From Phycisphaerae bacterium (GTDB lineage Bacteria; Planctomycetota; Phycisphaerae; Phycisphaerales; SM1A02), in assembly GCA_002709295.1 (NCBI GenBank), contig PAQL01000028.1, forward strand, positions 57,734-121,733: a stretch of DNA of 64,000 nucleotides, in the 5' to 3' direction. Position numbers and translations under genes: made by a program. This document shows, one piece after another, positions 1 through 64,000 of this stretch; the stretch's first letter is position 1, and every line of letters begins with the position of its first letter. Below the pieces are notes generated by a model that saw nothing but the letters and a program-made list of their open reading frames with translations, ran no database searches and had not been told where the DNA came from.

Positions 1-282
1 GACGACGAGCCGATCATCGACCGGGTGCTCAACGACCGGCGGTACGAGTCCTTCGTGAAGCGGGCGGATGCGGAGATCCGTCGCCAGCAGGCGGCGGAGC
101 ATGCCGAGATCCCGAGGGATCTGGATCCCGGGACGATCTCGGGACTTCGCAGCGAGGCGATCGAGGTCCTTCGACGGTTCAGGCCGCGGACCCTCGGCCA
201 GGCGGGGCGGCTGGCGGGCGTGAACCCGGCGGACGTGACCCTGGTCCAGGTCGCGATGCGGCGCCATCGCTCCGGCGGATGA
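1..282 (+). CDS. mnmG: tRNA uridine-5-carboxymethylaminomethyl modification enzyme MnmG (GidA), C-terminal fragment
   Basis: The reading frame is open from base 1 and stops with TGA at 280-282, so only the last 93 residues are in the window. They match the C-terminal helical domain of MnmG: a Y-x-x-F/Y-x-x-R-x-x-x-E-I pattern, then I-S-G-L-x-x-E-A and the signature R-P-R-T-L-G-Q-A-x-R-L-x-G-V-x-P-A-D. In the family this domain contacts MnmE and tRNA, and MnmG (FAD/NADH dependent) with MnmE installs cmnm5 or nm5 at wobble uridine 34. The FAD-binding part lies upstream of the window. A shortened MnmE-like GTPase is encoded at the other end of this window (62318-63343). The identification rests on clear family motifs. 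Confidence 0.93.
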   Translation, partial: DDEPIIDRVLNDRRYESFVKRADAEIRRQQAAEHAEIPRDLDPGTISGLRSEAIEVLRRFRPRTLGQAGRLAGVNPADVTLVQVAMRRHRSGG

Positions 283-318
283 GCCGGCCGGTGCCCTCGG
301 GCTGCTACGCTTCCATCA

Positions 319-333
319 GGCCTCTTCGAGGCC
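319..333 (+). terminator. Possible weak hairpin downstream of mnmG
   Basis: Bases 319-324 and 328-333 form a perfect 6-bp stem (GGCCTC/GAGGCC) with a 3-nt loop, 37 nt after the mnmG stop. There is no T-rich tail, so it may be a weak terminator or chance. Confidence 0.25.
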
Positions 334-379
334 GACTCCATGCACCCTGCGAGATGCGAATCCAGAGAAAGCCCACCCC

Positions 380-452
380 GCCAGCGTAGCTCAGTTGGTA
401 GAGCCACGGTTTTGTAAACCGTAGGTCACCGGTTCGAGTCCGGTCGCTGGCT
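380..452 (+). tRNA. tRNA-Thr (anticodon TGT)
   Basis: A full cloverleaf can be drawn. The acceptor stem is 380-386 with 445-451 (GCCAGCG/CGCTGGC), the discriminator is T452, and the D-arm contains AGCTCAGTTGG. The anticodon stem ACGGT/ACCGT closes the loop TTTGTAA, with TGT at 413-415. The T-arm contains GGTTCGAGTCC. CCA is not encoded. It reads ACA codons. The gene stands alone between mnmG and a secreted protein gene; no clear promoter or terminator is visible. Confidence 0.96.
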
Positions 453-553
453 TTCAAATCCCGGAACCCGCTTCGACTCCTGTGGTTCCACCTCCGGTCG
501 ACAGGTGGTTTTCAAGTCCCGGCCCACGACATCCACACCAGCACGAGGTCTTC

Positions 554-3500
554 ATGCACGTGATCACCGTCAGCGTCCTCGCCTTCCTTCCGGGCTTCGG
601 CATGGTGGCCCAGGAACCGCCCGGGGAACACGAGCTCACTGGGAATCCCTGGCTGGACATGGACTACGGCCCGTTCCTCTCGGCCGCGATCGAGGTCGAT
701 CCGGACAACATCGCCTGCAAGGGCGTCGCGATCCCGCTGGTCGAGGACGGTTCCATCGCGGCGCTCTTCGACACTGCGGAGCTTCGCTGGGCCGCGGGCT
801 GGGAGGGGGACTTCGTCGAGTTGCGCGGCATCGTCTACGACGGCCCGCACGGGATCTGGCCGAGGATCGACGGCGAGGCGACCTGGACGAACCCGGCGGG
901 GCCCGGCATCCACGTGTTCTCCGGCGGGAAGATGCAGGCATTCGAGGATCCCCGAACCGTGCCGTACGGTCCGCTGCCGAGGGATCTCGGTCGATTCCAG
1001 GGACTCGTGGCGGGGGAGGACGGCGTGATCCTTCGCTATTCGGTCGGTGACGCCTCGGTCCTCGAACGCATGTCCGTCGATGATCGCGACGACCTTCAGG
1101 TCTGGTCGCGGGAGATCGAGGTCGCGAACGTGGCGACCCCGTTCGATCTCTCCCTCTTCGAGATAGATGAGGAGGTCGTGCCGCCCGAAGCATGGCCGGG
1201 CGGCCACTACGAATCGCTTTCCTGCCTCGAGGGCGTCGCGATCGACGCCGGAGAGAAGCCTCGGTGGCCGCTCGAGAATCTGAACGGTCGTCTCTACACC
1301 GTCATCGAGAGGGACGGCGAGGTGGTGGGGGCGATCGGTTGGGTCGGTTCGGACATGGTCCTGAATCCCCGGGGTGCGGGAAGAGCGTCGCTCTTCGGGG
1401 GATCCAACTTCCAACCGGGGCGCCTGGCCGCCCGGGTCATGCCTCCCTTCGAGGGTGCGGGGGATGCACGCTTCCGCCTCCTCTTCGCCGAACTCGACGA
1501 GGAGAGGCTTCCGGACTTTCTCGACCGCGTGGCCACCGTGGGGCGGGGCGGGGATCTGCAGTCGGCCTGGGAGGCGGGAAGCCCCCGTCGATGGGGCGGA
1601 CCGATCGAACTCGCGGGCGAACTCGATGTCCGATTCGATGACGAGGACGACTCCGTCGAGACCATCCGGCTCGCCCCGGGCGGTGCCCGGATCACCACCG
1701 CCGGAGACGATGGCGCGATGCCGGTGCTGGTCGGTCTCGATGGGACGGCACTGGATGCGAGGACCGTCTCGCTGGACGAGGCGATCATCGTCTTCGAGCA
1801 CGGCCGCGGGGAGGCGCCCGCCCCGGTCGCGGGATGGGACTTCGACGAGGAACCATCGCCCCGCATGCGGAACGTCGTGGAGGGAGCGGGCGATCTTCTG
1901 CTCGAGGGCGCCACCTGGCGACGCGGCGTTCGCGGCCGATCCCTCGACTTCGACGGAACCGCACGGGCGATCTGGTCGGGTGCGGGGCCGCTCGACCCCG
2001 CGAGGACGCCGCTCACCATCTCCGCGTGGATCCACACCACGAAGGACGGCACCATCGCCGCCCGGACCTCTGCAGACGGTCCCTGGGCACCGGATGGCGC
2101 GACCTTCTTCGTGCGTGACGGGCGTCTCGCCTGGGACATCGGCTGGGTCGACGCACTCGAGGGCGGGACCGTGGTCGCGGACGGTCGGTGGCATCACGTG
2201 GCGATCACCAGCGATCCCGACACCGGGATGGTGACGTTGTGGGTCGATGGCGCGATGGATGCCGAAGGGAGCCTCGCTCCGAACGGCCCCACGCCGGACC
2301 ACGTGCTGTCGGTCGGCTTCACCAACGAGAACTTCCCCGCCGAGTCCCGGTTCAGCGGGTACCTCGACGGACTTCGGGTTCATCGCGACGTGCTCGATCG
2401 CGCTGCGATCCGCGCTGTCGCGGCCGAGAGCGGCGAGCCCCTGGTCGTCGCGCGATCGCTCGAGTTCGACGTGCCCGGAACCCTGGAGATCGACGGCGAC
2501 CTGGCGGTGGCGACGGTCGACGGCGGTCTCCGACTCGAGGAGATCGAGGGCGTCGCTCGGACCTGGAGCGGACCGAAGTCGCGTCTGTCGAGCTTCATCG
2601 CGGAACGGGGCGGCGTCACCGAGGCGGCTTCGAACCCGTTCCTGATCGACCGGGTGACCTGGCCGGCGGAGAACCCCTGGCATTCATGGATGCGTTTCGG
2701 GGACTTCGACTTCCTTGACGATGGCGCCGCGGCCGCGATCAGCACCTGGAACGGGGATGTGTGGCGGGTCGACGGACTCGATGCCGATCTGGACCGTCTT
2801 CGCTGGCAGCGGATCTCAACCGGTCTGAGCCAGCCGCTCGGACTTGCCGTGCGGGGCGACGAGATCCTCGTGGTGGGTCGCGACCAGATCACCCGGCTGG
2901 TCGATCTCGACGGCGACGGGGAGACCGATGTGCACGAGGCGTTCAACGTCGATGCGATGAACAGCCCGCACTTCCACGAACCGGCGAGCGGCCTGCAGGT
3001 CGGTCCGGACGGGGCGCTCTACTACATCAAGGCGGCCAGGCACGCGAAGCTTCCATCGCATCCTCGTCACGGCACGCTGGTCAGGGTCGAGGCCGACGGG
3101 GGCGATTCGTCGATCGTCGCCGGGGGGTTCCGGGCGCCCAACGGCGTCGCGATCGATCCCGACGGCGTCGCGTGGGGTTCCGATCAGGAGGGCCACTGGA
3201 TGCCGGCCAACCGGATCAACCGGATCGAGCCCGGTTCCTTCCACGGCAACAACTGGAGCGGGACCCGGCTCGGCCTCGAGCCCCTCGAGGAGTACGAACC
3301 GCCGCTGCTCTGGATCCACCCCACCGTCGATCGGTCGCCATCGGCGCAGCTTCGGGTGCCCGAGGGCGTCTGGGGCGAGCTTTCCGGTCGACTGCTCGGC
3401 GTCTCCTACGGCACCGGGGAGGTCTATCTGATCCTCGAGGATGAGATCGACGGCATGCATCAGGGGGCGTTCGTGCCGCTTCCGATCCAGGTGCCGACGG

Positions 3501-3991
3501 GTCTCATGCGCGGGCGATTCCATCCGGATGGTTCGCTCTACGTGGCGGGACTCTTCGGCTGGTCCTCGAACCAGACCGATCCCGGCGGTTTCTATCGCGT
3601 GCGAAGGACCGATTCGATCCTGCCGGTGCCGATCGGGGTGCGGGCGGAGGAGGGGGGGCTCCGTCTCGAGTTCACCCATCCGGTCACCACGCCCGAGGAT
3701 CGGCTCGCGGATGCCTTTCGACTCGATGGCTGGGACTATCGCTGGTCGAGCGACTACGGGTCGCCGATGCTCGACCTCCGCACCGGAGAGCCGGGTCGGA
3801 CTCCATTCGACGTCAAGGGCGTCGCCCGATCGAGCGATGGACGAACCCTGCGTCTGGACATTCCCGATCTCCGGCCCGCGATGCAGATGCACCTGCACTG
3901 GGACCTCGACTTCGAAGACGTCGGTCCTCGCTCGTCGTTCGTGCACTTCACGGTGCACGGCATGGGCGCCCCTTCCACGGTGGATCGATGA
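554..3991 (+). CDS. Large secreted protein: DUF6797-like N-terminus, LamG domain and glucose/sorbosone-dehydrogenase-like beta-propeller
   Basis: 1145 residues from ATG 554. This start is preferred because it begins a short hydrophobic signal (residues about 1-20); the longer in-frame start at 482 would put hydrophilic sequence in front. The N-terminal part carries G-N-P-W-x-x-M-D-Y-G-P-F, typical of planctomycete DUF6797-type proteins. Residues about 426-625 look like a LamG/concanavalin-A jelly roll, with W-H-H-V-A and D-x-L-R-V-H near its end. Residues about 695-1015 resemble a glucose/sorbosone dehydrogenase six-bladed propeller (G-P-D-G-A-L-Y-Y, F-H-G-N-N-W). The tail (W-D-Y-R-W-S-S-D-Y-G-S) matches the domain that follows the propeller in planctomycete membrane-bound dehydrogenases. 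No CxxCH heme site is present, unlike many relatives. Substrate unknown; a carbohydrate-related extracytoplasmic role is inferred. Confidence 0.8.
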   Translation: MHVITVSVLAFLPGFGMVAQEPPGEHELTGNPWLDMDYGPFLSAAIEVDPDNIACKGVAIPLVEDGSIAALFDTAELRWAAGWEGDFVELRGIVYDGPHGIWPRIDGEATWTNPAGPGIHVFSGGKMQAFEDPRTVPYGPLPRDLGRFQGLVAGEDGVILRYSVGDASVLERMSVDDRDDLQVWSREIEVANVATPFDLSLFEIDEEVVPPEAWPGGHYESLSCLEGVAIDAGEKPRWPLENLNGRLYTVIERDGEVVGAIGWVGSDMVLNPRGAGRASLFGGSNFQPGRLAARVMPPFEGAGDARFRLLFAELDEERLPDFLDRVATVGRGGDLQSAWEAGSPRRWGGPIELAGELDVRFDDEDDSVETIRLAPGGARITTAGDDGAMPVLVGLDGTALDARTVSLDEAIIVFEHGRGEAPAPVAGWDFDEEPSPRMRNVVEGAGDLLLEGATWRRGVRGRSLDFDGTARAIWSGAGPLDPARTPLTISAWIHTTKDGTIAARTSADGPWAPDGATFFVRDGRLAWDIGWVDALEGGTVVADGRWHHVAITSDPDTGMVTLWVDGAMDAEGSLAPNGPTPDHVLSVGFTNENFPAESRFSGYLDGLRVHRDVLDRAAIRAVAAESGEPLVVARSLEFDVPGTLEIDGDLAVATVDGGLRLEEIEGVARTWSGPKSRLSSFIAERGGVTEAASNPFLIDRVTWPAENPWHSWMRFGDFDFLDDGAAAAISTWNGDVWRVDGLDADLDRLRWQRISTGLSQPLGLAVRGDEILVVGRDQITRLVDLDGDGETDVHEAFNVDAMNSPHFHEPASGLQVGPDGALYYIKAARHAKLPSHPRHGTLVRVEADGGDSSIVAGGFRAPNGVAIDPDGVAWGSDQEGHWMPANRINRIEPGSFHGNNWSGTRLGLEPLEEYEPPLLWIHPTVDRSPSAQLRVPEGVWGELSGRLLGVSYGTGEVYLILEDEIDGMHQGAFVPLPIQVPTGLMRGRFHPDGSLYVAGLFGWSSNQTDPGGFYRVRRTDSILPVPIGVRAEEGGLRLEFTHPVTTPEDRLADAFRLDGWDYRWSSDYGSPMLDLRTGEPGRTPFDVKGVARSSDGRTLRLDIPDLRPAMQMHLHWDLDFEDVGPRSSFVHFTVHGMGAPSTVDR

Positions 3992-4027
3992 GCGATCCCG
4001 TGTGGATCGGTGGTGATCACGAACGAC

Positions 4028-4059
4028 ATGCGGGCGGCTCCAGTTGGAGCCGCCCGCAT
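4028..4059. terminator. Strong bidirectional hairpin between convergent genes
   Basis: Bases 4028-4042 and 4045-4059 are a perfect 15-bp GC-rich inverted repeat (starts ATGCGGGCGG) with a 2-nt centre. It sits 37 nt after the stop of the plus-strand gene and 56 nt beyond the stop of the minus-strand gene at 4115, so it can serve both as a factor-independent-like terminator. The flanking T-tract is weak. Confidence 0.8.
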
Positions 4060-4114
4060 TCTCGGTTGATCGATGTGGTCGTGACCAGGCGGCTCGAGGC
4101 CGTCCCTTCGGGGT

Positions 4115-5491
4115 TCAACCCCAGGCGGTGAAGAACAGGCCGGCGTCGGCTCCGTCCACCATGCCATCTCCGTTGAAGTCCCCGTCCGGACCGCTGGTGC
4201 CCCAGTAGGTGAAGAACAGGCCGGCATCGGCACCGTCGACCATGCCGTCGCCGTTGAGGTCGTAGGGGTTGCTGCCGACGCCCGGGACCCGGACGTTCAT
4301 GGTGATGCTGCCGTTGTCCTTGAACGTCTCGATCTCGACCTCGCCCTCCATGGGGGGGGTGTCGGTGACCATCGAGAAGTTGTACATGGTGCCCCACCGG
4401 ATGGCGTTGGCGTCGGGATCGACACTGAATTCGGTGGTCTTCCAACCGAAGTAGCCGGGGCCGATGTTCGGTGCCCAGCTGTAGGTCTTGTAGGGCTCGC
4501 CGGAGTGCGACGGGGCGTCGTGGAAGTCGCGATCGACGATGTCGGTCGACGAGGACACCGGGATCGTGAATGCGTTGACCGCGAGATCGGAGGTCAGGTT
4601 GTAGATGGCGTAGTGGTAGGACCAGGTGCCGTCACCGTTGTCGATGACGTCGTGGCCGAGGAAGATGCGGCCGTCACCGGGGATGTCGATGGCCTCGATC
4701 TCCACGGTGCTGCTGTTCTCCTCCCAGGCGAAGATGCCCGGAAGTCCGAGGTTGGTCGGCCCGGTCATGCTCAGCTGGTATCCGGAGTCGTTCAGGTTGC
4801 CGACGTTGAATCGTCGGTACGAACCGTTGTTCAGCTGGTTGCCCGCGTTGTAGTCCTGGATGTGCAGGTAGAAGGCGTCCATGTAGAAGCGGGCCGCGTC
4901 GGTCGTGGCGTTCGGGTTCAGCTCGATGGTCTCGATCTGGAGCCGACGACCGAGGGTGGGTGCCGCGGCGGGGAGGTTCTGAGGGGGATACTGGAACCAT
5001 CCGGTGGCCGGGTTGCACTGACTTCTCGGGGCCAGTCCCGACTGATCGCCGTTGAGCGAACTCGAGTACGGATCGGAACAGCCGGGGCCCAGCAGTTCGG
5101 GGCAACCGCTGCCGGCGGGATCGCAGCTGCCGCACTGACTCTGCTGAAGTGCGCAGAAGCCGTCCTTGCACCATGACTGTCCGATCTGGACGAGTCGGCC
5201 GCGGTCGAACTTGAAGGCGTTCTGGGGAATTCTCGGGTGCCGGTTGTCGTTGGCGTACCACTCGAGGTCCACGTCGCCGAGATTGACGCTCGTGGTGCCC
5301 ACCGAATAGGCGGAGACCCCGAGGACCCTGCCCCAGCGGTACACCGCGGGAAGGTCGCAGACGGCGACATCGGCACCGATCTGGCCGGCGGAACCGCCCT
5401 TGTCGCCGGGAATGGCGTTGGCGCTCAGCAGGCCCGCTCCGATGGCGGCTCCGGCGGCAGCCACGCTGGTAAGGGTCTTTCCGATCTTCAT
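4115..5491 (-). CDS. Secreted protein with C-terminal dockerin-like calcium repeats
   Basis: 458 residues. ATG 5491 is chosen because it begins a typical signal peptide (M-K-I-G-K, then an Ala/Gly-rich hydrophobic stretch to about residue 26) and is preceded by an AGGAAG ribosome site; upstream in-frame starts have no signal. The middle of the protein is not recognised. It has several Cys pairs near residues 110-150 and an aromatic, Asn/Thr/Gly-rich composition typical of extracellular beta proteins. The last 55 residues contain two near-identical calcium loops, D-L-N-G-D-G-M-V-D-G-A-D and D-F-N-G-D-G-M-V-D-G-A-D, each followed by A-G-L-F-F-T-x-W-G. This matches the dockerin-like tail common on secreted planctomycete proteins. 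No cohesin or scaffoldin partner is visible here. Function unknown; surface or matrix attachment is inferred from the tail. Confidence 0.8.
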   Translation of the reverse strand: MKIGKTLTSVAAAGAAIGAGLLSANAIPGDKGGSAGQIGADVAVCDLPAVYRWGRVLGVSAYSVGTTSVNLGDVDLEWYANDNRHPRIPQNAFKFDRGRLVQIGQSWCKDGFCALQQSQCGSCDPAGSGCPELLGPGCSDPYSSSLNGDQSGLAPRSQCNPATGWFQYPPQNLPAAAPTLGRRLQIETIELNPNATTDAARFYMDAFYLHIQDYNAGNQLNNGSYRRFNVGNLNDSGYQLSMTGPTNLGLPGIFAWEENSSTVEIEAIDIPGDGRIFLGHDVIDNGDGTWSYHYAIYNLTSDLAVNAFTIPVSSSTDIVDRDFHDAPSHSGEPYKTYSWAPNIGPGYFGWKTTEFSVDPDANAIRWGTMYNFSMVTDTPPMEGEVEIETFKDNGSITMNVRVPGVGSNPYDLNGDGMVDGADAGLFFTYWGTSGPDGDFNGDGMVDGADAGLFFTAWG

Positions 5492-5622
5492 GACGTTTCT
5501 TCCTGTGAGGAGGCAATTCTGAACCGGGGGGCCTTGTGGGACCGGTTCTTCAATGTATCCCATGACCGGGGAGCCGGGCCAGGCAGGATCTCCGATTCGA
5601 CGCACATGGGCGGATAAGGTTC

Positions 5623-5634
5623 CCCGGTACCGGG
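5623..5634. repeat. 12-bp perfect palindrome upstream of the dockerin-tagged gene
   Basis: CCCGGTACCGGG is a perfect palindrome 132 nt upstream of the minus-strand start at 5491. A 7-bp inverted repeat (GAACCGG 5521-5527 with CCGGTTC 5542-5548) lies between it and the start. Either could be a regulatory site; in GC-rich DNA they could also be chance. Confidence 0.25.
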
Positions 5635-5700
5635 TTTTCGGTCGGTTCGGCTTCCCGGATTCCCGGACCAGGAGACCAATTCAGGGTTTTTGAGGTGTTC

Positions 5701-5729
5701 TTGCCCCTCCTTGTCGGGGGTTGTAGACT
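5701..5729 (+). promoter_or_regulatory. Candidate sigma70-type promoter for tRNA-Tyr/tRNA-Pro
   Basis: TTGCCC (5701-5706, 4/6 to TTGACA), a 17-bp spacer, then TAGACT (5724-5729, 4/6 to TATAAT). The hexamer ends 16 nt before tRNA-Tyr at 5746, a suitable distance for a tRNA leader. Confidence 0.5.
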
Positions 5730-5745
5730 CCTCAACCCTTCACAG

Positions 5746-5828
5746 GGCGGGTTACCCAAGTGGCCAAAGGGGGCAGACTGTAAATCTGCTGGCGTTCGCC
5801 TTCGAAGGTTCGAATCCTTCACCCGCCA
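5746..5828 (+). tRNA. tRNA-Tyr (anticodon GTA)
   Basis: An 83-nt type II tRNA. The acceptor stem GGCGGGT (5746-5752) pairs with ACCCGCC (5821-5827), with discriminator A5828. The anticodon stem GCAGA/TCTGC closes the loop CTGTAAA, with GTA at 5780-5782. A long variable arm lies between the anticodon and T arms, as expected for bacterial tRNA-Tyr. It reads TAC/TAT. It is followed 46 nt downstream by tRNA-Pro, probably in the same transcript. Confidence 0.96.
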
Positions 5829-5874
5829 TTCCGGATCGGTGCCCGAACACCGAATCCGCGGTCCTGAACCCTCT

Positions 5875-5948
5875 CGGGGTGTAGCTCAGCTTGGTAGAGC
5901 GCTGTCTTCGGGAGGCAGAGGCCGCAGGTTCAAATCCTGTCACCCCGA
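5875..5948 (+). tRNA. tRNA-Pro (anticodon CGG)
   Basis: The acceptor stem CGGGGTG (5875-5881) pairs with CACCCCG (5941-5947), with discriminator A5948. The anticodon stem CTGTC/GGCAG (one G-U pair) closes the loop TTCGGGA, with CGG at 5909-5911. The D-arm contains AGCTCAGCTTGG and the T-arm AGGTTCAAATCCT. It reads CCG codons. Confidence 0.96.
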
Positions 5949-5953
5949 CTGAA

Positions 5954-5982
5954 AGGCCCCGGAAGCGATGCTTTCGGGGCCT
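5954..5982 (+). terminator. Hairpin terminator after the tRNA-Tyr/tRNA-Pro unit
   Basis: AGGCCCCGGAAGC (5954-5966) pairs with GCTTTCGGGGCCT (5970-5982) in a 13-bp stem with one G-T pair and a 3-nt loop, starting 6 nt after tRNA-Pro. Confidence 0.75.
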
Positions 5983-6080
5983 GCTTCATGCCGATCTCCG
6001 CGAGATGCTGCGGTGGTCCCGACGACGGGGCGGGATCGCGAATCGGGACCGCTCCCCGCCCTCCTTAAGATGTCAGCCAC

Positions 6081-6971
6081 ATGAACGCCGAACCCCGATT
6101 CGACGCCTGGCTCCTCGGCCGCATGCAGGATGGTGGCATGCCACACCTTGGATGCGAGGCACCGTGCTGCGAGGACGCGCGGCGTCGAGGGGTGGTCGAA
6201 CATCCGTGCAGTCTGGGCATCCGCGACCGAAGATCGGGAGGCCTCGTGCTCATCGAGGCGACTCCGTCCATCGAACCCCAGATCGCCATGCTTCGAAATC
6301 TCGCCGGGGGTGAGCGGCCACCTCGTCGTCCCGTCGATGCGGTGATGCTGACGCATGCCCACATCGGTCACTACGCGGGGCTCATGCATCTCGGCCAGGA
6401 GGTGGCCGCGGTGGACGGAGTCCCCGTGCACTGCACGGTCCGCATGGCAGCGTTCCTGAAGAGCAACGCGCCCTGGTCGGGGGCCGTGGAGGCCGGTCAC
6501 ATCATGCTCCATGCCCATGATCCCGGCGAGGTCGGGACCGTGGAGTTCGAACCGCTCCCGGGGCTGCGGGTCGAGGCGGTCCGGGTGCCGCACCGTGACG
6601 ACTACAGCGACACCGTGGCCTTCAAGGTCCGGGGCCCGTCGCAGACCCTGCTCTGGGCGCCCGACGTCGATCAGTGGGGTCGGCACGAGGATCTTCTGGA
6701 CGACCTTCTGGCGGATGTCGATCTGGCCTACCTCGACGCGACGTTCTACAGCGGGGACGAGTGCCCCGGCCGGGATCTCTCCCTGATCCCGCACCCGTTC
6801 GTGGGGGAGACGATGGAACTGCTGGCCGACCGGGCGGCGGCGTCGCCCGGCACTCTGCGTCTGATGCACTTCAATCACAGCAACCCCGTGCTGCATGATC
6901 CGGAACTGGCGAGGAGCATCGTGGAGCAGGGATTCGCCATCGCCGAGGCCGGTCGCTGCGACCGTCTCTAG
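6081..6971 (+). CDS. PqqB-like metallo-beta-lactamase-fold protein
   Basis: 296 residues. The N-terminal D-G-G-M-P-H-L-G-C-E-A-P-C-C (residues 17-30) resembles the G-G-x-P-Q-W-N-C-x-C segment of PqqB. The metal motif is T-H-A-H-I-G-H (H92, H94, H97), in which the usual Asp of HxHxDH is Gly96. A later H-F-N-H-S-N-P matches the I-N-N-T-N-P region of PqqB-type proteins. PqqB acts in pyrroloquinoline quinone biosynthesis, but no pqqA, C, D or E gene is nearby, so a general hydrolase role is equally possible. No Shine-Dalgarno precedes ATG 6081; TAAGAT at 6066-6071 lies 9 nt upstream. The gene stands alone, convergent with the next gene. The fold is fairly certain, the substrate is not. Confidence 0.75.
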   Translation: MNAEPRFDAWLLGRMQDGGMPHLGCEAPCCEDARRRGVVEHPCSLGIRDRRSGGLVLIEATPSIEPQIAMLRNLAGGERPPRRPVDAVMLTHAHIGHYAGLMHLGQEVAAVDGVPVHCTVRMAAFLKSNAPWSGAVEAGHIMLHAHDPGEVGTVEFEPLPGLRVEAVRVPHRDDYSDTVAFKVRGPSQTLLWAPDVDQWGRHEDLLDDLLADVDLAYLDATFYSGDECPGRDLSLIPHPFVGETMELLADRAAASPGTLRLMHFNHSNPVLHDPELARSIVEQGFAIAEAGRCDRL

Positions 6972-7005
6972 CATCCGGCTGACGTGAATCGGGCGGACCT
7001 CGAGT

Positions 7006-8196
7006 TCAGCGAGGTTCCATGACCAGGCAGAGGCCCGATCGCCAGATCGGGAGTTCCATCTCGCAGCGGAAGCCCACATACTCCTGCGGATCCCATCCCT
7101 GGTCCTCGAACATGTGGTCGGCCAGAGACCGCTGACGCTCGTACCTCCGGGAGGCCGCCCCGCCGGTGCCGCGCCCCAGCTCGTGGAACTGCATCTGGTC
7201 GGAGAACCGGGTCATCCAGAGATCCTCGGGGGGGGCGAGGAGCGAGGTGCCCCAGAGATGGCAGTCCCCGTGGATCTTCAGGTGCTCCGCCATCTCATGG
7301 TGCAGGTACATGTCGAAGATGCAGTGTCGTGTGGGATAGTCGACGTACAGCCAGATCGCCTTGTGTGGGCCGGGTTCATCTATGATCCAGCGGTTGTGCT
7401 GGATCGCGAAGCAGTCGAAGGGTTCACCGGCCGGAATGTGTTCCGGATCGACGATGTGAGCGAGGTGCTCGCTCTTGATGATCCGTGAATCGATCGAGGG
7501 AAGGGGGCGGGTGCAGAACGACTCGATCAGTCGTTGCGGTTCCCGGGCCGCCTCCTCGCTGGTGACGTTGCGATAGTCGGAGAAGGCCATGTTCATGGGC
7601 AGGCGGATGGGCATGGCCGAGCCGGTGGCCCGCATCCCCGCGTAACCCCGCACCGCGATCTGCTCGTAGTTGAACTGCTCATGCCGGCTCGGCCTGATCG
7701 CCATCATGCTCGTCGTGAGTTCCGCCGCCTGTCCGGTGATCGCCGAGGCCGCGTCAAAGAGCCTCTCCCGGCGTTCGCGCAGTCGGTCCGGGTCGCTGGT
7801 CTCGTGGAAGAGCCTCAGGGCCGACCCGAACGCCGTCTGGCTGAGGCCAACCCGCTTGAGATAGGACTCGAAGGCATCGACCGCGGCGAAGGCGTCCGCG
7901 ATCGAGGATCTCGAGACGCCGGCATCGACCACCGCTTCGAGGAACTCCCGAAGTCCGCCGACTCCGGGAAGTTCGGCGAGCAACGCCGGGTCCGACGTCC
8001 CGGCCTCTCCGGAATCCCTTGTCAGCTTCATGACACGCTGACAGGTCATGCGCCCGACCCCGAGTTCCTTGGCGAGGGTCGATGCCCGACGTCCGGCCAC
8101 CGGGGGGGTCCGGATCACCTCCGCCAGCGTGCGGTGGAGGTCACCGGCGACGGCGGCGGCCTCGTCCATGGATTGGGTCGTGAGAAACGTGGGCAT
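7006..8196 (-). CDS. Protein of unknown function with N-terminal helix-turn-helix
   Basis: 396 residues, not recognised as a named family. Residues about 25-65 (A-S-T-L-A-K-E-L-G-V-G-R-M-T-C-Q-R-V-M) have the pattern of a winged or MarR-like helix-turn-helix. The remaining 330 residues are soluble, mixed alpha/beta, rich in aromatic and His residues, with no signal peptide or membrane segment. A ligand-binding or enzymatic C-terminal domain is plausible, so it may be a one-component regulator. The start is ATG 8196; ATG 8169 is an alternative and neither has a good ribosome site. The gene is divergent from the beta-helix gene at 8557, with a 13-bp palindrome (8264-8276) between them. Confidence 0.6.
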   Translation of the reverse strand: MPTFLTTQSMDEAAAVAGDLHRTLAEVIRTPPVAGRRASTLAKELGVGRMTCQRVMKLTRDSGEAGTSDPALLAELPGVGGLREFLEAVVDAGVSRSSIADAFAAVDAFESYLKRVGLSQTAFGSALRLFHETSDPDRLRERRERLFDAASAITGQAAELTTSMMAIRPSRHEQFNYEQIAVRGYAGMRATGSAMPIRLPMNMAFSDYRNVTSEEAAREPQRLIESFCTRPLPSIDSRIIKSEHLAHIVDPEHIPAGEPFDCFAIQHNRWIIDEPGPHKAIWLYVDYPTRHCIFDMYLHHEMAEHLKIHGDCHLWGTSLLAPPEDLWMTRFSDQMQFHELGRGTGGAASRRYERQRSLADHMFEDQGWDPQEYVGFRCEMELPIWRSGLCLVMEPR

Positions 8197-8556
8197 GGGT
8201 GGGAAAACCGGGAATCGCGTCTATGACCGTTGAAATCATAGGGAGAAAGGCCATAATCGATGATGCACTGAGTGCAAAAAGGCCGCCGAAGACACGGTGG
8301 CACCGAGACCCCGGACCGGAAGAACTGGGCCAGATCGAAGAGGAGAGGACCTTGATGGCATCCCGATGAGCGGGTCTCACGCTCGTGTCGACGTCACCCG
8401 GATGTCACATCGTCTTCGGTACCGAGGTGGCCGCCGAGATCGTCCGCCTCCCGAGTCATCGGGGCGACGGTTGATGCCGAACCACTCCAACCCGAATCCT
8501 TCCCCCGAGTCGGACCTCGGTCCCGACCCCACGATCCGTTCTCAGGAATGAAAGCC
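8197..8556. other. 360-bp divergent intergenic region
   Basis: No gene is supported here. It holds the palindrome at 8264-8276 and probably the promoters of both divergent genes. A TATGAT-like -10 hexamer can be read on the minus strand at 8234-8239. Short frames inside have no ribosome site and no recognisable product. Confidence 0.5.
8264..8276. promoter_or_regulatory. 13-bp palindrome, possible operator
   Basis: TGCACT-G-AGTGCA is a perfect odd-centred palindrome, 68 nt upstream of the HTH gene start at 8196. Its symmetry suits a dimeric regulator such as that HTH protein, which would make it an autoregulatory site; this is inference. Confidence 0.35.
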
Positions 8557-10674
8557 ATGAACCGATTGCTCGCCACCTCAATGCTCTGCAGCACCCTCCT
8601 GGCCGGGACCGCACTCGCCGAGAACCACTTCATCCAGCACGGGGGCACCGTGTTCAATCCCCCGGTCCTCATGGTGGAACCGGGGGATGTCGTTCAATGG
8701 GGCATCGGATTTCCCGGAGGAAGCCCGCGCACGGTCACGTCGGGCGAGGACTGCATGCCGGACGGCCTCTGGTTCGACGGCGAGATCCCTCCGGGCCTCT
8801 TCACCTGGGAGGTGCCGCTGGACATCGGGGTCACCGAGGTTCCCTACTTCAACCGGCTGGCCTGCAGGAACGGTGAGCCCGGCCTGCTTCGAATCATCGA
8901 CATTCGCCGGGTTCCTTCGGAGTACCCGACCATCCAGGAAGCCCTTGACGCCGCCGATCCATACGACACGATCCTGATCGCACCCGGCACCTATCTCGAG
9001 ACCTTCCTGGTTCCGAGCGACGACCACCTCCTGATCAAGGGGGAACTCGACACCGAGGGTGATCCTGCCGTCGTCATCGGTCCCGAGCCTGGATCGAAGC
9101 TCGCGTTTCCGACCATGTCGATCAACGGCGTGAACGACCTGCGGATCGAGGGGATCCACTTCGCCGGTGGCCTTGGGGGCGGCGTTGTCCTCGACTCCGC
9201 CAGCGCCAGCATCGACGACTGCCTGTTCACCGACAACACCTCGATGGGCGGTGGGGGTCTGGCATGCCTGGAGAGCGCCGTGTCGATCACCGACTGCCGG
9301 TTCGATGGCAACACCTCCGGACACGGGGGTGGAGTGCTGACCGTCGAATCGGACGTCTCCATCGTGGGATGCGATTTCAACGGGAATCGATCGACTTCGT
9401 TCGACGACATGGTGGCGGGTGGCGCGATCGCCGCGGCATCCGGCACGCTCTCGATCCTCGACTGCCGGTTCGAAGCCAACGACGCCGAATCCTCCGGGGG
9501 GGCGATCGCCCTGGAGTCGTGCCAGGTCACCGTCGTCGACAGCCACCTGGAGGGAAACACCACCACCGCCACCGGTGGTGCGATCGACGCGATGTCCGGC
9601 ACCCTCGAGGTCCTTGACACGGTGATCCGCGGCAACGTGGCGACGGCCGGGGGAGGGGGGATCCACCTGGACGGGACGACGACATCCATCGGCGCTGGCA
9701 GGGTCTGCGGCAATTCGCCGGATCAGATCGTCGGCGACTGGACCGACGTCGGCGGCGTGGTCGTTCGTGACGACTGCAGCATTCTCTCCGTGCCGGATGA
9801 CTTTCCCACGATCGGCGAAGCGGTCGAAGCCTGCCGTGATGGCGACACCATCATGATCGCCGCGGGAGATTATCCGCTGTCGGAGGACGATTTCTTCCTG
9901 ATCGAAGACATCGCCGTCTCGATCATCGGCGAGACGAACCCCGACGGAAGCCCTGCCGTCAATCTCGGAGGATCGCTCGGCTTCAATGGCCAGGGCGTGG
10001 TGCCGATCGTCATCGAGGACCTGAAGATGGCGAGCCTCGGACTGTATGACTGCACGGCGACCGTCACGAACTGCCTCATGGTCGATGGTCAGGACAACTT
10101 CGCGGGAGTGCTCGTCAATCAGGCGAAGGTCACCCTGATCGACTGTCGAATCGCCGACGGCAGTTCCGGATTCCTGCCGGGAGGCGTGTACATCACCGAT
10201 CAGATCGAGGATGGGGAGATCGTGACCAGTGATGTCGACCTGATCGACTGCGTGATCGAGAACAACACGGGTGGCTGTCCGTTCCCGGGCTGCGGGGGCA
10301 ATGCCGGCGTTCGCATTGAACGGGGCATCGTGGACTTCGTCAGGTGCACCATCAGGGACAACGCCGCCTCGGGTCACGGCGGCATTTCGATGGCCTCCCA
10401 GACCGATGTCTCGCTGACCGACACCACGGTGTGCGGCAACTCCAGTCCGGGCCAGATCAATGGCAACTGGACCGACAACGGCGGCAACACGGTGATCGAC
10501 GAGTGCCCGGAGGAATGCCCCGGCGACTTCAACCACGACGATTCGGTCGACGGTGGGGACCTCGGCTTCCTGCTCGCAGCCTGGGGCGGTCCCGACGCGG
10601 ACATCAACGGCGACGGCAACACCGACGGCGGCGACCTCGGTCTCTTCCTGAGTGTCTGGGGACCGTGCCCCTGA
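8557..10674 (+). CDS. Secreted beta-helix protein with cupredoxin-like N-terminus and dockerin-like tail
   Basis: 705 residues. ATG 8557 is preferred over ATG 8548 because CAGGA (8543-8547) is then 9 nt upstream; it abuts the earlier ATG. A signal peptide (M-N-R-L-L-A-T-S-M-L, cleavage near A-L-A) is followed by a segment of about 90 residues with V-E-P-G-D-V-V-Q-W, the pattern of plastocyanin-like cupredoxin domains, then two rounds of Y-P-T-I-Q-E-A-L-D-A-A and P-x-D-F-P-T-I-G-E-A. These start right-handed parallel beta-helices with many repeats of the form C-x-F-x-x-N/D-x-A/T. The last 60 residues carry two calcium loops (D-F-N-H-D-D-S-V-D-G-G-D and D-I-N-G-D-G-N-T-D-G-G-D) each followed by a W-G. 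Extracellular; substrate unknown. A hairpin at 10706-10730 ends the unit. Confidence 0.8.
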   Translation: MNRLLATSMLCSTLLAGTALAENHFIQHGGTVFNPPVLMVEPGDVVQWGIGFPGGSPRTVTSGEDCMPDGLWFDGEIPPGLFTWEVPLDIGVTEVPYFNRLACRNGEPGLLRIIDIRRVPSEYPTIQEALDAADPYDTILIAPGTYLETFLVPSDDHLLIKGELDTEGDPAVVIGPEPGSKLAFPTMSINGVNDLRIEGIHFAGGLGGGVVLDSASASIDDCLFTDNTSMGGGGLACLESAVSITDCRFDGNTSGHGGGVLTVESDVSIVGCDFNGNRSTSFDDMVAGGAIAAASGTLSILDCRFEANDAESSGGAIALESCQVTVVDSHLEGNTTTATGGAIDAMSGTLEVLDTVIRGNVATAGGGGIHLDGTTTSIGAGRVCGNSPDQIVGDWTDVGGVVVRDDCSILSVPDDFPTIGEAVEACRDGDTIMIAAGDYPLSEDDFFLIEDIAVSIIGETNPDGSPAVNLGGSLGFNGQGVVPIVIEDLKMASLGLYDCTATVTNCLMVDGQDNFAGVLVNQAKVTLIDCRIADGSSGFLPGGVYITDQIEDGEIVTSDVDLIDCVIENNTGGCPFPGCGGNAGVRIERGIVDFVRCTIRDNAASGHGGISMASQTDVSLTDTTVCGNSSPGQINGNWTDNGGNTVIDECPEECPGDFNHDDSVDGGDLGFLLAAWGGPDADINGDGNTDGGDLGLFLSVWGPCP

Positions 10675-10705
10675 GCGGTTTCCTCCCATCCGAAGACCGG
10701 ACTCC

Positions 10706-10730
10706 CGGCCTCCGTCTCCGACGGGGGCCG
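10706..10730 (+). terminator. Hairpin terminator after the beta-helix gene
   Basis: CGGCCTCCGTC (10706-10716) pairs with GACGGGGGCCG (10720-10730) in an 11-bp stem with one G-T pair and a 3-nt loop, 31 nt after the stop. The tail starts TCTC. Confidence 0.6.
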
Positions 10731-10792
10731 TCTCGCATCCCATCCAGTCCAGCGTGGAGTGCGGGATCAGGGACCGGGGACTGGCCATGCCC

Positions 10793-10820
10793 TTGGCCCT
10801 TGCCGTCGAGTTCCTAGAAT
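10793..10820 (+). promoter_or_regulatory. Candidate sigma70-type promoter for the beta-helix/cytochrome fusion gene
   Basis: TTGGCC (10793-10798, 4/6), a 16-bp spacer, and TAGAAT (10815-10820, 5/6), ending 48 nt before ATG 10869, which has GGAGAAG as its ribosome site. Confidence 0.45.
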
Positions 10821-10868
10821 GTCCACCACCGTCCGGCTCCGGACCGACCGACACGGAGAAGACTCGAG

Positions 10869-13148
10869 ATGATCCGCGCACCCTTCGCAGTGCTTGCCAG
10901 CATGGCTGTCACCGTCACCAGCGGTGCCGCTGCGGAGCTGTTGAGGATCGACCCGGGACCGGACGCGCCTTACGAGCTGCAGCAGGCGCTCATCGCGGCC
11001 AGACCCGGTGATGTCGTGGAGCTCGGTGAGGGCGTCTTCCACCTCCGGGCGGAGCTCAGTGTCGTCGTCGACCACGTGACGATCCGCGGCCAGGGGATCG
11101 ATCGCACGATCCTGAACTTCGATGATCAGCACGTCGGGAGCCAGGGCCTCACCGCGACCGGAGACGCCTTCGTGCTCGAGGATCTCGCGATCGAGGACAC
11201 CGCGGGCAACGCGGTCAAGGTGCTGGGGAGCGACGGTGTCGTCTTCCGGCGGGTGCGTACCGAATGGACCAACGGACCCGACGAGAACAACGGCGCCTAC
11301 GGCCTCTACCCCGTCCAGTGCCGAAACGTCCTGATCGAGGAGTGCGTGGCGATCGGGGCGAGCGATGCGGGGATCTACGTCGGTCAGTCGGACCGCATCC
11401 TCGTGAGGGATTCCCGGGCGGAGTTCAACGTCGCGGGCATCGAGATCGAGAACAGCACCAACGCCGAGGTGATCGGCTGCACGGCCACCAACAACACCGG
11501 TGGGATCCTCGTCTTCGACCTGCCCGGTCTCCAGGTCGTCAACGGCGGCGAGGTCCTGGTCCGCGGGAACCGGGTGTTCGGCAACAATCATCCGAACTTC
11601 GCTCCCGAAGGCAACATCGTGGGCACGGTCCCTCCCGGCACCGGGGTCATGATCATGGCGACCGACCGGGTCGAGGTGACCGACAACGAGATCCGCGATC
11701 ACGGCACCGCCAACGTCGCGGTCGTGAGCTATCTCTCGACGGGGCGTCGACTCGACGACGAACGCTACGACCCGTTCCCCGAGTACGTGCACGTCCACGG
11801 CAATCGGATCTCCGAGGGGGGGCACGCTCCGGCGGGGGAGTTCGGCGACATGCTCGGCCGGGTCCTGCCGCGTCCGATGCCCGACATCCTCTTCGACGGC
11901 ATCCTCTCTCCGAAGGCGCAGGCCCTTGAAAATCCCTGGTCGGTGCTCCGGCTCGGCGACAACGGGGAGGCGGACTTCGCCAACTTCAACATGCCGGACC
12001 TCACTCCGAAGAAGATCTTCACCGGGAAGTACCGGCCGCTCCTCGACGACACCCCGCATCGGGGGACGCTCGAGGCGGTCGCCGCGGTCGATCTGGAGCC
12101 GCTCACCGCACCCGACCTCGATGCGCCTGCGCCCTACGAAGACGTACCGGTGCATCTCTCCGAGTGGCCGATCTTCGGCACGATCATCGGTTCCGACGGG
12201 GGAGGCGAGACGGTGCTTCCCTACGAACTGAACACCGTGCTCTTCGCCGACCACTCGGTCAAGCATCGTCACATCCATCTTCCCGGCGGGGAACCCATGC
12301 AGTGGTCGCTGGCCGGCACCCTCGACTTCCCGGTGGGCACGGTGATCGCGAAGACCTTCGCCTATCCGGTCGACGCCCGTGACCCCGGTCTTGGAGAACG
12401 CTGGCTCGAGACGAGACTCGAGATCCATGAACCCGAGGGCTGGACCGGCTTCTCCTACGTCTGGAACGAGTCGCGAACCGAGGCGACGCTCGCGGTCGGC
12501 GGGGCGAGCGTCGAGGCCTCGTGGATCGATCCCGACGGACGGACGATGACCAACACCTACGAGGTCCCCAACGTGAACCAGTGTCTCACCTGCCATGCGC
12601 AGGAGGGGGCCTACGAACCGCTCGGGCCGACCGCCGCGAATCTCAACCGGGCCGGAAGGGATCGGTCGATGGTCGCGAACCAGCTCGATGCATGGATCGC
12701 ATCCGGACATCTGGAGGGCGCGCCGCCGCCCGAGGAGCGACCCTGTCTTCCGGTGTGGAACGACGAGAGCACCGGAGATCTCGATGCCCGGGCTCGTGCC
12801 TGGCTCGACGTCAACTGCGCCTACTGCCACAACCCCTCCGGAACCGCCCGCACCTCGGGGCTCGACCTGCGGGTCGCCCAGCGCCGGCCGGCGAAGTACG
12901 GGGTTCTCAAGAGTCCGGTCGCCAGCGGCCGCGGATCGGGGGGACGCCTGCACGACATCGAACCCGGCGATCCCGACGGTTCGATCCTGATCTACCGCGT
13001 CGCGAGCGACGAACCTGCGATCCGCATGCCGACCCTCTCACGTCATCTGGTCGACGAGGAGGCCGTGGCCCTGCTTCGGGCGTGGATCGAGGCGATGCCG
13101 GATCCGCGTGACGACGAGGATCAGCCGCCGTCCCCGACGAGTCGGTAG
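10869..13148 (+). CDS. Secreted fusion of a parallel beta-helix protein and an SO2930-family diheme cytochrome c
   Basis: 759 residues with a signal peptide (cleavage near residue 23). Residues about 30-330 are a parallel beta-helix (L-Q-Q-A-L-I-A-A-R-P-G-D, then stacked repeats such as N-A-V-K-V-L-G-S-D and N-V-A-G-I-E-I-E-N-S). Residues about 410-750 match the SO2930/HNE_0200 diheme cytochrome family, with heme sites C-L-T-C-H (572-576) and C-A-Y-C-H (650-654). In many bacteria these two families (TIGR03805- and TIGR03806-type) are adjacent secreted proteins of unknown function; here they are one chain. A periplasmic or surface redox role is likely, coupled to whatever the beta-helix binds. 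The 3' end overlaps the convergent GH16 gene by 28 bp. Confidence 0.83.
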   Translation: MIRAPFAVLASMAVTVTSGAAAELLRIDPGPDAPYELQQALIAARPGDVVELGEGVFHLRAELSVVVDHVTIRGQGIDRTILNFDDQHVGSQGLTATGDAFVLEDLAIEDTAGNAVKVLGSDGVVFRRVRTEWTNGPDENNGAYGLYPVQCRNVLIEECVAIGASDAGIYVGQSDRILVRDSRAEFNVAGIEIENSTNAEVIGCTATNNTGGILVFDLPGLQVVNGGEVLVRGNRVFGNNHPNFAPEGNIVGTVPPGTGVMIMATDRVEVTDNEIRDHGTANVAVVSYLSTGRRLDDERYDPFPEYVHVHGNRISEGGHAPAGEFGDMLGRVLPRPMPDILFDGILSPKAQALENPWSVLRLGDNGEADFANFNMPDLTPKKIFTGKYRPLLDDTPHRGTLEAVAAVDLEPLTAPDLDAPAPYEDVPVHLSEWPIFGTIIGSDGGGETVLPYELNTVLFADHSVKHRHIHLPGGEPMQWSLAGTLDFPVGTVIAKTFAYPVDARDPGLGERWLETRLEIHEPEGWTGFSYVWNESRTEATLAVGGASVEASWIDPDGRTMTNTYEVPNVNQCLTCHAQEGAYEPLGPTAANLNRAGRDRSMVANQLDAWIASGHLEGAPPPEERPCLPVWNDESTGDLDARARAWLDVNCAYCHNPSGTARTSGLDLRVAQRRPAKYGVLKSPVASGRGSGGRLHDIEPGDPDGSILIYRVASDEPAIRMPTLSRHLVDEEAVALLRAWIEAMPDPRDDEDQPPSPTSR

Positions 13149-15364
13149 ATCCGAACCGAATCGATCTCCATGGTCGACGGCCATCGGGTCGCATCACCCG
13201 GAGGTCCGGGCCAGAAGCCCCCGATCGCCAGGTTGAGGATCAGGTACATCGGCTTGTCCGGGATCTTCTCACGCTGCTTCGAGACCCGGCCGAACCGGTG
13301 GGTCTCATCGCCGTCGACGAACCAGGTGATCCGCTCCGGCGTCCACTCCACCGCGAAGTCGTGCCAGGTGGACGCGTAGTCCTCGGCGTCGTGATGGTCG
13401 GTCGAGGTCTGATTGAGATCCCAGGGAAGCAGGCCGTCGCGAAGCGGTCCCCAGTGGAAGGAGTGATGGACCCGGTTCGGTTCCTTGCCCACCAGTTCGA
13501 TGATGTCGATCTCCGGGGGCCACGAACCATCCTCGGGAAGAAGCCAGATCGCGGGCCACATGCCCTGGCTCCCCGGAAGCTTGGCGCGGATCTCCCAGCG
13601 GCCGTAGGTCTGCTCCTGGATGCCCTGGGTGGTCAGGTGGGCACTGGCGTACTCGCGATCACCGATCCGTCGCCGATCGGCGGTGATGAGCATGCGCCCG
13701 TCCTCGATCCGGACGGCATCGGGGCTGTAGTACTGCAACTCGCCGTTGTGGCTCCAGGCGCCGTCGGAGACCACCCAGCGGGTCGGGTCGGGACGACCGC
13801 CCTCGAAGCCGGGGTTGCGAACCGGCAACGAGGTCGATGCCTGGTCGACGGTGGCGAGATCACGGATCGAGACATCGTCGACGAGGATGGTGCCCTCCTC
13901 GGGAAGCGTGATTCGAAGCGCCATGGCGGCGGCATCGGGCGAGATCCGGACGTCGAAGGGACCGGCGGCGGACTCCAGCGAGGTCCATCCTCCCCCCGAG
14001 GCGAGCGGCACCTCCCGGCTCAGCACGCCGAGCGATGTGCCGTCGGACGCCGTCTGTTCCACGTCGACCACGACGCCGTCGCCGAGTTCAGCGGAGAACC
14101 AGGCCTCGATGCGGGCGGTCGAACCGGGGCCGACGCCGGTCACGGACCGTCCGATGGAGGCGGCCTGTCCGTCCCGGGTGACCAGCCTGGCCGCTCCGGC
14201 ACCGCTTCGCTGATCGCGGGTCGCGATCGTCACGTCACCAGTGGTCAGCCAGCCGGGCAGGGTCTCGTCCCGGGCCGTGAACTCCGGGTTCGCGACGTCG
14301 ACCATCTCTCCGCCCATCGAGATCGCGGGGTTTCGCCACAGCACCGAGCCCTTCGCGGTGGTGGGCTGGATGAAGACAAGGATCAGCTTCGCATTCGTCG
14401 TGCCGTCGGGAACCACAAGGGAGACGTCGCTTCGGACCCACTCGTCCTCGGGGATGTCGCCCCGGTTGGGATCGAAGGGTCTTCCCTCCGCATGGGCGAG
14501 GGGTCGACCGTTGGCGGCGCGGCACTCCAGACGGATCACCGGGAAGTTGTCGGTGTCCGCGATCGAATCGCGCCGCTCGGTCATCGCCTCGACCCCGGCG
14601 CTGATGCGCGAGCCCGGTCGGACGTCCTTCAGCGGCACGATCTGCTCGAGTCCCGATCCGCCGTAGGGCTCGTTGTAGGGACCCCACGTCTTGAGGACCC
14701 GGCCTCGCTCTGGATGATCGACCGCGACGGCGTTGTTGAAGGCGCTCCAGCCCGGAGCGCCGCCGTCGTTCGATTCGAAGCCGCCCTTGCCGAGAAGATC
14801 CGGAGCCGGCGGCGTGGTGAACGCGACGAGATCGTCGATCATCACCTGGCGGACCCCCTCGCCGCCTCCCGCGACGATCACCACCGCCACGTCGACCGCG
14901 TCGGTCTCGGCGGGGACCCGGCCTGCGACCTCGATGGTCCCCCAGTCCCCGGAGTCGGCATCGGACAGGGGGACCTGGTTCTCGGCGACGTCGATCGTGC
15001 CGCCCTCCCGATCCTTGAACTCGAGCTTCAAGGCGAGTCGGGCATCGCCGGGTTCACCGCCGATGGGTCGCCAGGCCAGCGACGCGGTCACCGTCTGATC
15101 GGTCGCGACCGAGCCTCCGAGTCGGTTGACGGCACCGGAATAGGAGGGAGGTTCCTGTCCCGCGGGGGCGGTCAGCAGAAGTCCGCCTCCCTCGCGGCCG
15201 CGAGTCTGGGGGCTCGTGTCGCCGAACCTCGTCCAGTCCGCGGTCGGGTCGGTGCGGGCGCTGAAATCATCCTCGAAGACGAGTTGCCATCGATCGTCTG
15301 CCGACGTCGTTTCCGGAATGGAGCAGATGGATGAGAGGATCAGGACGGGAATCAGGACGGACAT
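13121..15364 (-). CDS. Secreted GH16 endo-beta-glucanase (laminarinase-type) with carbohydrate-binding-like N-terminal modules
   Basis: 747 residues. ATG 15364 is preceded by GGAG 9 nt upstream, while the longer TTG 15379 is not, and it starts a signal peptide ending near T-S-A. The first 500 or so residues form three or four beta-sandwich segments of CBM-like character (for example D-D-W-x-L-V-F-E-D-D-F-S near the start and repeated V-x-D-D-V-S-I endings). The C-terminal 250 residues are GH16: G-R-W-E-I-R-A-K-L-P, M-W-P-A-I-W-L-L-P and the catalytic E-I-D-I-I-E at 618-623 (nucleophile and acid/base Glu). GH16 hydrolyses beta-1,3- or mixed-linked glucans, agar or carrageenan. With the GH1 and sugar transporter next door, a laminarin-like beta-glucan is the likeliest substrate. 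It is divergent from the GH1 gene, so the two probably share a control region. Confidence 0.88.
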   Translation of the reverse strand: MSVLIPVLILSSICSIPETTSADDRWQLVFEDDFSARTDPTADWTRFGDTSPQTRGREGGGLLLTAPAGQEPPSYSGAVNRLGGSVATDQTVTASLAWRPIGGEPGDARLALKLEFKDREGGTIDVAENQVPLSDADSGDWGTIEVAGRVPAETDAVDVAVVIVAGGGEGVRQVMIDDLVAFTTPPAPDLLGKGGFESNDGGAPGWSAFNNAVAVDHPERGRVLKTWGPYNEPYGGSGLEQIVPLKDVRPGSRISAGVEAMTERRDSIADTDNFPVIRLECRAANGRPLAHAEGRPFDPNRGDIPEDEWVRSDVSLVVPDGTTNAKLILVFIQPTTAKGSVLWRNPAISMGGEMVDVANPEFTARDETLPGWLTTGDVTIATRDQRSGAGAARLVTRDGQAASIGRSVTGVGPGSTARIEAWFSAELGDGVVVDVEQTASDGTSLGVLSREVPLASGGGWTSLESAAGPFDVRISPDAAAMALRITLPEEGTILVDDVSIRDLATVDQASTSLPVRNPGFEGGRPDPTRWVVSDGAWSHNGELQYYSPDAVRIEDGRMLITADRRRIGDREYASAHLTTQGIQEQTYGRWEIRAKLPGSQGMWPAIWLLPEDGSWPPEIDIIELVGKEPNRVHHSFHWGPLRDGLLPWDLNQTSTDHHDAEDYASTWHDFAVEWTPERITWFVDGDETHRFGRVSKQREKIPDKPMYLILNLAIGGFWPGPPGDATRWPSTMEIDSVRIYRLVGDGG

Positions 15365-15437
15365 GGGTCGGATCTCCAAAAGTCAGAGAGATGCTAGCCG
15401 ACGAACTGCATGTGTCGATGCTGTAGGCTCACCGTTC

Positions 15438-16820
15438 ATGAATCGAGGAGTTCGACCCGTGCCGATGTTTCCGGAAAGCTTTCTCTGGGGTGCCGCCGCC
15501 GCCGCGTATCAGATCGAAGGTGCGGCCTTCGAAGGCGGACGCGGTCGAAGCGTCTGGGACGACTTCTGCGATCGTGAAGGCGCCGTCGAACACGGACACA
15601 GCGGTGCGGTGGCCTGCGATCACTATCACCGGTTCAAGGACGACATCGAGATCATGCGGTCGCTCGGGCTTCATGCCTATCGACTTTCGATCGCATGGCC
15701 GCGGGTCCTGCCCGAAGGCACGGGTCGGTTGAACGAGGAAGGTCTCGACTTCTACGACCGATTGATCGATGCCCTTCTCGAAGCCGGGGTCACGCCCTGG
15801 GCGACCCTGTTCCACTGGGACATGCCCTCGACCCTCTTCGCGAAGGGTGGCTGGGTCGCCCGTGACAGCGCCGCCTGGATGGGCGAGTACGCGGATCTGG
15901 TGGGCCGTCGCTTCGGAGACCGGGTCGTCGACTGGATCACTATGAACGAACCCCAGGTCTACATCCAGCACGGACACAACGACGGAAGCCACGCTCCGGG
16001 TCTCAATCTCCCGATGCGGGAGCAGCTGCTGGCCGGCCACAACACCATGCGGGCCCATGGCCATGCGGTCCGGGCGCTTCGAGCCGCGAGTCCCGGACCA
16101 TGTCGGATCGGCTACACCGCGGTGGGCTGTGCCGGCTGTCCGATCGACGACTCGCCGGCCACGATCGAGGCGGGTCGCATCGCCACCGGCACCGTCGATC
16201 CGAACCACCACTTCAACGGGCCCTGGTGGCTCGATCCCGTCTGTCTGGGCCGGTATCCCGAGCAGGGACTCGAGGCCCACGGCGCGGATGCCGAGGGACT
16301 CGACGACGAGGCCGATCTCGCCGAGATGAAGGCGCCCATCGACTTCCTCGGACTCAACATCTACCAGGCGGGACGAGTCCGGGCGGGCGAGGACGGCCGG
16401 CCGGTGGACGTTCCGCTTCCCGATGGATTCCCGACCACGCACTTCGACTGGCCGGTGGTGCCGGAGGCCCTGCGCTGGGCGCCGTTCTTCGCGCACGAGC
16501 GCTACGGCCTGCCGATCTACATCACCGAGAACGGTCTGGCCAGCATGGACTGGGTGTCCCGTGACGGGAAGGTCCATGATCCGAACCGCATCGACTTCAC
16601 CGCCCGCTATCTCGAGCAGCTGAAGCTCGCGATCGACGATGGAGCCGACATCCGCGGTTACTTCCACTGGTCGATCCTCGACAACTTCGAGTGGGCCAAG
16701 GGCTACACCCGCCGATTCGGGATCGTGCACGTCGACTACGAGACGCAGGTGCGGACCATGAAGGACAGCGCCCACTGGTACGCCGAGGTCATTCGAAGCA
16801 ACGGCGCCTCGATCGACTGA
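15438..16820 (+). CDS. GH1 family beta-glucosidase
   Basis: 460 residues from ATG 15438. The sequence opens with F-P-x-S-F-L-W-G-A-A-A-A-A-Y-Q-I-E-G-A, the GH1 signature. The acid/base Glu is in T-M-N-E-P (E171) and the nucleophile in Y-I-T-E-N-G (E364). No signal peptide, so it is cytoplasmic and would release glucose from short beta-glucosides imported by the ABC transporter that follows. The start is ambiguous. GTG 15459 has a GAGGAG site 8 nt upstream and fits the usual GH1 N-terminus. ATG 15438 has no ribosome site but a TAGGCT hexamer ends 8 nt before it, which would make it leaderless. Full length for the family. Confidence 0.93.
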   Translation: MNRGVRPVPMFPESFLWGAAAAAYQIEGAAFEGGRGRSVWDDFCDREGAVEHGHSGAVACDHYHRFKDDIEIMRSLGLHAYRLSIAWPRVLPEGTGRLNEEGLDFYDRLIDALLEAGVTPWATLFHWDMPSTLFAKGGWVARDSAAWMGEYADLVGRRFGDRVVDWITMNEPQVYIQHGHNDGSHAPGLNLPMREQLLAGHNTMRAHGHAVRALRAASPGPCRIGYTAVGCAGCPIDDSPATIEAGRIATGTVDPNHHFNGPWWLDPVCLGRYPEQGLEAHGADAEGLDDEADLAEMKAPIDFLGLNIYQAGRVRAGEDGRPVDVPLPDGFPTTHFDWPVVPEALRWAPFFAHERYGLPIYITENGLASMDWVSRDGKVHDPNRIDFTARYLEQLKLAIDDGADIRGYFHWSILDNFEWAKGYTRRFGIVHVDYETQVRTMKDSAHWYAEVIRSNGASID

Positions 16821-16886
16821 ACCGACGACCGTCGGATCCCGTGATCCTCGTCCTCGGACAGGAGGAAGACGTCGTCCGAGCAGGTC

Positions 16887-17966
<1,080 letters not shown>

Positions 17967-17973
17967 GGCTGTG

Positions 17974-17979
17974 AGTGTA
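17974..17979 (-). promoter_or_regulatory. Candidate -10 hexamer for a leaderless ABC ATPase transcript
   Basis: TACACT on the minus strand, separated by 7 nt from ATG 17966. No convincing -35 hexamer is seen. Confidence 0.3.
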
Positions 17980-18030
17980 CGGGCAGAGGAGTGATCACGA
18001 GATGCGGTCTCGACTACCATTCGACTCGTC

Positions 18031-19437
18031 ATGGATGAAACGTCGGAACCGACCTCGGACCCCGGTATCGCCGCGATCTCGCGACGAGTCGCGATCGGTG
18101 GCATCGGTGCCGCCGCGGTCGGGTACGCGATCCTCGGACCGAGGCCTGCGAGATCCACCGGAGACGGTCGGATCCGACTGGACTACTGGGAGAAGTGGAC
18201 CGGGCACGAGGCCGCCGCGATGCAGGCGGTTGTGGATCTCTTCAACCAGAGTCAGGACCGGATCTTCGTCAACTACCTGACGATGGGAGGAGTCGACCAG
18301 AAGGCGAAGCTCGCGATCGCCGCCGGTGATCCCCCCGACGTGCTCGGGCTCTGGAACCGCAATCTGCCCTTCTTCGATCAGTGCGGTGCGATCCAGCCCC
18401 TCGACGACCTGCGCTCCCACGGCATCGACGCCTCGAGCTACGCCAAGGCGGTCCGTCCGCTCGTCTTCCGGCGCGGCTCGCAGCTGGCCGCGCCGAGCAC
18501 CCCGAGCTCGATCCTCCTCTACTACAACAAGAGGATCCTGCGGGAGTGCGGCTGGGATCCCGAGAAGCCGCCGCGAACGACGACCGAGTTCGACGAGATG
18601 ATCGCGGCGACCACGAGGTTCAAGGACAACGGCGACGTCCAGCGGGCCGGGTTCCTGCCCAGCGATCCCGGCTGGTGGAGCTGGTGCTGGGGTGGTTTCT
18701 GGGGCGGCACCCTCTACGACGAGAGGACCGGGCAGGCGATGGTCGACTCCCCGCAGAACATCGCGGCATACGACTGGTTCCAGTCGTTCCCCCGGCGGTG
18801 GGGGCTCGAACGGCTTCGCGCCTTCCAGGGGGCGCCGGTCGACAACCCGACTCCGTTCAGCAACTTCTTCACCGGTCGTCTGGCCAGCACCATCCAGGGA
18901 CCCTGGCTCCCCATGTTCATGGAGACCGAGATCGGCAAGGATGTCTTCGAATACGGAGCGACCTTCTTCCCGGTCGCTCCCGGTCTCGAGGACGAGCCTC
19001 CCTACGGACCGATCGAGACCGACATCCTGGTCATTCCGAAGGGGGCCCGGAATCCCGAGGCCTCCCTGGAGTTCATCGCCTTCACCCAGCGTCAGGAGAA
19101 CATGGAGATGCTCTGCGACGGGCATGCGAAGCCCTCGCCCCTGGCGAGCAGCAGCGAGTCCTTCCGTGCGAACCACAAGAACAACGCGGTGGTCGCCCAC
19201 GAGGAGCTTCTCCAGAGTCCGAACGCCTACACCACGCCGTGGATCAGCAGCTGGGACGAGTTCGGAATGGCCCTGGGATCAGGACTCGACACGATCTGGA
19301 ATCTGCGCAGCGACTCCGCCCGACGTCCTCTCGAGGAGGTCCAGGCCGAGGTTGAGGCGATCCTGCAACGGGCCGGGGCGCGGCGGGAACGCCGCGGCCA
19401 GCGCGATCCCTGGCTCGATCTCGTGGAGGGGGCGTGA
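18031..19437 (+). CDS. Sugar ABC transporter extracellular solute-binding protein (CUT1 type)
   Basis: 468 residues. Residues about 17-35 (S-R-R-V-A-I-G-G-I-G-A-A-A-V-G) form a Tat-like signal. The mature protein starts with R-L-D-Y-W-E-K-W-T-G-H-E and has A-A-G-D-P-P-D-V-L-G-L-W, typical of family 1 sugar-binding proteins. The extra W-x-W-C-W-G-G-F-W-G segment offers the aromatic residues such proteins use to stack on sugar rings. It is divergent from the ATPase gene and overlaps the next permease gene by 1-4 nt, so binding protein and permeases are co-transcribed. By context the ligand is likely a beta-gluco-oligosaccharide. No ribosome site; TACCAT (18015-18020) lies 10 nt upstream of the ATG. 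Confidence 0.92.
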   Translation: MDETSEPTSDPGIAAISRRVAIGGIGAAAVGYAILGPRPARSTGDGRIRLDYWEKWTGHEAAAMQAVVDLFNQSQDRIFVNYLTMGGVDQKAKLAIAAGDPPDVLGLWNRNLPFFDQCGAIQPLDDLRSHGIDASSYAKAVRPLVFRRGSQLAAPSTPSSILLYYNKRILRECGWDPEKPPRTTTEFDEMIAATTRFKDNGDVQRAGFLPSDPGWWSWCWGGFWGGTLYDERTGQAMVDSPQNIAAYDWFQSFPRRWGLERLRAFQGAPVDNPTPFSNFFTGRLASTIQGPWLPMFMETEIGKDVFEYGATFFPVAPGLEDEPPYGPIETDILVIPKGARNPEASLEFIAFTQRQENMEMLCDGHAKPSPLASSSESFRANHKNNAVVAHEELLQSPNAYTTPWISSWDEFGMALGSGLDTIWNLRSDSARRPLEEVQAEVEAILQRAGARRERRGQRDPWLDLVEGA

Positions 19438-20321
19438 TGCGACACGATTCCACCTCCACCGGCCTGCTCTGGATCGGTCCCTGGCTGCTGGGCTTCTCCA
19501 TCTTCACCGTGCTGCCGGTCATGCTCGCCGTCTGGTACGGCTTCACCGACTACACCCTGCTCGAACCTCCGATTCCGGTCGGCACCGACAACTACACCCG
19601 GATGCTCGACGATCCCATCCTGGGAACCGTGCTCTGGAACACCGCCCTGTTCGGGGTGCTCTCGATCGTCCTCGGGACCGTGGTGTCGATCTCGCTCGCG
19701 GTGCTGCTCTCTAATCCGGTCCGCTTCCAGTCCTTCTGGAGGGCCGCGGTGTTCGCCCCGTCGGTGCTGCCGCTGGTCGCCCTCGCGGTGATCTTCAAGC
19801 TCGGATACGACCCCGAGGTGGGCATCGCCAACACCATGATCGAGGGTGCGCTCGGGTGGGCGGGGGTCCGGGGTCCCAACTGGTTCGGCAGCGGGTTCTG
19901 GGCGATGACCGCCCTGCTCCTGATCAGCCTCTGGGGAGTGGGGCCTGCGGTGGTGATCTATCTCGCGGGTCTCCGTGACGTGCCGAAGCAGCTCCACGAG
20001 GCGGCGTCGATCGATGGAGTCGGCCGCTGGGGCCGGTTCGTGCACGTGGTGCTTCCGATGATCTCGCCGGTCATCCTCTTCAACGTGATCATCGGCATCA
20101 TCAACGCCGCCCAGGTGTTCGCGGTGCCGGTGCTGCTGACCGGAGAGGGTCCGGAGCGAAGCACCTACTTCCACTCGATGTACGTCTATGACAACGCCTT
20201 CACCTTCGGGGACATGGGCTACGCATCGGCCCTCGGGGTCCTCCAGTTCGCGATCATCCTGCTTCTGACCGGGGCGGTGCTCCTCGCCGGCCGGAAGCTC
20301 GTCTACTACCGGGGAGCCTGA
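19437..20321 (+). CDS. Sugar ABC transporter permease (MalF/UgpA type)
   Basis: 294 residues, about six membrane segments. The cytoplasmic EAA loop reads E-A-A-S-I-D-G-V-G-R-W-G-R-F and contacts the ATPase. ATG 19437 overlaps the TGA of the binding-protein gene (TGATG) and has GGAGG 7 nt upstream; GTG 19434 is an alternative start. It forms a heterodimer with the next permease. The Y-G-F-T-D-Y near residue 35 and the opening L-W-I-G-P-W-L-L-G-F are typical of CUT1 first permeases. Confidence 0.94.
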   Translation: MRHDSTSTGLLWIGPWLLGFSIFTVLPVMLAVWYGFTDYTLLEPPIPVGTDNYTRMLDDPILGTVLWNTALFGVLSIVLGTVVSISLAVLLSNPVRFQSFWRAAVFAPSVLPLVALAVIFKLGYDPEVGIANTMIEGALGWAGVRGPNWFGSGFWAMTALLLISLWGVGPAVVIYLAGLRDVPKQLHEAASIDGVGRWGRFVHVVLPMISPVILFNVIIGIINAAQVFAVPVLLTGEGPERSTYFHSMYVYDNAFTFGDMGYASALGVLQFAIILLLTGAVLLAGRKLVYYRGA

Positions 20322-20327
20322 ACCGCC

Positions 20328-21203
20328 TTGTCGACCTCTTCACGAGATTCCGGTCCCGACGCCTTCCGCATCGCGGCGAGTCGTGGCGTGATCCACGTGC
20401 TGCTGGTGCTCGTGGCCGCGACGGCGCTGCTTCCGATCGGATACATGCTCGCGATCTCGACCGGCGGCCCCGATCCCGCGGCACCGTTGCTGGAGGGTGG
20501 TCCGGGGGAGACCGCCGATCGGATCAGAGGGAACTTCGGCCACGTGCTGACCGACGACAGCACGAACTTCCCGCTCTATCTCCGGAACACCCTCTGGATC
20601 GCCCTGCTCGGGGTGACCGGCACGACCATCTCCAGCGCCATCGTCGCCTACGGATTCTCACGGGTGCGATGGCGGGGGAGGGGCACGGCTTTCATCGTCA
20701 TGCTCTCGACCATGATGATTCCGTTCCCGGTGGTGATGGTCCCGTTGTTCACGATGTTCCGGGAGATCGGCTGGATCGGGACCTTCGCCCCGCTCTGGGT
20801 GCCGGCGTGGTTCGGCAACGCCTTCAGCATCTTCCTGCTTCGCCAGTTCTTCCTCACGATTCCGAGGGAACTCGACGACGCAAGCCGGATCGACGGTTGC
20901 GGGCACGTCCGCAACTTCATCCACATCATCCTTCCCCTGTCGATCCCGGCACTCCTGGTGGTGGCCCTCTTCCACTTCATGTTCGTCTGGAACGACTTCC
21001 TCGGCCCGCTGGTCTTCCTGACCCATCGCGACCAGTTCACCCTTGCCCTGGGACTTCAGCTCTTCCTCTCGAAGCTCGGCCAGACCCCCTGGAACCTCCT
21101 CATGGCCGCGACGACCGTGATGGTCGCTCCGGTGCTGGTACTGTTCGTGCTCATGCAGCGGACGTTCGTCGAGGGCATCTCGACCGCCGGCAGCAAGGGT
21201 TGA
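20328..21203 (+). CDS. Sugar ABC transporter permease (MalG/UgpE type)
   Basis: 291 residues from TTG 20328, 6 nt after the first permease gene, with GGGGAG 11 nt upstream. Six membrane segments are predictable. The EAA loop reads D-D-A-S-R-I-D-G-C-G-H-V-R-N-F. The M-M-I-P-F-P-V-V-M-V-P-L-F segment and the C-terminal Q-R-T-F-V-E-G-I-S-T-A-G-S-K-G are diagnostic of MalG-type permeases. It completes the importer made of the genes at 16887-20321. Confidence 0.94.
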   Translation: MSTSSRDSGPDAFRIAASRGVIHVLLVLVAATALLPIGYMLAISTGGPDPAAPLLEGGPGETADRIRGNFGHVLTDDSTNFPLYLRNTLWIALLGVTGTTISSAIVAYGFSRVRWRGRGTAFIVMLSTMMIPFPVVMVPLFTMFREIGWIGTFAPLWVPAWFGNAFSIFLLRQFFLTIPRELDDASRIDGCGHVRNFIHIILPLSIPALLVVALFHFMFVWNDFLGPLVFLTHRDQFTLALGLQLFLSKLGQTPWNLLMAATTVMVAPVLVLFVLMQRTFVEGISTAGSKG

Positions 21204-21218
21204 ACTGGAACTGAACAG

Positions 21219-22034
21219 ATGCGCATGCTCGCGTGGCTCGTCGCCGTGATGACCGTCCCTGCGATCGCCTCCGCGGCGCCGCCCGAGGTCGAGGCCGCCT
21301 ACGAGAAGGGGACCGTCGGGATCGATGGCGGCTCATCGCTTCCCTATCGCATGCACCGACCGGCGGTCGCGGAGGGTTCGAAGCCGGTCCCCCTCGTGGT
21401 CTTCCTGCACGGTGCAGGCGAGCGAGGCGATGACAACAGCATGCAGTTGCGGCACTTCCCCGACCGATGGGTGCGTGAAGGGCATCTCGGCGCTCGGCAC
21501 CCCGCGGTGGTGCTCGCCTTCCAGTGCCCCGCAGAGCGATGGTGGTCCGCGGTGCGGAGGAATCAGGACGAGGAGTGGGTCAGTGATCAGGACGGTGTCC
21601 TGACCCCCGAGCTCCGGGCGGTGATGGCGAAGGTGAAGGAGCTGGCGGCGGATCCCGCGATCGACGATCGACGGATCTACCTCACCGGACTCTCGATGGG
21701 CGGCTTCGGATCGTGGGACCTGCTCGAGCATCACCCCGAGGTCTTCGCCGCCGCGGTGCCGATCTGCGGAGGTGGGAATCCCGCCGCGGCGGAAGACATC
21801 GTGGCGGGGCGAACGCCGATCTGGAACGTGCATGGTGATGCCGACGGCATCGTCCGGGTCGAGAGATCCCGGGAGATGGTGGAGGCGATCCGCTCCGCGG
21901 GCGGACGGCTCGGTCACACCGAACTTCCCGGGGTCGGCCACAATTCCTGGGCCTGGGCCTACGGACCCCACGGCGTCGTGGAGTGGATGTTCTCGCAGCG
22001 CCGGACCGACGATCCCCGCTTCGAGGGATCGTGA
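21219..22034 (+). CDS. Secreted alpha/beta-hydrolase esterase (dienelactone hydrolase / PHB-depolymerase-like)
   Basis: 271 residues with a signal peptide (M-R-M-L-A-W-L-V-A-V to A-S-A). The oxyanion region is V-V-F-L-H-G-A-G-E-R-G. The nucleophile elbow is G-L-S-M-G-G (S159), the acid is probably in H-G-D-A-D-G-I-V and the catalytic His in G-V-G-H-N-S-W. The family includes feruloyl and acetyl esterases and short-chain ester hydrolases. It lies 15 nt after the permease gene and overlaps the sulfatase gene by 4 nt (GTGA), so it is part of the sugar operon and may remove ester decorations from the polysaccharide. The substrate is not decided by sequence. Confidence 0.82.
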   Translation: MRMLAWLVAVMTVPAIASAAPPEVEAAYEKGTVGIDGGSSLPYRMHRPAVAEGSKPVPLVVFLHGAGERGDDNSMQLRHFPDRWVREGHLGARHPAVVLAFQCPAERWWSAVRRNQDEEWVSDQDGVLTPELRAVMAKVKELAADPAIDDRRIYLTGLSMGGFGSWDLLEHHPEVFAAAVPICGGGNPAAAEDIVAGRTPIWNVHGDADGIVRVERSREMVEAIRSAGGRLGHTELPGVGHNSWAWAYGPHGVVEWMFSQRRTDDPRFEGS

Positions 22035-23788
22035 TCGCCGTGCGTCACCGACTCCCGGCCGCCCTCGTCCTGCTTGGTGTCGCTTCGTCGCCGGCGGCGA
22101 GCACCCCACCCGGAGAGGCTCGGCCCAACATCGTCTTGATCATGACCGACGATCAGGGCTACGGCGACCTCGGCGTCCACGGCAATCCGGTGCTCCAGAC
22201 CCCGCGGCTCGATCGCCTGGCCGCCGAAAGCGCCCGGGCGGGGGCGTTCTACGTCCATCCTGTCTGCACTCCGACCCGGGCCGCGTTGATGACCGGACGA
22301 CATCCCCAGCGCTCGACCGCGATCGACACCTACCTCGGTCGGGCGATGCTCGACCCTGCGGCGGTCACGATCGCGGAACGACTCTCCGAGGCCGGATATG
22401 CGACCGGCATCTTCGGGAAGTGGCACCTGGGGGACTGCGCTCCGATGCGGGCGATCGACCAGGGCTTCGACGTCTCGGTGCTTCACGCCGGAGGCGGCAT
22501 CGGACAGCCCAGCGATCCTCCGGGGGGCGAGTCGGCGTACACCGATCCGATCCTCTTCCGCAACGGCGTTCCGGAGTCCTTCGAGGGCTACTGCACGGAG
22601 GTCTACGTCGACGAGGCGATCGGCTTCATCGACCGGACCGACAAGCCCTTCTTCCTCGCCCTCACCACCAACGCGCCCCATGGACCGTTCGGGGACGTCC
22701 CTCGGGACCTGTACGAGAAGTATCGGGGAATGGATCTCGAACCGGCGGGAGCCTCGAACCTCGACCGCCAGGCCCGGATCTTCGCGATGGATTCGGACAT
22801 CGACCGGCAGGTGGGCAGGTTGCTCGACCACCTCGAGGAATCAGGACTCGGGGAGGACACGGTCGTCATCTACCTCCACGACAACGGACCCGATCACGAC
22901 GGTCACGTCGCGGGACTCCGGGGACGGAAGGGTTCGGTCCACGAGGGAGGGGTCCGCTCCCCGCTCTTCGTGCGCTGGCCGAAGCGGATCGAACCGGGTG
23001 ATCGACCGGAACTGCTGGGAGCGCATCTGGATCTTCATCCCACGATCCTCGACCTTTGCCGGGTCGAACCGGATCCGGAGATGCCGGTCGACGGCATGAG
23101 TCTGGTGCCCGCCCTCGTGGATCCCGCGGTCTCGACCATGGACCGTTCGATCGTCATCCAGGCCCACCGTGGTGATCGACCGGTGCGCTGGCATCATGCG
23201 ATGGTCAGGGACGGCCGCTGGAAGCTCGTCAATCACTCCGGCTTCGGGCTGGAGATCGCGGCGGGCGAAAAGGTGCCGATGGACCTCGCCCTCTACGACC
23301 TCGAGGCGGACCCGGCCGAGATCCGGGATCTCGCGGCCGAGCGTCCCGACCAGGTGGAGCGTCTTTCGGGGATCTACCGGGAGTGGTGGGACTCGACGAT
23401 CCTCGACGGACCGGATGCCTACCGACCTCCGGCGATCAGCCTCGGCCCCGAGGCGGGAACGGTCCGGCTCACGCGTCAGGACTGGCGCCGGACCGGAAGG
23501 GGTCCCTGGGGTGGACGATCCCTCGGTCGCTGGTGGGTCGATTCCCCGACCGCATCCCCACGTGGCATCGTGTTGCGCAAGCCTCCGGCGGATCGCGTGA
23601 GGCCCGAGGTCTTCGAGATCCGTTTCAACGACACGCTGCTTCACACCGCAGACTGGCCGGCAGGGAAATCGACGGTGGTGCTCGAGAACGTGGCACTCCC
23701 GGCCGGTACAGGCTGGTTCGAGGTGCGCTGTCGAGACGCAGAGGGGGAGTATGGTCCTTACCAGGTAGAGATCCGACCGGCCTCCTGA
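22031..23788 (+). CDS. Secreted formylglycine-dependent sulfatase
   Basis: 585 residues from GTG 22031, overlapping the esterase stop by 4 nt; GTG 22040 is an alternative start. A signal peptide runs to about residue 25. P-N-I-V-L-I-M-T-D-D-Q-G-Y-G-D holds the metal-binding Asp pair. The active-site signature is C-T-P-T-R-A-A-L-M-T-G-R with C79, the cysteine that formylglycine-generating enzyme converts (C-x-P-x-R rule is satisfied). Further support comes from G-K-W-H-L-G and D-N-G-P-D-H. It should remove sulfate esters in the periplasm or outside. No anaerobic maturase or FGE gene is in the window. Its place in a beta-glucan operon suggests that the natural substrate is sulfated or a mixed algal glycan. 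The C-terminal 120 residues form a beta-rich domain. Confidence 0.93.
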   Translation: MIAVRHRLPAALVLLGVASSPAASTPPGEARPNIVLIMTDDQGYGDLGVHGNPVLQTPRLDRLAAESARAGAFYVHPVCTPTRAALMTGRHPQRSTAIDTYLGRAMLDPAAVTIAERLSEAGYATGIFGKWHLGDCAPMRAIDQGFDVSVLHAGGGIGQPSDPPGGESAYTDPILFRNGVPESFEGYCTEVYVDEAIGFIDRTDKPFFLALTTNAPHGPFGDVPRDLYEKYRGMDLEPAGASNLDRQARIFAMDSDIDRQVGRLLDHLEESGLGEDTVVIYLHDNGPDHDGHVAGLRGRKGSVHEGGVRSPLFVRWPKRIEPGDRPELLGAHLDLHPTILDLCRVEPDPEMPVDGMSLVPALVDPAVSTMDRSIVIQAHRGDRPVRWHHAMVRDGRWKLVNHSGFGLEIAAGEKVPMDLALYDLEADPAEIRDLAAERPDQVERLSGIYREWWDSTILDGPDAYRPPAISLGPEAGTVRLTRQDWRRTGRGPWGGRSLGRWWVDSPTASPRGIVLRKPPADRVRPEVFEIRFNDTLLHTADWPAGKSTVVLENVALPAGTGWFEVRCRDAEGEYGPYQVEIRPAS

Positions 23789-23840
23789 TCGAACCTCGGC
23801 GGGCTGGTACCGTTCCTGCGTCCTGAATGGAGAGGATCCC

Positions 23841-25268
23841 ATGAGTGCAGACAGATCGGATGCCATCGTGCTCTTCGGAGCTTCCGGCGATCTCGCGAAG
23901 AAGATGACCTTCGTCTCGCTCTACCACCTCGCCGAGCGCGGCCTGCTTGACATGCCGATCGTCGGTGTCGCCTTCTCCGACTGGTCGGATGATGATCTGC
24001 GCCAGCATGCCCACGATGCGATCGTCGCGGCGGGAGTCGATCCGGACGAGAAGGTGTGGTCCGCGATGGCTTCGAGAATGAAGTTCATCAACGGCGACTA
24101 CTCAGGGTCCGGGACCTACGAGGCCGTGGCCGGTGCGGTCGAGGGATGCGACCGGCCGCTCTACTACCTGGAGATCCCCCCCTCGCTCTTCGAGATGGTG
24201 GTGAAGGGATTGCACGATGCCGGCCTGGTCGCTCCGGAAGGGGTCCGGGTCGTGGTCGAGAAGCCCTTCGGGCACGACCTCGATTCGGCGAGGAAGCTCT
24301 ACCAGTCCCTGTCGTCGATGCTTCGCGACGACCAGCTCTACCGGATCGACCACTATCTCGGGAAGAACCAGGTCCAGAACATCATGGTCTGGAGATTCGC
24401 GAATCGGATGTTCGAGCCGCTCTGGAACCGTGAGCACGTCGATTGCGTGCAGATCACGATGGCCGAATCCTTCGACGTCTCGGATCGTGGTTCCTTCTAC
24501 GACCGGGTGGGCTGTCTCAAGGACGTGGTCCAGAACCACATCATGCAGATCGTCGGTCTGCTCGCGATGGATCCCCCCGTGTCGGCGCGGCCCGCGGATC
24601 TCCACATGGCCCAGCAGGAGGTGTTCGAGGCGATGCGCCCGGTCGACCCCCGGGACATGGTTCGTGGACGCTACGAGGGCTACCTCGACGTCAAGGGTGT
24701 CGAGAAGGACTCCGACACCGAGACCTTCGTGGCCCTGAGGATGTTCATCGACTCCTGGCGATGGTCCGGGGTGCCGTTCTTCATCCGGGCCGGGAAGGCT
24801 CTGGGAGCGACCGCCACCGAGGCGGTGGTGATCCTCAAGCGACCGCCGCTCGATCTCTTCGGCGCGGATCTGCACGGCGGCAGGGCGCCCACCCCGAACC
24901 GGATTCGGTTTCGTCTCGGTCATGACGACGGGGTCCAGGCCTGCGTGCAGGCCCTCGATCCCACCGCGACGGAGGGCATGGCCTCCACCGACGTGGTCAT
25001 CTCGGTCGACTTCGACAAGGCCCTCGGCCGGGAGCGTCTGCCCTACGAACAGCTGCTCGGGGACGCCCTCGACGGGAACATGACCCGCTTCGCGACCCAG
25101 GGGATCATCGAGGGCACGTGGACGGCGCTGGCTTCGGTGGTCTCCGAACCGCCTGCGGTCATCGACTACGCCCCCGGGACCATGGGCCCCGCGGAAGCGG
25201 ATCGCATCGTCGATGGTCACGAGGGCTGGATCCAGCCGGTCGCCGGACCCAGCGCCAGGCCCGCCTGA
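23841..25268 (+). CDS. zwf: Glucose-6-phosphate 1-dehydrogenase
   Basis: 475 residues with GAGAGG upstream. The Rossmann start is I-V-L-F-G-A-S-G-D-L-A-K-K-M. The substrate and catalytic motif R-I-D-H-Y-L-G-K is intact, preceded by V-V-E-K-P-F-G-H-D-L. F-F-I-R-A-G-K-A-L-G and the C-terminal E-G-x-W-T are family features. It oxidises glucose-6-phosphate to 6-phosphogluconolactone with NAD(P)+, the entry to the oxidative pentose phosphate and Entner-Doudoroff pathways. It lies 52 nt after the sulfatase gene, so it may be co-expressed with glucan utilisation. No pgl or gnd gene is in the window. Confidence 0.96.
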   Translation: MSADRSDAIVLFGASGDLAKKMTFVSLYHLAERGLLDMPIVGVAFSDWSDDDLRQHAHDAIVAAGVDPDEKVWSAMASRMKFINGDYSGSGTYEAVAGAVEGCDRPLYYLEIPPSLFEMVVKGLHDAGLVAPEGVRVVVEKPFGHDLDSARKLYQSLSSMLRDDQLYRIDHYLGKNQVQNIMVWRFANRMFEPLWNREHVDCVQITMAESFDVSDRGSFYDRVGCLKDVVQNHIMQIVGLLAMDPPVSARPADLHMAQQEVFEAMRPVDPRDMVRGRYEGYLDVKGVEKDSDTETFVALRMFIDSWRWSGVPFFIRAGKALGATATEAVVILKRPPLDLFGADLHGGRAPTPNRIRFRLGHDDGVQACVQALDPTATEGMASTDVVISVDFDKALGRERLPYEQLLGDALDGNMTRFATQGIIEGTWTALASVVSEPPAVIDYAPGTMGPAEADRIVDGHEGWIQPVAGPSARPA

Positions 25269-25309
25269 ATCCTTCCGAACCCCGTGTCGTCGTGGATCGG
25301 ATCGCCGGA

Positions 25310-28300
25310 CTATTCGAGTCCGGGAGCGAAACCGCGACGCATCGCGTTCTCGGTGATCGCCCGGGGCTCGACGAACTGCAGCAGGTAGTCGTGACCGCCG
25401 GCCTTGGAACCGACGCCCGACATTCCGAATCCACCGAACGGCTGACGTCCCACCAGGGCACCGGTGATCCCGCGGTTCAGGTACAGGTTGCCGACCCGGT
25501 ACTCGCGGCGAGCCCGTTCCAGGTGACTCGGCTTCCGGCTGAAGACGCCGCCGGTCAGCTTGTACGCCGTGGAGTTGGCGACCTCGAGAGCCTCGTCGAA
25601 GTCACGCACCTTCATCACCGCGAGCACGGGTCCGAAGACCTCCTCGCGGGCCAGCCGGTCGTCGGGACCGATCCCGCTCACCACTGCAGGCCCCACGTAG
25701 GGAAGGCCCACGGCCTCCTCGAGTCCGTCCGGGACCGGGAGTTGGATCTCGAGACGCCCTTCGGATCGCCCGATCTCGACGTACTCCATGATCTTCCGCC
25801 GGGCGTCCCGGTCGATGACCGGTCCCACGTCGGTGCCGGGAAGCCGGGGGTCGCCCACCACCAGCGTGCGGGTCGATTCCACGATCCTCTCGAGGAAGGT
25901 GTCGTAGGCGGTCTCGACCACGATCGCACGGCTGCAGGCCGAACACTTCTGGCCGCTGAAGCCGAAGGCGGAGGGGCGCACCCCGAGGACCGCCTCGTCC
26001 AGATCTGCGCTGGCGTCCACGATGACGGCGTTCTTGCCGCCCATCTCGCAGACGACCTTCTTCACGTGGAGCTGTTCCTCCGGCGTAACGCCCGCGGCCT
26101 GCAGGATGTCGAGTCCGACCGCCTTGCTGCCGGTGAACGCGATGATCGCGGTCCTCGGATCACGGACCAGCCTCGCCCCGACGGTCTCGCCGGGGCCGGG
26201 GAGGAGGACGCACGCTTCAGGAGGGCATCCCGCCTCGAGCAGGATCTCGTGCATGACCTTCGCGATGCCGGGCGTCTGTTCCGCGGGCTTGACCACGCAG
26301 GTGTTCCCGCAGACCAGGGCCGCGGCGGTCATGCCGGTGCAGATCGCCAGCGGGAAGTTCCAGGGGCTGATCACCACCGCGACGCCGCGCGGCTGATGCA
26401 GGACCTCGTCGATCTCCCCGATGAATCGTCCGAGTCGTCGGGGTTCGAAGAGGGGGACCGCCTCCCGGGCATAGAACTCGAGGAAGTCGATGGCCTCGCA
26501 GACGTCGCCGTCGGCCTCCCGCCACGGTTTGCCGCTCTCCCGGATCACGATCCCGGAGAGTTCGTCGCGGCGGCGTCGCATGATCGAGGCCGCACGCACC
26601 AGCACCGCGGAGCGGTCTCGGACCGGGGTGTCCCTCCACGCCGGGAAGGCGGCGTGCGCCGTCTCGACGGCCCGGTCCGCATCCGCCTCGGTGGCGTCGT
26701 TGGCGATCTTCGGCACCACCGCGGCTTCGACGGCTCTGGCGAACGTCTCGCGGGCGGGCTTGCTGGAGAAGTCGCGGAACGGTTCGCTGAAGAACGGACG
26801 ACCGTCGCCGACCGCGGGGTCTGAACCGGACAGTTCGTGACGCTCGGGGGCGTTCTCGATGCGTTCGATGCCGGGATCACGTCGGAACCGGCGATGCGGC
26901 GAGGCCAGGAGCGTCGATGCGTCGGCGCCGTCCATGAATCCGGCCTTGAGCCATGACTCGTTGGAGGTGTTCTCGAGCAGTCTTCGCACCAGGTAGGCCA
27001 TGCCGGGGATCATCTCGCCGACCGGCACGTACTCCCGCACCCGGAATCCCATGTCGCTGGCGGCCTGCTTCAGCTCGGGAGCCATGCCGAAGAGCATCTG
27101 GAGCTCGAGGGCGGCCTTGGGGAGCCCGGCCTTCTCGAGTTCGGCGATCGCGGCCCCGATCGAGCGGGCGTTGTGCGAACCCAGGGCGAGCTTCACGCCG
27201 CCTTCGTCGGTGGATCTCGGGGTCGCCTGGATGAAACTGGCTGCCATGCGTTCGAAGCAGGCATCCGAATCCACCTTCCGACTCCAGACCGGCACCGGCC
27301 AGCCCATCTCCTCGGCGTGGATCGTCTCGTAGTCCCAGTACGCGCCCTTCACCAGACGGACGGTCACCTGACGACCGGTGCGCCTCGACCACTCGATGAT
27401 CCGCTCGGCATCCCGGTCTCCGCTTCGGAGATACGCCTGCATGGCGAGGCCCGCGGTGAAGTCGATCTCCTCGCAGCACCGCATGAAGAGCTCGAGGGTC
27501 AGGTCCTTGAGTTCGTGCTGCTCCATGTCGAAGTTGACGAACACGCCGCGATCACGGGCACGGACCAGCAGCGGTCGCAGGGCATCCTGAAGGCCCCTGA
27601 TCGATCCCTCGGTGTCGATGGGATCGGTCTTCGCATAGAGCGAGGAGATCTTGATCGAGACGTTGGTCCGGGGAATCGGCCCGAGGTGGTCCTGCTCGAG
27701 CCTCTCGTTCCCGGGCCAGCGGTTCACGGCATCGGGGAGGTTCTCGATGAGATCAAGGTACTTGCCTCGATACATCTCCGCCTCCACGTCCGAGACGCAG
27801 GCCTCTCCCAGAAGATCGACGCTGAAACCGAGGCCCCGCTTCCAGAGCTTCTCGAGCATCGGCAGGGCGTCGGCGGCATCGGTGCCCGCGATGAACTTCT
27901 CGCCCATCCCGGTGATCTGGCTCGACATGGTCCTGGCGAACACCGACTTGGCGACGCCGCCGGCCTTGATGGCGAGGTCCATCCCCGGCGGGGGCGAGAC
28001 TCCGGGCTGGGACAGGTAGTCGACCAGGTGTTCGTGGACCTGGGTCGGAGTACGCAGCATCGGAAAGGCATCGACGAATCGGAACAACTGGACCTTGAAG
28101 GCCTCGTCCTTCATCGACCAGTCCATCAGCTTGTCAGACCAGAATGCCTTGCTGAGCACCCCCGACTTTCCTCCCCGGGCTCGTTCGAGGAAGTCGTCAC
28201 CGATCTCGACGATTCGTCGCTCGAGGGCGGGATCGGATGGCGGAATCGGATCCCCATGGTCCACGGGGGCGGATTCCGGGATGGTGGGCGTCGAGGAGAT

Positions 28301-28357
28301 CGGCGATGCCGGCTTCGCGGCTCCGCTCGAGGCCTTCGACTTGAAGAACAGCGGCAT
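25310..28357 (-). CDS. putA: Bifunctional proline dehydrogenase / L-glutamate gamma-semialdehyde dehydrogenase
   Basis: 1015 residues. The N-terminal half (about 80-480) is a proline dehydrogenase TIM barrel (N-V-S-I-K-I-S-S-L-Y, V-R-L-V-K-G-A-Y-W-D-Y-E, and L-G-S-H-N-A-R-S). The C-terminal half (about 520-1000) is an aldehyde dehydrogenase: I-S-P-W-N-F-P-L-A-I, E-M-G-G-K-N-A and catalytic Cys in G-Q-K-C-S-A-C-S-R. It oxidises proline to glutamate through pyrroline-5-carboxylate. The polypeptide lacks the N-terminal ribbon-helix-helix repressor domain of enterobacterial PutA and the long C-terminal extension, so it is a type A-like enzyme. It is convergent with zwf. TAGAAT on the minus strand (28402-28407) is a candidate -10. 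Confidence 0.94.
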   Translation of the reverse strand: MPLFFKSKASSGAAKPASPISSTPTIPESAPVDHGDPIPPSDPALERRIVEIGDDFLERARGGKSGVLSKAFWSDKLMDWSMKDEAFKVQLFRFVDAFPMLRTPTQVHEHLVDYLSQPGVSPPPGMDLAIKAGGVAKSVFARTMSSQITGMGEKFIAGTDAADALPMLEKLWKRGLGFSVDLLGEACVSDVEAEMYRGKYLDLIENLPDAVNRWPGNERLEQDHLGPIPRTNVSIKISSLYAKTDPIDTEGSIRGLQDALRPLLVRARDRGVFVNFDMEQHELKDLTLELFMRCCEEIDFTAGLAMQAYLRSGDRDAERIIEWSRRTGRQVTVRLVKGAYWDYETIHAEEMGWPVPVWSRKVDSDACFERMAASFIQATPRSTDEGGVKLALGSHNARSIGAAIAELEKAGLPKAALELQMLFGMAPELKQAASDMGFRVREYVPVGEMIPGMAYLVRRLLENTSNESWLKAGFMDGADASTLLASPHRRFRRDPGIERIENAPERHELSGSDPAVGDGRPFFSEPFRDFSSKPARETFARAVEAAVVPKIANDATEADADRAVETAHAAFPAWRDTPVRDRSAVLVRAASIMRRRRDELSGIVIRESGKPWREADGDVCEAIDFLEFYAREAVPLFEPRRLGRFIGEIDEVLHQPRGVAVVISPWNFPLAICTGMTAAALVCGNTCVVKPAEQTPGIAKVMHEILLEAGCPPEACVLLPGPGETVGARLVRDPRTAIIAFTGSKAVGLDILQAAGVTPEEQLHVKKVVCEMGGKNAVIVDASADLDEAVLGVRPSAFGFSGQKCSACSRAIVVETAYDTFLERIVESTRTLVVGDPRLPGTDVGPVIDRDARRKIMEYVEIGRSEGRLEIQLPVPDGLEEAVGLPYVGPAVVSGIGPDDRLAREEVFGPVLAVMKVRDFDEALEVANSTAYKLTGGVFSRKPSHLERARREYRVGNLYLNRGITGALVGRQPFGGFGMSGVGSKAGGHDYLLQFVEPRAITENAMRRGFAPGLE

Positions 28358-28401
28358 GCGTGAGGACTCCAGCCCGATCCGGGCTCATGGACGGACCACG
28401 G

Positions 28402-28407
28402 ATTCTA
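28402..28407 (-). promoter_or_regulatory. Candidate -10 hexamer for putA
   Basis: TAGAAT on the minus strand (5/6 to TATAAT), 44 nt before ATG 28357. A 6-bp hairpin (AGCCCG 28371-28376 with CGGGCT 28380-28385) lies in the leader. No clear -35. Confidence 0.3.
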
Positions 28408-28432
28408 CCGGTAGAGCCTTGGAGCCGCGAAA

Positions 28433-29965
28433 TCAGCGGGCCGGGGTGCTCGCCGACCAGGGGGCCAGCACCGACTCGTAGACCTGGCGACAGCGGGTGG
28501 CGGCGCCGTCCCAGGTCAGGGCCCGGACCTCGAAACGGCCGTTGTCCCGCAGGGCCTTGCTCAGGGGGCTGTGGCGGAGGACCGCGACGATCTTGTTCGC
28601 CATCTCCTCCACATCCCAGAAATCGACCTTGAGGGCGTGGGTGAGGACTTCGCTGACCCCGCTGGATTTCGAGATCAGGGCGGGCACGTCGTGGCTCATC
28701 GCCTCAAGGGGCGCGATCCCGAAGGGCTCGCTGACGCTGGGCATCACGTACAGGTCGGCGAGGCTGAACACCCGCCGGATGTCATCGCCACGAAGGAACC
28801 CGGTGAAGAGCACCTTGTGGCCGATGCCCATCTCCGCCGCCATCTCGATCATCTCCGAGGCCAGATCGCCGCTGCCCGCGACCACGAACTTCACGTCGTC
28901 CATCACGTCGAGGACCCGCTTGGCGGCCTGGACGAAGTATTCCGGTCCCTTCTGCATCGTGATCCGACCGAAGTAGAGCACGATCTTGTCGCGATTCTCG
29001 ATCACCGGAACGCCGCGCTCGATCGGGTCGAAATCGACACCGTTGTAGACGACCTCGACCTTGGAGTCGGGGACCCCGTATCTGGCGACGCAGATGTTCT
29101 TCGTCAGCTGGCTGACGGCGACGACCTTCATCGCTCCGTGCATGCCTCGCCGCTCGATGTTGTAGAGCTGCTGGTTGACGCTCTCGCCGGAGCGGTCGAA
29201 CTCCGTCGAGTGGACGTGGACCACCAGCGGCTTTCCGGTGAGCCGGGAGACCGCGAGTCCGGCGGGATAGGTGAGCCAGTCGTGGGCGTGCACCACGTCG
29301 AACTCGGTCCGCTTGGCCACCTCAAGGCAGAAGCCCGCGTAGGCGTGGGCCTGTCCGACCATGTCACCGGAGTAGTCCTGCGAGTTGTTCTGCCGGGCCC
29401 TCATCCCAGCGGCGGCGGGGTCCCGTTCGGGCATCGCGGCCTGAAGGGCGCTGGTGTCGTCGACCCGTCCCGGATTTCCGAAGGCACCGGCCCGGACCAG
29501 GGTCTCGATCCGACGTTCATCGACGTCGACCTCCTTGACCACCCTCGACCAGATCGCGGCCTGCTCGGTGTAGACGGACTGGACCTCGAGGGGGAGATCG
29601 ACGAAGTCGACGTTCCGAAACCGCGTCCGCATCTCGCGAACGATCTCCAGCACCCGCTGTACGCCCTCCTCGGTGGTGGGCCCCTCGGAGGGGAGCCCCT
29701 CTCCGGTCGCAGGGCCGGTGGACGTGGGTCCGGTCGGAACCGGCTTGAACTCCGGTCTCATCTCCGGAAGATCGGTGGCCGGGCTCACGAGGGAGACCCG
29801 GGGGGCCTCCTGGACCCGTCCGCCCGGGACCGACTTGGGAAGGACGAAGGTCGTCTCCATGCCCGCGCGGTCCATCGCCCTCACGAGCCCGTAGCACGCG
29901 GTACCGAGTCCCCCCGTGATGAACGGGGGGAATTCCCATCCCAGCATGAGCACTCGTACCGGCAT
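28433..29965 (-). CDS. Glycosyltransferase of the GT4/GT5 (glycogen/starch synthase-like) type
   Basis: 510 residues from ATG 29965; GTG 29977 is possible. The opening L-M-L-G-W-E-F-P-P-F-I-T-G-G-L-G matches glycogen-synthase-like glycosyltransferases. D-V-V-H-A-H-D-W-L-T-Y-P-A-G and S-E-P-F-G-I-A-P-L-E-A-M complete the GT-B nucleotide-sugar site, with V-Y-N-G-V-D between them. Between the first motif and the H-D-W motif there is about 110 residues of poorly conserved sequence, partly low-complexity Pro/Gly/Thr. The role is probably alpha-glucan or glycoconjugate synthesis. No glgB, glgC or glgP gene is nearby, so acceptor and donor are undecided. Confidence 0.82.
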   Translation of the reverse strand: MPVRVLMLGWEFPPFITGGLGTACYGLVRAMDRAGMETTFVLPKSVPGGRVQEAPRVSLVSPATDLPEMRPEFKPVPTGPTSTGPATGEGLPSEGPTTEEGVQRVLEIVREMRTRFRNVDFVDLPLEVQSVYTEQAAIWSRVVKEVDVDERRIETLVRAGAFGNPGRVDDTSALQAAMPERDPAAAGMRARQNNSQDYSGDMVGQAHAYAGFCLEVAKRTEFDVVHAHDWLTYPAGLAVSRLTGKPLVVHVHSTEFDRSGESVNQQLYNIERRGMHGAMKVVAVSQLTKNICVARYGVPDSKVEVVYNGVDFDPIERGVPVIENRDKIVLYFGRITMQKGPEYFVQAAKRVLDVMDDVKFVVAGSGDLASEMIEMAAEMGIGHKVLFTGFLRGDDIRRVFSLADLYVMPSVSEPFGIAPLEAMSHDVPALISKSSGVSEVLTHALKVDFWDVEEMANKIVAVLRHSPLSKALRDNGRFEVRALTWDGAATRCRQVYESVLAPWSASTPAR

Positions 29966-30012
29966 GTGCGTGTCCACTCCATCCGTCCGCCTGTCGCGGA
30001 CGAGCCCCGGGG

Positions 30013-30462
30013 TCAGTCCTCGTCCTCTTCGCCCGCCACGTCACCGAGTTCGATGAAGGTGGCCTCGTAGCCGAGGATCCAGGTCATGGCGGTCTTCTCG
30101 GAATCCCCGTGGGCGGGGATCGCATGCTCGAACACGTACTTCAGATCATCATTCCGGTAGTGCCGGAAGGGCGTCACCGGCACCGCGTCGATCGGCCACT
30201 CGAGCTCGTCGAGGGATTCCTCGAGGAGTTCGTTCAGCGAGTCGCTGGAGTTGTAGAGATCGGCCTCGACCGACTCGCTGAGCCAGCGATCGGGGGTCTC
30301 GAACCTGACCACGAGGCCCTGGTCACCCTCGGCGAGCACGTAATCGGCGTCGACCTCGGGGGCCCGGCATCGGATCTCGTCGTTGATGGATTCGACGGAT
30401 GCGAATCGACCGCTTGCTCGAAGCGCCTCGATCAGCCCGGATGACTGCAGAACGGTGCTCAC
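30013..30462 (-). CDS. Small acidic protein of unknown function
   Basis: 149 residues, strongly acidic, especially the last 10. No signal peptide or membrane segment, and no recognised domain. A general resemblance to small YbjN-like or chaperone-like acidic proteins is only a weak impression. It lies 47 nt upstream of the glycosyltransferase gene on the same strand, so they are probably co-transcribed. TATCAT on the minus strand (30520-30525) is a candidate -10. Confidence 0.6.
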   Translation of the reverse strand: MSTVLQSSGLIEALRASGRFASVESINDEIRCRAPEVDADYVLAEGDQGLVVRFETPDRWLSESVEADLYNSSDSLNELLEESLDELEWPIDAVPVTPFRHYRNDDLKYVFEHAIPAHGDSEKTAMTWILGYEATFIELGDVAGEEDED

Positions 30463-30595
30463 GCATGATCTCCGATGCCGAGGAGACTCCGGAAGCGGGT
30501 CTCCCTCGATGCATCGGCAATGATAGCGGTTGCCGGAGGCGGGGATCCTCAGGCATGCCGGGGCGCGGGCTCTGCGCGATCGAGGCCGGCTGCCG

Positions 30596-30601
30596 TAGGA
30601 T
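30596..30601 (+). promoter_or_regulatory. Candidate -10 hexamer for a leaderless prmC transcript
   Basis: TAGGAT, 6 nt before GTG 30608. This places the expected transcription start at or next to the start codon. No -35 is evident. Confidence 0.3.
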
Positions 30602-30607
30602 GGGGGC

Positions 30608-31639
30608 GTGAGCGACGAATCACCATGGACGACGAGACGCCTCCTGAAGTGGATCCGGGATCACCTGGAGGCCCAGGGGGTCGATTCGCCTCGGGTCTGT
30701 TCCGAACTCATGGTCTCCGCGGCCATCCGCTGTGAACGGCTGCGTCTCTACATGGAGCCGGACCGGGTCGCGACCGATGCGGAGCGGGAGGTCCTCAGAG
30801 ACTGGGTCCGCCGGGCATCCCGCCACGAGCCGGTTCAATACCTTGTGGGTGAGACCTGGTTCCGAGGCCATCGGTTCGAGGTCGATTCAAGCACCTTGAT
30901 CCCCCGACCCTCGACCGAGACCCTCGTCGAGGCGGCCGCCTCCCATCTGGCGGGGCTGGATCATCCCGCCCTCATCCTCGAGCCGTGCACGGGGACCGGA
31001 TGTGCGGGCCTCTCGCTGCTGCTCGAACTCGATCGCCCCCATCGGGCCGCGGCGAGGATGCGTGAGGCCGATGACGCCATTCGGGCGGACGCCCGGAGAC
31101 TGGCCGCGGCGGTGGGGGAGACCATCGGTGACGAATCACCCGAGGATGGGGCGGGAGAATCCCTTGTCCGACAGCTTCCGGGTGAGTCCGCCCGAGTCCT
31201 GGCCACCGACCTGGTGCCCGCGGCGGTCTCCCTCGCGACCCGCAACGCCGAATCCCTCGGACTGGCCGATCGCTACGAGGCGAGGGTCGGTTCCCTCTTC
31301 GAGCCGGTGGCTCCGACCGAGGCGGGGTCCTTCGATCTGGTGTTCGCAAACCCTCCCTATGTCAGCGACGTGGAGTACGACCGCTGTCCACCCAATGTCC
31401 GTGATCACGAGCCGTCCACGTCGCTGCGGGGTGGTGTCGACGGGCTCGACGTGATCCGTCCGCTGGTGGCGGACGCCCCTCGGTGGCTTCGAGCCGGTGG
31501 AGCGCTGGCGATCGAGATGCAGTTCGACCAGGGTGAGCGGGTCGTGCCCCTGTTCGAGGACGCCGGTTTCCGCGACATCGCGGTCCGACAGGATGTCGAG
31601 GGGCACGAACGAGTGGTGGTGGGGCGGCTTCCCGTCTGA
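30608..31639 (+). CDS. prmC: Peptide chain release factor N5-glutamine methyltransferase PrmC (HemK)
   Basis: 343 residues from GTG 30608, against about 280 for the family. The N-terminal helical domain ends with R-H-E-P-V-Q-Y-L-V-G (usual R-x-P-x-Q-Y-I-x-G), followed by L-I-P-R-P-S-T-E-T-L. Motif I is E-P-C-T-G-T-G-C-A and the catalytic N-P-P-Y is at 248-251. PrmC methylates the Gln of the GGQ motif of RF1/RF2 using AdoMet. Between motif I and the next strand (A-T-D-L-V-P) there are about 40 extra residues, charged and Ala-rich (roughly 144-184). No prfA is adjacent, which is unusual. Confidence 0.9.
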   Translation: MSDESPWTTRRLLKWIRDHLEAQGVDSPRVCSELMVSAAIRCERLRLYMEPDRVATDAEREVLRDWVRRASRHEPVQYLVGETWFRGHRFEVDSSTLIPRPSTETLVEAAASHLAGLDHPALILEPCTGTGCAGLSLLLELDRPHRAAARMREADDAIRADARRLAAAVGETIGDESPEDGAGESLVRQLPGESARVLATDLVPAAVSLATRNAESLGLADRYEARVGSLFEPVAPTEAGSFDLVFANPPYVSDVEYDRCPPNVRDHEPSTSLRGGVDGLDVIRPLVADAPRWLRAGGALAIEMQFDQGERVVPLFEDAGFRDIAVRQDVEGHERVVVGRLPV

Positions 31640-31664
31640 ACCGGTCGGCGGAGGCCGCGAGCCC

Positions 31665-33317
31665 TCAGCCCTGATCGCGGCTTCGGGACGACAGGGCCTT
31701 GTGGACCTCTTCGAAGAGCTGATCCACGCGGAACGGCTTGAAAAGGCAGGCCTCGAGCCCTTCCTCGCTCGATCTGACGATCGAATGGTTGGGGTCGTAG
31801 CCGAATCCGGTCATCAGGATGATGCCGGCTTCGGGGGCATCGGACCTCGCGGCTCGGAAGACCTCGTATCCATTGCAATCCGGCATACGGACGTCGCTGA
31901 TCACCAGGTCGATCTCATCGCCCTCCCTCTTGATGATCTCGATCGCCCCCGATCCGTCCGCAAAGGATTCGACGCGGGCTCCCCGTTCCTCGAGCAGGCT
32001 GCGGATCGCGTCCCGGATGGTCGGTTCGTCGTCGGCGACCAGGATGCGCCGACCTCTGACGATCGGATCCTCGATCGGTTCACCCTTGCTCTCGCCCGCC
32101 CCGAGGATCGTCTGGGGACCGCTCGAACAGGCCAGCACCCGCTGACGGGCGGTCTCGACGCACTTGAGGATGTGGTCGAGTCGATCCAGCATCGCGGTGT
32201 CGCCGATGTAGGTCGCACGGAGCTCGCCGGCCAGCCGGTTGATCGTGTCCAGCGGATCTCCGAGTTCGGCGAGGACCGTGGAGGAGAACGTGCGGTTGGT
32301 GGTGTAGCGCTCGACGACCAGCATGTCGAGGATGTTCACCGCCATCGCGATGTAGCGGCCGTAGAGCTCGACCAGAAGCTGGTCCCGCTCGTCGAAGGCG
32401 TTGGTGCGGTCGGATTCGACGTTCAGCACCCCGACCACGCGGTCCCGGAGTCGAAGGGGCACCGTGAGGCTGCTGCGGGCGTCGGGAATCCCGGTCTGGT
32501 AGCGGTCGTCCGCGGTGGTGTCCTGACAGAGATAGGCCCGGCCGGTCGCGGCGACCCAGCCGGAGATCCCGTTGCCCTCGGCCTTGGCGAAGATCCGCTC
32601 GCCGATCGAGAGGGGATCCATGCCCGAACCCATCACGAGTTCGAGCTGGCCGCTTCGTCGATCGACCAGTCTGATCTCGAAGTGCTCGAAGCCGACGACC
32701 GAACGGATGGTCCGCACGACCTTGTCCTCGACGAGGCGGAGTCGGGACGCCACGTCGAGGGGATTCACGGTGTCGGGATCGAGGTCCAGAAGGTCCCCGC
32801 CCGCGCGATCGATCTCCTCGATCATGGTCTCGGTGCGCTTCAGTTCGGTGACGTCCGAGACCAGGGCGGTCACGGTGTTGCGGGCGGGGTCGTCGGGCAT
32901 CGGCGAGCAGACCACCTCGAAGGCCCGGTCGCCATGTCGGAAGTCGACCCGCATGCTTTCGCCGTCCGCGACCTCGGGATGTCGGCTGAAGTCGTCGATG
33001 GCCTCCCGGCAGGCGTCTCCGAACCGTCGAAGCATCTCCGGGGTGTGGGAGGCCAGCCGGTCGTTCATCCAGATGATCTCGCCTCGGCCCACGACCACCG
33101 CGACGCCCTCGCCGAGGCCGTCGAGGGCCGCGGCCACCCGGGGATCGCCGAACTCCTCGGGCGTGCCTTCGGAGGAGGGATCGGCCTCCATGATGTCGCA
33201 GGTGCCGCGCAGCACATCGGAGACCACATCGGGCAGGCCTGCCAGAAAGTCCTCCGAGACCACTCCGGAGGGGAGGACGAGTCTGGCGCGGGACTTGGGG
33301 CCGGGTTCTGACATCAC
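31665..33317 (-). CDS. PAS-GAF-receiver signalling protein without a kinase core
   Basis: 550 residues (start ATG 33317 or 33314). Residues about 60-170 look like a PAS domain (G-L-G-E-G-V-A-V-V-V-G-R-G-E-I-I-W-M-N). Residues about 190-340 are a GAF domain (A-E-G-N-G-I-S-G-W-V-A, S-L-T-V-P-L-R-L-R-D-R-V-V-G-V-L-N-V). A short helical segment follows. Residues about 425-545 are a receiver (I-L-V-A-D-D-E-P-T-I-R, phospho-acceptor in V-I-S-D-V-R-M-P, F-K-P-F). No DHp or HATPase domain is present, so it cannot autophosphorylate as a histidine kinase. It may act as a phosphorylation sink or scaffold. Convergent with prmC. Confidence 0.8.
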   Translation of the reverse strand: MMSEPGPKSRARLVLPSGVVSEDFLAGLPDVVSDVLRGTCDIMEADPSSEGTPEEFGDPRVAAALDGLGEGVAVVVGRGEIIWMNDRLASHTPEMLRRFGDACREAIDDFSRHPEVADGESMRVDFRHGDRAFEVVCSPMPDDPARNTVTALVSDVTELKRTETMIEEIDRAGGDLLDLDPDTVNPLDVASRLRLVEDKVVRTIRSVVGFEHFEIRLVDRRSGQLELVMGSGMDPLSIGERIFAKAEGNGISGWVAATGRAYLCQDTTADDRYQTGIPDARSSLTVPLRLRDRVVGVLNVESDRTNAFDERDQLLVELYGRYIAMAVNILDMLVVERYTTNRTFSSTVLAELGDPLDTINRLAGELRATYIGDTAMLDRLDHILKCVETARQRVLACSSGPQTILGAGESKGEPIEDPIVRGRRILVADDEPTIRDAIRSLLEERGARVESFADGSGAIEIIKREGDEIDLVISDVRMPDCNGYEVFRAARSDAPEAGIILMTGFGYDPNHSIVRSSEEGLEACLFKPFRVDQLFEEVHKALSSRSRDQG

Positions 33318-33347
33318 CGGTTTCTCCGCAGACGAATCACTGATCAG

Positions 33348-33353
33348 ACTCTA
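33348..33353 (-). promoter_or_regulatory. Candidate -10 hexamer for the PAS-GAF-receiver gene
   Basis: TAGAGT on the minus strand, 30 nt upstream of ATG 33317. The same hexamer occurs on the plus strand at 33404-33409 ahead of the divergent ABC gene. Confidence 0.25.
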
Positions 33354-33483
33354 TCGGCCCGACCGGCGGCGGGGCGGGAATCCCCGTGGACGGGCCATCG
33401 CGATAGAGTGCGTTCTCGATGGAATGGGATCCCGCAGGCGGGGCGACTCAGGGGCGTCCGAGCACCGGACCACGCGACTGAAC

Positions 33484-34458
33484 ATGATCGAAGCCAGGGG
33501 AATCACCCGCAGATACGGTCGAGTCACGGCCGTTCAGGACCTGGACCTCACGGTCCCGGCGGGTGTGGTGTGCGGACTCCTCGGCCCCAACGGGGCGGGA
33601 AAGACCACCACCATCCGGATGGTGACCGGCATGCTGCCTCCCGACGAGGGGACCCTGGAGGTGGCGGGTCATCCGATGCCTCGTGAACGGCGGAAGGCGC
33701 TGGCCAGACTCGGCTACCTGCCCGAATCCGCCCCCTCGAATCCGGAAATGAGAGTGGTCGAGCACCTGCGTTTCCGCAGCGACCTGCTGGGACTCGATCG
33801 AGGGGTTCGAGAACGGACGGTCTCCACGGCCCTCGAGGCCTGTGATCTCATCGGGGTCGAGCGTCGACTGATCGGACAGCTCAGCAAGGGATTCCGGCAG
33901 CGGGTCGGTCTGGCGGCGGCCCTGCTGGGTGATCCCGAGCTGCTGGTGCTCGATGAACCAACCGTGGGTCTGGATCCGCGGCAGTTGCGGGATTTCCGAG
34001 CCCTGATCAGAAGACTGGCCGAGACCCGCACGATCCTGATCTCCAGCCACATCATGCAGGAGATCGAGGCGGTCGCGGATCGGGTGGTGCTCATGCACCA
34101 GGGGCGGAAGGTCGCCGACGACACCATCGAGTCGTTCCGACTCGCCGGGGAGCGCGGCGGTCTGACGATCGCCCGCGTGGAGGTGCCCGGAGCCGAGGAT
34201 CCGGCCGCGGCGGCGCGTGCCGCGACCGCCGGTCTGCTTCAGGACGTGGACGGGGTGCGGATCGAGACGATCTCCGCGCGACTCGCGGAGATCGCGATCC
34301 CGGGCCCCGATCGGACCGCCGGACTCGGACGGGCCCTGGCCTCGGCCGGGCTGGTCGCGGTGAGACTCGATTTCGAAGGACCGGGGATCGAGGACGTCTT
34401 CCTCGACCTGCTGGAACGCGATGCGGGATCCGAGCCGGTGACGGAGGGTGCCTCATGA
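33484..34458 (+). CDS. ABC transporter ATP-binding protein (GldA/CcmA type)
   Basis: 324 residues from ATG 33484, where similarity to the family begins (M-I-E-A-R-G-I-T-R-R-Y-G). Walker A is G-P-N-G-A-G-K-T-T-T, the signature reads L-S-K-G-F-R-Q-R-V-G-L-A, Walker B is L-L-V-L-D-E-P, and the D-loop is V-G-L-D-P. The C-terminal 90 residues are the usual exporter tail. ATGA overlap with the permease/GldG gene at 34455 shows translational coupling. By analogy to GldA-GldF-GldG it energises an exporter of unknown substrate. Confidence 0.93.
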   Translation: MIEARGITRRYGRVTAVQDLDLTVPAGVVCGLLGPNGAGKTTTIRMVTGMLPPDEGTLEVAGHPMPRERRKALARLGYLPESAPSNPEMRVVEHLRFRSDLLGLDRGVRERTVSTALEACDLIGVERRLIGQLSKGFRQRVGLAAALLGDPELLVLDEPTVGLDPRQLRDFRALIRRLAETRTILISSHIMQEIEAVADRVVLMHQGRKVADDTIESFRLAGERGGLTIARVEVPGAEDPAAAARAATAGLLQDVDGVRIETISARLAEIAIPGPDRTAGLGRALASAGLVAVRLDFEGPGIEDVFLDLLERDAGSEPVTEGAS

Positions 34459-37331
34459 AGGGCATCCTCGCGATCACCAGACGGGATCTCGCCTCCATGT
34501 TCCTCGTCCCCACCGGGTGGATCGTCCTCGCCGCGTGGGGTCTGGTCGCGACCCTCGTCTTCATGCTGCTGACCTTTCAGGAAGGGCAGCCGGCGACGCT
34601 TCGGGCCGTGGTCTCGGTCGCCGGATGGGCGTTGTTGATCGTCGCTCCGGCGGTCTCGATGCGAAGCTTCGCGGAGGAGGCGAGACTCGGCACCCTCGAG
34701 GTGCTCCTGACTTCGCCGCTCTCCGCCCTCGAGCTGGTGATCGGGAAACTGATCGCCGGCATGCTGGTGCTGGTCGTCATGGCGGTGCCGATCCTGGTGC
34801 TCGCGATCGTGACCGAGTTCCACGGGGATCCCGACCCCGGCGAGCTGGCCTGCGGCCTGTTCGGCCTCTTCCTCTACGGAAGCGGACTGATCTCCATCGG
34901 CATCCTCGTGTCGACGAGGACCTCGAGCCAGGTGGTCGCCTACCTGGTGACCTTCTTCGCCTGGTTCATCCTCGTGCTGGTCGCCAAGGGACTTCCCGCC
35001 CTGCTTCCCGAGCTGGTTCCCTACGGACTCATGTCCACGGATGATCTGGTGTCCTGGGTGGACGGGCTTCGGTCCCTCGATCCGATGCTTCGGCTGGACG
35101 AGTTCGCGATCGGTCTCCTGGACTCCTCCAACATCGTGTTCTTCCTGGTGATCGTCGGCCTCTTCACGATTCTCGCCACGATCTCGCTGGCCTCGCCGCT
35201 CCGGCCCCGACCCTCGGGCGGAGGTCGGGCGTCGCAGGGGATCTCCACGACGCTGGGTGTCGTCGCGCTCGCAGCCGTCGGAGTCGCGACGGTGCTCGCG
35301 GCCGCGTCGCCGATGATCCGGTACCAGGCGGATCTCACCAAGACCCGGGCCTATTCACTGCGACCGGCCACGATCGAGTTGCTGGAGTCCCTGGAGCCCG
35401 GCTGGAGCGTGCGGATGTTCGTCGCCCGCGACGATGCGGATCCGGTGACCATGCGTCTGGTCGACGAGGTCGTCGAGCGGATGGATTCGGTCACCCCGGC
35501 CCTGTCGGCGGAGAGGATCGATCCGGTCGATCCCCGGTCGGTCGGGCGATACGACGCGGTGCTCGAGGAATACGTCGCTCGGGATCGGGAGACGATCGAG
35601 GCGTGGGAGATCGAGATCGACCGTGGCCTCGCCGCCTTCGAGGATCTCCGGACGCTGGCCCGCGATCTGGGGCCGGAGACCGCGACGCTGCTCGCGGGGC
35701 TTCCCCCCGAACTCCCGGTCCGTGAATCGATCGAGCGAATCGTGCTGGTGATGGGCACGATCGCGGAGGAGGGAGACGCCTTCACCGGGTTCATCGAGGA
35801 CAACCTCCGCAGCACGGCGGAGCGACCCCTGCCGGCATGGCGACTCGCCCGCGCGAGCGTCGCGGCCAACAACGCCGGGCAGGCCGGGGAACTGGAACGG
35901 CTGGTGGACGTCATGAGGTCCTGGTCCATCGATCCCGGTCTGCCTCGATCGCTCCGGGACTGGTCCACCGCGGAGCTTCCCGGCGTGGAGAGGGTGGCGA
36001 GCGGACTCCGGACCACCGCGGCATCCCTGGAACTGCTCGAGAAGAACCGGCCGCTTCCGATCGCGGTCATCGCGGAGTCCGTCGCCGAAGGGGATGTCGC
36101 GATCGTCGACGGTCCCCGCGGTTCGATCGTGATTCCGGCGTGGCAGCTCTTTCCCTCGGAGGCGGTGCGGGAGGCAGGAGACGGAGTGGTGGTGGGTTTC
36201 GACCGTCGATTCCAGGGCGAGGAGACCCTCGCCTCGGCGATACGGGCGCTCCGGATCGGGACCATGCCCCGGGTGGTGATCGTGCATCCCGAGTCCCGGA
36301 CCATGCTTCGTCCGACCGAGGACGGCCTGGATTACTCGGGCATGGTGGATGCGCTGCGACGCGCCCGCTACGAGGTGATCGAATGGATCCCGGGTCGCAC
36401 CTCGCGACCGGTCGAGGACCTCGATCGCGCCACGGTCTGGATGGTCATGCCGGCCCTGCAGCGACAGGGACTGGAATACTCGGATGCCGAGAAGGCGGTG
36501 ATCGAGGCGACCGCCGCGCTGGTCGAGGAGGGGCGGCCGGTCCTTCTCACGGTCGCGCGAAGTCTGATGCCCATGGTCGGTCAGGCCGATCCCTGGGCCA
36601 CCGTCGCCTCGAGTGCGGGACTTCGAGCCGAGACCGCGGAGGTGGTGTTCGAATGGGCACCGGATCTGGCCGTGAACGATCCCCAGGGCACCCGGGTCCG
36701 GGTCTGGCAGGAGATCGACGGGCCCCCGCGCAGCCTGCGGATCGACGGTCCGGCGGCATCGGTCGCGGAGGCGTTGCGCGGCAAGCGGTTCCTCGTCACC
36801 CATGCGAACCCGATCACGATCGACGAGGCGGTGGTGGACAGGACCACGGTGCTGGCCGCGGTGGATTCCGGTCCGCTCCGCTGGATCGAGTCCGACTGGC
36901 GGGGTGACGGAGTTCGAATCGAGGGACCGCCGACCGAGGGTTCGGACGAGACCGCCCGCATGCTCGAGGCCCCGGTGCCGATCGCGGTGGCGGTCGATGG
37001 GGATGAGCGTGCGGGACTCGGTCGACTGATCCTCGTCGGTTCGGGCGGGTGGGCGCTGTCGGCATTCGTGAACGACGCCGGGAACCTCGGTGATCAGCGG
37101 CTCATCCTCGCGAATCCGGGAAATCGTGAACTCGCCCTCAGTGCGGTGGCCTGGCTCGCGGGACTCGACGAACTCGTCGCGACCGGCGCCTCGGGACGCG
37201 AGGTCGCGAGGTTCGAGGGGGTGGATGCGGGAACCCGACGACTCTTCGGCGTGCTCCTCCCGCTGCTGCTCGGGGTGGGCCCCCTTGTGGTCGGTGCGGG
37301 ACTCTGGAGCTGGCGGAGGTCGGTTCGATGA
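34455..37331 (+). CDS. Fused ABC-2 permease (GldF-like) and GldG-like ABC-associated protein
   Basis: 958 residues. Residues 1-240 form an ABC-2 permease of about six membrane segments (R-R-D-L-A-S-M-F near the start, S-M-R-S-F-A-E-E-A-R-L-G-T-L-E-V-L-L-T-S-P). A further membrane segment near 265-290 leads into the GldG-like extracytoplasmic domain (A-Y-S-L-R-P-A-T-I-E-L-L), about 300-900, and a last membrane helix near 925-950 ends in a basic tail. In Flavobacterium, gldF and gldG are separate gliding and type IX secretion genes; in many other phyla fused versions occur with no gliding. It overlaps both neighbours by 4 nt. The substrate is unknown. Confidence 0.88.
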   Translation: MKGILAITRRDLASMFLVPTGWIVLAAWGLVATLVFMLLTFQEGQPATLRAVVSVAGWALLIVAPAVSMRSFAEEARLGTLEVLLTSPLSALELVIGKLIAGMLVLVVMAVPILVLAIVTEFHGDPDPGELACGLFGLFLYGSGLISIGILVSTRTSSQVVAYLVTFFAWFILVLVAKGLPALLPELVPYGLMSTDDLVSWVDGLRSLDPMLRLDEFAIGLLDSSNIVFFLVIVGLFTILATISLASPLRPRPSGGGRASQGISTTLGVVALAAVGVATVLAAASPMIRYQADLTKTRAYSLRPATIELLESLEPGWSVRMFVARDDADPVTMRLVDEVVERMDSVTPALSAERIDPVDPRSVGRYDAVLEEYVARDRETIEAWEIEIDRGLAAFEDLRTLARDLGPETATLLAGLPPELPVRESIERIVLVMGTIAEEGDAFTGFIEDNLRSTAERPLPAWRLARASVAANNAGQAGELERLVDVMRSWSIDPGLPRSLRDWSTAELPGVERVASGLRTTAASLELLEKNRPLPIAVIAESVAEGDVAIVDGPRGSIVIPAWQLFPSEAVREAGDGVVVGFDRRFQGEETLASAIRALRIGTMPRVVIVHPESRTMLRPTEDGLDYSGMVDALRRARYEVIEWIPGRTSRPVEDLDRATVWMVMPALQRQGLEYSDAEKAVIEATAALVEEGRPVLLTVARSLMPMVGQADPWATVASSAGLRAETAEVVFEWAPDLAVNDPQGTRVRVWQEIDGPPRSLRIDGPAASVAEALRGKRFLVTHANPITIDEAVVDRTTVLAAVDSGPLRWIESDWRGDGVRIEGPPTEGSDETARMLEAPVPIAVAVDGDERAGLGRLILVGSGGWALSAFVNDAGNLGDQRLILANPGNRELALSAVAWLAGLDELVATGASGREVARFEGVDAGTRRLFGVLLPLLLGVGPLVVGAGLWSWRRSVR

Positions 37332-38662
37332 CGTGGCGGCACACCTTCATCGCATGGATCGTGGCGATCCTGGTCTCGGCCCTCGCATGGTCGCTGTGGG
37401 GTGGAGTCTCCGAGGTCGAGCGGACCTCGATCTCGCGCCGGGTGCACGACGTCGCCATCCCCGTCGACGACGTCGACCGGATCGTGGTGAGGCGGTCGGC
37501 CGGGCTCGGGGATGAGGAGAACGTGGACCTGGTCTTCGAACGCACCGACCGGGGGTGGCGACAGGTCGAACCCTTCGAAGTGACGGCCGATGGATTCCAG
37601 ATCAGAAGGCTCATCCTCGCGGCCGCGGATCTGGAGGCGACGCGTCGATCACCGCTGAAGGATCTCGCGGAGGCCGGGGGGCTGGAACGCATCGGACTCG
37701 GTGCCGATCCCGACGGCGTCACCCTGGAATGGCCGGAGGGCGCCACCCGGATCGAACTCGGCGCGCGGACCGTGGCCGGAAGGGCCTGGGTCCGCATCGC
37801 CGGCGCCGACGAGGTGATGGTGGTCGACGACGATCTTCACGATCGTGCGATCGACGATGATCCGCGGAACTGGCGTTCCCGTCGGATCTTCCCCGCCGAG
37901 AACGAGATCACGGCCATCGAGATCATGAACGGCGAGGCCACGACCCGCCTTGAACGGGACGGACGTCTCTGGGCGATGACTTCGCCCATCGAGACCCGGG
38001 CCGATCCGATGGCGGTCGATCGACTGATCGGTATCTACGGCCGGGTGGATCACGATGGATTCGTCAGCGATCGCGTCGATGACCTCGCCGACTACGGGTT
38101 CGATCCGCCCGCGGCGACCCTGGAGCTGGTTCGCGACGATGACGCGCGGGAGCGGGTCCTCATCGGGGGGCCGTCGGGGATCGTCGGACGGGGTCGCTTC
38201 GCGATGATCGACGGCGTCCCCACCGTGTTCAGGCTCGACGAGGCGACGCTTGCGGGAATGATCCCCGCGATCGGATCGCTCATCGAACCGACGGGCACCG
38301 GCGTCTCTCCCGCGGATGTGAAGTCCGTGGTGATCGATTCCGGTGCCGGCAGCCTTCGGCTGGAGCGCGATCTCGATCGCTGGACCGCGGGCGTGGACGG
38401 CGGGCCGGCGGAGCCGATCGACACCGAGTCCGTGCAGGGGCTGCTCGATCTTCTCTCGCAGACCCGTTCGACCGATCTCCAGGTCCAGGCGTTTCCATCG
38501 AGCCTCGAGGTCGCCACGGTCGTCCTGCATGGATTCGACGGTCGGCCGCTCGATGCCATCCGGATCGCGAGGGAACCCGATCAGGGCCGGTGGGCCCTCG
38601 AGAACGGAGACGGGGTGCTGCGGCTCTTCCCCTCGGGCACGAAGATCCCCCTGCTGCCCTGA
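37328..38662 (+). CDS. DUF4340-like membrane-anchored protein
   Basis: 444 residues. One N-terminal membrane anchor (W-I-V-A-I-L-V-S-A-L-A-W) and a long periplasmic part made of repeated beta units (for example L-E-R-D-G-R-L-W-A-M-T-S-P-I-E-T-R-A-D). DUF4340 proteins are regularly encoded directly after GldG-like genes, and this ATG overlaps the GldFG stop by 4 nt. With the two preceding genes it forms a three-gene export-type operon. Biochemical role unknown. Confidence 0.83.
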   Translation: MTWRHTFIAWIVAILVSALAWSLWGGVSEVERTSISRRVHDVAIPVDDVDRIVVRRSAGLGDEENVDLVFERTDRGWRQVEPFEVTADGFQIRRLILAAADLEATRRSPLKDLAEAGGLERIGLGADPDGVTLEWPEGATRIELGARTVAGRAWVRIAGADEVMVVDDDLHDRAIDDDPRNWRSRRIFPAENEITAIEIMNGEATTRLERDGRLWAMTSPIETRADPMAVDRLIGIYGRVDHDGFVSDRVDDLADYGFDPPAATLELVRDDDARERVLIGGPSGIVGRGRFAMIDGVPTVFRLDEATLAGMIPAIGSLIEPTGTGVSPADVKSVVIDSGAGSLRLERDLDRWTAGVDGGPAEPIDTESVQGLLDLLSQTRSTDLQVQAFPSSLEVATVVLHGFDGRPLDAIRIAREPDQGRWALENGDGVLRLFPSGTKIPLLP

Positions 38663-38675
38663 TCGCGGCCCGGCG

Positions 38676-39809
38676 TCACGCCCGGCGGTGCCACCAGGCG
38701 ACACGGTCCTCTCCGCGGAGACCGTTCCAGATCATCTCCAGATCGCCTCCCTCGAGGAGATCGCGCGGCCGAGGCTCGGTTCCGGTCGACGGATCGAACC
38801 GTCGCGGCGCCGTGAAGACAAGGGCCGCGTCCACGAGTCGGTGTCGGAAGAGCGAACGCAGGAGACCCGGTCCGGCCTCGGTCATCACGGTGCCGACCGC
38901 GAAGTCGTCGGAGAGGATCTCGAGCAGGGCATGCCAGCACGCCGCGGGGATCCGCTCGAAGGATGCCCGCGGTTCGAGCATCGTGTCCATCTCGATCACG
39001 ATCGGTTCGGCACCACGCCCGCGCAGCGCCTCGAGTCGTTCGGGATGGCGTTCCGCGGCCGACTCGCTCGTGGCGAGGATTACCCGGCCCTCGCCCTCGC
39101 CGAGAATCCGGCTTCCCACCGGCAGCTGCAGGGCGGGATCGACCACCACCCGATGCGGAATGCGTCGGGGCCGGGAGCATCGGGCATCGAGTCGGGGGTC
39201 GTCGGCCAGCACCGTGCCGATGCCGGTCAGGATCGCATCGACCCGGCCTCGTTCCCGATGCACGAGGGCCTGGGACCTCGGTCCGGAGATGATCCTCGAG
39301 GTCCCCTCCGGTGCGATCAGGTCTCCGTCGATCGTCTCGGCCCACTTCGCGACGACCCACGGGCGGCCGGTGGCGAGTCGATGTCGGAAGGGGTCGTGCA
39401 GACGCCGGACCTCCTCGAGGTCGTCGACGATGTCCACGCGGATGCCCGCCTCGCGGAGTCGATCGATGCCGCCGGTCGCGATCGGGTTGGGATCGACCAT
39501 GCCGATGACGACCCGGGCGAGGCCGGCTCGGATGACGGCATCGACGCAGGGTGGCGTCCGACCATGATGATTGCACGGCTCGAGGGTCACCCAGGCCGTT
39601 CCGCCCCGGGCCGATGTCCCCGCGGCGGCGAGAGCCATGACCTCGGCGTGCGGACCGCCGAAGCGGGAGGTGCGACCTTCACCGACCCGATGACCCTCGG
39701 CGTCCTCGATGATGCAGCCGACGGTGGGATTGGGTTCCGCGGCACCGTGGGCGCGACACGCGATCGCGGCCGCGGCCCGAAGCATGGTCCGGTCGTGGGA
39801 GTCGGTCAT
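38676..39809 (-). CDS. ribD: Bifunctional diaminohydroxyphosphoribosylaminopyrimidine deaminase / 5-amino-6-(5-phosphoribosylamino)uracil reductase
   Basis: 377 residues from ATG 39809, which overlaps the stop of the upstream phosphatase gene by 4 nt. The deaminase zinc site is H54-A-E56 with P78-C79 and C88 (H-A-E-V-M-A-L, E-P-C-N-H-H-G-R-T-P-P-C), preceded by P-N-P-T-V-G-C. The reductase domain starts at about 150 with V-A-K-W-A-E-T-I-D-G-D and has G-I-G-T-V-L-A-D-D-P-R-L. It carries out steps two and three of riboflavin synthesis. No ribE, ribA or ribH gene is adjacent. Convergent with the DUF4340 gene. Confidence 0.95.
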   Translation of the reverse strand: MTDSHDRTMLRAAAAIACRAHGAAEPNPTVGCIIEDAEGHRVGEGRTSRFGGPHAEVMALAAAGTSARGGTAWVTLEPCNHHGRTPPCVDAVIRAGLARVVIGMVDPNPIATGGIDRLREAGIRVDIVDDLEEVRRLHDPFRHRLATGRPWVVAKWAETIDGDLIAPEGTSRIISGPRSQALVHRERGRVDAILTGIGTVLADDPRLDARCSRPRRIPHRVVVDPALQLPVGSRILGEGEGRVILATSESAAERHPERLEALRGRGAEPIVIEMDTMLEPRASFERIPAACWHALLEILSDDFAVGTVMTEAGPGLLRSLFRHRLVDAALVFTAPRRFDPSTGTEPRPRDLLEGGDLEMIWNGLRGEDRVAWWHRRA

Positions 39810-41236
39810 GACTTCCCCCCGGCATCCGATCGATGGTCCGATTCCGAGATCGATTCGGTCGGATCGTCGGTGTGGGTGATGGTCGCCACCAGCACGTCGT
39901 CCTCGGGTGAACCGACCCGGTACCCGTCGACCATGGAGGTGATGAACCGCACCCATGACTTCGGCGCGGGTTTCCTCATCATCGCCTCCTCGAGGCTGTC
40001 GATCCCGAAGAGGCCGCCGCTGCGGCCCCGGACCTCGGTGACGCCGTCGGTGTAGAGCAGGACGAGTTCCCCGGTCGCGAGGGTGGTCCGGGTCTCGTTG
40101 CAGTCGAACTGCGCCGGATCAACCGCCCCGAGGAGGATGCCGTGATCGTCGAGCCGCTCGACTCCGCCGTCGCCTCGTCGCACCATCGCGGGAGGATGTC
40201 CCGCGTTGGCGGTGCGGAGGGTTCCGTCTGCTGGATCGAGTTCCGCCGCGATCGCGGTGGCGAAGATCGAGTGCTGGCTGAGGACCAGATGGGCGTATCG
40301 ATTGAGGGTGACGAGGATCGCGCCGGGACCGATGTCGGGATCCTCGGCGATGATGCGTTCGAGTTCACCCGAGAGCCGGGTGACGGTCATGGCGGCGGAG
40401 AGCCCGTGCCCGGTCACGTCGATGAGGACCACCCGGATCCCTCCCTCCGGGGTCCGCGAGGCGTGGATGTAGTCCCCGCCCAGATCCCGCATCGGCTGAA
40501 AATCGAAATCGAAGTCGAAGCCCGGCCCGCGGAGCGGCGTGGGGAACAGCGACTCGTGGATGCGTCGGGCCTGCTTGACCTCCCGGCGCATGACGCCGAA
40601 ACCTCTGGCCATCGCCGCGGAACGGAATCTCCGTCGCCAGTGCCACATCCGCAGGGCGCAGACTCCGAGTCCGGGCAGGAGGCCGAGCGGGGAGGCCACG
40701 ATCTCGATCGCAAGCAGGGGGGATTCGATCGCGGGCGAGGTGAGGATCTTCACGAGGATCCAGATGCCCAGAAGCGGGACCATCGGACGGATCGAGTCGC
40801 TCGGACTCCAGGGGAGGAACAGGCTCGAGACCAGATGCAGGAAGTAGATGGCGATGAGCCCGTCCGTGTCCAGACCCGGGATCAGCATCGTGGAGAGGTC
40901 GATCAGACCAAGGACCAGGATCATGGTGCTGGCCGACCGGATGATCTCCTCGCGGGCCTGGAGTCGCGGCGAGACCCGGAAGTAGAACCATCCGAGGACC
41001 GCGGCGGACAGCGGCATGATGGGGAGTGCGGTCAGCAGTGAAGGGTCGATGACGGATTCGGAATCGGATGGCAGCTCGCTCGCCAGCACCAGTCCCCAGC
41101 CCACGATTCCGATCAACTCGATCACGAAGAGGGTGGCGCAGAGTCGGGAGAACCGCCTCTGCAGCCAGGTCTCGAGCGTCAGTTCATATTCGCCTCTGAA
41201 CTCGTCGCTCGTCTCGATGGCCGTCTCGTTCGCCAT
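39806..41236 (-). CDS. Membrane-bound PP2C-type serine phosphatase (RsbU/SpoIIE family)
   Basis: 476 residues from ATG 41236. The first 230 residues hold about six membrane segments with a cytoplasmic basic stretch W-H-W-R-R-R-F-R. The rest is the SpoIIE/PP2C fold: G-G-D-Y-I-H (metal Asp), V-L-I-D-V-T-G-H-G-L-S-A-A and L-Y-T-D-G-V-T-E, with S-P-E-D-D-V-L at the end. Such phosphatases dephosphorylate anti-sigma antagonist proteins in partner-switching stress pathways; no antagonist or anti-sigma gene is in the window. No ribosome site precedes the ATG, and TACCCT (41245-41250, minus) lies 8 nt upstream. Co-transcribed with ribD. Confidence 0.88.
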   Translation of the reverse strand: MANETAIETSDEFRGEYELTLETWLQRRFSRLCATLFVIELIGIVGWGLVLASELPSDSESVIDPSLLTALPIMPLSAAVLGWFYFRVSPRLQAREEIIRSASTMILVLGLIDLSTMLIPGLDTDGLIAIYFLHLVSSLFLPWSPSDSIRPMVPLLGIWILVKILTSPAIESPLLAIEIVASPLGLLPGLGVCALRMWHWRRRFRSAAMARGFGVMRREVKQARRIHESLFPTPLRGPGFDFDFDFQPMRDLGGDYIHASRTPEGGIRVVLIDVTGHGLSAAMTVTRLSGELERIIAEDPDIGPGAILVTLNRYAHLVLSQHSIFATAIAAELDPADGTLRTANAGHPPAMVRRGDGGVERLDDHGILLGAVDPAQFDCNETRTTLATGELVLLYTDGVTEVRGRSGGLFGIDSLEEAMMRKPAPKSWVRFITSMVDGYRVGSPEDDVLVATITHTDDPTESISESDHRSDAGGKS

Positions 41237-41244
41237 GGAGGCAC

Positions 41245-41250
41245 AGGGTA
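41245..41250 (-). promoter_or_regulatory. Candidate -10 hexamer for a leaderless phosphatase transcript
   Basis: TACCCT on the minus strand, 8 nt before ATG 41236, with no Shine-Dalgarno in between. Confidence 0.25.
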
Positions 41251-41294
41251 GCAGTCGGATTTCAAGCCTGGAGGGAACGGACCGACCACGAGAA

Positions 41295-41324
41295 AGGGGC
41301 CGCGACCTGATGGTCGCGGCCCCT
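41295..41324 (-). terminator. Hairpin terminator downstream of fusA
   Basis: AGGGGCCGCGACC (41295-41307) and GGTCGCGGCCCCT (41312-41324) form a perfect 13-bp stem with a 4-nt loop, 18 nt after the fusA stop. On the minus strand the tail starts TTCTC. Confidence 0.8.
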
Positions 41325-41342
41325 CGTGAGGGTCGGGGGGGA

Positions 41343-43454
41343 TCAGCCTTCGGCGAGGACGGCATCCTTAAGGCTGTCAGGCATCACGCGGTACTCCGCG
41401 GGTTCCATGGAGCTGCTGGCGCGGCCCTGGGTCATGGAGCGAAGCGTCGTGGTGTAGCCGAACATCTCCGAGAGCGGGACTTCGGCGGTGATCACCCGGA
41501 CCACGCCGCGGAGCTCGGAGTCCACGATGTGGCCGCGACGACTGGAGATGTCGCCGGACACGGTGCCGAAGTACTCGTCCGGCGTGGTGACCGAGAGCTT
41601 CATGATCGGTTCGAGCAGGGCGGGCTTGGCCTTCATGACCGCCTCGCGGAACGCGAGGGAGCCGGCCTGTTCGAAGGCGACCTGGCTGGAGTCGACGTCG
41701 TGGTACGAGCCGAAGGTGAGTTCGACGTTGATGTTGATCAGCGGGTAACCGCCGAGCACGCCGCTGAGGGCTGCGTTCCGACAGCCGGTCTCGACCGACG
41801 GGATGTACTCGCGGGGGATCACGCCGCCGCTGATCTTGTCCTGGAAGACGACGCCGTTCTTGTACTTGAGCTCCTGCTCCTCGGCTTCGGCTTCGGTCAT
41901 CGGGCTGACGCTGATCACCGCGTCGCCGAACTGACCACGACCGCCGGTCTGCTTCTTGAAGAGGCCGCGGACGTCCTTGGCCTCGCTGAGGATCGTCTCG
42001 CGGTACGAGACCCGTGGCTTGCCGACGGTGACGCCGACCTTCATGTCGCGGACCAGCTTGTTCTTGATGATCTCGAGATGGAGCTCGCCCATACCCGAGA
42101 TGATCGTCTCGCCGGTCTCGTCGTTGTACTGCGACCGGAACGAGGGGTCCTCGCGGCGGATCGTCTGGAGGGCGTCGCCGAGCTTCTTCTTGTCGTCGGC
42201 GGTGTTGGGCTCGATCGACATCGAGATCACCGGCTCGGGGAAGGTCATGCGTTCGAGGATCACGGGATCGTCGGGATCGCAGACGGTGTCGCCGGTGAAG
42301 GAGTTCTTGAGGCCGATCAGGGCCACGATCTGGCCCGCGCCGACCTCGTCGAGGGCGGTCCGGTCCTTCGCGTGCATCTCGAAGATCCGGGACACGTTCT
42401 CCTTCTTGTTGTTGCCCGGGTTCAGGACCCTGCTTCCCTTGGGAAGGACGCCGGAGTAGACGCGGCAGTAGGTCAGGTCGCCGTGGGTGTCGTTGACCAC
42501 CTTGAAGACCAGGGCCGAGAAGGGGGCGTCGTTGGTGTGGGGGCGGGTGAGCTTGGTGTCGGGATCACGGGGATCCACACCTTCGATCGCCGGCACCTCG
42601 GTGGGGGTGGGCAGGTAGTCGATGACCGCGTTGATGAGTCGCTGGACGCCGATGTTCTTGAGGGCGGATCCGCAGAGCACCGGGTTGCACTCGAGGGCGA
42701 TGGTGCCCTTCCGGATCGCCGCCTTGATCTCCTCGTTGGTGACCGCGTCGGCATCCTCGAGGTACTTCTCCATCAGATCGTCGTCGAGCTCGGCGGCCTT
42801 CTCGATCATGTCGCTGCGCCACATCTCGGCGTCGTCGGCGAGGTTCTCCGGGATGTCCCGTTCCTCGACGGTCTCGCCCTTCTCTCCGAGGAAGAAGAAC
42901 GCCCGCATCTCGATGAGGTCGATGATGCCCTCGAGATCGTCGCCGCTGCCGATCGGGATCTGCAGGGCGATGGGGTTGGCCCCGAGACGCTCCTTGATGG
43001 TCTTGAAGCTGTAGTCGAAGTCGGCGCCCAGCTTGTCCATCTTGTTGACGAAGCACATCCGGGGGACGCCGTAGCGGTCGGCCTGTCGCCAGACCGTCTC
43101 GGACTGCGCTTCGACGCCCTCCTTGCCGTCGAACACCGCGACCGCGCCGTCGAGCACGCGAAGTGATCGCTCCACCTCGATGGTGAAGTCGACGTGGCCG
43201 GGGGTGTCGATCAGGTTGATCTTGTATTCGGTGTCGTCGTAGATCCAGGGGCAGGTGGTCGCCGCGGACTGGATCGTGATGCCACGCTGCTGTTCTTCCT
43301 CGAGGAAGTCCATCGTCGCGGTGCCTTCGTGCACCTCGCCGATCTTGTGGCTCTGGCCGGTGTAGTAAAGAATCCGCTCCGTGACGGTGGTCTTGCCGGC
43401 GTCGATGTGGGCGCAAACGCCGATGTTCCGGACGCGGGAGAGATCGATGGCCAT
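41343..43454 (-). CDS. fusA: Translation elongation factor G
   Basis: 703 residues from ATG 43454 with GAGG upstream; similarity starts at [12 protein letters not shown]. The G domain has A-H-I-D-A-G-K-T (15-22), the R-G-I-T-I switch I, D-T-P-G-H-V-D and N-K-M-D. Domain III-V motifs such as G-M-G-E-L-H-L-E and the C-terminal R-G-x-x-S-S-M-E are present, so it is a complete EF-G that drives ribosomal translocation. It stands alone rather than in a str operon with rpsL, rpsG and tuf. Confidence 0.97.
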
Positions 43455-43773
43455 CGCTGGGTTCCTCGGGTCTCGGGCCTGGATCCGAGCCGCAAGGCTC
43501 GAGAGGGGGACCGCGATCCGATCCAGGCCGAGATCGGGGCGGGTCTGATCCGGAAACGTTCCGGATGTCGAAGGATTTGAGATCGAAGGGGGTCGCTGGA
43601 GCGCGAGCATGGACGGCGCTGAGCCGTCGATCGTTAGCCTGGGTCTTCTTCGTCGTCGCCGGGCATGGTTCGAACTCCAGTCACGAGGATCGTCGGAATC
43701 CTCGAAGAATCGACCAGTGTAGGAGTTCAGTCGGCCGAATCAAGCTGCCGGGTTGAATCACCGTCCGATCAGA
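43455..43773. other. 319-bp intergenic region upstream of fusA
   Basis: No gene is supported here. It should contain the fusA promoter and leader. A 7-bp inverted repeat (CGAGGAT 43684-43690 with ATCCTCG 43698-43704) may end transcription of the RNase HII-like gene, which stops at 43774. A GGTTCGAACTCC string near 43667 looks like a tRNA T-arm, but no acceptor stem can be formed around it. Confidence 0.45.
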
Positions 43774-44784
43774 TCACGCCTGACGGACGAGTTCCCGCGA
43801 ATCCAGGCCCTCGGTCTCGATAACCGGGCCGATTTCTTCGAGAAATCTTCGCCCATCCTGGACGTATCCCGCGGTCGGCCGGACCTGGGGCACGTGTTCC
43901 ATGAAGAAGCGGTTCAGGCGGATCATCGCCAGCTCCCTCAGGTATTTCGCGGTCATCGACGCCAGGGCCACCGGGAGGTGCCGATCCTCGGAGCCGGTCT
44001 CGAACCCGATGACGAAGGCCCCGTGCCCGTCCTCGAGCCGGTACCGGCTGATCGAATGGTTCTCGCCGAGGATCCGGATCGAGGCGTCGGGGAAGCAGTC
44101 CTGCAGCCATTCGCGGTAGTGGGCCCGGCCGCCCTGTCGGTCGCAGACGATGCGGGGGACGAGCTCCGGATCGATCCGGGCGGAGACCGCTCGAATCCTT
44201 CCGACCAGACGGATCGCCGCGTCGAGGTTGATCGCCGCCTTCCCGACTCCGGCCGCCAGTCGTCGGTTGAACTCCCCGGCGTCGACGCACTCGCCGCGAA
44301 GGTCGAGCATCCGGATCTTCGAGGCGGCGAGGCCGCGATCGAGTCGCGCTGCCTCGAGGGCCAGGGCGTCCGGATCGTGGGCCACGGGCAGGGGGGTCTT
44401 CGAGTCGTACCAGGGGGTGGAGACCGAGGTGGGCAGGGCGGTGCCGACTCCGGCGAAGAGATCGTCGTCGTCGGCGGGAGGGGCATGACCGCCCGTGTTC
44501 TCGATGCCACGACAGGCGAGGAAGGAGAGCACGCCCCGTTCGAGATGTCGAAGGGGGTGGGCCTTGGCCTGGTTGGAGCCCTTGAGCCGCTTGCTGTCGG
44601 CGACCGCGATGCGTCGCCGGGCATCACGGGCCCGGGTGCAGACCACGTCGTCGAGCTTCGACCACAGATCGGGCGGACCTTCGGAGGGATCCGCCTCCTC
44701 GATGGCGAACACCGAGGCGCCCACGCACAGCGGACCGAGCATCGGTCCGTATCCCGCTTCGTCGATTCCGGCGTAGATCAGCAC
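43774..44784 (-). CDS. RNase HII-like protein, oversized
   Basis: 336 residues from GTG 44784, against about 200 in bacterial RNase HII. The start Y-A-G-I-D-E-A-G-Y-G-P-M-L-G-P-L matches the RNase HII signature (D8, E9), followed by A-D-S-K-R-L (62-67), matching the family D-S-K-x-L. A later V-C-D-R-Q-G-G (D215) and A-S-M-T-A-K-Y-L-R-E-L-A-M (275-287) match the catalytic Asp strand and the S-x-x-A-K-x-x-R-D helix. About 100 residues are inserted in the middle (roughly 85-185). It probably removes ribonucleotides from DNA or RNA:DNA hybrids, but the extra region and altered motif leave that unproven. Confidence 0.7.
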   Translation of the reverse strand: MLIYAGIDEAGYGPMLGPLCVGASVFAIEEADPSEGPPDLWSKLDDVVCTRARDARRRIAVADSKRLKGSNQAKAHPLRHLERGVLSFLACRGIENTGGHAPPADDDDLFAGVGTALPTSVSTPWYDSKTPLPVAHDPDALALEAARLDRGLAASKIRMLDLRGECVDAGEFNRRLAAGVGKAAINLDAAIRLVGRIRAVSARIDPELVPRIVCDRQGGRAHYREWLQDCFPDASIRILGENHSISRYRLEDGHGAFVIGFETGSEDRHLPVALASMTAKYLRELAMIRLNRFFMEHVPQVRPTAGYVQDGRRFLEEIGPVIETEGLDSRELVRQA

Positions 44785-44863
44785 GGAAGGGTTGTGCCAT
44801 GATCCATCGGTCCGCGGGGGATGACGACACCTTGTGCACCGTGGCGGACGCAGCGAGGACGGT

Positions 44864-45304
44864 TCAGCCCGCCTTGAGCGGATCGACCACCTCGAGCATG
44901 GGAAAGCGGTGGAAGAGGGTGTCCCGGGTCACGATCTGCTTGACGCCGTGTTCGATCATCGTGGCCGCGATCTGGGTCTCGGTCATGGCCGCCCCCCGCA
45001 GGCCGGGGTTCTGTTCGACCAGGTCGGACACGATGCCGGCGTGTCGATCCCCGGCGGTGAGGACCTCCAGAGCAGGGGCCGCAAGGACCGCCTCGACGAA
45101 GGCCCAGGCGTCATCCAGGGTCCAGGGATCGCGGTAGACCGTGGGGTGGGTCACCAGGCCGAGAAACTCGAAGACGATCGGCCAGGTGAGGTACCAGGGC
45201 GTGGGCTGGACACGCCACCCGTCGAGTCGGGCCCGACAGGTCTCATGACCGGGATCGCCGCGGTCCGCGGCCATCGCCAACACGCTGGAATCGACCACGA
45301 ACAC
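44864..45304 (-). CDS. vapC: PIN-domain ribonuclease, VapC-type toxin
   Basis: 146 residues from GTG 45304, 2 nt after the stop of the antitoxin gene. The PIN-fold acidic residues are visible: D5 in F-V-V-D-S-S-V-L-A, E46 in F-E-F-L, E109 in the T-E-T-Q-I-A-A segment (usually Asp), and D128 in V-T-R-D-T-L-F. VapC toxins cleave tRNA or rRNA until bound by the antitoxin. The gene order (antitoxin first, tight spacing) is canonical for vapBC. Confidence 0.85.
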   Translation of the reverse strand: MFVVDSSVLAMAADRGDPGHETCRARLDGWRVQPTPWYLTWPIVFEFLGLVTHPTVYRDPWTLDDAWAFVEAVLAAPALEVLTAGDRHAGIVSDLVEQNPGLRGAAMTETQIAATMIEHGVKQIVTRDTLFHRFPMLEVVDPLKAG

Positions 45305-45306
45305 CC

Positions 45307-45534
45307 CTAGCGGCCTTCCCTGGCTCGCCAGGGGTGTTCGCGGTCGGCGATGTCGATGGTGGTCCCCCCACCATCGAAGGAGGGGAGCGGGGGCAGTTCC
45401 TTCGCCCCAGATCCCCGACTGAGCAGCAGGCGAAGAGCCGACTCGACAAGCTCGCTCATGGTCCGACCAGAGCTTGCCGCCTCCGTCTTGAGCCGGGTGA
45501 AGACCGTGTCATCAATGTTCAGGGTCGTCTTCAT
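45307..45534 (-). CDS. vapB: Ribbon-helix-helix antitoxin, VapB-type
   Basis: 75 residues from ATG 45534, chosen because the ribbon-helix-helix starts right there (M-K-T-T-L-N-I-D-D-T-V-F, then L-K-T-E-A-A-S-S-G-R-T-M-S-E-L-V-E-S-A-L). The C-terminal 30 residues, Pro/Gly-rich then charged, would wrap the toxin. Members bind their own operator; a palindrome sits 16 nt upstream (45550-45566). Confidence 0.85.
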   Translation of the reverse strand: MKTTLNIDDTVFTRLKTEAASSGRTMSELVESALRLLLSRGSGAKELPPLPSFDGGGTTIDIADREHPWRAREGR

Positions 45535-45549
45535 GCTGCGTATGGGAAA

Positions 45550-45566
45550 CCATATCACAGATATGG
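45550..45566. promoter_or_regulatory. Probable VapB operator palindrome
   Basis: CCATATC-ACA-GATATGG is a perfect 7-bp inverted repeat with a 3-nt centre, 16 nt upstream of the antitoxin ATG, in a locally AT-rich patch. The core TATGG recurs around it (45541, 45562 and 45570), as expected for several RHH dimers binding side by side. Confidence 0.55.
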
Positions 45567-45612
45567 GAATATGGCAAACCCGGCGAAGACCGCGACCCTG
45601 ATGTCGGGATTC

Positions 45613-45618
45613 CTAGAC
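45613..45618 (+). promoter_or_regulatory. Candidate -10 hexamer for a leaderless small membrane protein transcript
   Basis: TAGACT, 7 nt before ATG 45626, with no Shine-Dalgarno in between. Confidence 0.3.
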
Positions 45619-45625
45619 TGGCCGC

Positions 45626-46012
45626 ATGCTCGATCTCCTCGGCACCCAAGGCATGCACCTCCTGGCTCAGCTCGACACCGGGGGGCACCGAGGGCGCCGG
45701 GGCCTGAACTTCCTCGACAATCTGTGTGGGGGCCCGGCCGAGACCTCGGACTGGTGCCGGTGGCAGATCTTCGGATTCGTCGGTCTGGCCCTCGGCGGGT
45801 TCTGGCTGCTGTTCCAGCTTGCCAGGTGGGGGCTCGCTCCCCGGGACGAACGGGAGACGCCACAGCCACTGGCCCTGGTCCTGGCCGCGGTGATCCTCGT
45901 GGCCGGGATCTTCATCCTGGCGTCGAACGAGAAACCGGTCGTGTCTGGTGAGGGCCCGGAGGGCGATCAGCGACGGGCCGATCCGGCGCCGCTCGTCGAT
46001 CCACAGGGTTGA
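45626..46012 (+). CDS. Small two-helix membrane protein of unknown function
   Basis: 128 residues. Two membrane segments (about 49-67, I-F-G-F-V-G-L-A-L-G-G-F-W-L-L, and about 82-99, A-L-V-L-A-A-V-I-L-V-A-G-I-F-I-L) are joined by a short charged loop. Two Cys (C34, C44) lie in the first soluble part. The tail is hydrophilic. Not recognised. It is divergent from vapBC and convergent with the zinc-ribbon gene. ATG 45653 is an alternative start. Confidence 0.6.
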   Translation: MLDLLGTQGMHLLAQLDTGGHRGRRGLNFLDNLCGGPAETSDWCRWQIFGFVGLALGGFWLLFQLARWGLAPRDERETPQPLALVLAAVILVAGIFILASNEKPVVSGEGPEGDQRRADPAPLVDPQG

Positions 46013-46021
46013 ACCGGTCCT

Positions 46022-47578
46022 TCACTCCGCTGAAGGTTCCGCCGCCGCGGCGGGGGACTTCACGCCCCCGGAGTCGAACCACATCCGGATGAAGGGGCGA
46101 CCGTTCGGGATCGTCTCGGTGGGGAGCGGTCGTTCCACCATGCCCGACCACCATCGATCGTGACCGTTCTCCGAACCGGTCTCGACGATCGCCAGCCCGC
46201 GTCGGGCCAGGGACTCGTCCCCGCGGATCCTCAGCACCCAGTCCGACTCGTTCTCCGGATCGAAGGCGCCGTCGAGGCCTTCGATGTCCTCCTCCGAGAT
46301 CGTCCAGCCCGCGTTGCGGCGGGTGCCGTTGCCGCCGATGAAGTCACGGCCTCCGGGCATCCAGATGCGGGTGCGTCGATGGACCGTCTCTCCGCCGTCC
46401 GGTGCCCGCTCGACGATCTCGACCAGGAGTCCGAAGAGCACGCCGTCATATCGAGGATCCTCGAGTCGTCGAATGTCGAAACGGATCGCATAGGGCCTCG
46501 CCGCCTTCGGCCAGCGACGGAGACCGTCGTTGAAGATCCCGGCGATGTCCCGATCGGTGATCTCGTCGCCCGGCCAGGGCTCGAGCGGCATGGTCGTGTC
46601 GGTGGGGCGGGTGAGGGTCCGGGTCGTCGGGGTGGCCGTGGTCCATGGATTCGAGGCGACGATCTCCACCGCCTGCGGGGTCATGCCACCCTCGATCTGG
46701 GCGACCACCGCATCGGGCAGCGAGCGGTTGCGGACCCGGATCTCGAGGGCCCCCGACGCCGGCCAGTCCTTGGGGGGTGGCAGCAGGAAGTGATGTCGAC
46801 GACGGATCGAGGCGAGGTTTCGATAGCCGATCGATTCGACGGGGGGAGCGTCCCCGGCATCGGCCCAGTGAACATCGATGACCGATTCGGTGCCGAGCGC
46901 CCAGAGATCGCGGATCTCCAGGCTGGCGGGAACCGGTCGGTCCTCGGGCCAGGCCGGGGGGATCTCGATCTTCACGCGCGGCGGAATCGTCGCGAGTCTC
47001 CCGGCCGCCTCGGAGCCCGGGTCCACGAAGCCGTCTCGAAGATCCAGGGCGAGCGCGCCGTAGCGCTTGAACCACGTCTCGGTACCCGGGGCGGAGCTGA
47101 TGTCTCCGGCGATGACCGCATCGAGACAGAGGCCGACCAGGACGTCTGCACCGCCCTCGTCATCGGATCGCTCGATGAGCCGCCGCTGGAGCTCGGCGGA
47201 CACCGGTCCACGACCGGTCGGGTCCGACGGATCCAGAGGCAGGCTCCAGACCAGAACCCGGTCGGGAAGGATCACGAGGGGGTTTCCATTCTGAGCCTGG
47301 ATGCGGACGAACATCGCGGCCATGAGGAGGACCAGCAGTCCGAGGGCCGCCTTGCCCCAGTGCCGCCGGGTCCTCAGCAGGTCCCGCGGGCTCGAGGCGG
47401 TCCAGCCGCATTCGGTGCAGACCAGTCCCTGCTCCTCGGTGAAGGGCTGGGCGCAGCGGACGCAGCGGGGGCGTCCCCGGGCGCGGTCGGCGAAGAGCGC
47501 CCGGACGACGTACCAGAGGATCAGGGTGGCGGCGATCGAACCGATGACCCAGGGTTGCCATGACGCCCAGCCGGTCAT
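46022..47578 (-). CDS. Membrane protein with N-terminal zinc ribbon
   Basis: 518 residues. A first membrane helix (about 11-29) is followed by a zinc ribbon C39-x2-C42 and C54-x2-C57 (C-V-R-C ... C-T-E-C-G-W), a second membrane helix (about 77-93) and a 420-residue extracytoplasmic region with no named domain (features such as I-P-P-A-W-P-E-D-R-P-V-P-A). The zinc ribbon lies between the helices on the cytoplasmic side. It follows the ABC permease gene by 10 nt on the same strand, so it is probably the last gene of that export cassette. Function unknown. Confidence 0.7.
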   Translation of the reverse strand: MTGWASWQPWVIGSIAATLILWYVVRALFADRARGRPRCVRCAQPFTEEQGLVCTECGWTASSPRDLLRTRRHWGKAALGLLVLLMAAMFVRIQAQNGNPLVILPDRVLVWSLPLDPSDPTGRGPVSAELQRRLIERSDDEGGADVLVGLCLDAVIAGDISSAPGTETWFKRYGALALDLRDGFVDPGSEAAGRLATIPPRVKIEIPPAWPEDRPVPASLEIRDLWALGTESVIDVHWADAGDAPPVESIGYRNLASIRRRHHFLLPPPKDWPASGALEIRVRNRSLPDAVVAQIEGGMTPQAVEIVASNPWTTATPTTRTLTRPTDTTMPLEPWPGDEITDRDIAGIFNDGLRRWPKAARPYAIRFDIRRLEDPRYDGVLFGLLVEIVERAPDGGETVHRRTRIWMPGGRDFIGGNGTRRNAGWTISEEDIEGLDGAFDPENESDWVLRIRGDESLARRGLAIVETGSENGHDRWWSGMVERPLPTETIPNGRPFIRMWFDSGGVKSPAAAAEPSAE

Positions 47579-47588
47579 GCGATCACGC

Positions 47589-48971
47589 TCACGCCTGTCG
47601 GATCCAGCGCAGGAGCTCCAGCGGATTCGGAGCCTTGCCCTGCATGAGGATCCCGACGCGGAAGATCCTCGCCGCGGCCCAGACCAGCGCCAGCACCGAC
47701 CCGATGCCGATCACCGCCGCGGCGATCAGCTGCCAGGTCGGCACGGGTTCGGTCGCGGCCCCGAGCCGCATCACCATGGCGAAGGGAAGGATCGGCGGGG
47801 TCATGCTGGCGATGGTGGCGAGGAGGCCGTTGGGATTCTCCGAGATCGGCATGCCCAGCAGCATCGGGATCACCAGCACGATCATGACCGGGCCGATCAG
47901 GGACTGGGCCTCACGGAGATCGTTGACTGCGCTTCCGACCGCGGTCATCAGAGCGGCGATCGTGAAGTAGGCGATGAGGAAGAACACCGCGCACCAGAGG
48001 ACGAGTCCTAGCGACAGCAGGTCGGTCATCGCGAGCGCGAAGAGGCCGGCGATCGCGAGTCCCCCGTAGGTGATGACGATGACGGTGGACACCAGGGCCA
48101 GACCGAGGATCTTGCCCCAGAGGAGTTCGATCGGATCGACCGCGCTGAGGATCACCTCCATGACCTTGTTGGACTTCTCCTCGATCGTGGAGGTCAGCAG
48201 GTAGTTCCCCGCGGTGAGCGTGGCGATCCACAGCAGCATCATGAAGCCGAAGGGGATGATCTGCATCAGCCTGCTGTCATCGGCCTCGCCGCCCTTCCCG
48301 CCGAGTCGCTTCACCTCGATCCCGGGCCGCTCCAGCATCGCCTTCACCCGCGCGTACTCGTCCTTCTCGCCGTCGAATCTCGCCCGGACCACCGCGTCCC
48401 GCACCACACGTCTGAGTTCCTCGCCGTTTCGGGGCGAGAGTTCGGTGGTCATGAAGATCCGGACCTCCGGAACCTCGGTGTCCTCCCCGGCACCGGCTTC
48501 TCTCGATTCGAGCTGTTCGGGGGGCACCACGACCACGCCGATCCAGTCCCCGTCGCGGGCCTTCCTCTTCAGCTCCTCGAGGTCGCTGTCGGCGGGGAAG
48601 TCGACGACGGTGATCTCCGGCGCCTCCATCGCTCCGGCCATCGCCGCCGCGGCGGCACCGCCCATCGCGGCATCCACCGGCAGCCCCATGTCCCGCATGC
48701 GTTCGGTCGCATCCGACGAGGCCGTCTCCTCGGCGAGCTCCGCGTCCAGCGTCTTGATCGCGACCTTGAATCGGCCGGTGCCGTCCACCACCGCGATCTC
48801 GCCCTTCAACGGCTGGAGCTGCGACACGAGGACCAGTGGGAGCAGGGCCACGACACCCAGCATCAGGACGGGGATCACCACCGCACCGAGAAGAAAGGAC
48901 TTCGTCAGGGCGGTGTGGGAGAACTCCCGCCACGCGACGGTGAGGATCCTCGCGATCGAACGATCAGGCAT
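47589..48971 (-). CDS. ABC-2 type permease (NatB-like)
   Basis: 460 residues from ATG 48971, with GAGGAGG 9 nt upstream inside the end of the ATPase gene (8-nt overlap). A first membrane segment (about 28-50) precedes a periplasmic domain of about 170 residues. Five or six membrane segments follow in the C-terminal half (F-G-F-M-M-L-L-W-I-A-T-L-T-A-G-N-Y-L, and E-E-K-S-N-K-V-M-E-V-I-L-S-A-V, the diagnostic ABC-2 loop). NatB-type permeases pair with an ATPase like the gene at 48964. The substrate is not known; sodium efflux and polypeptide export are both reported for the family. Confidence 0.88.
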   Translation of the reverse strand: MPDRSIARILTVAWREFSHTALTKSFLLGAVVIPVLMLGVVALLPLVLVSQLQPLKGEIAVVDGTGRFKVAIKTLDAELAEETASSDATERMRDMGLPVDAAMGGAAAAAMAGAMEAPEITVVDFPADSDLEELKRKARDGDWIGVVVVPPEQLESREAGAGEDTEVPEVRIFMTTELSPRNGEELRRVVRDAVVRARFDGEKDEYARVKAMLERPGIEVKRLGGKGGEADDSRLMQIIPFGFMMLLWIATLTAGNYLLTSTIEEKSNKVMEVILSAVDPIELLWGKILGLALVSTVIVITYGGLAIAGLFALAMTDLLSLGLVLWCAVFFLIAYFTIAALMTAVGSAVNDLREAQSLIGPVMIVLVIPMLLGMPISENPNGLLATIASMTPPILPFAMVMRLGAATEPVPTWQLIAAAVIGIGSVLALVWAAARIFRVGILMQGKAPNPLELLRWIRQA

Positions 48972-49917
48972 CGGCAAGGACCTCCTCGGGCCGGTCCGCG
49001 ACGTCGTCCCGTCCCGCGACCAGCGACACGAAGACCTCGTCGAGACTGGTCCGTGATCGCTCGATCATCCGCACCGGACCCATCGCGAGGCAGGCGGACA
49101 TGACCTCGTCGGGATCCGCCCGGTCCTCGAGTCTGATCCTGAGGCGGCCTTCATCGTCGTCGGTGACCACGGCGACTCCCGGGATTCCGGTGACCGATCG
49201 CCTCCATGGCTCGCGGTCCCCGGCCGGTTCGGCGGTGAGGGTCCGGGGATCGAATCGCCGTCGGATCTCCTCGAGTCCGTCGTCGAGCACCTTGGTGCCC
49301 CGGTCGATGAGCACGATGCGATCGCACATGCGTTCGGCCTGGTGAAGCACGTGGGTGGAGAACAGGATGGTCCGCCCCTCGGCGTGAAGTTCGCTGATCA
49401 GCTCGTTGAGAAGCTGGGCGTTCACGGGGTCGAGTCCGGAGAACGGTTCGTCGAGGATGATCAGCTCGGGATCATGAATGATCGCCGCGAGGAACTGCAC
49501 CTTCTGCTGCATTCCCTTGCTGAGCTCCTCGCACCGGGAACGCTCGCTGCCCGGAAGGTCGATCCGTTCGAGCCATTCGGAGATCCGCGGACGCAGCGTC
49601 CGGGAGTCCACGCCCTTGAGACGTCCGATGTAGCCGAGGTACTCCCCGACCCGCATCCGGCGATAGAGGCCACGCTCCTCCGGCAGGTATCCGATGCGGT
49701 CCTTGCGGTTGATCGCATCGCCGCCCAGCACCGTCAGTCGCCCCTGGTCGGGGCGGATGATCGACATGATCATCCTGATCGTGGTGCTCTTGCCCGCCCC
49801 GTTGGGACCGAGGAATCCGCAGAGGGACCCCATCGGGATGCGCAGTGAAAGATCCTCGACCGCCTGCGTCCGGCCGAATCGCTTCCCGACGGATTCCAGT
49901 TCGATGCAGTCGTTCAC
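48964..49917 (-). CDS. ABC transporter ATP-binding protein (NatA-like)
   Basis: 317 residues from GTG 49917, with a run of G just upstream; this GTG overlaps the stop of the LolA-like gene by 4 nt. Walker A is G-P-N-G-A-G-K-S-T-T, the signature L-S-K-G-M-Q-Q-K-V-Q, Walker B L-I-I-L-D-E-P, and the D-loop S-G-L-D-P. Q-loop residues are in L-P-E-E-R-G-L-Y. The tail after about 220 is typical of NatA-type exporter ATPases. Clearly co-expressed with the permease. Confidence 0.92.
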   Translation of the reverse strand: MNDCIELESVGKRFGRTQAVEDLSLRIPMGSLCGFLGPNGAGKSTTIRMIMSIIRPDQGRLTVLGGDAINRKDRIGYLPEERGLYRRMRVGEYLGYIGRLKGVDSRTLRPRISEWLERIDLPGSERSRCEELSKGMQQKVQFLAAIIHDPELIILDEPFSGLDPVNAQLLNELISELHAEGRTILFSTHVLHQAERMCDRIVLIDRGTKVLDDGLEEIRRRFDPRTLTAEPAGDREPWRRSVTGIPGVAVVTDDDEGRLRIRLEDRADPDEVMSACLAMGPVRMIERSRTSLDEVFVSLVAGRDDVADRPEEVLADA

Positions 49918-50780
49918 CGCCCCCCGCCGCTGGAACTCGAGGAATCCTTTGATCCGGAGGAGGAGGCGTCGCCGTCCGAAGCCTTCTTCGCGGCCTGCTT
50001 CGCGTCGGCGAGGGCCTTGATCGCAGGCGGCAGGTCGAAGACGTCGGGGTTGAACGAATCGGTGACCACCTTGTCGATCTGCATCACCTGTTCCATGCCC
50101 ATCATCTTGATGACGGTCCGGCTGGGGACCTTCCGGGGACCGATGGTGATCCACTTCTCGATGACGGAGGTCGTCGGAAGTTCACCCATGGGCGTCGGCA
50201 TCACGGCCTTCACGCCGACCAGCCGACCGGTCTTCTCCTCCACGAACATGTCCTTGACCGTCTTGCCCTGCTTGAGCTGGAGCTGCAGGCATTCGACGCC
50301 CTCGAAGGTGACACGGCCGACGACCTTCGACTCCTTGAAGTCCTCGAGAAGATTCAGGATCGATGTCGGGTCGGCCTCCCTCCTGATCTCATCGAGCATG
50401 TCTCCCTCCATCAGCGACGGTCCCCGGGTGGGATCGAGCGTCCAACCGACGGTGCCGTTGAATCCGGACATGGTCGTGCCGAGTCCCGGGATCTGGATGT
50501 CGACCCGCATCAGGTTCGGCGGAGCGCTCCAGGTGGTCATCTTTCCGGTCATCTGGGCCTGGGGGACGGAGAAGGTGCCGGTGGTCATGACCGGCTTCGC
50601 ATCCTTGATCGCCTTGTCGCCGCCGTTGAATTCGACCATGCGATCGACGACCTGCTGGGGGGTCGGCAACACCTCGGCCGTGCCGGCGGGATCGGTGGTG
50701 GAATCCTGGGCGGTCGCGATGGCTCCGATCGGAGTGATCAGGAGGATCGCGGCGAGGGTGGTGCTGATCGAGGTCTTCAT
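49914..50780 (-). CDS. LolA-like periplasmic protein
   Basis: 288 residues from ATG 50780. A signal peptide (M-K-T-S-I-S-T-T-L-A-A-I-L-L-I, cleavage near T-A-Q) is followed by a single domain resembling COG2834 outer-membrane lipoprotein-sorting proteins: a helix V-D-R-M-V-E-F-N-G-G, then a one-sided beta-sheet (M-T-G-K-M-T-T-W-S-A-P-P-N-L-M-R-V-D, E-E-K-T-G-R-L-V-G-V). The C-terminal 35 residues are Lys/Ala then Ser/Gly-rich, low complexity. Such folds bind lipid or acyl chains. It is translationally coupled to the ABC exporter genes, which suggests that it is the periplasmic acceptor for the exported substrate; that is inference. Confidence 0.75.
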   Translation of the reverse strand: MKTSISTTLAAILLITPIGAIATAQDSTTDPAGTAEVLPTPQQVVDRMVEFNGGDKAIKDAKPVMTTGTFSVPQAQMTGKMTTWSAPPNLMRVDIQIPGLGTTMSGFNGTVGWTLDPTRGPSLMEGDMLDEIRREADPTSILNLLEDFKESKVVGRVTFEGVECLQLQLKQGKTVKDMFVEEKTGRLVGVKAVMPTPMGELPTTSVIEKWITIGPRKVPSRTVIKMMGMEQVMQIDKVVTDSFNPDVFDLPPAIKALADAKQAAKKASDGDASSSGSKDSSSSSGGGR

Positions 50781-50864
50781 GGTGATGGATCCGTGAGTGA
50801 GTGGTTGTCGTCGTCTTGAGGTTCGATTCGCCCCCCCGGTGATCACCGGCGGGGGACTTCGGGT

Positions 50865-52295
50865 TCAGGAGGTCGGGTCGTCGATTTCGGAGACGATCCA
50901 TCGGCCGGCGGCGGCAAGGTCGGGATCACCCTCCGCGAGAAGTCGTTCGCGATCGATTGGCACATGGATGTCTGGGATCACCCCTGAGCCCTCGATGCTC
51001 GATCCGGCGGGACCGATGAAATCCGCGACCGCGAACATGAATCCGTCGTCGTTGGGGAGACGGGTGAACTGGGCGGGAAGGGCCGCGCCCGCGGTCGGTC
51101 GACCCACCACGGTGATCCGTCCCAGCTGCTGGAGCCCTGCGGCGAACACCTCGGAGGTGCTGGCGGAGCACCGATCGACGAGGACCGCGACCGGGCCGGC
51201 GAACGGATCGACCAGTCTTCCGTCGGGCGTGGCCCGCTGGGGGTTCACCCGGAAGTGCATGGTGGCATCGCGCATCTTCATGTCGCCGAGACTCTCCTCG
51301 GTGCCGAGGAAATGACCGGCCACACCCATGGCGAGGGCGCCCACCCCTCCGGGATTGGCTCGGAGATCGATGATGAAGCCGTCCACGTCGCGGTATCGAT
51401 CGACCGCTTCGGCGATCGGAACCATGATGGGGAACATCCAGATGTTGAATCGAAGCAGGGCGATGCGCGGGGCATGCTTGCCGTTCCATTCGATGCCGAG
51501 GGATCGAAGCTCCTCGTCGGAGAGAAGTCCGGCCTCGATCGTGACCGGGGTCTCGGGAAGCATTCCGAAGGTGACGCGGTCGCCGGAGACCGGTCGGTGG
51601 ACGAGGGTGCGTTCGATCTCGCGGTCGTGTTCGTCGCGAAGTCGGAGGCGTGACGAGGTGCCGACCGGTCCCTGTGCAAGGGTGTTGAGGACCTCGATCG
51701 ACTCGTACTTCGCGAATGGGGTGTCCGATTCCATGGCGGCCTGTCGAAACGGAGCCAGCCGGGCGGATGGGTCGACGTCCTTGATCTCCTCGACCAGCCA
51801 GCCGGGTCGGATCCCCGCGGCATCGGCCTCGGATCCCGGCTCGACCCTCGAGATCACGACATCGTCCTCGAGCCAGGCGAGCCGGATTCCGAGACTTCCC
51901 GTCTCCTCCTCGTCCGCCGCCGGTTCATCGCCGTCGGCGGGATCGGTCTCATCGGAACCGGTCGGGGAGGGGGTGACCTCGCGAGGAATGATCACGAAGT
52001 GCGTCTGACCGAGTTCGTCGACCATCTCGCCGAGCAGTCCGCGGAGTTCCGCGTCGCTTCTGACCTCGGAGACCCTCGGGCGATAGGTCTCGCGAACCGC
52101 CTGCCAGTCCACGCCGTTGTGTTCAGGGTCGAAGTGGCGGGTGTCGACGAGGCTCCAGACGGTGTCGAAGGTCTCGTAGGCCCGTGCCGGTGGTCCTCCG
52201 GGGCGATCCACGGTCGTGTTGCAGCCCGCGAGGACGAAGCAGATCACGAGCCCGAGGATGGCGGCGGGGGGCACGAATCGTGAGAGATGAGTCAT
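50865..52295 (-). CDS. S41-family serine protease lipoprotein with PDZ domain
   Basis: 476 residues from ATG 52295. The lipobox V-L-A-G-C (C25) ends a signal peptide. An N-terminal helical segment (Y-E-T-F-D-T-V-W-S-L-V-D) is typical of tail-specific proteases, followed by a PDZ-like segment (L-E-D-D-V-V-I-S-R-V-E-P-G-S-E-A) and the S41 core: G-F-I-I-D-L-R-A-N-P-G-G and nucleophile in R-C-S-A-S-T-S-E-V-F-A-A-G. C-terminal processing or protein turnover at the outer membrane is likely. It lies 84 nt upstream of the LolA-like gene in the same direction. TACGAT (minus, 52359-52364) is a candidate -10. Confidence 0.88.
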   Translation of the reverse strand: MTHLSRFVPPAAILGLVICFVLAGCNTTVDRPGGPPARAYETFDTVWSLVDTRHFDPEHNGVDWQAVRETYRPRVSEVRSDAELRGLLGEMVDELGQTHFVIIPREVTPSPTGSDETDPADGDEPAADEEETGSLGIRLAWLEDDVVISRVEPGSEADAAGIRPGWLVEEIKDVDPSARLAPFRQAAMESDTPFAKYESIEVLNTLAQGPVGTSSRLRLRDEHDREIERTLVHRPVSGDRVTFGMLPETPVTIEAGLLSDEELRSLGIEWNGKHAPRIALLRFNIWMFPIMVPIAEAVDRYRDVDGFIIDLRANPGGVGALAMGVAGHFLGTEESLGDMKMRDATMHFRVNPQRATPDGRLVDPFAGPVAVLVDRCSASTSEVFAAGLQQLGRITVVGRPTAGAALPAQFTRLPNDDGFMFAVADFIGPAGSSIEGSGVIPDIHVPIDRERLLAEGDPDLAAAGRWIVSEIDDPTS

Positions 52296-52450
52296 GGGTC
52301 TGGGGGGCCTCGAGACGTTCGCCGATCTGGGAATCCGACGCGGCGGGGTGGTTGGTCCATCGTATCCGGACCCATCCCCGGGGCGAGCCTCGCACGAATC
52401 CGCCATGGAGGCCCGGAAAAGGAATAGTCGCGGGGTCCGCCGCTATTCAT

Positions 52451-52470
52451 CCGTTCATCCGGATGAACGG
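52451..52470. promoter_or_regulatory. 20-bp perfect palindrome upstream of metH
   Basis: CCGTTCATCC followed directly by GGATGAACGG is a perfect palindrome, 93 nt before metH ATG 52563. The half-site TTCATCCG is repeated once more just to the left (52446-52453). A TACCAT hexamer (52484-52489) lies downstream, so a repressor here could block the promoter. No cobalamin or SAM riboswitch fold is seen. Methionine genes in other phyla are controlled by palindrome-binding regulators (MetJ, MetR or SahR types), but which applies is unknown. Confidence 0.55.
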
Positions 52471-52562
52471 CTGAAACAATGCTACCATCAGCCTTCACAT
52501 CGCGGAATCGCCGGTTCGCCGGTGGTTTCCGTCTCCAATCCTGATCACGGTGACCGAATCAG

Positions 52563-55500
52563 ATGACCCGAAGCGCCCTCCTCGATGCCCTTGAACGTCG
52601 CGTGCTCGTCATCGACGGAGCGATGGGTACCAGCCTGCAGAGCTGTGCCCACGGTGGCAGCGAGGACTGGATGGGGCGGGAGAACTGCTCGGAGATCCTG
52701 ACCCGCAGTCGTCCGGACATGATCCAGGGGATTCACGAGAGCTTCCTCGAAGTCGGGGCGGACTGCGTGGAGACCAACACGTTCGGAGCGAATCTCCTGG
52801 TCGGGGCGGAGTTCGACCAGGAGATCGTGGATCTGACCCGTGCTCTCAATCTGGAGAGCGCGCAGATCGCCCGCCGGGCCTGCGACCGGTTCAGCACTCC
52901 GGACAAGCCCCGCTTCGTGCTGGGATCCATGGGGCCCGGCACCAAGCTGGTCAGTCTCGGGCACACCGACTGGGACGCGATGCTGGAGAGCTACACCGAG
53001 CAGGCCCGGGGCCTGCTCGATGGCGGGGTCGACGCGTTCCTGATCGAGACCTGCCAGGACCTTCTCCAGGTGCGCTGCGCGGTCAACGCCTGCATGGCGG
53101 CCCTGGAGGAGCGGGATCTGACCGCCGAGGGGATTCCGATCCTGGTCTCGATCACGATCGAGGCCACCGGCACCATGCTGCTCGGCACCGACATCGCCGC
53201 GGCGGTCGACGCCCTGCGAATGCTTCCCATCGCGAGCCTGGGCCTCAACTGCGCGACCGGTCCGGTCGAGATGACCCCGCACGTCTCGTACCTGTGCAGG
53301 CACTGGGACCGACACGTCTCCGTCATCCCCAACGCGGGGCTCCCGGTGCTGGTCGACGGGCAGGCCGCCTATCCCCTCGGTCCACGGCCGTTCGCGGAGG
53401 CGATGAGACGATTCGTCGACGATCTCGGGGTCAACATGGTCGGCGGCTGCTGCGGAACGACTCCGGAGCACATCGCCGGGCTGGTGGAGATGGTCGCCGA
53501 CCGTCCCGCTCCGGTCCGGGAGATCGCCCCGGTGGTTCCGGGATGCTCCAGCCTCTACGGTTTCACGGAGTTCAGGCAGGACAACTCTTTCCTGATCATC
53601 GCCGAGCGGACGAACGCCAACGGAAGCCGGAAGTTCAAGAGGCTTCTGGACGCGGAGGACTGGGACGGTCTGCTCGCCATGGGCCGTGAGGAGTTGAAGG
53701 GCGGCGCCCACCTCGTCGATCTCTGCGTCGACTTCGTCGGTCGTGAGGGTCCGCGGGACATGAGCGAGGTGGCGAAGCGATTCGCGACCGGGTTGAACGC
53801 TCCGATCATGCTGGACTCCACCGATGCCGCGGCGATCGAGGCCGGCCTCAAGCGACTTGGTGGCAAGTGCGTCGTGAACTCGATCAACCTCGAGGACGGA
53901 GAGAAGCGTCTGGACGAGGTGTGTCCGCTGCTGAAGGCCCACGGAGCCGCGTGCGTGGCCCTGACCATCGACGAGGACCCCGAGGCGGGAATGGCGAAGA
54001 CCGCGACCCGGAAACTGGAAATCGCGACCCGGATCCACGAACTCTTCACCGTCAAGTGGGGCCTGGACGAACAGGATCTCCTCTTCGATCCCCTGACCTT
54101 CACCATCGCCACCGGCACCGAGGCGGATCGCCGGCTGGGACTCGAGACGCTCGACGGCATCCAGGCCATCGCGGAGCGGTTCCCTCGCTGCGGGATCCTC
54201 CTGGGACTCTCCAACATCTCCTTCGGCCTCCGTCCCGCGGCCCGGGCGGTGCTCAACTCGGTCTTCCTCGATCATGCCAGGTCGAGGGGGCTCACCGCGG
54301 CCATCGTGCACGCATCGAAGATCCTTCCCCGCAACCGGATCGAGGAGGAGAAGTGGACCGCGGCGGAATGGCTGATCTTCGATCGGCGAGGCGACGATCG
54401 TCCCGAGGGCATGCCCGAGGACTTCGATCCGCTCCTCCACTACATCGGTCTCTTCCCCGAAGGGGAGGTCGAGGACAGCGGACCGGCCCTCGAGGATCTG
54501 GGCATCGAGGATCGTCTTCGCAGACACATCATCGACGGCGAGGACTCCGGCCTGGCCGAGACCCTCGACGAGTCGTTGGAGTCGTATGCGGCCCTCGAGA
54601 TCGTCAACGACCACCTGCTCGAGGGGATGAAGACCGTCGGCGAGCTCTTCGGCGACGGTCGCATGCAGCTCCCCTTCGTTCTCCAGTCCGCCGAGGTGAT
54701 GAAGAAGGCGGTCGCCCACCTCGAGCCCCACATGGACAAGGTCGAGGGGGAGAGCACGAGGGGATCGATCGTGCTGGCGACGGTGTCGGGCGACGTCCAC
54801 GACATCGGGAAGAACCTCGTCGACATCATCCTGACCAACAACGGCTACACCGTCCACAACATCGGCATCAAGCAGTCCATCCAGCAGATCGTGGACGCCT
54901 GGAGGCAGACCGACGCCGACGCGATCGGCATGAGCGGCCTGCTGGTCAAGTCGGTCGCGGTGATGGAGGAGAACATCCGCACCCTCAACGAGCTGTCGAT
55001 CAAGGTCCCGGTCATTCTCGGAGGAGCGGCACTCACCAGGTTCCACGCCGAGAAGCGGCTCCGGGACATCTACGAGGGCCGTCTCTACTACGGCAAGGAC
55101 GCCTTCGACGGTCTTCGGATCTGCGATCACCTCTCGGGCGGCGAACTGGACACCATCGAAGGCGAGATCGACTCCCGTCTCGAGAAGCGGGCCGCCGCGG
55201 AGGCCACGGTGGCCGCGAGCCGGGCCGCCTTCAAGGAGAGAGCTGCATCCGCGACCGCCGAAACCGCCCGGGCCGAGCCGCTCGCCGAGCTTCCGGAGGC
55301 CCCGTTTCTGGGATCCCGTCTCGTCGAATCGGTGCCGCTGGAGGAGGTCTTCGCCTACGTCAACCGTCGAGCGCTCTTCCGAGGGCAGTGGGGGCTCAAG
55401 CGCGGCTCGATGCCGCGGGCGGACTACGACGCCCACATCGCCGAGCATGCCGAGCCGGTGCTGGAGCGTCTTCAGCAGCAGTGCCGCGAGGAGACCATCC

Positions 55501-56081
55501 TCGATCCGAAGGTCGTCTACGGATGGTGGCCGGCGGCCGGGGACGGCGACGATCTGGTGGTCTTCGACGCGGAGGACGCGGAGCGGGAGATCGCGAGATT
55601 CTCGTTCCCCCGGCAGACCGGTCGCGAGGAGAAGTGCATATCCGACTACTTCCGCGACGTCCGGGAGGGTCGGGACGTGGTCGGATTCCACTGCGTGACG
55701 GTTGGAGACGAGGTCTCCCGCATCGCCCGTGGGCTCTTCGAGGAGGACCGCTACGCCGACTACCTCTACATCCACGGCTTCGGAGTCGAATGCGCGGAGG
55801 CCCTGGCCGAACTCTGGCACAAGCGGATGAGGGCGGAGCTCGGGATCGGTCACGAGGACGATCCCTCGATCGAGCGTCTGTTCAGCCAGAACTACCGGGG
55901 CTGTCGATACTCCTTCGGATATCCCGCGTGCCCCGAGATGTCCGATCAGGAGACGCTCTTCAGGCTTCTGGAACCCGATCGCATCGGCTGTCGACTCACC
56001 GAGAACTGGCAGATCGATCCGGAGCAGTCGACCAGCGCGATCATCGTCCACCATCCGTCGGCGTCCTACTTCGCGGTGTGA
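52563..56081 (+). CDS. metH: Cobalamin-dependent methionine synthase
   Basis: 1172 residues, full length. The homocysteine domain (1-310) has G-A-M-G-T-S-L-Q and the zinc Cys pair in G-G-C-C-G-T-T-P. The pterin-binding domain follows (about 345-600, E-R-T-N-A-N-G-S-R-K-F, where the usual residue after N is Val). The cap and B12 domains run from about 640 to 880 with D744-x-H746-x-x-G (D-V-H-D-I-G-K-N-L), H746 being the lower cobalt ligand. The C-terminal AdoMet reactivation domain runs from about 900. It transfers methyl from 5-methyl-THF to homocysteine. Transcribed alone, behind a palindromic regulatory site. Confidence 0.97.
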   Translation: MTRSALLDALERRVLVIDGAMGTSLQSCAHGGSEDWMGRENCSEILTRSRPDMIQGIHESFLEVGADCVETNTFGANLLVGAEFDQEIVDLTRALNLESAQIARRACDRFSTPDKPRFVLGSMGPGTKLVSLGHTDWDAMLESYTEQARGLLDGGVDAFLIETCQDLLQVRCAVNACMAALEERDLTAEGIPILVSITIEATGTMLLGTDIAAAVDALRMLPIASLGLNCATGPVEMTPHVSYLCRHWDRHVSVIPNAGLPVLVDGQAAYPLGPRPFAEAMRRFVDDLGVNMVGGCCGTTPEHIAGLVEMVADRPAPVREIAPVVPGCSSLYGFTEFRQDNSFLIIAERTNANGSRKFKRLLDAEDWDGLLAMGREELKGGAHLVDLCVDFVGREGPRDMSEVAKRFATGLNAPIMLDSTDAAAIEAGLKRLGGKCVVNSINLEDGEKRLDEVCPLLKAHGAACVALTIDEDPEAGMAKTATRKLEIATRIHELFTVKWGLDEQDLLFDPLTFTIATGTEADRRLGLETLDGIQAIAERFPRCGILLGLSNISFGLRPAARAVLNSVFLDHARSRGLTAAIVHASKILPRNRIEEEKWTAAEWLIFDRRGDDRPEGMPEDFDPLLHYIGLFPEGEVEDSGPALEDLGIEDRLRRHIIDGEDSGLAETLDESLESYAALEIVNDHLLEGMKTVGELFGDGRMQLPFVLQSAEVMKKAVAHLEPHMDKVEGESTRGSIVLATVSGDVHDIGKNLVDIILTNNGYTVHNIGIKQSIQQIVDAWRQTDADAIGMSGLLVKSVAVMEENIRTLNELSIKVPVILGGAALTRFHAEKRLRDIYEGRLYYGKDAFDGLRICDHLSGGELDTIEGEIDSRLEKRAAAEATVAASRAAFKERAASATAETARAEPLAELPEAPFLGSRLVESVPLEEVFAYVNRRALFRGQWGLKRGSMPRADYDAHIAEHAEPVLERLQQQCREETILDPKVVYGWWPAAGDGDDLVVFDAEDAEREIARFSFPRQTGREEKCISDYFRDVREGRDVVGFHCVTVGDEVSRIARGLFEEDRYADYLYIHGFGVECAEALAELWHKRMRAELGIGHEDDPSIERLFSQNYRGCRYSFGYPACPEMSDQETLFRLLEPDRIGCRLTENWQIDPEQSTSAIIVHHPSASYFAV

Positions 56082-56111
56082 GGAGATCCCGCCGCCGCCG
56101 TGCCGCGACCC

Positions 56112-56117
56112 TAAGAT
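56112..56117 (+). promoter_or_regulatory. Candidate -10 hexamer for the GAF/HD-GYP gene
   Basis: TAAGAT, 25 nt before ATG 56143. The same hexamer precedes the gene at 6081. No clear -35. Confidence 0.25.
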
Positions 56118-56142
56118 GCCTCCCTGGCGGAGCTCCTGACAG

Positions 56143-57840
56143 ATGGATCCCAGCACGATTCGCGTACTCATGATCGGTGATCGGAGCGGACTGTCGTCCG
56201 AAATCCGGGACCTGCTTCACGGGCGCGTCGACATCCAGCTGGAGACGGTGGACGATCCCGGCATCGCGGTCGAGGTCGCACGGGCCATCCGCCCCGATGT
56301 GATCCTTCAGGAGTGGGAGGTCTCGGGCGTGCCGGGGCTGGAGCTGCTCGAGGCCTGCGGACGCACGGCGGGGCTCTCCGAGGTCCCGGTGATCATGCTG
56401 GCCGAGGGGACCGGGACCACGCTGCGCAACGCATCCTTCGCCGCCGGAGCCGCCGACCATCTGGTCGAGCAGCCGGGCGAGATCGAGTTGATGGCGAAGA
56501 TCCGCATGCATTCCGAAAGACGGCGGATGGTGGTCGAGCATCGGAAGATGGCCGATCGGCTCGCGGAGGCCGGCCATCGCATCGCCACCCTCCGGTCCCG
56601 GATCCTCGCCGAGGGCGGGGAGGAGTCCGAGGACGTGGAGCGCGATCTCGAACGTCTGTCTTCCATCGCCGATCTCGGTGACGAGGTGAACCGCTTCCAG
56701 GACTTCGATCTCCTGCTCGATCACATCCTCACCCGTGCGCGAAACGCGTGCGAGGCGGAAGCCGGCGCCATCTTCATCGTGGACGAGCGAAGACTCATCT
56801 ACCGCCACATCCAGAACGACGGCCTCGAGAGGCGGGCGGACCGGGGGCACGTCCAGGCCATGGAGCGTCCGCTCTCGATGGACACCGTCGCGGGGACCGT
56901 CGTGCTGACCGGGACCAGCATCCGGGTCGATGATGCCTACGACATCCCATCGGAGTTCGACTGCGTCTACGACCGCGGCCGGGACATCGCGACGGGGTAT
57001 CGAACCCGTGCCCTCATGAGCATTCCGCTGCGGACCAGCGACCGGGTGGTCCGCGGCGTTCTCCAGCTCGCCAATCCCGGAGGCGAGTCCTCGGGGCGGA
57101 CCTTCAGTCTCGAGGACGAGAAGCTCGTCGAGCACTTCGCGAATCTGGCCGCGGTCGCGATCGAGCGCACCGCGATGACCGAGACGCTGGTCCTCAGGAT
57201 GATCTCGATGGCGGAGGTCAGGGATCCCACCGAGACCGGACCTCATGTCCAGAGGGTGGCCGGCTGCTCGACCGTGCTGTACGAGGCGTGGGCGAGGGCC
57301 AACGGGGTCCCGGAACACGAACGCATCCTGAACCGGGATCGACTCCGCACCGCGGCGATGCTTCACGACGTCGGGAAGATCGCGATACCCGATGCGATCC
57401 TGAAGAAGCCCGGTCCGCTGGACGATCACGAACTGGCGATCATGCAGCAGCACACCGTGATCGGGGCGAGACTGTTCAAGGGGATGCGCACCGACTTCGA
57501 CGAGGTGGCCAGCGTGGTGGCCCTGCATCATCACGAACGATGGGACGGCAGGGGGTATCCCGGACCGGTCGAGCTGGATTCGGATCTGCTCGAGCCGACG
57601 GTTCCCGTTCATCGGGGACTCGCGGGAATCGAGATCCCTCTCTTCGCACGGATCGTCGGTCTGGTCGACGTCTACGACGCCCTCTCGACGCGTCGCGCCT
57701 ACAAGGATGCATGGCCCGAGGATCAGGTCCTGGAGAATCTGCGCCGTGATTCCGGGGCCCATTTCGATCCGGAACTGGTCGATCTCCTGTTGGCGAACAT
57801 CGACGAGATGAGACTGGTTCGAAGCCGGTTCATCGACTGA
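56143..57840 (+). CDS. Pseudo-receiver / GAF / HD-GYP cyclic-di-GMP phosphodiesterase-like protein
   Basis: 565 residues. Residues 1-125 have the receiver fold, but three key sites differ: the phospho-acceptor is Glu57 (P-D-V-I-L-Q-E-W), the Thr/Ser is Ala87 and the Lys is Gln110 (E-Q-P). A coiled linker leads to a GAF domain (about 180-330; S-I-P-L-R-T-S-D-R-V-V-R-G-V-L-Q-L-A-N-P). The C-terminus is HD-GYP (about 345-560): L-H-D-V-G-K-I-A-I-P, H-H-H-E-R-W-D-G-R-G-Y-P-G. All metal residues of the HD-GYP core appear present, so c-di-GMP hydrolysis is likely, gated by the GAF rather than by phosphorylation. Confidence 0.88.
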   Translation: MDPSTIRVLMIGDRSGLSSEIRDLLHGRVDIQLETVDDPGIAVEVARAIRPDVILQEWEVSGVPGLELLEACGRTAGLSEVPVIMLAEGTGTTLRNASFAAGAADHLVEQPGEIELMAKIRMHSERRRMVVEHRKMADRLAEAGHRIATLRSRILAEGGEESEDVERDLERLSSIADLGDEVNRFQDFDLLLDHILTRARNACEAEAGAIFIVDERRLIYRHIQNDGLERRADRGHVQAMERPLSMDTVAGTVVLTGTSIRVDDAYDIPSEFDCVYDRGRDIATGYRTRALMSIPLRTSDRVVRGVLQLANPGGESSGRTFSLEDEKLVEHFANLAAVAIERTAMTETLVLRMISMAEVRDPTETGPHVQRVAGCSTVLYEAWARANGVPEHERILNRDRLRTAAMLHDVGKIAIPDAILKKPGPLDDHELAIMQQHTVIGARLFKGMRTDFDEVASVVALHHHERWDGRGYPGPVELDSDLLEPTVPVHRGLAGIEIPLFARIVGLVDVYDALSTRRAYKDAWPEDQVLENLRRDSGAHFDPELVDLLLANIDEMRLVRSRFID

Positions 57841-57947
57841 AAACGGCCTTTGACGGTCGATCGACGTGCCTGGATGAGGATTCGCCCTCGAGGTTCGAAC
57901 CTCATGGTCACGGGGGCGTAGCAGCATGATCACGACTGGAGGTGGTC

Positions 57948-58229
57948 ATGAACGATCCAGAGGACTTCACGAACGATCGGGAACCGGAGGGTCATGAGGA
58001 CTTCTTCGAGGATCACGCGGATGCCGAGGACTTCGATCAGGGGGAACTGCCCTTCGGGATGGCCGGAGTCACCGGGATTCTCGAACGCCTGAGCAAGGGC
58101 GTCGAACTCGGCACCTGGCCGACCAGGAAGTGCCGGATGGTCGCCGAGTACATCATCTCCATCTCCGACGACTACTGGCTGAGCAGCGAGGAGATCACCT
58201 ACTGCAGGCGACTGCTGTTGTCGACGTGA
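57948..58229 (+). CDS. Small acidic protein of unknown function
   Basis: 93 residues from ATG 57948 (GGAGG 5 nt upstream; GTG 57942 is inside that site). The first 40 residues are very acidic with repeated E-D-F or D-F; the second half is a helical hydrophobic/basic stretch with I-S-D-D-Y-W-L-S-S-E-E-I. One Cys in each of two positions (C70, C87). It follows the HD-GYP gene by 107 nt. Not recognised. The good ribosome site is the main reason to keep it. Confidence 0.55.
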   Translation: MNDPEDFTNDREPEGHEDFFEDHADAEDFDQGELPFGMAGVTGILERLSKGVELGTWPTRKCRMVAEYIISISDDYWLSSEEITYCRRLLLST

Positions 58230-58247
58230 TCCGCTCGGGGAGGTCGG

Positions 58248-59576
58248 TCAGGCGTCGGGACCGGGAGGAGTCTCCTGCCAGGACTCGATCATCGAGATCG
58301 TCCTTCCGGCCTCCTCCACCTCCGAGGCCCATGCTTCGGGGACCGTCAGAAGCCTCGTCACCCGTTCATCGAACACCGCGAGAGCGCTCGAATACCGATC
58401 ATCCTCCTTGATGCCCGGATTCGTGTCGCCGAGTTCCCTTCTCAGCTCGGTGGCCCTCTTCAGGATCGAGACGACGGAGGCATCGATCTCGATCACGCCG
58501 GACCAGCGGCGGATCGAGTCCTTGCAGGCGGCGATCCAGGCGGGTCGGAAGTCGGAGGAGATGATCCAGCGTCCATCGACATGCTCCATGGGGAAGTTTC
58601 CACGGAGTCGTTCGGAGGTCGGAAGGGAGAGCCGTGCGCGGGCGAGGGTCCAGGGCATCGCGGCCACGAGGGAGTCCGCGGAATCGAGGGCTCCGATCAT
58701 CGCATCGATCCTCGAGTTGATCCGGCCTCGTTCGCTGAAGCTTTCATCGGCCGCGTCGACCACCAGAAGCACGCCCGGATCGCCGAGCGATTCGACCGCC
58801 TCGACCCCGAGGGCGGCCGCGAGCGGATCGATTCCCTCCATGGCGATGACGCCGAGTCCGGTCGCCTGCAGCTGCGTGCCGGAGATCCCCGGCCCCTGGC
58901 GACTGGTCCGGATGCGAACCCGGCCCTCATCCCCGCCACCATCCCGGCGTCCGAGGGCGGGCACCGCCTCGAGGCCGTCACCGATTCGAAGATCGAGTTC
59001 CGGATCGCAGAGGGCTCCGGCGAGTGCGGTACGGGCCTGCACGACGGCGTCGTCCAGGGAATCGGGGATCGACTCGACCATCGCGCGGCGAAGGGTCTCG
59101 AGTTCGTTCTTCATGGTCTCCGCCCGGGTGGCCAAAGGCGCAAGGGTCCGCAGCACCCGACGATCGGGCCCGGCCCGACGGGTGGTCCGGCGTCCCTCGC
59201 CGTCGTCGACCATCGTCGGAGTCGAATCGAGCACGATCCACGTCGAGCAGGCGTTGAGCACGGGGAGCGCCGCCCCTCCGGCATTCCGGACCACCGCGAT
59301 CGTCCGGATCCGGGAGGGCACCTTGCGGATCGATTCGGCGATGCTTCGGCCGGCCGCGATGCTGCCATCGAGGGCATCGATCTCGATCAGCACGGCATCG
59401 ACCTCCTCGTTGCCCGCGACCGCGAGCAGGAGGGCGTTGTCGACTCCATCCGGTGTGCAGTCGGAGCCGACCGTTCCCATGATCGGAATGGTGAGGAAGC
59501 GAAGGGGTTCCTCTCCATGGACGAAGGAGGGGAGGGCGATGGAAACGGTGAGGGCGATCAGTAGTCGGGCGAACAT
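58248..59576 (-). CDS. Secreted ClpP/SppA-fold-like protein without the serine nucleophile
   Basis: 442 residues with a signal peptide (M-F-A-R-L-L-I-A-L-T to V-H-G) and GGAG upstream. Residues 61-76 (A-V-L-I-E-I-D-A-L-D-G-S-I-A-A-G) and 95-119 (V-V-R-N-A-G-G-A-A-L-P-V-L-N-A-C) follow the NfeD/SppA crotonase-ClpP pattern, where the second block normally holds the Ser of S-A-G-A. Here that place is Gly-Gly-Ala. Residues 230-300 hold a second similar unit (L-G-V-I-A-M-E-G-I-D-P-L-A-A-A). No membrane segment besides the signal. A non-catalytic or altered protease-like role is inferred. Convergent with the small acidic gene. Confidence 0.6.
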   Translation of the reverse strand: MFARLLIALTVSIALPSFVHGEEPLRFLTIPIMGTVGSDCTPDGVDNALLLAVAGNEEVDAVLIEIDALDGSIAAGRSIAESIRKVPSRIRTIAVVRNAGGAALPVLNACSTWIVLDSTPTMVDDGEGRRTTRRAGPDRRVLRTLAPLATRAETMKNELETLRRAMVESIPDSLDDAVVQARTALAGALCDPELDLRIGDGLEAVPALGRRDGGGDEGRVRIRTSRQGPGISGTQLQATGLGVIAMEGIDPLAAALGVEAVESLGDPGVLLVVDAADESFSERGRINSRIDAMIGALDSADSLVAAMPWTLARARLSLPTSERLRGNFPMEHVDGRWIISSDFRPAWIAACKDSIRRWSGVIEIDASVVSILKRATELRRELGDTNPGIKEDDRYSSALAVFDERVTRLLTVPEAWASEVEEAGRTISMIESWQETPPGPDA

Positions 59577-59785
59577 TCCGATTCTCCGGATGGAATCCGC
59601 TCTGGTGGGGGGTCTGCCGGTGGTCTACACTAGTCGTTCGTGACCGGGCCAGTCCCGTGTCCTCACATCGTTCCAGGCGTTCCGGGGCCTCATGGAGACG
59701 ATCCGGCGGCCTTCAGCCGGATCAAAGCATGTCAAGCCGACCCAAGGATGGACGTTCGAGCTTTCGCCGCCGCAAGAGGTCGCAG

Positions 59786-61030
59786 ATGCATGCGGAGGCG
59801 GAGGCCGAGGCGGTCCAGCTCGACAGCATCGACGACCATCCGATGATCGTCAGCGGAAGACCGGAGATCGTCGAGGACGAGGCCGGTCTGGAGTCGATCG
59901 CGGCTCATGTCCGCGAAGTGGGCAGTTTCGCCTACGACACCGAGTTCATCGGCGAGGAGACCTTCGTTCCGAGGATCTGCCTGGTCCAGATCGCGACCGC
60001 GGAACGTCTGGCGCTGATCGATCCGGTCAAGGTCCCTGGACTGGGACCGATCTTCGAGGTGGTCGCGGACCCCTCGGTGGAGACGCTGGTGCACGATGGT
60101 GCCCAGGATCTCGAACCCGTTCGAAGGGCGCTCGATGTGGATCCGGGAGGCATCGTCGACACTCAGGTCTGCGCCGCGTTTCTGGACATGCCCTGGCCGA
60201 GTTCCCTCGCCAAGCTCGTCGACCGCTTCGCCGGTCATCGCCTCGCGAAGGGGCACACCTTCACCGACTGGGATGCCCGCCCCCTGACCGATCGGCAGAT
60301 CCGCTACGCCGCCGACGACGTCCGGTTCCTGCCCCTGGCCTGGAGCCGAATGCGTCCGGACCTGGAATCCGCGGGTCGGTTGGACTGGGCCATGCGGGAG
60401 TGCGATGAATCCAGACGCCGACACGTGGGTCGCTTCGACGCCGAGAAGCAGGTTCGTCGCATCGTCCGGGGTTCGAGGGTCAAGCCTCGAACCTCCACCG
60501 TGCTCTTCGCCCTGGTGGAACTGCGCAACGAGATCGCCCAGGAGCTCGATCTGCCTCATCGCGTCGCGATGAGCGACGAGGGGCTCAACGAGCTCGCGAA
60601 GACCCAGCCCGCGGATGCGGCGGCGGTCGCGGCCTGTCGAAACATCGGCAAGCGGACCGCATCGGATTTCGGTGAACGGATCGCCGCCCGGATCGCATCC
60701 GCCCTCGAGGGACCGCCCCGGGTCCTCAAGGGGAACAAGGCCCGCGACGAGACCGCCGAGGACCGGATGCGGATCGACGCCCTGTGGTCCGCCCTCAGTC
60801 TGAGGAGTCTGGCCGACGGGATCGCCCCTTCGATCCTGACCAGTCGTTCGGATCTCGGAGCCTGGTATCTCGCTCGAACCTCCGGCGAGTCCGATCGGGC
60901 GCTCTTTTCCGCCGACTCATGGCGTCATGATGCCGCCGGAGCATGGCTCGAGTCGTTCATCCGCGGCGAAGCGGACCTGACCCTTCGCTGGGAGCAGGGG
61001 CGACTGCAACGTGGTGCCGACGGCGACTGA
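59786..61030 (+). CDS. rnd: Ribonuclease D-type 3'-5' exonuclease
   Basis: 414 residues from ATG 59786, with AAGAGG 6 nt upstream; ATG 59729 would add 19 mostly basic residues but has no ribosome site. DEDD exonuclease: F-A-Y-D-T-E-F, H-D-G-A-Q-D-L-E, and Y-A-A-D-D-V-R-F-L-P. An HRDC domain follows (about 215-300; L-F-A-L-V-E-L-R-N-E-I-A), and a 100-residue extra C-terminal helical region. It trims tRNA and other small RNA 3' ends. Confidence 0.93.
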   Translation: MHAEAEAEAVQLDSIDDHPMIVSGRPEIVEDEAGLESIAAHVREVGSFAYDTEFIGEETFVPRICLVQIATAERLALIDPVKVPGLGPIFEVVADPSVETLVHDGAQDLEPVRRALDVDPGGIVDTQVCAAFLDMPWPSSLAKLVDRFAGHRLAKGHTFTDWDARPLTDRQIRYAADDVRFLPLAWSRMRPDLESAGRLDWAMRECDESRRRHVGRFDAEKQVRRIVRGSRVKPRTSTVLFALVELRNEIAQELDLPHRVAMSDEGLNELAKTQPADAAAVAACRNIGKRTASDFGERIAARIASALEGPPRVLKGNKARDETAEDRMRIDALWSALSLRSLADGIAPSILTSRSDLGAWYLARTSGESDRALFSADSWRHDAAGAWLESFIRGEADLTLRWEQGRLQRGADGD

Positions 61031-61325
61031 TCTCGAGGCGTGATCGACCCTGAAGCGGCATGTCCCGTCGCCAGAGGACGGATCCCAGCCCCCTGGTCCA
61101 TGAATGCCTCACCCTTTGAAGAGGTGTCGAATCCGGGCTCGGGTCCACCCCTTCGGGGGCATCAGATCGTCGATCCCGTCGATCTGAGACCGGTCCGGCA
61201 TGCCGTCGAGCCCGTGGAAGGGGACGGCGACCTGGATCTGGTCGCGACCATGAAGGGGTATGCGGTGTGGAAGCTCCTCGACCAGGGGTCCTGATTCTCC
61301 GATCGATCCGGATCACCGGAAGAGA
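61031..61325. other. Unresolved region between rnd and tRNA-Arg
   Basis: Two antiparallel frames look equally coding-like in codon use. On the plus strand, GTG 61040 to 61294 gives 84 residues with no ribosome site. On the minus strand, a frame ending at 61110-61112 has a high-GC third position but no good start before a TGA at 61311-61313. Neither is recognised. One could be a small gene or a truncated remnant; no call is made. Confidence 0.35.
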
Positions 61326-61354
61326 ACCGCCCCGACGCTGGACGTCGGGGCGGT
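61326..61354 (-). terminator. Hairpin terminator after tRNA-Arg
   Basis: ACCGCCCCGACG (61326-61337) pairs with CGTCGGGGCGGT (61343-61354) in a perfect 12-bp stem with a 5-nt loop, 5 nt beyond the tRNA 3' end. The minus-strand tail is TCTCTTCC. Confidence 0.75.
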
Positions 61355-61359
61355 GTCAA

Positions 61360-61433
61360 CACGCGCGGCAGGACTCGAACCTGCAACCCTCGGCTTCGAA
61401 GGCCGATGCTCTATCCAATTGAGCTACGCGCGC
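61360..61433 (-). tRNA. tRNA-Arg (anticodon TCG)
   Basis: Read on the minus strand, the acceptor GCGCGCG (61433-61427) pairs with CGCGCGT (61367-61361; the outermost pair is G-T), with discriminator G at 61360. The anticodon stem TCGGC/GCCGA closes the loop CTTCGAA, with TCG at 61397-61399. The T-arm is GCAGG-TTCGAGT-CCTGC. It reads CGA codons. Followed by a strong hairpin. Confidence 0.95.
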
Positions 61434-61574
61434 TCGAACGATCCGGGATTGTATCGCGATCCGCCCCGCTCGGCGGGGATGCCTCCGGTCGGCTACCGTT
61501 CACGGCCCCGTCGCCCCCGGAATCCGGTTCGAAGGCCGGGCCGGGCGGCATGGTTCGTCTAGGAGCAGATCGAC

Positions 61575-62354
61575 ATGGGCTTCATGGAAGGCAAGCGTGG
61601 GCTGATCGTGGGCATCGCCAACGAGCGGTCGTTCGGATATTCGATCGCCGAGAGCCTCCTTCGGGAGGGGGCGGAATGCCTCTTCACCCACCTTCCCGGG
61701 GACAAGATGGAACGCCGGGTGAGGCGATCGATCGATTCCCTCGGGGTCTCCGATCCATGGCTTCGTCCCATGAACGCCGCCAGCGACGAGGACATCGCCG
61801 AAACCTTCAAGGTGATCGGCGACGAGTTCGGGAAGATCGACTTCCTGGTGCACTCGATCGCCTACGCGGACAAGGACTGGCTGCAGCCGGGGAAGTTCAC
61901 CTCGACGCCTCGTGAGGTGTTCACCGAGGCGATGGACATCTCCGCCTACACCTACGCCGCGATGGCCAACCACGCCGCCCCGCTGATGACCGATGGCGGA
62001 TCGATGATCTCCCTCTCCTACTACGGTTCCGAGAAGGCGGTTCCCGGTTACAACGTCATGGGAGTCGCGAAGGCGGCACTCGAGGCGACGACCCGTTACC
62101 TCGCCCTCGAACTGGGCGAGAGGAACATCCGGGTCAACTGCATCTCCGGTGGACCGCTTCGGACCATGAGTGCGATGGCGGTCGGTGGTTTCGGTGAGAT
62201 CCTCGACTGGGTCGAGCAGAAGGCTCCGCTCAAGCGGAACATCGAGGGGCGCGAGGTCGGCGACTGCGCCGCCTTCCTGCTGAGCGGTCTCGCCAGCGGC
62301 ATGACCGGACAGTGCCTCTACGTGGATTCCGGCTTCGCCAACGTCGGGCTCTGA
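61575..62354 (+). CDS. fabI: Enoyl-[acyl-carrier-protein] reductase (NADH)
   Basis: 259 residues. The N-terminus has G-I-A-N-E-R-S-F-G-Y-S-I-A, typical of FabI. The active-site pattern Y-x6-K is Y-N-V-M-G-V-A-K, preceded by S-Y-Y-G-S-E-K-A-V-P-G. C-terminal S-G-G-P-L-R-T-M-S-A-M-A follows. It performs the last step of fatty-acid elongation and is the classic triclosan target. No other fab gene is adjacent. The 3' end overlaps the convergent MnmE-like gene by 37 bp. Confidence 0.96.
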   Translation: MGFMEGKRGLIVGIANERSFGYSIAESLLREGAECLFTHLPGDKMERRVRRSIDSLGVSDPWLRPMNAASDEDIAETFKVIGDEFGKIDFLVHSIAYADKDWLQPGKFTSTPREVFTEAMDISAYTYAAMANHAAPLMTDGGSMISLSYYGSEKAVPGYNVMGVAKAALEATTRYLALELGERNIRVNCISGGPLRTMSAMAVGGFGEILDWVEQKAPLKRNIEGREVGDCAAFLLSGLASGMTGQCLYVDSGFANVGL

Positions 62355-63343
62355 TTCCCGGGACCCGACTCCGGACGGAGTTCGTCGCAGAAGCACCAGC
62401 GACCGTTCGACGACAGGTCCTCCGGTCGGACGATGCGGTCTCGCAGCTCCATCGCCAGCTCCGGGATGCCCTCGCCGGTGACGGCGCTGATGCCGGGAGC
62501 CGATTCCGGCTGCAGATCGATCTTGGAGCGGACGTCGAGGATCCCCTCCTCGGGGGAGAGGTCGTCGGGAAGTTCTGGATCCGGCACGTCGGGAGCGAGG
62601 AGCCGCACGACGAGGGTCGCCTCCCGGATCGCCTCGAGGCTGGCCTCGATCGCCCGCTCCTCGATCGGGTCGTCGGTCCGCCGGAGTCCGGGGGTGTCGA
62701 TCCATTCCACGACCACGCCTGCGAGATCGAGGTGTCGGGAGACCCGGTCCCGGGTGGTGCCCGGTCGATCGGTCACGATGGCGGCGTCGATGGCCAGCAG
62801 GGCGTTCAGCAACGAGCTCTTGCCCGCGTTGGGGCTGCCGACGCAGGCGATCGAGGCCGGACGCACCATGCGATCCAGACGTCGGCCTCTCGCCAGATCC
62901 TCGGCGTCGAGGGGGCCGGACGCATCACGCCATGCCCGGGACTGACGAAGCAGAGGACCGATCGCCGCCGGGCTTAAGGCGATGGAGATGGTGTCCAGAG
63001 CCAGGGCCTCGACGCGGTCGCGGGCTTCGAACCTCGCCCCCGGGGGCGGGGCCGGCGACCAGCTCGCCCCGGCCTGCTGCAGCGCTTCGGCGATCCGGCG
63101 CACGATCGCGATGCCGCCGTGAGGCATCAGCTGGGCGTGGCACGAGCCCGGTCTCAGGACCATGCCGTCGTCGATGTCCGCGATTCTCCGATGCACCGCT
63201 TCACCGGGGGCGACGGGAGCTCCCGGTGCGAGGCTCCCGAGGAGCTTCTCCAGCGGCTTCGCCTCCCCCTCGAGGTCGATGACGGCGATGCCGCCGCGAC
63301 CGGGTGGAGAGGCCAGCCAGGCGCGGACTCCGAGGGTGCTCAC
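62318..63343 (-). CDS. Shortened MnmE-like GTPase
   Basis: 341 residues against about 450 for MnmE. It starts like MnmE (L-A-S-P-P-G-R-G-G-I-A-V-I, and P-H-G-G-I-A-I-V-R-R-I) but the N-terminal domain is shortened and lacks S-F/Y-T-G-E-D. The G domain is intact: G-S-P-N-A-G-K-S-S, T-T-R-D, D-T-P-G-L-R, and S-K-I-D at G4 (usually N-K-x-D). After the G domain it ends within 35 residues, so the C-terminal helices and the essential C-I-G-K cysteine motif are missing. It may be a paralogue or a divergent MnmE. It overlaps the coaX stop by 4 nt. Confidence 0.75.
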   Translation of the reverse strand: MSTLGVRAWLASPPGRGGIAVIDLEGEAKPLEKLLGSLAPGAPVAPGEAVHRRIADIDDGMVLRPGSCHAQLMPHGGIAIVRRIAEALQQAGASWSPAPPPGARFEARDRVEALALDTISIALSPAAIGPLLRQSRAWRDASGPLDAEDLARGRRLDRMVRPASIACVGSPNAGKSSLLNALLAIDAAIVTDRPGTTRDRVSRHLDLAGVVVEWIDTPGLRRTDDPIEERAIEASLEAIREATLVVRLLAPDVPDPELPDDLSPEEGILDVRSKIDLQPESAPGISAVTGEGIPELAMELRDRIVRPEDLSSNGRWCFCDELRPESGPGNQSPTLAKPEST

Positions 63344-64000
63344 GCCTCGGCGTCCTCCGTGGTCTCGTTCGCGGTCCTCCAGGCGAGCGCCATGCCTCGC
63401 AGGACGAGGTCGGGGACCACCCGGCTGACCAGTTCATCATCCTCGAAGAGCACCGGGGCGTCTCCTCCGGTCGCGACCACCAGGGGAAAGCCGCCGTAGT
63501 GCAGGGCGTACCGCTCGACGAGCTTCCAGGCTCCACCGGAGACCGCGGCGTGCACCCCGCGTCGCATGGCGTCGATGGTGTTCCGTCCCCAGGGTTCACC
63601 GGTCGGCACCTCGAACCCCTCGTCGGGAAGGAGATCGGTGGACATCGCCATGGTGCGAAGCATGGCGGCGATTCCCGGCATGATCGAACCGCCCTGGAAG
63701 ACGCCTTCGCCATCGATGAAATCCACGGTGACCGCGGTGCCGGCATCGATCACGATGCAGGCCTGCTTCAGTTCGTCCCATGCCGCGGCCGCGGCGAGGA
63801 GACGATCCACACCGACCACCGATTCGGGATCGAGCCCCCGGCCGATGGGGGCGGAGAGATCCTTCTCCATCTCCACGATCTCGCCGCCGATCCGATCCGC
63901 AAGCACCGTTCGCAGGGCGGTCTCGGCGCTCCGGTTCACCGATGCCATCAGCACGGCCCGTTCCTCGCGATCCACCTCCGCGAACCAGGGTTCGATCGCG
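63340..64000 (-). CDS. coaX: Type III pantothenate kinase (CoaX), 5' end outside the window
   Basis: The frame is open to base 64000, so the N-terminal ATP-binding part is missing (about 220 residues are visible). Seen are G-V-D-R-L-L-A-A-A-A-A-W, the family I-D-A-G-T-A-V-T-V-D-F-I with F-Q-G-G-S-I-M-P-G, and A-T-G-G-D-A-P-V-L near the end. CoaX phosphorylates pantothenate in coenzyme A synthesis and is not feedback-inhibited like CoaA. It is translationally coupled to the MnmE-like gene downstream (ATGA overlap). Confidence 0.93.
   Translation of the reverse strand, partial: AIEPWFAEVDREERAVLMASVNRSAETALRTVLADRIGGEIVEMEKDLSAPIGRGLDPESVVGVDRLLAAAAAWDELKQACIVIDAGTAVTVDFIDGEGVFQGGSIMPGIAAMLRTMAMSTDLLPDEGFEVPTGEPWGRNTIDAMRRGVHAAVSGGAWKLVERYALHYGGFPLVVATGGDAPVLFEDDELVSRVVPDLVLRGMALAWRTANETTEDAEA

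Follow-up and report, generated by a model that had tools for sequence, protein, structure and literature searches.

The window, by which we mean the whole 64,000-nucleotide stretch of DNA analysed here, encodes an MnmE-like GTPase that stops short of the tail in which MnmE normally ends. The question is whether this is a damaged mnmE, the only and reduced MnmE of its genome, or a second protein with a task of its own. The first-pass annotation had described the gene as an MnmE-like GTPase without the CIGK tail and part of the folate domain, coupled to coaX and overlapping fabI, and this description is borne out by the open reading frame, the overlaps with both neighbours and profile searches (Table 1). 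We refer to the short protein as MnmE-S (S) and to the full-length MnmE of the same genome as MnmE-L (L).

Table 1. Features of the MnmE-S locus and the full-length MnmE gene of the same genome. Positions are those of the window unless a contig or locus is named; residue ranges are those of MnmE-S.
Feature	Position	Strand	Remarks
MnmE-S, tail-less MnmE-like GTPase, 341 aa	62318..63343	(-)	GTG start, TAG stop, intact ORF
N-domain, residues 1-100	63044..63343	(-)	Probably the opening stretch of MnmE's folate/dimerisation domain; PPGRGG motif; mean pLDDT about 72-93
D58	63170..63172	(-)	Equivalent of E. coli D60, by alignment
PHGG motif, residues 74-77	63113..63124	(-)	H75 equivalent to E. coli H84, by alignment; in MnmE structures H84 extends into the neighbouring subunit's folate pocket (PMC12397908)
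Linker, residues 101-160	62864..63043	(-)	Low-confidence helices in the predicted model
G domain, residues 161-305	62429..62863	(-)	P-loop Asn, PGTTRD switch I, DTPG, R221, E228, SKID
C-terminal tail, residues 306-341	62321..62428	(-)	Short; no helical domain, no FC[IVL]GK
coaX (type III pantothenate kinase)	63340..63975	(-)	4-base overlap with the MnmE-S start; named by Pfam
fabI-type enoyl-ACP reductase	61575..62354	(+)	Convergent; 37-base overlap with the MnmE-S end; named by Pfam
MnmE-L, full-length MnmE, 473 aa	C7:27219-28196; locus L001:1069-2490		Ends in FCIGK; follows yidC on a different contig

The short gene and its product

Sequence inspection and profile searches detected no GEFTxRAF motif, no helical domain and no CIGK tail in MnmE-S. 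NCBIfam NF003661 scores 123 bits (cut-off 380) with a match limited to the G domain (residues 149-304), TIGR00450 likewise matches the G domain only (104 bits, cut-off 252.6), and TrmE_N (Pfam PF10396) gives a weak match over residues 10-93 (14.7 bits, cut-off 29.8). MnmE_helical (PF12631) has no match at this locus, its sole match in the genome being on contig C7. In a PDB sequence comparison the N-domain pairs with residues 39-135 of TmMnmE, and MnmE chains are the best structural matches in the PDB for the AlphaFold model of MnmE-S (P0001). This single-chain model predicts the N- and G domains well, with a low-confidence linker between them in place of both the GEFTxRAF...DLTQAE segment and the helical domain's first half.

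The G domain is complete, as had been claimed, with G1 (GSPNAGKS), G2 (PGTTRD), G3 (DTPG) and G4 (SKID) all present. The SKID form of G4 had been singled out as non-standard; it is indeed there, but holds no special status, Asn335 being only 58% conserved in the family. The P-loop Asn is N172, R221 and E228 are the equivalents of E. coli R275 and E282, and judging by the Asn, GTTRD and catalytic Glu, the predicted domain is of the K+-binding MnmE type. Concerning the short tail, its W316 is invariant in the order-level alignment (A1). The surroundings also carry tRNA genes: a tRNA-Arg(TCG) gene lies at window positions 61360-61433 (-), between fabI and an upstream RNase D-like gene, and genes for tRNA-Thr, tRNA-Tyr and tRNA-Pro fall within positions 380-5949.

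A full-length MnmE in the same genome and the spread of both forms

A genome search for a canonical mnmE, as proposed in the first-pass annotation, retrieved a full-length gene on contig C7, next to yidC. Since the same genome holds this full-length MnmE, MnmE-S is a paralogue and not the sole MnmE. The two genes are unlinked, S adjoining coaX and L adjoining yidC. The YidC-type membrane insertase gene (L001:20-1072, named from its sequence) directly precedes mnmE, and the order yidC-mnmE is the classical neighbourhood of the gene. The MnmE-L of this genome is itself divergent, scoring 67 bits to PF12631 against 85-130 in most relatives, and its HGG motif reads PGNP and its switch II is degenerate (MDTAGIGSAEDPATDIDEAA). 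There is one MnmG in the genome, whose gene starts to the left of the window (C28:56105), and a search for a second MnmG-like partner gave one strong MnmG per genome and no close second GidA.

Profile searches found MnmE-S in nearly all of 60 relatives, throughout the class and across most of the phylum, which is probably Planctomycetota, while a helical-domain MnmE is present in 52/52 high-quality relatives. Gene content (e.g., a weak match to a GC-type dockerin) and the Tuwongella report cited below would suggest this phylum, and a Phycisphaerales-like member of it. None of the sampled short proteins has a CxGK ending. In other classes the MnmE-S tail is slightly longer and still shows FTxRQxxLL, a vestige of the beginning of the helical domain, and some families (e.g., L256-L258) retain more of the helical region; such variants are consistent with a stepwise reduction from MnmE. 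The MnmE-S of the family of L256-L258 (f57) has a longer tail ending in IFxxCL[RK]G, which recalls a degenerate FCIGK end.

One of the two alternatives in the first-pass annotation, a full MnmE elsewhere with a new paralogue here, was right about the full copy, carrying FCIGK on C7, and wrong about novelty in this lineage, as the family is phylum-wide. A sequencing frameshift, which the annotation had named as a possible refutation, is excluded because the same tail-less architecture recurs in nearly all of the 60 relatives and throughout the phylum. More broadly, a locus without the helical domain and CIGK is what one would expect of an mnmE copy that had been truncated or frameshifted or was in decay, yet we give this explanation next to no credence. 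An intact short gene with invariant motifs is kept across order, class and phylum, a full MnmE exists elsewhere in the genome, and in Tuwongella immobilis (Planctomycetota) two MnmE paralogues were both detected as protein (PMC8567305). That report of "two MnmE paralogues" is the only prior mention that we found; our literature search, which reached little subscription-only work, retrieved no publication describing a split of MnmE.

Among 294 genomes of the phylum, the MnmE helical domain was found in 271 and MnmG in 270. About 22 of the 294 have neither MnmE nor MnmG, and the search for S in them gives only Der-like G-domain matches (seven inspected); these genomes may represent few independent losses of the pathway. 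Families f38, f42, f47, f64, f65, f66 and f69 comprise sizeable, largely complete genomes seemingly without MnmE, MnmG and MnmE-S, and may have no cmnm5U34 modification or reach it by another route. Conversely, about 8 draft genomes with MnmE yielded no S (e.g., G331, G349, G414, G552), though such assemblies have gaps and the search has limited sensitivity; several other weak cases turned out to hold divergent or contig-edge S genes.

In the tree, S forms one group (SH-aLRT 95) and L another (SH-aLRT 99), both apart from the MnmE of other phyla; its branching order would fit S as sister to L as well as S as the older branch. Each of 32 genomes from other phyla that were searched whole holds one canonical MnmE plus Der/Era-like matches. 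A supposed additional short copy in the Nitrospirota bin G594 was rejected, being a fragment, at the edge of a contig, of an ordinary MnmE that has GEFT and FCIGK.

Partition of conserved residues between the two proteins

An alignment of 118 S, 123 L and 80 MnmE sequences of other phyla was read in E. coli numbering (the E. coli sequence is identical to that of PDB 9hip). The short protein keeps the His of the C-H-G-G motif, which the full-length MnmE of the phylum has lost: H84 is present in 115/116 S, in 1/122 L and in 78/78 MnmE of other phyla. The opposite holds for C451 together with K454, found in 0/116 S, 122/122 L and 77/78 sequences of other phyla (the exception being a truncated ORF). 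E282 is kept by 99/116 S, 26/122 L and 78/78 of the others, and R275 by 76%, 10% and 99%, respectively. Of the columns that ordinary MnmE conserves to 90% or more, exactly four (D60, H84, R275 and E282) survive in S but not in L, and about 25 survive in L but not in S. The losses of S comprise R23 (usually), F/Y73, GEFTxRAF, the helical domain and C451/K454. Where L has lost H84, Pro is the most frequent residue (53%), followed by Ile, Leu, Phe and Val, with no clear single replacement. The H84/C451 split is seen in 60 of the 62 genomes with paired S and L sequences, and Fisher values for it are descriptive only, because the sequences are related by descent. This partition of the conserved residues of MnmE between S and L is a new result.

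Specifically for the source genome, MnmE-S keeps the equivalents of G18, D60, H84, R275 and E282, has Asp in place of R23 and has lost F73 and everything after it. Its MnmE-L keeps R23, F73, GEFS, C451 and K454, has lost D60, H84 and R275, and carries Asp at E282.

Two sequences depart from the pattern: L403 (genome G341), an L with HGA in which H84 is present, regained or kept, and L446 (G444), an S with PGN and no H84. Residue D60 behaves exactly like H84, as D or E occupies this position in 113/116 S, 0/122 L and 77/78 sequences of other phyla. No described role was found for it, and its pattern suggests that it may have an unrecognised function in trans.

Could MnmE-S instead have left the pathway? 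It might be an independent GTPase derived from MnmE, for example a ribosome-assembly factor or a CoA-pathway factor acting with CoaX, which no longer works with MnmE/MnmG, the loss of H84 in L being unrelated drift. The neighbourhood speaks for this in part. In the window the coaX frame continues to the end, and across the phylum a same-strand coaX gene is the immediate upstream neighbour of MnmE-S in 54 of the 80 loci sampled (18/20 within the order, 16/20 in the class's remaining orders and 20/40 elsewhere), with obgE further upstream in 18 loci. This linkage could point to another pathway, and features conserved in S specifically (W316 and the SPLAIDLLLDQ segment) fit the same reading. Nevertheless, we consider it improbable. 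It does not account for S keeping precisely the trans folate residue that L has lost, nor for the absence of S where MnmE and MnmG are absent; furthermore, coaX and obgE are housekeeping neighbours that suggest no shared reaction, and the surroundings of MnmE-S are a conserved housekeeping neighbourhood, which is no sign of a CoA role.

The retention of the whole cis pocket and tail by L allows another reading, in which MnmE-S would be a regulator that pairs with L through the N-domains and controls the GTPase cycle, and L-L homodimers would catalyse the reaction, another residue taking the place of H84. One conceivable stand-in is the conserved Ser/Asn that follows the lost His. This is less probable still, given that H84 is present in every scored MnmE of other phyla and lost from all but one L without a consistent replacement, that D60 is lost in all L, and that many L are without E282.

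A proposed heterodimeric MnmE and its relation to known systems

The MnmE of other bacteria forms homodimers whose two folate pockets are each built from both subunits, the hinge helix being on the cis side. K454 lies next to the folate, with F73, R23, I129 and I133 of its own subunit (PMC12397908), and according to the TmMnmE-folate structure as cited in that paper, G18 and H84 of the adjacent subunit line the pocket. Both folate sites are within the N-domain dimer interface (PMC2749940). On MnmG the dimer is asymmetric, in that the swivel helix of one subunit only docks, and a doubly docked dimer has been judged highly unlikely (PMC12397908; PMC4027165). Additionally, the E282A mutation in E. 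coli abolishes GTPase activity and tRNA modification, while E282D is fully active (PMC3695501).

Because S and L keep complementary residues, only an S-L pair would make a complete pocket and a complete switch set. In an L-L dimer H84 would be missing from both pockets and in an S-S dimer the tail and the cis residues would be, whereas an S-L dimer would hold exactly one complete 5,10-CH2-THF pocket, on the subunit capable of docking, and one complete set of switch residues. L has lost the H84 that S keeps, and S is absent together with MnmE/MnmG; therefore, the reduced GTPase is most likely the second subunit of a heterodimer. We hold it quite likely that MnmE-S is the small subunit of an obligate heterodimeric MnmE formed with MnmE-L, and likely, with slightly less confidence, that such a heterodimer has replaced the homodimeric MnmE phylum-wide, fixing genetically the protomer roles of the asymmetric MnmE-MnmG complex. 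The suggestion of the first-pass annotation that the MnmE/MnmG reaction might proceed with a reduced GTPase is thereby upheld as regards probable participation, though not as regards replacement of the full MnmE.

As we picture it, S and L would pair through their N-domains, and GTP and K+ would pair their G domains. L would contribute the cis folate residues, the MnmG-docking helical domain, the FCIGK swivel tail and the carriage of the one-carbon unit, while S would add the folate residues that act in trans and do most of the GTP hydrolysis. L alone would swing its swivel helix into MnmG and deliver the one-carbon unit for cmnm5U34, and each dimer would have just one folate site and one methylene carrier. 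As many L lack E282, and E282A is inactive in E. coli, such L would depend on S for catalysis; the L of the source genome has Asp at this position and, E282D being active in E. coli, its G domain may still hydrolyse GTP. From these residue patterns we infer that S and L associate physically, that cmnm5U34 is the product of their pair, that L is inactive alone and that GTPase activity is asymmetric within the pair.

MnmE and MnmG are the human GTPBP3 and MTO1, which are mutated in mitochondrial disease. The subunits of the homodimer differ in their behaviour on MnmG, which raises the question of whose folate, tail and GTPase are the active ones. A natural split enzyme would put the subunit roles in two genes, each of which could be mutated alone. 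It would also give evolutionary support to the composite folate pocket with H84 in trans, as well as to the view that a dimer needs only one swivel tail. Moreover, annotation pipelines will probably misname both proteins, S as a generic GTPase or partial MnmE and L as an ordinary MnmE, though L may be inactive alone.

Compared with MnmE/TrmE (the tRNA U34 GTPase; PDB 1xzq, 9hip; human GTPBP3), MnmE-S has what is probably the first part of the N-terminal dimerisation/folate fold, with the H84 and D60 equivalents, and shares a predicted K+-type G domain with the P-loop Asn, PGTTRD, DTPG, R275 and E282. It differs in having no F/Y73, GEFTxRAF...DLTQAE segment, hinge helix, helical domain or C451/K454, with R23 usually replaced (by Asp here). 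MnmE-L, from the same genomes, has by contrast the full MnmE architecture with FCIGK and is without H84, D60 and often E282 and R275. Der (EngA) and Era have related TRAFAC G domains and are both among the best PDB sequence matches of MnmE-S. However, Der has two G domains and a KH-like domain, Era has a KH domain, and neither has the MnmE N-domain or HGG. As for divided labour, the SRP and its receptor, and likewise Rag A/C, are cases in which two GTPases, related yet distinct, bring their G domains together and split the work between them, although in function and domains they are unrelated to the S-L pair proposed here.
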